A stretch of 22,796 nucleotides of DNA, taken from Candidatus Rifleibacteriota bacterium. Its GTDB lineage: Bacteria; Riflebacteria; Ozemobacteria; Ozemobacterales; Ozemobacteraceae. The notes under the pieces were generated by a model. It saw only the letters and a list, made by a program, of their open reading frames with translations. It was not told where the DNA came from and did no database searches. Positions 1-22,796 of the stretch are shown piece by piece. The stretch is taken from contig JAKQQP010000192.1 of NCBI GenBank assembly GCA_029564115.1, positions 1-22,796 of the forward strand, read 5' to 3'. The translations under genes were made by a program, and so were the position numbers. Each line of letters begins with the position of its first letter. Positions within the stretch are counted from its first letter, which is position 1.

Positions 1-1260
1 AGCATACTGCTCAGGTATGCCGACGACATCGCCATAATGATCGCTGCTCTGCGCCTGAATGTCGAGTGGGTATGATCCGAACCCGATCCGATCGTGAAAG
101 TCTCGATTTTCGAGAACATCATCTACAGTAAGCTTATAAAGCGTTTTTATCTGTCGCGAAGTGCGAATATACATTTCCGGGGCGGTTTCAGAAATGCTGA
201 TATTCTGCATGCCGGAAATATTGTTGCGTAGAAATTTTTCGAGCTCTGGGAGTTCTTTTTGTGCCAGCTTACGGGCTTCCTTGCGTGAATTCCGGTCAGT
301 GCCGTCAGTTTCGAATACCAGCAGAGCGTTAACCAGCACGCTGCCGTCGTTCTGTCGCCCGAGATTCAGGCCTCTGACTCTTATTCTGGCGTTGGTCGGC
401 TGATATCTGCGCATGATTTCGCCATAACCCCAGATACTGCGTTTTTTGCCGCCGAGCAGATTGCCGGAAGCTTTGCTGCTGAGCTCGGTACACATTTTCT
501 GCCAGTCGGCATCAGAAATGCCTTTTATGCGAAAAACAAGGGTGGCGGCCATGTTTCGCGGTTTTCCCCAGGTGTCGACACCGTATTCGATGATGCCGGC
601 GCCCGCTGCAGCAGCGATATCCGCATCCTGGGTCGCGTCGATGAGCACTTTCCCTGAAACATGCAGTTTGAGGCCGCGGTCGGTATGAATCTCTATTCCT
701 TCAACGGTTCGAGGCATGTTTTGCGCGGGCAGAACCGGACTGACAGTGGCGAGGCACTCTTCAGGCAGGGCGCTCTTGTCCGGGTGCAGGGTTTGTCCGG
801 GCCTGAAAAGCGGCAAAGTTTGCAAGCCGGTTACCGGAAAAACCGTTCTGGCGTTTCTGATATAGGTCAGCCTTTTTTCTCTGCTGATCAGCTCCTCAAG
901 AATTTTAACCATACCCGCAACATCGAACGACTGGTCGTCGAGATTGCGGAAGATTTCGACAAAAATGCCCCCGTTCAGCGGGCGGCCGTCGATGCCAATG
1001 TTCATATCGATTGTGTTGAGCCAGCCGCGCGTAAAAAGACCACCGGGCACGGGTCTAGTATCGACAAGCAGGGTTCTGCAGTCTTCCCTGGCCGCGGCAA
1101 TGGCCGCTGCTATGCCTTCAGGGTCGCCACCGACAACAATTACATCAAACTGCTCGGTTCCCTTGCCGGTCGGCGAGCTCAGGCCATGGTAGCCGACAGG
1201 GGCGGTAGAAACGGCCAGTGAAATCAGCATTACGAGAAACTTATAGATGGCGGTCTGCAA
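1..1260 (-). CDS. Exported FAD-dependent oxidoreductase, amino-terminal part (cut by window edge)
   Basis: The first 420 residues are visible; the 3' end lies beyond base 1. A hydrophobic segment (about residues 6-20) looks like a signal peptide or anchor. A Rossmann FAD-binding start follows at residues 39-50 (DVIVVGGDPEGI, a GxGxxG variant), then an acidic strand end (LLVDTRP) and a GGLFTRGWLN segment, as in the FAD_oxidored (PF12831-type) family. A later segment reading VLIDATQDADIAAAAGAG is the usual second nucleotide-contact region of that family. The preferred start is TTG at 1258-1260, which has GGAG six bases upstream. An ATG at 1230 is the alternative, but it would shorten the hydrophobic segment. 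The family oxidises diverse substrates, so the substrate cannot be named. It is divergent from rlmM. Confidence 0.8.
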   Translation of the reverse strand, partial: MQTAIYKFLVMLISLAVSTAPVGYHGLSSPTGKGTEQFDVIVVGGDPEGIAAAIAAAREDCRTLLVDTRPVPGGLFTRGWLNTIDMNIGIDGRPLNGGIFVEIFRNLDDQSFDVAGMVKILEELISREKRLTYIRNARTVFPVTGLQTLPLFRPGQTLHPDKSALPEECLATVSPVLPAQNMPRTVEGIEIHTDRGLKLHVSGKVLIDATQDADIAAAAGAGIIEYGVDTWGKPRNMAATLVFRIKGISDADWQKMCTELSSKASGNLLGGKKRSIWGYGEIMRRYQPTNARIRVRGLNLGRQNDGSVLVNALLVFETDGTDRNSRKEARKLAQKELPELEKFLRNNISGMQNISISETAPEMYIRTSRQIKTLYKLTVDDVLENRDFHDRIGFGSYPLDIQAQSSDHYGDVVGIPEQYA

Positions 1261-1554
1261 GATTGGCTCCAGTTGTGTGTATTGCGGCCACGGCAATCAG
1301 TGTTGCAATGCCGCTTGATGTTGCTTTAGCTCTGCTGCGCTATTGTATCAGAACGTGGCACTTTTTTCTTATGTTGTTCATAAACTGCTGTTTTTGTGAT
1401 AATGTGAACCGGGTTGGTCAACTGTGGCCTGCATCGATGAATGCACGGATGTCCCTGATTTTATTGATGGCATCGGCGTTTATCAATGTTGATCAGTGGC
1501 TGCATGAATGACCGCCGGTGTTAATTGTGTATTGCTCAGCAGCGAGGTTGAACA
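1261..1554 (+). promoter_or_regulatory. Divergent intergenic region with a possible rlmM promoter
   Basis: No convincing gene lies here. A candidate sigma-70-like promoter on the plus strand is TTGTTC (1374-1379), an 18-base spacer and GATAAT (1398-1403), the latter preceded by TG. It would leave a leader of roughly 145 bases before rlmM. The open frame at 1218-1511 looks non-coding (see rejected items). The GAGG at 1544-1547 is the likely ribosome binding site of rlmM. Confidence 0.3.
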
Positions 1555-2625
1555 TTGCCTGGTAAACAGATAATCGACGGTTACATTTGTGGCATCGGCT
1601 GGGAAGAAGCCCTTTGCAATGAGCTGGCGCCCGCCGGATCGGTGGAAGCTTTTTCTTCACCGGCTCCGGGACTGGTTGTCGGCCCTCGCCGCCCTTCACA
1701 TCTTAAAAATGAACCGGTTTTTGCCCGCAACTGGCTGCCCGACTGCTGCGAAATCCGCGGCGAGTCGATCGCCGATCTGGTTCAAGCGCTGGGCCGGGTT
1801 GTCGATGCCTTTCTCGACCAGAGCCAGCTGCCCTGGACCTTTGTTGCATTTTCTCCCGACCTGTTTACCGAAGAATCGACAAAATATGAATTTATCGCCG
1901 GTAGGCCGGCCCTGCTGCAGGAAAAATTTTTCGAACGCATGGCAAAGTATCGCCGCCGCGCTTTTGAACGCTTCGTCGACTGGCTGAATATTGACGATCA
2001 TCGCCCTTGTCTGGTTGTGCAGGTGGTGATGACCGGCAACGACAGCGCCTGGGTAAGTGTCTGCGAACGTTTCAGGGCCGGAAAAGGCCGCTATCTGCCG
2101 GTAATCTGGCGCAACTCACCCGGCCTGGTCGAGCATGATCATCTGGCGCCCTGCCGCTCATACTACAAGCTTGAAGAGGCCTGGAACCAGACCGGAATTT
2201 TTCCGCGCAAAGGCGATGTCTGCGTCGATCTTGGTGCCGCGCCCGGTGGCTGGACCTGGGCCGCTCTAAAGAGGGGCGCCCGCGTTACCGCAGTTGATTT
2301 TGCCGATCTTAAGCCGCATGTCGAAAAACACCCCCGCTGTGAGCATTCAATCGACAATGGCTACGCTTATATGCCGCAGAAAACCGTCGACTGGATGTTC
2401 TGCGACATGATTGTCAAGCCGATGGCAACCCTCGGCCTGCTCGACCGCTGGCTCGAAGCAAAGGCCTGTCGCCGCTTTGTCGTCAACGTCAAGTTTCGCG
2501 GCAAGCAGCCCGAAACGATTCTGCACGCCATCGATGAACTGTCAACAAAACATGGCCTCAGCAAACTCATAATTCGCCACCTTTATTACGACCGCAACGA
2601 AATCACCCTTATCGGCCAGGCCTAG
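1555..2625 (+). CDS. rlmM: 23S rRNA (cytidine-2'-O)-methyltransferase RlmM
   Basis: 356 residues, close to the roughly 366 of E. coli RlmM, which 2'-O-methylates C2498 of 23S rRNA in the cytoplasm using SAM. The SAM-binding motif DLGAAPGGWTW is at 225-235. The K-D-K-E tetrad of 2'-O-ribose methyltransferases can be assigned to K205 (YYKLEEAW), D284 (FCDMIVKP), K313 (NVKFRGK) and E349 (NEITLIG). The amino-terminal part (about 1-190) corresponds to the THUMP-like RNA-binding region. The start is TTG at 1555, with GAGG seven bases upstream; no in-frame ATG fits better. It is a single-gene unit in host-like sequence, so it marks the left chromosomal flank of the defence island. Confidence 0.93.
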   Translation: MPGKQIIDGYICGIGWEEALCNELAPAGSVEAFSSPAPGLVVGPRRPSHLKNEPVFARNWLPDCCEIRGESIADLVQALGRVVDAFLDQSQLPWTFVAFSPDLFTEESTKYEFIAGRPALLQEKFFERMAKYRRRAFERFVDWLNIDDHRPCLVVQVVMTGNDSAWVSVCERFRAGKGRYLPVIWRNSPGLVEHDHLAPCRSYYKLEEAWNQTGIFPRKGDVCVDLGAAPGGWTWAALKRGARVTAVDFADLKPHVEKHPRCEHSIDNGYAYMPQKTVDWMFCDMIVKPMATLGLLDRWLEAKACRRFVVNVKFRGKQPETILHAIDELSTKHGLSKLIIRHLYYDRNEITLIGQA

Positions 2626-2670
2626 TATTTTGCCGCAATTTGCCACTGGTTTTTTGAAGAGATACCCCCC

Positions 2671-2693
2671 CTCGCCACCATGGTGTTTGCGAG
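2671..2693. repeat. Palindromic element after rlmM
   Basis: An outer stem CTCGC/GCGAG (2671-2675 and 2689-2693) encloses the self-complementary CACCATGGTG (2676-2685) and three extra bases. It lies 45 bases after the rlmM stop. It could be a weak terminator, but no T-run follows. It is the first of a series of inverted repeats at the left edge of the BREX operon. Confidence 0.5.
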
Positions 2694-2713
2694 CAATGAA
2701 GCCTCATTAAAAG

Positions 2714-2735
2714 GAGCCCAGTATATACTGGGCTC
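2714..2735. repeat. Perfect 22-bp palindrome
   Basis: GAGCCCAGTAT (2714-2724) is followed immediately by its exact reverse complement (2725-2735). Its right half overlaps the left arm of the next hairpin, so only one of the two could fold in a transcript at a time. A dimeric-protein operator or a cruciform site is also possible. Confidence 0.75.
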
Positions 2736-2762
2736 TAAATTACTTGACGTAATTTAGAGCCC
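2730..2762. repeat. 14-bp inverted repeat with 5-base loop
   Basis: The arms GGGCTCTAAATTAC (2730-2743) and GTAATTTAGAGCCC (2749-2762) are exact reverse complements around the loop TTGAC. The arm shares GGGCTC with the preceding palindrome, giving the order gagccc, gggctc, gagccc. It is a strong potential hairpin about 265 bases before brxP; only a weak T-rich stretch follows. It could be an attenuator, terminator or recombination site. Confidence 0.7.
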
Positions 2763-3027
2763 ATTGACTTTTGCTCTGCATTCCTGTGCTTCAATTGCAG
2801 TGTATTTTCATGCTCTGCGATGTTTTGCTTTCTGTGTTGCAACCAGATAAATACGGCTCTGCAACCTGAGTGCTGGTATCTGAACTTTGGGCCCTGATTT
2901 TATCGAAGGGGTCAAAATAGCCAACGTGACAAAAGCATTTCAATAAGCTTTTGTAAGCAAGCCAATAGCAGTTATGTTTCCGTGCGCTTGCTGAAAAACA
3001 TCAACGGGATTTTGGAGTTTGCCGGCA
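2763..3027 (+). promoter_or_regulatory. Leader region upstream of brxP with an 8-bp inverted repeat
   Basis: No gene is seen. ACAAAAGC (2929-2936) and GCTTTTGT (2947-2954) form an inverted repeat around ten bases, a plausible operator for control of the defence operon. A weak promoter-like pair is TTGCTT (2825-2830), a 17-base spacer and TAAATA (2848-2853); this is tentative. GGAG at 3014-3017 is the likely brxP ribosome binding site. Confidence 0.35.
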
Positions 3028-5352
3028 ATGTATAGTTATGAGTGGGATGTTGAAACGGGGGGCTTGTTCCTGAATTCTTCGCCGTGTCAGATAAGCAAAG
3101 AGCCACGCCCGGTTTACGCCGCTGAGCTAGATCTGCTGGGCTTCGACAAATATTGGCATTACGAACGTCAGAACGATGTGCCTTATCTATGGGCAGAGGC
3201 GAATAAATATTGGTATCGTGGAAGGCTGGTTGCGGAAACCAGAGGCGGCGATTTGTACCATGCACCGAAATTACTTGTTCATGATGGCGAGTTGGATTTG
3301 CACCCCATCGACCTTGTCACGATGGGTTTCAAGAATCACGAGTTGTTATCTGTTATAGAACAGGCGACGGTGAAACGCATTTACGAAGCGTGGAAGCGGT
3401 GGCGCAAACGACTGGATGTGTTTCATGTTGCGTTTAGCGGAGGCAAAGACTCCATTGTATTATTGAATCTGGTGAAGAAGGCGCTGCCTAAAGATGCTTT
3501 TTATGTAGTGTTCGGCGACACGGGGATGGAGTTTCCGGATACTTGTGCGGCAGTGGATGCAGTCAGGGAGCAATGTCTGTCGGAGGGAATCGCGTTTTAC
3601 ACCGCCCAGTCCAGATTTTCACCAAAAGAATCGTGGAAATTATTCGGTCCACCAGCGCAGGTTTTGCGCTGGTGCTGCTCTGTTCATAAGTCTGCGCCTC
3701 AGACATTGAAGTTGCGGGAAATTCTTGGCAAAAATGATTTTGTTGGACTTGATTTCGTAGGGGTTCGCGCACACGAAAGTTTACGCCGGAGCGAATACGA
3801 ATACGATAATTTCGGCAGAAAGCAGCGTGGACAGCACAGCCACAACCCCATTCTTGAATGGACTTCGGCAGAGGTGTGGCTCTATATCTATGCTAACAAC
3901 CTTATTGTCAACGAAGCCTATAAAAAAGGCAACGCCCGTGCAGGCTGTCTTTTTTGCCCGATGTCCGGTGGCAAGGCCGACTGGATACGCCGCCAGTGCT
4001 ACAAAGAAGATGTGGATCGCTACGTTGCAATTATTCAGGATGCCAACGGCAGAGATGCTGGAGACAGACGGAAATTGGATTCGCATATTTTGAACGGCGG
4101 CTGGATTGCTCGTAATAATGGTCGTGACTTGAAAAACAACACAGCACGTATTATGGAGACAGTTGTGAATAGGCAGTTGCACATCACGGTCCACGAGGCT
4201 GCCACGGATTGGCGTGAGTGGATGAAGACGATTGGTGATTTGAATGGTGATGGGAATTGTTGGCACCTGTATTTTAAGGGTGAAATGATAGAATTTTCAG
4301 TCAATGAGTTGCCGGATGGTGGTTATGCGGTTGCTGCCGGCGAACACAAACATTTGCCGTTATTCTCGAAATTATTCAGGCAGGTTTTTCGCAAAGCCGC
4401 ATATTGTGTAGCTTGTGGCGTATGCGAAAGCAATTGCCGAAGCGCTTGCATCAGGTTTGAAAACGGTTTAAAAATTACGGACTGCATCCAGTGTCACGCC
4501 TGTCATGACATTGAGGGTGGGTGTCTGGTTTTTCACTCACTAAGACATCCACAGGGGGACGGAAAAACAAAAATGAGCATCAATTCTTTTGCTGACCACG
4601 CGCCAAAGCCAGAATGGTTGCGAGATTTCTTTCAGTCGCCTGACACATTTCTGTCGGTCAACACACTGGGGCCGATGATGATTGCCATGTTTCGGCGGTT
4701 TCTGCGCGATGCGGGACTGTTGACGAAATCAGGGCGCGAAGAGAAGCCTGCACAGTTGGCGATGCAAGTTGGGCGTTTTGGTTGGGAGACTGCAGTAATA
4801 CAGGGCATTCTATTGGTGAACCTAGTCAGTGCAAATCCGCAATTCAGGTGGTATGTGCAGAAACTGGACGCAGGCATGGGTTATTCGCGCAAAACTGTGG
4901 AAGAGATGCTGGCGGTTGATAGTGTGAGTTTGAAGGATGCAAAGTCTATCGTCAAGGCATTCAAGCGCATCGTAGAGACGCCGCTGGGAACTGTACTGAA
5001 GTTTGGGAACGTAACGGGCGCGGGCGAGAAGATCGAGACTCTGCAGCGCACGCCTTGCGTTGTGACGGATCCCCTTGTGGTGTTATATGCACTCTACAGG
5101 TTTTCGGAAGCCTGTGGGAATTATTGGCAGTTTACACTTAGGCGGCTAATGGATTTTTGCGTGGATTCTGACGGCATTAGTCCGGCGCAGATTTTCGGTC
5201 TTGAGCGCGAACGACTGCGCGGGATGCTGGAAGGACTGGCAGCGAACTATGGTGATTTCCTCACGGTAACATTCACACACGATTTAGAAAAGATTTCGCT
5301 GGCAGAAGGGAGAACCTCCGCAGAGGTGCTGTCTTTGATTTTCGGAGAATAA
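3028..5352 (+). CDS. brxP: BrxP-type PAPS-reductase/PP-loop protein of a type 4 BREX system
   Basis: 774 residues from the ATG at 3028, which has GGAG ten bases upstream; a TTG three codons earlier has no usable spacing. Counting from the TTG, the PP-loop SGGKDS is at 140-145. A WCC pair (C219, C220) and CxxC (C310, C313) match the Fe-S ligand pattern of APS/PAPS reductases and DndC-like proteins. A ferredoxin-like insert follows, with cysteines at 463, 466, 469, 473 and 477 and at 489, 492, 495 and 502. A helical carboxy-terminal region (about 525-777) resembles DUF4007, from memory. The family activates or transfers sulfur through an adenylated intermediate. BREX type 4 is defined by such a protein in place of a methyltransferase. 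It is first in the operon, four bases before brxC. Whether it makes phosphorothioate DNA here is inference. Confidence 0.85.
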   Translation: MYSYEWDVETGGLFLNSSPCQISKEPRPVYAAELDLLGFDKYWHYERQNDVPYLWAEANKYWYRGRLVAETRGGDLYHAPKLLVHDGELDLHPIDLVTMGFKNHELLSVIEQATVKRIYEAWKRWRKRLDVFHVAFSGGKDSIVLLNLVKKALPKDAFYVVFGDTGMEFPDTCAAVDAVREQCLSEGIAFYTAQSRFSPKESWKLFGPPAQVLRWCCSVHKSAPQTLKLREILGKNDFVGLDFVGVRAHESLRRSEYEYDNFGRKQRGQHSHNPILEWTSAEVWLYIYANNLIVNEAYKKGNARAGCLFCPMSGGKADWIRRQCYKEDVDRYVAIIQDANGRDAGDRRKLDSHILNGGWIARNNGRDLKNNTARIMETVVNRQLHITVHEAATDWREWMKTIGDLNGDGNCWHLYFKGEMIEFSVNELPDGGYAVAAGEHKHLPLFSKLFRQVFRKAAYCVACGVCESNCRSACIRFENGLKITDCIQCHACHDIEGGCLVFHSLRHPQGDGKTKMSINSFADHAPKPEWLRDFFQSPDTFLSVNTLGPMMIAMFRRFLRDAGLLTKSGREEKPAQLAMQVGRFGWETAVIQGILLVNLVSANPQFRWYVQKLDAGMGYSRKTVEEMLAVDSVSLKDAKSIVKAFKRIVETPLGTVLKFGNVTGAGEKIETLQRTPCVVTDPLVVLYALYRFSEACGNYWQFTLRRLMDFCVDSDGISPAQIFGLERERLRGMLEGLAANYGDFLTVTFTHDLEKISLAEGRTSAEVLSLIFGE

Positions 5353-5356
5353 ATTA

Positions 5357-8300
5357 ATGAGTAAATACCAGGATTATTTTGACATTGACCCCAGATATTT
5401 TCCTTGTGTAGATGAGTCTGCACTTCGAGCCGGAGTTGAATGGAAGGCTTTCTTCCCTCATGAGACATTTGCCCGGCTGTTGACGGAGACAGAGCGTATA
5501 CTTGCACGGCAAAACAGGTTTTCACTCTGGATCGAGGGTGCTTATGGCACGGGTAAATCATATGCGGCATGGGCGCTTAAGAATATTCTTGAATGCTCTG
5601 ACGCAGATTTGGTGAGCTATTTCGCTCTTCACCCCGAAAAGCTGGGGAATGATTTACTGACCAAACTCAGGGGGCACAAGAAGGGAAAAATCGTGGTGGC
5701 GCACCGTTACGCTTCAAGCAGTATTCGAGGCGACCGAGACTTGATTTGTGCAGTGCAGGAGAGTGTTCGCAAGGCGTTAGACGTAGCTGCAGTCAGCTAT
5801 AAGGGGGAAAACACATTGCGGGAAAGCGCAGTGGCATGGATTGAAGCTGCCAACCATAAGGCGTTTTTCGATTCGCTGGTGAAATCAGAAAAATACCGCT
5901 ACGCCTTTCATGGTAAAAGCGCTGACGATGTTCTGGCACAGCTGAAGGGCAACGGGGACGTTCACGATTTGATGGAAGAGATTTTTAAACTTGCCGCCGG
6001 AGAGGGTATTACCGCTCTTGACACTGACATGAAGCGGCTCATTGCATGGCTGGAAGACGTTATTGAGCAGAACGGGCTGAAAGCTCTGATGCTCGTCTGG
6101 GACGAGTTCAGCGAATATTTTAAAAACAATGCGCACTCTCTGACGGAGTTTCAGAATCTCGCTTCTGTCTGCACGAATAAGCCGTTCTATCTGGTCATCG
6201 TTACGCATGAGTCTGGCAGTTTGTTCAGTGAGCAAAACCCTGACTGGAAAAAGCTGCGCGACCGCTTTCACCGCGCAGAAATCGCGCTCCCAGAGACTAT
6301 CGCGTTCGATCTCATCGCTCATGCGTTGGTGAAGAAAGAAACGGCGAAGAGTGAATGGAAGAAAAAAGCGAACAAGCTTAACAGTCAGGTAATTGAATCA
6401 CGCAAGAAAGTGGCAGAGGCCACTGGCGTGAAAGAAGACATGCTGCAGAAATTGCTGCCGCTTCATCCTATGGCAGCATTGCTTCTGAAGCACATCGCCA
6501 GATCCTTCAAGTCCAACCAGCGCTCGATGTTCGATTTCATCAAAAACGGCGCAGGGGATCAAGATGTTAAGGCCTTCCAGTGGTTCATCAGCCAGTATGG
6601 GCCGCTGGACCATGACCCACTCCTGACTGTTGACCATCTGTGGAATTTTTTCTACGAGCGCGGCAAAGATGACCTTGCGGCTGATATTCGCTCCGTTCTG
6701 GATGCCTATCCTCGGGCTGAGGGGCGGTTAATGGAAGATGAAAAGCGTGTTCTTAAAGCCATACTGGTGATGCAGGCTGTTGGACAGAAACTGGATTCAA
6801 GAGTGGAACTCTTCAAGACTACCGACGCTAATCTTGCGCTTGTCTTTGAAGGGACAGAGTTGGAAAGCAATGCTGTGAATATCGCCTGCAAATTGGTGCG
6901 TGACGAAATTCTTTTCAATAAGCCGTTGGGCGGTGGCAAAACGATGTATGCTGCAGTAACGGCAGCGGGCGATGCAGAACAGTTGGAAAAAGACCGCGAG
7001 TTTTTCCGCAAGAATAATAAAACTGCATACCTTGTTCAAAGCGGAGGCATGGTAGAAGTATTGCCGCTAACACCTCTACTTAAAATGCGCTGGGAAATCA
7101 AAACGGTGACCGGTGACGACTTTACTCGTGAAACCAATCTTCTACGCAATAAAGACGTGAAATGGAAGATGAAGGCGGTTATCGGGTTCGCCAGAGACGA
7201 AGCGGAACGGGATGCGTTACGTAGGTTGATGAATGAGGCTGCAGCTAAAGACGAATACCGGAATATTCTGTTCATTGATGCGATGGGAACACCTATGGGT
7301 GCCATGTTTGATGATTATGTAGATTACATGGCGAACCACAAATATTATGAGGGCAAGGACAAGGCCCTGGCGAATGATATGGAAGCCAAGGCGAAGGCAG
7401 TTTTGACAGAATGGCGGAATGCCATTTATAGCGGCACGTTTGTGTTTTATAGTTGCGACGGCACGCCGCCACATTCAGTAATAGACGGATCGGCGGCGCT
7501 GAAAGAGTTGACCGCCGCTGCCTTGAGAAAATATCCGCTGGGTTTTGATGGGTTTCTTGGTCGCGATATGCTGTTCGGACTTGTGAAGAAGACCGATGTG
7601 GAAAAAGGTATTAAAGGCCTGTCTCTCCAGGTTGGCTTAGCTGGTGACAAGGAGAAGCAAAGCATTCTTGAAGCACTATCCCCGCGTCTCAAAGATAAAA
7701 TGAATGCCTTTGTCGCGGAGAAATTCAGAGCGAACGGGCGAGTGTCGATATTGGAAATCTTTGGCGAACTGACAGAGAGCGGTTTCATGCCAGCCAACCT
7801 TTACGGTTTTCTTACCGGCTGCCTGCTCAAAGATTATGCAGACGCAAAATACCGCTGGAGCGATGGGCAGGCAACGGAGACGATGACGCCTGAGAAACTG
7901 TCAGAAGCTATTGCCGAGACCATTAAATATACTGGCGAGCCTTTTCGCAACTATCGCGAAAAATTCATTGTGCTGATGACAGCGGAAGAAAAGGCGTTTA
8001 ATGGCCTGACTTCGAAAGTATTCAGGCTGTCTGAGACCCAATGCGTCTCGGTTGAACATACGGCACGCCTGGTCAGCGCGAAGATGAAGGAATTTGGTTA
8101 CCCACTCTGGGTGCTGGAAAAAACCCCGGGCTTTTCCCTGATCGACAAATATATACAATTGGTCAATCCGCAGGGTGCCAGGCCTTCTGCTATCGCGTCT
8201 GAAATCGGAAAAGCCGCGCTGGCTGGCGAAGGAGAACAGCTTTCGGAATTTGTGACAAAAGAGAATATTTTGAACGGGATGCGCGCATTTCTGGATGTAT

Positions 8301-9406
8301 TCGAGAGCGGGCGTGCCGTTAATCTCGCCAGAGAGATTGGGGCTGAATCTGAGTTGCTTATAGATGTGAAGAATAAGTTTGATTCGTCTGAAGCCCTCTG
8401 GCTATGGGATAAGGCGATTGGTGAAGACCGCATTCGCGACTTGATTCTGGATTACGAAATAGTGAAGATGAGCAATACTGTCAATCCGCCTGCAAAATCG
8501 CTGAAAGGCTGTTACGATAGCTGGCGTGATCGCTTGAAGTTTGTGAAGATGCCATGGGAACCATTGAAAAAGGAGTTTCCGGCTAGTGGTCGCCTTTTTG
8601 AGGCGTTGCGCGACATTGTCCAGAACGGAAGCCTGATGCCTGAAAAACGGCGAGTATTCTTGGATGATCTGCAGGCAAATATGAGAGAGATCAAATCGCT
8701 CTTCAATGACTCCGCAAAGCATTTTAAGACAATCTATCATGCCTATCTGGACGGATTGAGTGATGTCGAGATTGCGACACTTGCAGGGAACTTAAAGAAC
8801 GGTTTGTTTGTCTGCGAAAAGAGTGAAGCGTATCGTTGCATTAGTGAGGCGGTCGAAGAGACAAAAAAGAATCAGGCCAAAACACGTTTGCGCCAGAAAT
8901 GGCAGGACAAGTCTGGCAGTAAAACGCCTCTCGAATGGTCACGAAAGCATAAGACGCCTATCCTGTGCATGTCACCTGATTTCGAAGAAGCGAAAAAGGC
9001 TTTCGATACACTGAACCGGACAAATCCCGAAGAGTTGGAAATCAAGTCTGCCGAGGCGTGGTTGGATCAGGCTTTATGGCTCTCAGATTTAAGTGATAAG
9101 GCGAAGCGTGATGCAGCATTCGTGCGACAGGTCATCGGACGCTATGCGCCGATGTTGCCAGATGTTGATAAGGTGCGTGACCTGCTTTCGGAGAAAATCG
9201 CGGCGGAACCATACGGCTGGTTCCCAAATCCTGACGTCAGAGTCAGATTGGAATACGAGGCAAAAAAACACTACGAGGCTGGTGGTTCAGATGCCGTTGT
9301 CAAGAGGATTAACGCAATGACAGACTCAGAATTGAAAGCATGGCTCAAGAAGCTGGTCAAAGAAAGTATGACTGTGGGGATCGAAATCATCGGAGAGTGC
9401 GAATGA
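5357..9406 (+). CDS. brxC: BrxC/PglY-type large P-loop ATPase
   Basis: 1349 residues, within the usual 1100-1400 range of BrxC/PglY proteins. Walker A is GAYGTGKS at 61-68. Walker B is LMLVWDE at 244-250, followed by a sensor-like strand ending in VTHE near 284. The rest is long and helical without a motif I can name. BrxC/PglY is a core component of BREX and probably an AAA+-like motor acting on DNA together with PglZ. The ATG at 5357 has GGAG nine bases upstream, at the very end of brxP. The stop overlaps the next gene's start (ATGA), which indicates translational coupling. The start, length and motifs are clear; assignment to BrxC rests on the neighbours as well as the sequence. Confidence 0.87.
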   Translation: MSKYQDYFDIDPRYFPCVDESALRAGVEWKAFFPHETFARLLTETERILARQNRFSLWIEGAYGTGKSYAAWALKNILECSDADLVSYFALHPEKLGNDLLTKLRGHKKGKIVVAHRYASSSIRGDRDLICAVQESVRKALDVAAVSYKGENTLRESAVAWIEAANHKAFFDSLVKSEKYRYAFHGKSADDVLAQLKGNGDVHDLMEEIFKLAAGEGITALDTDMKRLIAWLEDVIEQNGLKALMLVWDEFSEYFKNNAHSLTEFQNLASVCTNKPFYLVIVTHESGSLFSEQNPDWKKLRDRFHRAEIALPETIAFDLIAHALVKKETAKSEWKKKANKLNSQVIESRKKVAEATGVKEDMLQKLLPLHPMAALLLKHIARSFKSNQRSMFDFIKNGAGDQDVKAFQWFISQYGPLDHDPLLTVDHLWNFFYERGKDDLAADIRSVLDAYPRAEGRLMEDEKRVLKAILVMQAVGQKLDSRVELFKTTDANLALVFEGTELESNAVNIACKLVRDEILFNKPLGGGKTMYAAVTAAGDAEQLEKDREFFRKNNKTAYLVQSGGMVEVLPLTPLLKMRWEIKTVTGDDFTRETNLLRNKDVKWKMKAVIGFARDEAERDALRRLMNEAAAKDEYRNILFIDAMGTPMGAMFDDYVDYMANHKYYEGKDKALANDMEAKAKAVLTEWRNAIYSGTFVFYSCDGTPPHSVIDGSAALKELTAAALRKYPLGFDGFLGRDMLFGLVKKTDVEKGIKGLSLQVGLAGDKEKQSILEALSPRLKDKMNAFVAEKFRANGRVSILEIFGELTESGFMPANLYGFLTGCLLKDYADAKYRWSDGQATETMTPEKLSEAIAETIKYTGEPFRNYREKFIVLMTAEEKAFNGLTSKVFRLSETQCVSVEHTARLVSAKMKEFGYPLWVLEKTPGFSLIDKYIQLVNPQGARPSAIASEIGKAALAGEGEQLSEFVTKENILNGMRAFLDVFESGRAVNLAREIGAESELLIDVKNKFDSSEALWLWDKAIGEDRIRDLILDYEIVKMSNTVNPPAKSLKGCYDSWRDRLKFVKMPWEPLKKEFPASGRLFEALRDIVQNGSLMPEKRRVFLDDLQANMREIKSLFNDSAKHFKTIYHAYLDGLSDVEIATLAGNLKNGLFVCEKSEAYRCISEAVEETKKNQAKTRLRQKWQDKSGSKTPLEWSRKHKTPILCMSPDFEEAKKAFDTLNRTNPEELEIKSAEAWLDQALWLSDLSDKAKRDAAFVRQVIGRYAPMLPDVDKVRDLLSEKIAAEPYGWFPNPDVRVRLEYEAKKHYEAGGSDAVVKRINAMTDSELKAWLKKLVKESMTVGIEIIGECE

Positions 9407-10293
9407 CAGATGCAGAAATCGTTGCATATATTCGACAACTACTTGCAGAAGGCCGTGGTACTGTCGCAAAATCAGAGGTTATGCAACAACTGGAAGAACG
9501 GTTGTTGAGAGAAGCAGAGATTATGCGTGTTTTACGCGAGTCTAAGCCGTCACTGAGCGAGGAGGAAATCGTGCATATTCTCCGAGAGCATGCTCCGGAG
9601 GTGTGGCGAGAACTTATGCAAAAAGTGACTGATGCGAAAATCACGCGTATTCTCCGCAAGCATGCTCCAGAGGTGTGCGAGATAAAAAAGGGTTGTATTC
9701 CTTGCTGGCGTGACGCTACGGCAGGGCTGCCGGAAGATTTTGCTTCACGTCTGACGGATATCGTGGGCATCCTGCAACTGATTGAGCGGCCTGTCACGCA
9801 TGACACGCTTGATTTCGCGCTCTCACTTGCCTATCGGGAAAAGTTTTGCGAAGGGCGTGGTTTGTCTGACAAGACTGTATTCAGGCGTGTGGTCGAATCC
9901 TGCTACAACGGTGATGGGGAGATTTTTACACGTCGAGAGAGTAGTTTCAGCAGTTCGCGCTGTATATCATCAATTCCTGAAAGCGTGGTGTCCACGACCG
10001 CCGGACGGCGCTCGCGCACATGCTTTCGCGACCTGGGTATTCCTATCGGCGCAGTGTTGACTTTTACAGAAAATCCATGCGTTACGGTTGAAGTGGCAGA
10101 TGATATTTCAACCGTTATTTACCAGGGCCGTCGTGTCAAAACCTCGCCGCTGGCACAGGAACTATTGAGTGTCTATTGCGGCCGGACAAGTCAGCACAGT
10201 GTCGCGGGTGCGCGCTATTGGCTTTACGATGGTGAGACCCTCGAAATGCGTCGGTTGCGGCTGGAAGAGGATGGCGATTGTGATAATAGCTGA
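9403..10293 (+). CDS. Unrecognised BREX-embedded protein with ILR-HAPEV repeats; possible compensated frameshift
   Basis: 296 residues. The ATG at 9403 overlaps the brxC stop (ATGA) and has GGAG seven bases upstream. The amino-terminal half has related helical repeats: EIMRVLRESKPSLS (39-52), EIVHILREHAPEVW (55-68) and KITRILRKHAPEVC (79-92). A CxxC (98-101) and a possible winged-helix stretch (about 112-167) follow. The carboxy-terminal part (209-289, FRDLGIPIGAVLTF onwards) resembles a small module I associate with restriction-linked proteins, from memory and without a name. Residues about 178-206 are an odd Ser/Arg-rich run. Over the same bases the +1 frame reads more protein-like, suggesting two compensating frameshifts near 9935 and 10005. 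I do not recognise the gene. Its place between brxC and pglZ suggests a BREX accessory or DNA-binding role. Confidence 0.7.
   Translation: MTDAEIVAYIRQLLAEGRGTVAKSEVMQQLEERLLREAEIMRVLRESKPSLSEEEIVHILREHAPEVWRELMQKVTDAKITRILRKHAPEVCEIKKGCIPCWRDATAGLPEDFASRLTDIVGILQLIERPVTHDTLDFALSLAYREKFCEGRGLSDKTVFRRVVESCYNGDGEIFTRRESSFSSSRCISSIPESVVSTTAGRRSRTCFRDLGIPIGAVLTFTENPCVTVEVADDISTVIYQGRRVKTSPLAQELLSVYCGRTSQHSVAGARYWLYDGETLEMRRLRLEEDGDCDNS
9577..9677 (+). repeat. Imperfect direct repeat coding for the HAPEV motif
   Basis: Two 29-base copies (9577-9605 and 9649-9677) differ at three positions and start 72 bases (24 codons) apart, in frame. They encode ILREHAPEV and ILRKHAPEV. High DNA identity suggests recent duplication inside the gene. 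Confidence 0.75.
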
Positions 10294-12436
10294 AAATTGG
10301 CCGAATCGATTGGAGCCTGGTCTTGTAGACTCTATTGATTGTTATCGAAACGATAAAGCACTATTCATGCCATTCTTCGTGACATTGACCGGGAATGTTG
10401 AATTACGCCATGCGCTTGCCGAGAAAGGTGGCACAGAAATCCGATTGAGTGATTTCTGTGACGGAGACAGCGAAGAACCGGACTTTGACGCGCTGATCAC
10501 ACGCTTGCGGGATGAAATTGGCTTTACATATGTGCTGGGGATGGGTGAGTATCTGGCGCTGGCTGGCAATGCCAAGGCACAAGCCGAGCTGTCGCGGATA
10601 AAAGATCTTGCGCTTGCCGCTAACGCAAAAGTTGTGGTGCTGTTGCGCGGGTGTCTAGACGTGCTGAAAATCTTCTGTAAAGATGACCCACGCTTCGCAG
10701 AGCGGCAGGTGTTCATGGGACATGGGGCCTCACAAAAATTATCCGTGACCGTGGTTGCACCAGAATTGGGAATTGTCGGAGCGGAATGGCTGAAAATGGC
10801 GTTGCGGGAAATGGAGGACGGCGAAATAGAAAATATTCGTATAAAAACCAACCTTGATTTCCCTTGGGCCACGGTTCCTGTGAAGTGCATTCGTAGCGCA
10901 TATCAAGCCTTGGAAGATAAATGGCCTGGTATGGAGTCATGTGGGGCGCCCGATGACTGGGCGCACTTATTGCGGACAACAATTGACGACGCATACACGT
11001 CGCCACCCGGCGAAAAATTTCTCGATTTTCTCACTCTTAAACGGGATGGTGGTAATAGCTATCTGGCATTTGTAGCAGTGCGTTGTGAAAAGTTCGCAGA
11101 TTTTGAGCGTGAGAAACAACACGCGCTTCTGGAAATACAGCCGCATGATCCACGTTTTGAAGCTTTTTACGCTGAACGCAAGGCCTTGCTCAAAGGCATA
11201 CCAGATGCGGAAATTGCTGGCTACGTCACCATGACTAAAATCAAGGGCGAACAGCGCATTCATTATCTTACCGATAACACAGCAGTTGAACGTAAAGCGG
11301 TTATCGAATGCCTGGAAGGTGCACCAAAAATCCCTGCGCTGAATGTTTATCCTGCGTTGGCAGATTATCTGCGCGATTTCAATTGTGGGCAGTGGACAGA
11401 CTATTTTCGGCGGTATAAGCGACAAAAGCTCGTGAATCAGATCGAAGACGGTTGGCTGGATGTTGTGAATGAAGCCGCGAAGAGGCGCGAATATAACTTG
11501 TTGCCAACTCGCGAAGGAATTATTGATCAACTTTCAGATAAGGCACACGCCGCACTATTTTTTGTGGATGCATTAGGGGTAGAGTTTTTGGGCTTCGTTC
11601 AGGCCCGCTGTGCTGCGTTGGGCTTGCGGCTGGAGGTCAAATTGGCACGGGCGAACTTACCGAGCCTTACGCGATTGAACAAAACGTTTTACGATGAGTG
11701 GGCGGGTAAAAAATTTGAGAGTCGGGAGTTAGACAAGGTAAAGCACGAAGGCGTAGCGGGTGAATTTGATTACCGGCAAAATAAACTGCCCATTTATCTG
11801 GCGCGAGAACTAGAAATTGTTGAAGAGGTTTTGCAACGCATCAAAACAGAACTGGCGTCCGGCAATTGCCGCATGGTTGTAGTCGCAAGTGATCACGGAG
11901 CAAGCCGCTTGGTAGTGGTCAATGGGCAGGAGTGCCAATATGAAGTAGATAGCAAGGGAACTCATTCTGGGCGGTGCTGCGCGGTTTGTGAACTACCAGA
12001 CGGATTGGAAGCAGTTACAGAAGAAAACGATTGGCTGGTGCTGGCTGATTACGGGCGGTTCAAAGGTGGGCGTGCGGCGGCGGTAGAAGTCCATGGCGGA
12101 GCGACTAATGAAGAGGTGATTGTGCCGGTTATGGAGCTCACGTTGTCAGGACATGTCATTGAAATTTCATTGGTTGTGCGTGAAATCAAAGCAAACTACA
12201 AAAAGCCGGCGATTATTACGATTTTCTCGCAGGACGTTCTAACCGATGTGTCGGTGGTTGTGAATGGCAAACGGTATATGGCAGAGAAACAGGATGCGAA
12301 CCAGCATCGCGTGACTATGCCGGACATTCGCAGAGCCGGCGATTATGCGGCAGAGGTTTACGAGAGGGACAACCTGATTGGAAGCGTCAGTTTTACTGTG
12401 AAGAGTGGTGCTGCACAGGAAAACGACTTGTTTTGA
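10271..12436 (+). CDS. pglZ: PglZ, alkaline-phosphatase-superfamily protein of BREX (type 4-like)
   Basis: 721 residues from the ATG at 10271, which overlaps the previous gene by 23 bases. A GTG at 10280, with GAGG nine bases upstream, is an equally possible start. PglZ hallmarks are visible: the metal-site strand FFVDALG with D433, VVASDHG with D541 and H542, and the carboxy-terminal HGGATNEEVIVPVMEL segment typical of the family. A beta-rich tail follows. PglZ is the one protein shared by all BREX types and is required for defence; it is predicted to be a metal-dependent hydrolase. The gene is tightly linked to the preceding one; brxL follows after 35 bases. Family assignment is firm; the type 4 subtype follows from context. 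Confidence 0.92.
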   Translation: MAIVIIAENWPNRLEPGLVDSIDCYRNDKALFMPFFVTLTGNVELRHALAEKGGTEIRLSDFCDGDSEEPDFDALITRLRDEIGFTYVLGMGEYLALAGNAKAQAELSRIKDLALAANAKVVVLLRGCLDVLKIFCKDDPRFAERQVFMGHGASQKLSVTVVAPELGIVGAEWLKMALREMEDGEIENIRIKTNLDFPWATVPVKCIRSAYQALEDKWPGMESCGAPDDWAHLLRTTIDDAYTSPPGEKFLDFLTLKRDGGNSYLAFVAVRCEKFADFEREKQHALLEIQPHDPRFEAFYAERKALLKGIPDAEIAGYVTMTKIKGEQRIHYLTDNTAVERKAVIECLEGAPKIPALNVYPALADYLRDFNCGQWTDYFRRYKRQKLVNQIEDGWLDVVNEAAKRREYNLLPTREGIIDQLSDKAHAALFFVDALGVEFLGFVQARCAALGLRLEVKLARANLPSLTRLNKTFYDEWAGKKFESRELDKVKHEGVAGEFDYRQNKLPIYLARELEIVEEVLQRIKTELASGNCRMVVVASDHGASRLVVVNGQECQYEVDSKGTHSGRCCAVCELPDGLEAVTEENDWLVLADYGRFKGGRAAAVEVHGGATNEEVIVPVMELTLSGHVIEISLVVREIKANYKKPAIITIFSQDVLTDVSVVVNGKRYMAEKQDANQHRVTMPDIRRAGDYAAEVYERDNLIGSVSFTVKSGAAQENDLF

Positions 12437-12471
12437 GCTGAAAATGAACACGAAACGAGTGAAAGAGTATT

Positions 12472-13902
12472 GTGATTGATAAATTGAAGCGGTGTTTTGA
12501 TGAAATGGTAGTTTTCAAAAACCTGAAAAAAAGCAATTTTTTTTCGGCGTTGAGCCTTCCGTCGTTTATGCGCGACTGGCTTTTAAAACGTTTTGAAAAT
12601 GAAGATGGCGAGTATGACCCTGCTGAGCTGGCAGAATTCATACGCATATATCTGCCGCACAAGGAAGACTGGAATGCCATCAAAAATCGGATCGTCATTG
12701 AGAACGAACGGGTTAAATTTTTGGCCAAGGTGATGGTAGATATTGACGTGCGGACAGCGGAGGTGTCATTTTCTCTGCCTGATTTTGGATTGCGTAACCG
12801 CGAAACGGTCATTGAACAGCCTGTTTGGGATACTTGCAAGAGTGCGCTGGTTAAAGGGCGCGAAACATGGGGGATGTTGGAATTGGGATATCGCCAGCCA
12901 GATGACAGTCTGAAATTGGAGGGGAGGATTAGACTGGTCGGGTTCAAAGCCTTCCAGCCATACACCATTGACACATGTTATTATAAGGAGGCCCGTAAAG
13001 AGTTCACTGTAGAAGAATGGATTGATGTGTTGCTCGGGGCAGTGGATTATAATGCGGCGGGCTATTCTGATGAAAACGCGAAGCTGACAATGCTGTCGCG
13101 TTTGCTTCCGTTTATCGAGAAGCGCCTGAATCTCATTGAACTGGCCCCCAAAGGAACGGGAAAGTCTTATTTGTTCGGACGTGTGAGTCGTTTTGGATGG
13201 CTTAACTCGGGCGGGGTTATGAGTCGCGCCAAAATGTTTTACGACATTGCGCGTCGGACGGAAGGGCTTGTTTCAGGCAACGACTTCATTACGCTGGATG
13301 AGGCACAAACCATAACATTCCCCGACGACGATGAGATGCGTGGTGCCTTGAAAGGATACATGGAATCAGGCGTATTCACGGTTGGAAATTATCAGGGACG
13401 TGCCGACGCAGGTGTAATTCTGTGTGGCAACATTCAGCAGGACAGGATGAACGAATATCAGAACATGTTTGAAGAGCTGAAGGTATTTTACGAGTCGGCG
13501 TTGATTGACAGGTTCCACGGGTTTATAAAAGGCTGGAACATTCCGCGCATGACCGATGATTTGAAGGTTTCCGGTTGGGCGCTTAATTCCGAATATTTTT
13601 GTTCCATACTGCACGAACTGCGCGAAGATGCCAGCTATCGCGCTATTACGGATGCCATGATTGTTGTTCCGGAAGCGGCAGACACTCGTGACACCGAGGC
13701 GGTCAAACGTATTGCGACAGCCTGGTTAAAACTGTTGTTTCCGAATGTGCAAGACGTGGGAGAAATTGACTCAGTGGACTTTGATCGATATTGCCTGCAT
13801 CCAGCCAGAAAGATGCGCAGCACTGTTAAAATCCAACTTGGCATAATGGATTCAGAATTTCGCGGCAAGGATGTACCGCTGTTCAAAGTCAGGGGCGGGT
13901 GA
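12472..13902 (+). CDS. brxL: BrxL, short form with AAA+ ATPase core
   Basis: 476 residues. Walker A APKGTGKS is at 225-232, Walker B DFITLDEAQ at 271-279 and a sensor-1-like VILCGN at 315-320, as in BrxL proteins. Classical type 1 BrxL is about 680 residues with a carboxy-terminal Lon-like domain. This one ends soon after the ATPase core, matching the roughly 450-470-residue subgroup (TIGR02688-like, from memory). Protease activity is therefore not supported. BrxL forms a DNA-associated AAA+ ring needed for BREX defence in some systems. The start is GTG at 12472 (MIDKLKRCFDE), with a weak GAAAGAG upstream; no in-frame ATG fits. The stop lies next to the small zinc-ribbon gene. Confidence 0.9.
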   Translation: MIDKLKRCFDEMVVFKNLKKSNFFSALSLPSFMRDWLLKRFENEDGEYDPAELAEFIRIYLPHKEDWNAIKNRIVIENERVKFLAKVMVDIDVRTAEVSFSLPDFGLRNRETVIEQPVWDTCKSALVKGRETWGMLELGYRQPDDSLKLEGRIRLVGFKAFQPYTIDTCYYKEARKEFTVEEWIDVLLGAVDYNAAGYSDENAKLTMLSRLLPFIEKRLNLIELAPKGTGKSYLFGRVSRFGWLNSGGVMSRAKMFYDIARRTEGLVSGNDFITLDEAQTITFPDDDEMRGALKGYMESGVFTVGNYQGRADAGVILCGNIQQDRMNEYQNMFEELKVFYESALIDRFHGFIKGWNIPRMTDDLKVSGWALNSEYFCSILHELREDASYRAITDAMIVVPEAADTRDTEAVKRIATAWLKLLFPNVQDVGEIDSVDFDRYCLHPARKMRSTVKIQLGIMDSEFRGKDVPLFKVRGG

Positions 13903-13904
13903 AC

Positions 13905-14111
13905 ATGCATAAAAAATCCGCAAAATGCCGTTCCTGTGGGAGAAAACCGCTTTCACGAGATGAAATCGGTCTCAACAAAAAATTTATCCATCGTGAACTC
14001 AGGGAATTTTTCTGCCTATCTTGTCTTGCTGAATACTGTGAGATCGAAGAGGGGGAATTAAAAGAAAAAGTTGCTGAGTTCAGACGGCAAGGTTGCGTTC
14101 TGTTCGGATAA
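13905..14111 (+). CDS. Small four-cysteine zinc-ribbon protein at the end of the BREX operon
   Basis: 68 residues from the ATG at 13905, two bases after the brxL stop, with a GGGG stretch nine bases upstream; a GTG at 13899 is a weaker alternative. CRSC (8-11) and CLSC (37-40) form a two-knuckle zinc ribbon. An acidic helical tail ends in GCVLFG. Similar small CxxC proteins are common in anaerobes, where I know no proven role. As the last gene of the operon it could be a structural or regulatory partner of the BREX complex or a metal-site chaperone for BrxP. Both are inference from position only. Confidence 0.75.
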   Translation: MHKKSAKCRSCGRKPLSRDEIGLNKKFIHRELREFFCLSCLAEYCEIEEGELKEKVAEFRRQGCVLFG

Positions 14112-14128
14112 AGTAGGTTGGAAACAGC

Positions 14129-14163
14129 TTATTCACAATACAGTAACGACCTCTTGTGAATAA
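14129..14163. repeat. 10-bp inverted repeat at the right edge of the island
   Basis: TTATTCACAA (14129-14138) and TTGTGAATAA (14154-14163) are exact reverse complements around 15 bases. Eight A's (14162-14169) overlap and follow the right arm on the plus strand, so a T-run precedes the hairpin in minus-strand transcripts. It is therefore not a standard intrinsic terminator for either neighbouring gene. It may be an operator, a bidirectional weak terminator or an island-boundary mark. Confidence 0.55.
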
Positions 14164-14181
14164 AAAAAATCCCTGTAGCGA

Positions 14182-15132
14182 TTATAATTTGCGGTGACGG
14201 GGTTTGCGGGCGCGCGCCGGCAAATCGTAAGGAGCTGCGGGTTCGCAGGCACGGGGAGTGTCGACGGCGAGTTTTTCGATCTGTTCGATGCTTAACCCGG
14301 TAATTTCGCCGATTAGAGACAATGGCATGCCTTTTGCCAGCATTTTTCGGGCTACCTCGGCTTGAGTTTGCTCTATGCCTTCCTGCCTGGCCATGCCGTA
14401 GTCAGAATAAAGGGCCATACTTGCCATATAGTGCAGGTCGTAAGAGTGACGGTTGTAAGCTATTCGGTCCGCTTCGCTCAGCTTCAGAATGTCGAGGCGG
14501 TCTTTGGCTTTCTGTATTCCCTTGGCTTTGAATCCGGGTTTGATTTCTTCATTTTTGAGAAAATAGATCCATTCGTCGAGGGTGTTCTTTGCCACGTCAT
14601 TAAAATTGTTAACCTTGATCAGATAATACTCCGGGAAAATCTCGGAAGGTGAGGCCTGCCTGAACAATTTTTGCTGCTGACTGCTCAATGCCAGTTCGTC
14701 TTGAAAATTAAGGCCGACAAAAGATGTCTGGCCGTGGTAAATGTAGTCTTTGCCATGCCCAAGGTTGAAATAGAGAATATTGACCGAAATCACTTTGGCT
14801 ATCTCTGAATAGGCCATGCCTTCAGGCAGATGCTCGCATATTGCCGTTGAGGCGGCAAACAACATGCGCTGAAAATAGTCATATTCTCTTTCATACTGGA
14901 TTTCAATGATGACGATCTCATTTTTGGCATTGACGACCTTCAGGTCAAGGCGATTGGCTTTCTGACCGGGATGACTTTTATTGCTTTCACCTTCAAGAAT
15001 CGAAAGTATCTTGATGTCGTCTTTGAGTAATTCCGACAGAAAACCTTCAAGAATGACAAAATTGGCTTTGCTGCGCAAAAGCCTCTTGATTGCCCAATCG
15101 AAACTTACCAGCCTGCGTTTTTTGGAAATCAT
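14182..15132 (-). CDS. Rpn-family PD-(D/E)XK nuclease / putative transposase
   Basis: 316 residues. It opens with the family's FDWAIKRLLRSKANF segment. A PD-(D/E)XK core follows, with D63 (RLDLKVV) and E77-I-Q79 (IIEIQYERE). The carboxy-terminal part has the family's MLAKGMPLSLIGEITGLS-type helix-turn-helix-like motif and a basic tail. E. coli Rpn proteins promote RecA-independent recombination and are DNA endonucleases; the PDDEXK_2 transposase family is their wider group. The start at 15132 has GAGG seven bases upstream. It is convergent with the BREX operon and 70 bases from its last gene. It may be a passenger or a mobility factor of the island. No terminal repeats of a transposon were found around it. 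Confidence 0.88.
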   Translation of the reverse strand: MISKKRRLVSFDWAIKRLLRSKANFVILEGFLSELLKDDIKILSILEGESNKSHPGQKANRLDLKVVNAKNEIVIIEIQYEREYDYFQRMLFAASTAICEHLPEGMAYSEIAKVISVNILYFNLGHGKDYIYHGQTSFVGLNFQDELALSSQQQKLFRQASPSEIFPEYYLIKVNNFNDVAKNTLDEWIYFLKNEEIKPGFKAKGIQKAKDRLDILKLSEADRIAYNRHSYDLHYMASMALYSDYGMARQEGIEQTQAEVARKMLAKGMPLSLIGEITGLSIEQIEKLAVDTPRACEPAAPYDLPARARKPRHRKL

Positions 15133-15481
15133 CCCAAAACCTCAGAAAAACAAATCTCTCCACCGCCAGTATAACTCGAATAGCCTGCCTACTGCAAATT
15201 TTGTAAAAATTCTGGAATTCTGAGGGGCTTAGATCTTCGAAATACCGGATCAGCTTTTATTTATTTTTATGGCTTGATCATTCGGGCGGCCTGAGTATGA
15301 AACATCATTTCAGATACGCAGCGCTTCTCAAATCACTTCCACAGATATTGTGTCTCGAATGGTCGAGGTGTAATTGTTTCAAAAAAATAGCTGGATGCCG
15401 TCGCCGGAAATGCCGATAACCTGAAATAGATAGGGATAGTTGTCAAAATTCAGGTCATGGAAGACGCCAGGGAGTTCAGCA
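15133..15481. other. 349-base intergenic region without a convincing gene
   Basis: It separates the divergent rpn and EF-hand genes and presumably holds both promoters; I see no clear pair of boxes. An ATG frame of 40 codons (15297-15419) has no ribosome binding site and a random-looking composition. The AGGGAG at 15469-15474 serves the EF-hand gene. Confidence 0.5.
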
Positions 15482-16207
15482 ATGTATTCATTTGGTGTTA
15501 CCGGTCGCCTCTCTTCTTCTATCGCCCCCGCCAGTCGTCAGGTGCTTCTCGACGATGCACCACGTTCATTCGAAGCAGAACTGTCTGCGGCTCTTCAGTC
15601 AGAGGTTTCAGAATCTGATACCGAAGCCGCGCATGAACCAGAAAGCCCGTTGAGAAAGCTGTCTGCCGTAGACAAAGCGGTGCAGCGTGATATCCAGGCA
15701 GCCTTCGACATCGAACCTCATAAGCCCGGCGAACCACTGCGGCCGCTGCTCGGCTCAATATGGACCCTCAGAGATAACGATAAAAACGGCGCGATCAGCA
15801 CTGACGAAATGGAAGCCAACGCCGCTGTCGCTTCCGATATTTTCAAAAAGCACCTGACAAAATTCATGTTCAATGAAAATGTTTCGAGTCAGCCCCCGAT
15901 CGAACTCACCATCGCCGGCAACGGAATGGTAAGGGTTCAGGAAGGGCACCCTGACAAGGAAAAAATCGAGAACTTCATTAATGGCAACTCCGAGCTGCGC
16001 AATCTCTACGCCGGCATCAGCAGCACCCACGACTTTGTCGCTCTGGCCGAAGAATCACTGCGCTTCCAGCAACGCTACGCCGTCGACCCGAAAGCCGCCG
16101 TCGCCGAATTCTCACATCTTTTCAGCGGCCACTACGGCTACACCACCCGCCTGACCATCGACGGCGAAAACTGGAACTACCAGACCACCTCAAGCTTTTC
16201 CGTCTGA
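15482..16207 (+). CDS. Small EF-hand-containing protein of unknown function
   Basis: 241 residues from the ATG at 15482, which has AGGGAG seven bases upstream; a TTG at 15440 opens the same frame but lacks a ribosome binding site. Residues 98-109 (DNDKNGAISTDE) form a complete EF-hand calcium loop: D at 1, D at 3, N at 5, G at 6, I at 8 and E at 12. Only one loop is evident. The region around 25-70 is acidic and probably disordered. No signal peptide or transmembrane segment is seen. Calcium binding is well supported by the loop; the cellular role is not. It stands alone, divergent from rpn and 273 bases before spoIID, with host-like composition. Confidence 0.75.
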   Translation: MYSFGVTGRLSSSIAPASRQVLLDDAPRSFEAELSAALQSEVSESDTEAAHEPESPLRKLSAVDKAVQRDIQAAFDIEPHKPGEPLRPLLGSIWTLRDNDKNGAISTDEMEANAAVASDIFKKHLTKFMFNENVSSQPPIELTIAGNGMVRVQEGHPDKEKIENFINGNSELRNLYAGISSTHDFVALAEESLRFQQRYAVDPKAAVAEFSHLFSGHYGYTTRLTIDGENWNYQTTSSFSV

Positions 16208-16402
16208 TTTAAAGAATAACTTTCGAGCAAATTGGATTCTGGAGTCGGACCAGCGGGAATACTTATAAATAGAACAAAACCGACCAAAAAAATGCGTCTT
16301 TTTTGCCCTTGAAGCGGTGGTTTTGCCGTGCAAAATGGTGTTCTAAGGAATTAATCCAGTAAAAGAAAAAAAATAGCTCATAGCGAATTATTGGGAAAAA
16401 TG

Positions 16403-16432
16403 TTGTTTTGTCAGCCCCAAACTGTGTACATA
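16403..16432 (+). promoter_or_regulatory. Possible promoter of the first spoIID paralogue
   Basis: TTGTTT (16403-16408), an 18-base spacer and TACATA (16427-16432) lie 48 bases before the ATG at 16481. The rest of the 16208-16480 gap shows no gene and no good terminator for the EF-hand gene. Confidence 0.3.
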
Positions 16433-16480
16433 TCTGTTAAAATTAACGAATACAGTCAAAATTCGCCCGTGAGGTAAAGA

Positions 16481-18073
16481 ATGATGGAACGCACGCAGTA
16501 TTTCTGGCGCTCTGTTTGCCTGTTTCTTGCAATTATGATGATTGGGGCGGCCGTTTCTTCTGTCGCCGCCGAAAAACAGATAAAGATCAAAGTTGCCCAG
16601 TATGCAAAAGATCTCGAATTCAACTGCCCTCAGGGAGCAGCCTGGGAACTCGGCGGCCAGAACGGCCGTATTCAGCCGGGCGAAAAATGTGTACTGACTG
16701 GCACCATGACTGCTAAAGCCGTCAGGCGCTTTCGGGTCATGGTTTCTTCGACTTCTCTCGCAGAAACAGAAACTATAAAAGCTGACGAAGATAAATGGCG
16801 TCGGCTTGGGTTTCCGGTGCGCACCATGGTCGTCGGTCAGGAATTCTTTGCTGAAGACGGCAAAACCTTTCTGTATGACAATCGCATGGCAATGGTCGAA
16901 GTTGGTGTTTTCAACGACAAGGCCTCAGCCCAGGCTCTGGTCGACAAACTTTCAGCCCAGGGGCAGTCGAGCTGGATCTACGAAGAAATCGTGCAGCTGG
17001 CACAGGGCACCCTGAACTTCACAATTAACGGCGCATTCAAGGCTACCGGTAAAGAATTCGCCCTTCTGCCGCAGCAGACCATTCACATGAAGAAAGTCGA
17101 GTATGGTGCCGGTTATTCGTGGCATGGCTATGCCGACCGCAACTACTCAGGTTCACTGCTGGTGCGTTATGGTGCGAACGATGCGATTGACTGCATTCTC
17201 ACCACCGCGTTTGAAAATGTTCTCGCTGGTGTCGTTCCGTCAGAAATTTCAGCCAAAGCCGAAATCGGCGCGTTGCAGGCCCAGGCCGTCGCCGCCCGCG
17301 GCGAAATCATGGCTAAAATCGGCGTCAGACACGCCAGCGAAGGGTTCGATACCTGTTCTGAACAGCACTGTCAGGTGTTCAACGGTGATACCACCTATTC
17401 AATCGATGTCGGCAGAAAAATCGCTCCGACTGCCGGTTACGTTCTCATGGGCCAGAATGGCCACATTCTCGACGCGGTTTATGCTGCAAACTGCGGTGGC
17501 CACAGCGAATCCAGCCACTATGTCTGGACTACCCAGCCAAATCCAGCCCTCACTGGAAAATGGGACAATTCAGGAACCCCGGCACTCGATCTGAGCGAAG
17601 AAGAACAGGTTGGTGTGTTTATTCGCAATCCTCCCGCAGGCTGTCACTGCAATAACCCGACAGTAGAGGGTGGCAACCGTTTCCGCTGGAACAAAGCCAT
17701 GGCCGCCGCCGACTGGAAAAAGGTCGAAGAAAGTCTGGCAATTGGCCGGGTTAAAACGGTCAAAGACATTGCCCGTGGTGTTTCAGGCCGCATCTATCGC
17801 CTCACCTTCGTTGGCGAACGCGGCGAAAAGACCGTCATGAAAGAACTTAACATTCGCCGCCTCTTTGGTGGCCTCGCCAGCGCCTGCTTCGTCGCCGAAT
17901 GGAAGCGAGATGCCGCTGGTTATATTGTGAGTGCCGAACTTCTCGGTGCCGGTTTCGGTCACGGGGTCGGCATGTGCCAGACCGGTGCCCAGAGTCTGGC
18001 CAAACAGGGCTGGAACTACCAGCGCATCCTCAGCCACTATTTCACCGGCAGCCAGCTGAAAAAGATGTATTGA
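16481..18073 (+). CDS. SpoIID/LytB-family peptidoglycan-active protein with SPOR-like region (paralogue 1)
   Basis: 530 residues, with a signal peptide (about 1-30, ending SVAA). Two degenerate regions include a SPOR-like segment (about 137-172, MVEVGVFNDKASAQ onwards), a fold that binds denuded glycan. The SpoIID/LytB domain spans about 215-530: VVPSEISAKA with the expected catalytic E255, AANCGGHS near 336, and GHGVGMCQTGA at 493-503. H284, C292 and C297 (HASEGFDTCSEQHCQV) may form a metal site as reported for some SpoIID proteins. SpoIID is a lytic transglycosylase acting on peptidoglycan during engulfment; here no other sporulation gene is visible, so envelope remodelling is likelier. The start has GAGG six bases upstream. 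It has its own terminator and converges on the amidase gene. Confidence 0.9.
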   Translation: MMERTQYFWRSVCLFLAIMMIGAAVSSVAAEKQIKIKVAQYAKDLEFNCPQGAAWELGGQNGRIQPGEKCVLTGTMTAKAVRRFRVMVSSTSLAETETIKADEDKWRRLGFPVRTMVVGQEFFAEDGKTFLYDNRMAMVEVGVFNDKASAQALVDKLSAQGQSSWIYEEIVQLAQGTLNFTINGAFKATGKEFALLPQQTIHMKKVEYGAGYSWHGYADRNYSGSLLVRYGANDAIDCILTTAFENVLAGVVPSEISAKAEIGALQAQAVAARGEIMAKIGVRHASEGFDTCSEQHCQVFNGDTTYSIDVGRKIAPTAGYVLMGQNGHILDAVYAANCGGHSESSHYVWTTQPNPALTGKWDNSGTPALDLSEEEQVGVFIRNPPAGCHCNNPTVEGGNRFRWNKAMAAADWKKVEESLAIGRVKTVKDIARGVSGRIYRLTFVGERGEKTVMKELNIRRLFGGLASACFVAEWKRDAAGYIVSAELLGAGFGHGVGMCQTGAQSLAKQGWNYQRILSHYFTGSQLKKMY

Positions 18074-18080
18074 TCGCCTT

Positions 18081-18133
18081 AAAACAACACGCCGGTTCGC
18101 GCATTCTGATGCCGAACCGGCGTGTTGTTTTTT
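18081..18133 (+). terminator. Strong intrinsic terminator of spoIID paralogue 1
   Basis: Two 19-base perfectly paired arms (18081-18099 and 18113-18131), GC-rich at the centre, surround a 13-base loop and end in a run of T's at 18128-18133. The region from 18134 to about 18374 shows no gene. Confidence 0.92.
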
Positions 18134-18377
18134 GTCTCCGGCGGGGGTTGTGTGGATTCTGAGTCGCTCAAAGCTGGTGCAAAACCTTGCGTGATTCCAA
18201 GGACTGGGTGGGGTAAATAAATCCCGATAAGATCGGTCTTGGCGAGCCAACCAGACTTGTTTTGTGCCTGGTTTTGTTCTTGTTCTTAGCTTTTGCTGTG
18301 GTGGTGAGAGATCTTTGACTTGGTTTATATATAAAAACAAAGAGCGGAAAACAAAGAAGGAATTAAATTTGCCTCAA

Positions 18378-18413
18378 ATAAAACGCGGGCCGTCTCTGGA
18401 GAGACAGCCCGCG
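18378..18413 (-). terminator. Intrinsic terminator of the amidase gene
   Basis: Stem CGCGGGC (18384-18390) pairs with GCCCGCG (18407-18413). After one C/A mismatch, GTCTCT pairs with AGAGAC around a two-base loop. On the minus strand the hairpin is followed by a T-rich run (complement of 18378-18383). It lies 24 bases after the amidase stop. Confidence 0.88.
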
Positions 18414-18436
18414 AATTTAAGAACTGTTAGTAAGAG

Positions 18437-19432
18437 TTACTGGCCGATGTTTTTCAGAAGTTTTTCGCGGTATTCGGGCAGTTTCTTGTAAAGCATTGTG
18501 CCCGGGCATGACTTCGGGGCGAAGTCGCAGTGGCCGTAAAGGTTGGTTTTCGGGTCGATCTTGTAGGTCGAGGCCAGCCATGACAGCACGTTAAGAAGAG
18601 ATTCTTCAATTTTGGGGTTAAGCTGGTCTTTATTATCGTCATAGTCGCCGATGACGCAGACACCTACTGAATTTGTATTGGGTGAGCAGTGAGCGCCAAC
18701 GACGCCTTCGGGGCGGCCCTGATAAATAACGCCATCAGGCCCGATCAGAAAGTGGTAGCCAATGTCGGCCCATTTGGTTTTCGGGTCATCCATGTGATAG
18801 TTCTGAATGCCGCGAATGGTGGCTGCGCCTTTGTATGAAGCCTGGTTCGGCAGATAGCTGTGATGAACGATCAGCCGCTGCGGGGTATGAGGAGTATATG
18901 AAGATTTTGGGGGTCTGGCACCCCAGGCGGCGCGTGCTACGACTGTGGGTTTGGCCCAGGCAGCTTTCACTTCGAACGGAGCCGGTTTCTGCATGAAATA
19001 TTCCATTTTCTTTGCTTCAAGATAGTTACCCTGAACGGAAAAATGTCTCACGGCAGTTTTGCCTCTTTCGGGGTCTCTGACGACGAACATCAGCTGACAG
19101 GCCGAAACTGAGTCGATGGCAGAAAAATGATATTCACCATCAAAAGCCAGATAGCTTGTCCAGCGGCCGGTTTCAGCATATCTGAATCTGGCATAGCATC
19201 TGACGAGGGCCTTTTCAGCCTTTTCCATGTCAACGCCGACGATCAGGTTGTTGACGGCTTTGTCCATTTCCATTACTGCGGTTTCATGCTGGCCATAGGT
19301 TGAGCCGGATACGATAAAATCAGGGTTGCCGGTAATAAGAACGTCAGGGGTGTCGACGTCGGCGCGAACCAGGCAGGGGAGCATAAAAGCGAAAAACAGT
19401 GCTAAAAGACCAATCATTCTCAGATACTTCAT
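18437..19432 (-). CDS. Exported PGRP-type N-acetylmuramoyl-L-alanine amidase
   Basis: 331 residues. A signal peptide (about 1-24) ends LVRA before DVDTP. A non-catalytic region (about 30-155) precedes the amidase/PGRP domain (about 165-331), which opens with ARAAWGARPPK. The T7-lysozyme-type zinc ligands can be assigned to H190 (IVHHS), H301 (YGHCDF) and C309 (SCPGT), with the catalytic-site Y226 (GYHFLIG). The domain cleaves the amide between MurNAc and L-alanine of peptidoglycan, acting outside the cytoplasmic membrane. The start at 19432 has GAGG six bases upstream. It is a single-gene unit, with a terminator on each side, between the two spoIID paralogues. That position fits joint glycan and stem-peptide cleavage. 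Confidence 0.93.
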   Translation of the reverse strand: MKYLRMIGLLALFFAFMLPCLVRADVDTPDVLITGNPDFIVSGSTYGQHETAVMEMDKAVNNLIVGVDMEKAEKALVRCYARFRYAETGRWTSYLAFDGEYHFSAIDSVSACQLMFVVRDPERGKTAVRHFSVQGNYLEAKKMEYFMQKPAPFEVKAAWAKPTVVARAAWGARPPKSSYTPHTPQRLIVHHSYLPNQASYKGAATIRGIQNYHMDDPKTKWADIGYHFLIGPDGVIYQGRPEGVVGAHCSPNTNSVGVCVIGDYDDNKDQLNPKIEESLLNVLSWLASTYKIDPKTNLYGHCDFAPKSCPGTMLYKKLPEYREKLLKNIGQ

Positions 19433-19490
19433 ACTTCACCTCTAATAACAACTTTGTCTGATCATTATACATGAAAATAAATTGTCACGC

Positions 19491-19534
19491 AAATAAACAT
19501 CCCGCCCGGCATTTCTGGTGTACCGGGCGGGATG
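19491..19534 (-). terminator. Intrinsic terminator ending the murQ-spoIID-lipoprotein transcript
   Basis: Perfect 12-bp arms CATCCCGCCCGG (19498-19509) and CCGGGCGGGATG (19523-19534) surround a 13-base loop. On the minus strand it is followed by TTTATTT (complement of 19491-19497). It lies 23 bases after the stop of the 43-codon gene, which supports that gene being transcribed. Confidence 0.9.
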
Positions 19535-19556
19535 TTCAACCGCTGATCAGGAAATA

Positions 19557-19688
19557 TCAGTTGTTTCTGACTTCGTTAAAAAGGTCAGAAAGCTGGTCGA
19601 GAGCGGCAAAAGTCTCTTTGATCAGCTTTTGCATACGGTCTTCACTGTTCTGAAAGTTTGATTTACTGCGTGATTCTGGCTTTGACAT
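19557..19688 (-). CDS. Very small (43-residue) charged helical protein
   Basis: It starts MSKPESRSKS and ends LSDLFNEVRNN. Residues 19-41 form an amphipathic helix with hydrophobic residues spaced as in a coiled coil. The ATG at 19688 lacks a strong ribosome binding site, so this is less certain than its neighbour. It sits between the small lipoprotein gene (19 bases away) and a strong terminator, in one direction with them. A periplasmic or export signal is absent. Function is unknown. Support comes from position, codon pattern and the terminator directly after it. Confidence 0.45.
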   Translation of the reverse strand: MSKPESRSKSNFQNSEDRMQKLIKETFAALDQLSDLFNEVRNN

Positions 19689-19707
19689 TGCTTTTGAAAT
19701 CCAGGCC

Positions 19708-19857
19708 CTATTTGCCTTCGAAGTTGTCTAGATTGCCTGGGCCGATGGTCTTTTTAACGACACTGTCAGAAGTAGTATCATCAGACCCGCAACCGGTGAT
19801 TGCGATCGGGGAAAGCATTATTGCAACTGCAATCAGCATCCACAAGTATTTTTTCAC
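19708..19857 (-). CDS. Small lipoprotein (49 residues)
   Basis: A GTG start at 19857 with AAAGGAG nine bases upstream gives MKKYLWMLIAVAIMLSP and then the lipobox ITGC, with the lipidated cysteine at residue 23. The mature part is only about 27 residues (starting CGSDDTT) and polar. Lipid attachment places it on the outer face of the inner membrane or in the outer membrane. It follows spoIID paralogue 2 by 59 bases and probably shares its transcript. A partner or regulator of the wall hydrolases is plausible from context only. An entericidin-like or other toxin-type peptide cannot be excluded. Confidence 0.75.
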   Translation of the reverse strand: MKKYLWMLIAVAIMLSPIAITGCGSDDTTSDSVVKKTIGPGNLDNFEGK

Positions 19858-19873
19858 CTGCTGTTTCTCCTTT

Positions 19874-19891
19874 GCACTGAACTTGCAGTGC
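19874..19891 (-). promoter_or_regulatory. Hairpin abutting the lipoprotein ribosome binding site
   Basis: GCACTG (19874-19879) and CAGTGC (19886-19891) pair around six bases. On the minus strand the hairpin ends directly before AAAGGAG (19867-19873). It could tune translation or stabilise a processed 3' segment. There is no T-run, so it is not a terminator. Confidence 0.35.
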
Positions 19892-19916
19892 CTATCGGCA
19901 GGTGTCAGAGAATTTT

Positions 19917-21473
19917 TTAGTAAAGTTTAACCAGTTTTGCCCCCGGAAAATAATGCAGCAGAATGTCGGCAAAGGCTTGGCCTACCAGCGCCATACTCTG
20001 GGCTCCAGTCTGACACATACCGACGCCGTGACCCCAGCCGGCCCCTTCAAAGTCGGCGGCGTTGATGAACCCCTGTTTGTCGCGTTTCCAGTCGGCCTTG
20101 AAAAACGAACTACGCAGCCCGCCAAAAAGCTGTCTGATCGGCAGTTCCTTTAAAACCGTCTTTTCGCCATTTTCGCCACTCAGCTTGATGCTGACGATGC
20201 GGCCTGAAATCTCTCTGACGATACCACTGATTTCTTTGATTCTGCCAATGGCGGCCTTGCCTTCTACAGTCTGCCATTCTTTCGGGCTCAGGCTCTTTTT
20301 CCATCTGAATTTGTCAGCGCCTTCGACTCCCGGAGTCGCACACCAGCAGTCGGGCGGGGCGCTGATAAAGCTGCACGCCTGTTCTTCATTGGTCAGATCA
20401 ATTCTAATACCGGTTTTTATGTCAGAAACGCCCTGTAGATGAGGGTCGGCGTTCGAGGTCCAGATGTTCTGATTTGCAGAAGAGTGCCCGCCACAGTTGG
20501 CCCCATAGACGGCGTCAAGTATGCCACCCTTGTGGTTTTCGAGCACCAGGCCACGGGTAGGGGAGATGCTGGCAGCAATATTCTGGTCGGTTGGCTGCAG
20601 GCCTTTGTAAACCTGGCAATGCTGCTCTGAACAGAAGTCGAAGCCCTCGTTCAGATGCCGAACGCCCTTTTTGGAAAGCATCTCGCCTCTCGCTGCCACT
20701 GCCTGGGCCTGCATGGCGGCCATCGGCGCCTTTGCCGATATTTCTGAGGGCACAATTCCGACGAGCAGCTTTTCGAGATCGGTTATTTCGATGCAGTCGA
20801 GCGAATTCTCGACACCGAATTGAATCAGCATGTCGCCGGCGAATTTGCGGTCTTCAAAGCCGTGCCATGAGTAGCCTTTTGCGAATTCGGCCTTGCGCAG
20901 AATTGTGTTCTCTTTGCTGCTGAATTTCAGGCCGGTCAGGCTTTCGATAATTGTCTGTTTGCCAAGCTTGAGCTGCAGTTTTCCGGTTGCCGGCCTGATA
21001 TTTTCGATAAAAACCCAGCTGGAAATACCATCTGCGGCAAGCTTGTCCTGTAGTTTGCGGGCTTCGGCCTCGTCGGCAAAAATTCCGACGCCGATAAAAA
21101 CGACGCGATTGTCAGGGTAGCCCGGTGCCGGGGTATTGCCGGCGAGAAAGCGATGGGTCTTGAAAGCTTTGAATTTGAGTTCGGTTGCGCGCAGCTGATT
21201 CTCGTCGGCAGCACTGCCTGAGCCAACCATCAGGTGATAGCGGCGCACCGCCTTTGTCTGCAGCTGCCCGGTGATGACGTAGGCACGGTCGGGGATGATT
21301 TTTCCGCTCTTTTTGTCGGCCTGCCAGGTGCCGCCAGCCGGCATGACGACCTCAATTCTGCTGGCATACTGGGCGACGCGAATTTTAACTTCGGGCGCTT
21401 TTGCTGCCATAGCCATACCTGCTGCCAGGTTGATGAGCAATACCGCCAGAAGCGACTGTAGAAGTTTATTCAT
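19917..21473 (-). CDS. SpoIID/LytB-family peptidoglycan-active protein with SPOR-like region (paralogue 2)
   Basis: 518 residues from the ATG at 21473, which has GGAG nine bases upstream; a TTG two codons earlier is less well spaced. The signal peptide ends near AMAA (about 24). The architecture matches paralogue 1: an amino-terminal KIRVAQYAS region, a SPOR-like segment (about 125-158, VVFIGVGIFADEAEA onwards), then the SpoIID domain with IVPSEISAK (E244 expected catalytic), FCSEQHCQV, ANCGGHSS and GHGVGMCQTGA. Both paralogues carry a Cys-rich insert (SAPPDCWCATPGVEG here). It is expected to cleave denuded glycan strands outside the inner membrane. The start lies inside the end of murQ (8-base overlap), so the two are translationally coupled. 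Confidence 0.9.
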   Translation of the reverse strand: MNKLLQSLLAVLLINLAAGMAMAAKAPEVKIRVAQYASRIEVVMPAGGTWQADKKSGKIIPDRAYVITGQLQTKAVRRYHLMVGSGSAADENQLRATELKFKAFKTHRFLAGNTPAPGYPDNRVVFIGVGIFADEAEARKLQDKLAADGISSWVFIENIRPATGKLQLKLGKQTIIESLTGLKFSSKENTILRKAEFAKGYSWHGFEDRKFAGDMLIQFGVENSLDCIEITDLEKLLVGIVPSEISAKAPMAAMQAQAVAARGEMLSKKGVRHLNEGFDFCSEQHCQVYKGLQPTDQNIAASISPTRGLVLENHKGGILDAVYGANCGGHSSANQNIWTSNADPHLQGVSDIKTGIRIDLTNEEQACSFISAPPDCWCATPGVEGADKFRWKKSLSPKEWQTVEGKAAIGRIKEISGIVREISGRIVSIKLSGENGEKTVLKELPIRQLFGGLRSSFFKADWKRDKQGFINAADFEGAGWGHGVGMCQTGAQSMALVGQAFADILLHYFPGAKLVKLY

Positions 21474-22404
21474 GATCAATATCTCCGATGGCTTTGTAAA
21501 GCACGCCTTCAGCCTGCTTCAGTTTAAGCTTAGCCTGCTCGACAGTGAAATCGGTGCGGGCGAGCAGAATCGCGAGTTTGACGTCGCCATCCGCTTCCTG
21601 CAACTTGGCTTCGGCCAGATAATTCGGCACCTGTCCGCCTTCCATGACAATGCGCAGGGCCCGGCGGCGCAACTTGGCGTTGGTAGCTCTCATGTCGATC
21701 ATCAGATTCTCAAAAACCTTGCCGATCCTGATCATGCTGATGCTCGAAAGCATGTTGAGAACCATTTTGCAGGCTGTTCCGCTTTTAAGGCGGGTCGAAC
21801 CGGTTATTACCTCGGGTCCGACGGCCGGGTTGATCAATACGTCGGTTTTGGGCAGGTCGCCATAAGGATTGCAGGTGAGTAATACGGTGTGCGCCCCGAT
21901 CGAACGGGCGTAGTCGATGCCGCCGACGACGTAAGGGGTGGTGCCCGAAGCGGTGATGCCGACCAGAACGTCATCTTTGCAGAAGTTGACCTCGATGAGG
22001 TCGGCCCGCCCTGCTGAAACGATGTCTTCTGCCCCTTCAGCAGCATTGTTGAGTGCCTGATACCCGCCGGCAATGATTCCCATGACCATATCCGGCGAAA
22101 CCCCGAAGGTCGGGGGACATTCAGATGCGTCAAGAACGCCAAGCCGGCCTGAAGTTCCGGCGCCGAGATAAATCAGTCGGCCGCCCTTTTTGAAAGCGCT
22201 GACAATGAGCTCGATAGCCTGGGCTATCGTTTCTGAACAAGCCTCGACCGCCTTGTAAATTGCCTTATCTTCATTGATGAAAAGCTTAACCGCGTCACGG
22301 GTGCTGACTCGGTCAATATAAATAGTGCGTGGATTACGGGTCTCGGTAAGGGCCTGAGTGGCTTCGGTCCTGCCGGCTTTGCCCTGAAGCTTGCTTTCGG
22401 TCAT
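21466..22404 (-). CDS. murQ: N-acetylmuramic acid 6-phosphate etherase MurQ
   Basis: 312 residues, close to the roughly 300 usual for MurQ. The SIS-domain signature GAGTSGRLGVLDASECPPTF is at 81-100, with E95 matching the catalytic glutamate of the family. A second conserved glutamate lies in EGAED (123-127), and ITASGTTPYV is a further SIS sugar-phosphate loop. MurQ cleaves the D-lactyl ether of MurNAc 6-phosphate in the cytoplasm, giving GlcNAc 6-phosphate and D-lactate in peptidoglycan recycling. The ATG at 22404 has GGAG seven bases upstream and overlaps the kinase stop by four bases (ATGA). Downstream it overlaps spoIID paralogue 2, so wall cleavage and sugar salvage share a transcript. 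Confidence 0.96.
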   Translation of the reverse strand: MTESKLQGKAGRTEATQALTETRNPRTIYIDRVSTRDAVKLFINEDKAIYKAVEACSETIAQAIELIVSAFKKGGRLIYLGAGTSGRLGVLDASECPPTFGVSPDMVMGIIAGGYQALNNAAEGAEDIVSAGRADLIEVNFCKDDVLVGITASGTTPYVVGGIDYARSIGAHTVLLTCNPYGDLPKTDVLINPAVGPEVITGSTRLKSGTACKMVLNMLSSISMIRIGKVFENLMIDMRATNAKLRRRALRIVMEGGQVPNYLAEAKLQEADGDVKLAILLARTDFTVEQAKLKLKQAEGVLYKAIGDIDHE

Positions 22405-22796
22405 TGTTTAACTCCGGTGATTAAAAGTTTTTTCAGATCGGCTGAGGCATAATCGGTTCTTGCATGCAGAATCAGCGGCCCCATGAAAAGCTCACAGGCG
22501 CGCTTTTTCCAGGTAATGTCGAGTTTGTGCTGGCGACAGGCACCGGTCATCAGATCATGGAAAGGGGCCCATCCGGCCCACAGCCCCCCCGAGCCGACCG
22601 CTTCTGCCTGGTTCATGGCCAGTTGCTGCATCAGATGCGTCAAAGAACGTGCCAGCAGATTGACCGAGTCGATGACCATGCGAGAGGCAGCCTTGCTTTC
22701 GGCATCAAATGCGTCGGTAAGAACCGGTGCAAAAGCGCCGAGACGGTTCTGAATGCCGCTGCTGCGGTAAAGTTCGTCAATTATATGGCGCCGGTC
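22401..22796 (-). CDS. BadF/BadG-type sugar kinase, carboxy-terminal part (MurK-like), cut by window edge
   Basis: The last 131 residues are visible. The helix with AESKAASRMVIDSVNLLARS, followed by AVGSGGLWAG and a terminal GPLILHARTDYASADLKKLL, matches the carboxy-terminal lobe of BadF/BadG/BcrA/BcrD ATPases and N-acetylglucosamine kinases. In that lobe a GSGG turn contacts ATP. Direct coupling to murQ (ATGA overlap) suggests a MurNAc or MurNAc/GlcNAc kinase like Clostridium MurK, supplying MurNAc 6-phosphate to MurQ. The substrate is inferred from context; the amino-terminal phosphate-binding loops lie beyond the window. Confidence 0.75.
   Translation of the reverse strand, partial: DRRHIIDELYRSSGIQNRLGAFAPVLTDAFDAESKAASRMVIDSVNLLARSLTHLMQQLAMNQAEAVGSGGLWAGWAPFHDLMTGACRQHKLDITWKKRACELFMGPLILHARTDYASADLKKLLITGVKQ

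Follow-up and report, generated by a model that had tools for sequence, protein, structure and literature searches.

A type 4 BREX operon in which a winged-helix gene with a RAMA-type domain may have replaced a conserved gene upstream of brxP

The BREX type 4 system (brxPCZL) is described as making phosphorothioate DNA in the available parts of two articles (PMC11931770; PMC12839542, section 34), both of which cite a preprint for it, and in the latter section BrxC, the PAPS-reductase and DUF4007 are taken to correspond to SspC, SspD and SspB. In type 1, PglZ is a metal-dependent nuclease according to the available part of PMC12205998. The literature searched gives no settled answer as to the BREX-4 part responsible for recognition of DNA. 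The RAMA domain, of which a relative is found below, is described in the available part of PMC12839542 as a reader of modified bases and is tied there to another type of system. According to the available part of PMC9963953 the RAMA domain of MPND binds double-stranded DNA with no sequence preference and that of CcrM touches the DNA backbones; 6mA left the binding of MPND unaltered, contrary to an earlier pull-down that found MPND on 6mA DNA.

The locus studied here occupies positions 3028–14111 of the window, i.e., the whole stretch of 22,796 nt that was analysed. It holds six same-strand genes, all with open frames, at distances ranging from -14 (overlap) to +35 nt, given the start codons chosen by us. 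An earlier note on this DNA had recognised a PP-loop/Fe-S protein, a large ATPase, PglZ and a short BrxL in one tight operon and had assigned it to BREX type 4, and both statements are borne out by the coordinates and by PADLOC and NCBIfam BREX-4 profiles, which match BrxP, BrxC, PglZ and BrxL. Judged from these matches, the operon is a real type 4 BREX. BrxP (3028..5352, +), a PAPS-reductase protein, stands in place of PglX (PADLOC PDLC02510, E = 2e-250; Pfam PAPS_reduct, E = 2e-29). It combines a PAPS-reductase-like part with a cysteine-rich (Fe-S-like) region and a C-terminal part that may be DUF4007-like; residues 523–770 match a second BrxP profile (PADLOC, E = 9e-10) and residues 681–768 give a weak match to Pfam DUF4007 (E = 0.25). 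The BrxC ATPase (5357..9406, +) matches PADLOC PDLC02485 with an E-value of 0 and no Pfam or NCBIfam family above cut-off. PglZ (10280..12436, +) is named 'BREX-4 system phosphatase' by NCBIfam (NF033445, E = 4e-104; PADLOC PDLC02554, E = 2e-131) and retains the residues that are invariant across 37 PglZ sequences. BrxL (12472..13902, +; TIGR02688, E = 1e-119; PADLOC PDLC02505, E = 5e-217) is short with 476 aa, and its residues 70–457 align with 81–456 of the 679-residue solved BrxL 8emc. The remaining two genes, X (9403..10293, +; 296 aa) and Y (13905..14111, +; 68 aa), are discussed below; X shares 4 nt with brxC and 14 nt with pglZ.

The earlier note had also reported the absence of a PglX-type methyltransferase, and a Pfam scan of 14 window proteins, with NCBIfam also searched, brought up no DNA methyltransferase. 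The sole methyltransferase match among the Pfam-scanned proteins is FtsJ/RlmM-like, i.e., of rRNA type, and its gene (1555–2625, +) lies upstream of the operon, where the gene called c5 below might be expected. On the other side the operon is adjoined by a gene for an Rpn-family/PDDEXK_2 recombination-promoting nuclease (14182–15132, -; Pfam E = 2e-26), and further on two SpoIID-domain proteins (16481–18073, +, and 19917–21479, -) are encoded with an Amidase_2 gene (18437–19432) between them.

A search with an alignment of 37 PglZ sequences found at least 272 relatives in genome contigs, and the loci of the best 80 were surveyed. The usual order in these loci is c5 - BrxP - BrxC - PglZ - BrxL - Y - desulfurase, where c5 denotes a gene family present in every one of the 64 loci whose sequence extends more than 900 bp upstream of BrxP. 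The desulfurase gene was present in 50 of the 69 testable close loci and absent from 19, and it is DndA-like by PADLOC in the single survey locus so scanned (L003). The brxC-pglZ distance is at most 67 bp in 78 of 79 loci, the wider gap in L064 holding a piece of PglZ, and a BLAST match to X was found in none of the 80. In the window neither c5 nor a desulfurase gene was found. Six loci from a viral collection also carry PglZ relatives; c5 is matched in five of them, although L083 has no more than a 127-aa piece where the locus starts, and an X-family gene in one, L086; Y was found in the five c5-matching loci, and L086 ends at PglZ.

The survey divides the claim of the earlier note that two further genes are not standard parts: it stands for X, as seen above, and falls for Y, which is present in 77 of the 78 close loci where BrxL is followed by more than 250 bp (L045 is without Y, and L048 has it elsewhere). 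By this recurrence Y is a standard part in close relatives. It is a CxxC...CxxC protein with a fifth conserved cysteine near the C-terminus; in an alignment of the 77 loci and the window, four of the five cysteines are kept in 78/78 rows and one in 77/78. No Pfam, NCBIfam or PADLOC family was matched at cut-off by the two Y proteins scanned. In most survey loci the Y gene stands directly before the desulfurase gene, and from this gene order and the fifth cysteine one might guess at a sulfur carrier or relay, or at a desulfurase adaptor. Y may be the zinc-finger protein mentioned in the available part of PMC12839542.

None of the libraries searched holds the c5 family, and it does not figure in the available part of PMC12839542. 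Complete members have between about 460 and more than 1000 aa, and no library model covers their core (six members scanned, and 45 members against Pfam and PADLOC); the few matches are to parts of the protein, one member matching the ZorC 'EH signature' (E = 5e-8, the best of all) and up to three matching phage-integrase SAM-like domains (best E = 5e-6). An AlphaFold2 model of a 479-aa member (45 sequences; pLDDT 92.5, pTM 0.68) has repeated helix-strand units that can be read as about six predicted winged helices. In Foldseek this model is matched best by UFL1 (E = 5e-5) and SelB (E = 1.5e-3), both of which we take to be tandem winged-helix proteins. Ahead of the core lies an N-terminal region of 0–603 residues in the 55 members with closed 5' ends, with a mean pairwise identity of 0.19 versus 0.30 for the core. 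A c5 profile search matched 43 of 151 genomes of one family, and of 30 matching loci examined, 21 have BrxP within about 1.5 kb, one has BrxC and eight have neither (L105, L106, L107, L111, L113, L114, L115, and L116), so that c5-like genes may also serve other systems. Hence c5 is mostly, perhaps not exclusively, a BREX-4 gene. In the close relatives of the window we take it to be the DNA-recognition subunit.

Gene X is predicted to consist of two winged helices (about residues 1–108 and 113–167) followed by a C-terminal domain (about residues 199–291; window 9997..10275, +) for which structure matches to the AlphaFold2 model indicate a RAMA fold; the model itself is modest (pTM 0.46, 5 sequences). 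The first 108 residues of the model match many winged-helix folds, and residues 192–289 match PADLOC PDC-S57 (E = 6e-17). The Pfam RAMA family PF18755 gave no match to the window protein at E up to 1, and for this reason the domain is called RAMA-type rather than RAMA; among eight X relatives only the protein of L117 matched (E = 6e-5), and its 23.4 bits fall below the cut-off of 35.2. Three RAMA-type copies are found in L086 and one in L128, and L129 was matched in the winged-helix part only. The window protein carries a 42-residue insert that four aligned relatives do not have, and within the insert region a 52-nt direct repeat (window 9554–9677) occurs in two copies 72 nt apart. The C-terminal module of X is also found fused to a T5orf172/MUG113 domain, presumably of GIY-YIG type, in two proteins (P0005 and P0100).

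Is X then related to c5? A comparison of the X family (4 sequences) with c5 (64 sequences) by hhalign gave a score of 41 (P = 1.2e-4, probability 55%). In the controls the score did not exceed 17.7 when the columns were shuffled 30 times, was 17.9 with c5 reversed and 15.5 with X reversed, and reached at most 22.3 for ten further gene families from these loci. No X protein was among the matches listed when the c5 profile was run against single proteins. Among the best 40 weak scores to the winged-helix part of X from ORFs of at least 400 aa, 26 belonged to c5 versus 7.4 expected, and for the RAMA-type part, with the same length limit, 9 of 40 versus 6.1, counts which give no independent probability because the c5 rows are mutually related. 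Two longer X relatives (L086 and P0099) gave a 191-column alignment to the c5 core with a score of 30, versus at most 18.1 in 40 shuffles. An intermediate is provided by the L129 protein, which matches the X-family profile with E = 3e-23 and the c5 profile with E = 0.005, and its addition to the X family raised the score against c5 to 71 (E = 1.1e-8, probability 95.6%; at most 17.7 in 30 shuffles), where hhalign E-values are per single comparison and the link is largely transitive, because L129 alone gives an equal score. By profile comparison through this intermediate, the winged-helix core of X is related to the core of c5.

Three loci with X-family genes are here called branch B together with a fourth locus, L150; the three are L086/L117 (a single contig of the viral collection), L128/L152 (genome G339) and L129 (genome G791). 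In these three the X-family gene lies directly upstream of BrxP, the position of c5 in the close relatives, with a 77-aa frame intervening in L128. X, as a member of this family, is more than an extra. Branch A comprises the 80 survey loci and two more. The window PglZ has PDLC02554 as its nearest profile, and those of L117 and L129 have PDLC02550. The scores of window proteins, in bits against branches A and B, are 930/407 for BrxP, 1059/264 for BrxC, 478/96 for PglZ, 740/481 for BrxL and 80/62 for Y, i.e., all five are closer to branch A by 1.3 to 5 fold, a comparison biased by the choice of A for its likeness to the window and by the size of B, four loci; X finds branch B only. In a FastTree phylogeny of 73 BrxP sequences, with branch C as the root, the window and all 65 sequences of A form one group with support 1.0, the window lying inside branch A beside L078.

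A wider sample was taken by running the BrxP profile over two phyla (matches in 7 of 395 and 4 of 387 genomes, split matches counted once), which gave 12 places in 11 genomes, two of them identical by position to the survey loci L003 and L030. Upstream of BrxP, c5 was found at four places (G002, G192, G402 and contig 56 of G017), the X family at two (G339 and G791), a weak X at one (G664, i.e., L150; BLAST E = 2e-7) and neither of them at three (G298/L144, G384/L147 and contig 4 of G017/L149); the contig of G542/L146 ends before the upstream gene, and nothing was matched next to BrxP in G755, where BrxP itself is a partial match. In G192 and G402 c5 is in two frames, and G192 also has a broken BrxP. 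Y was not seen in L144 and L146, where the sequence continues past BrxL. As some BrxP loci are without c5, X or Y, these genes are not general to all BrxP systems, and the c5/X subunit is not needed in every one. L144 itself holds a BREX-4-like operon with a split BrxP (765 and 243 aa), flanked, as we read its sequences, by genes resembling xseA and xseB.

How could such an operon work? BrxP, with sulfur from a cysteine desulfurase encoded outside the window, probably places phosphorothioate marks on host DNA. That BrxP marks DNA with sulfur had been proposed in the earlier note, and it is sound for BREX-4 as a type, being already in print as far as the available parts of PMC11931770 and PMC12839542 go. 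BrxC, PglZ and BrxL would act on invading DNA, and X or c5 would supply the recognition of DNA. In the window c5 is missing, and an X of the branch-B type would have taken over its role after relocation to between brxC and pglZ. We lean towards this account, a type 4 BREX whose recognition subunit c5 was replaced by a relocated X from another branch, and it draws on three observations, i.e., the gene content, the relatedness of X and c5 and the nearest branch of each part. Since the other five parts are nearest to A and X finds B only, the simplest course would be loss of c5 and gain of a branch-B-type X at a new place, where X would bind DNA and either choose targets or read marks. Going further, one may speculate that BREX-4 in general has an exchangeable DNA reader, c5 or X, which determines the DNA to be marked or attacked, that the operon of the window is a natural exchange of this reader, and that the RAMA-type domain of X reads the sulfur-marked backbone, as RAMA domains (CcrM, MPND) have been reported to touch backbone; this wider proposal we regard as rather improbable. 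No description of sulfur-mark reading by a RAMA-type domain as the self/non-self distinction of BREX was found in the literature searched.

It is conceivable that X did not replace anything and is an independent accessory gene inserted in the operon, e.g., a sensor of modified phage DNA. The description of RAMA as a modified-base reader (PMC12839542, available part) and the earlier pull-down of MPND on 6mA DNA (reported in the available part of PMC9963953) fit such a role, as does the fusion of the C-terminal module to a GIY-YIG-type domain, from which it appears to travel alone. Against this, the winged-helix part of X is related to c5, relatives of X occupy the c5 position and the window is without c5, and the accessory role seems rather unlikely. 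X, and c5 with it, could instead be a transcription regulator of the operon, winged helices being common in regulators and many such folds matching residues 1–108, but X lies inside the operon, overlapping both brxC and pglZ, and the RAMA-type domain and long winged-helix arrays were judged unusual for a simple repressor; this we consider unlikely.

It is, in our view, very unlikely that the operon is a decayed BREX-4, out of function after the loss of c5 and the desulfurase. Both genes are indeed absent from the window, and the insert in X with its internal DNA repeat, absent in four aligned relatives, could be a sign of decay; on the other hand all six frames are open, the residues invariant in 37 PglZ are retained and 19 of 69 testable close loci also do without the desulfurase. 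In addition, relatives of X (45% and 36% identity) appear to share contigs with PglZ relatives, which suggests that the arrangement is probably not a one-off. If X did replace c5, this conserved winged-helix subunit, variable in part and seemingly exchanged between branches in nature, would offer a direct handle on DNA recognition. The conservation of c5 is a broader finding that reaches beyond the operon of the window: as c5 and Y recur almost as regularly as the four named genes do, the formula brxPCZL may undercount the parts needed for reconstitution in branch A.

Compared with described systems, the operon shares with BREX type 4 all four named parts with type-4 profiles and the absence of a DNA methyltransferase among the window proteins scanned, and differs from its relatives in being without c5 and the desulfurase gene and in having X between brxC and pglZ. 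X in turn differs from c5 in being shorter, in its RAMA-type domain and in its position, and it has neither the long variable N-terminus of c5 nor the first winged helices of the longer X relatives; as it is not the first gene upstream of brxP, it is filed as a relative of c5 rather than as c5. From the RAMA proteins CcrM and MPND it differs in having winged helices instead of a fused methylase or peptidase domain. No PADLOC match to SspE or SspFGH was found among seven window proteins scanned. The likeness to the Ssp system (SspABCD) is seen in matches of BrxC to SspC profiles (best E = 5e-21) and of BrxP to an SspD profile (E = 2e-12), but the operon differs from it in having PglZ and BrxL, and the BREX profiles match far better.
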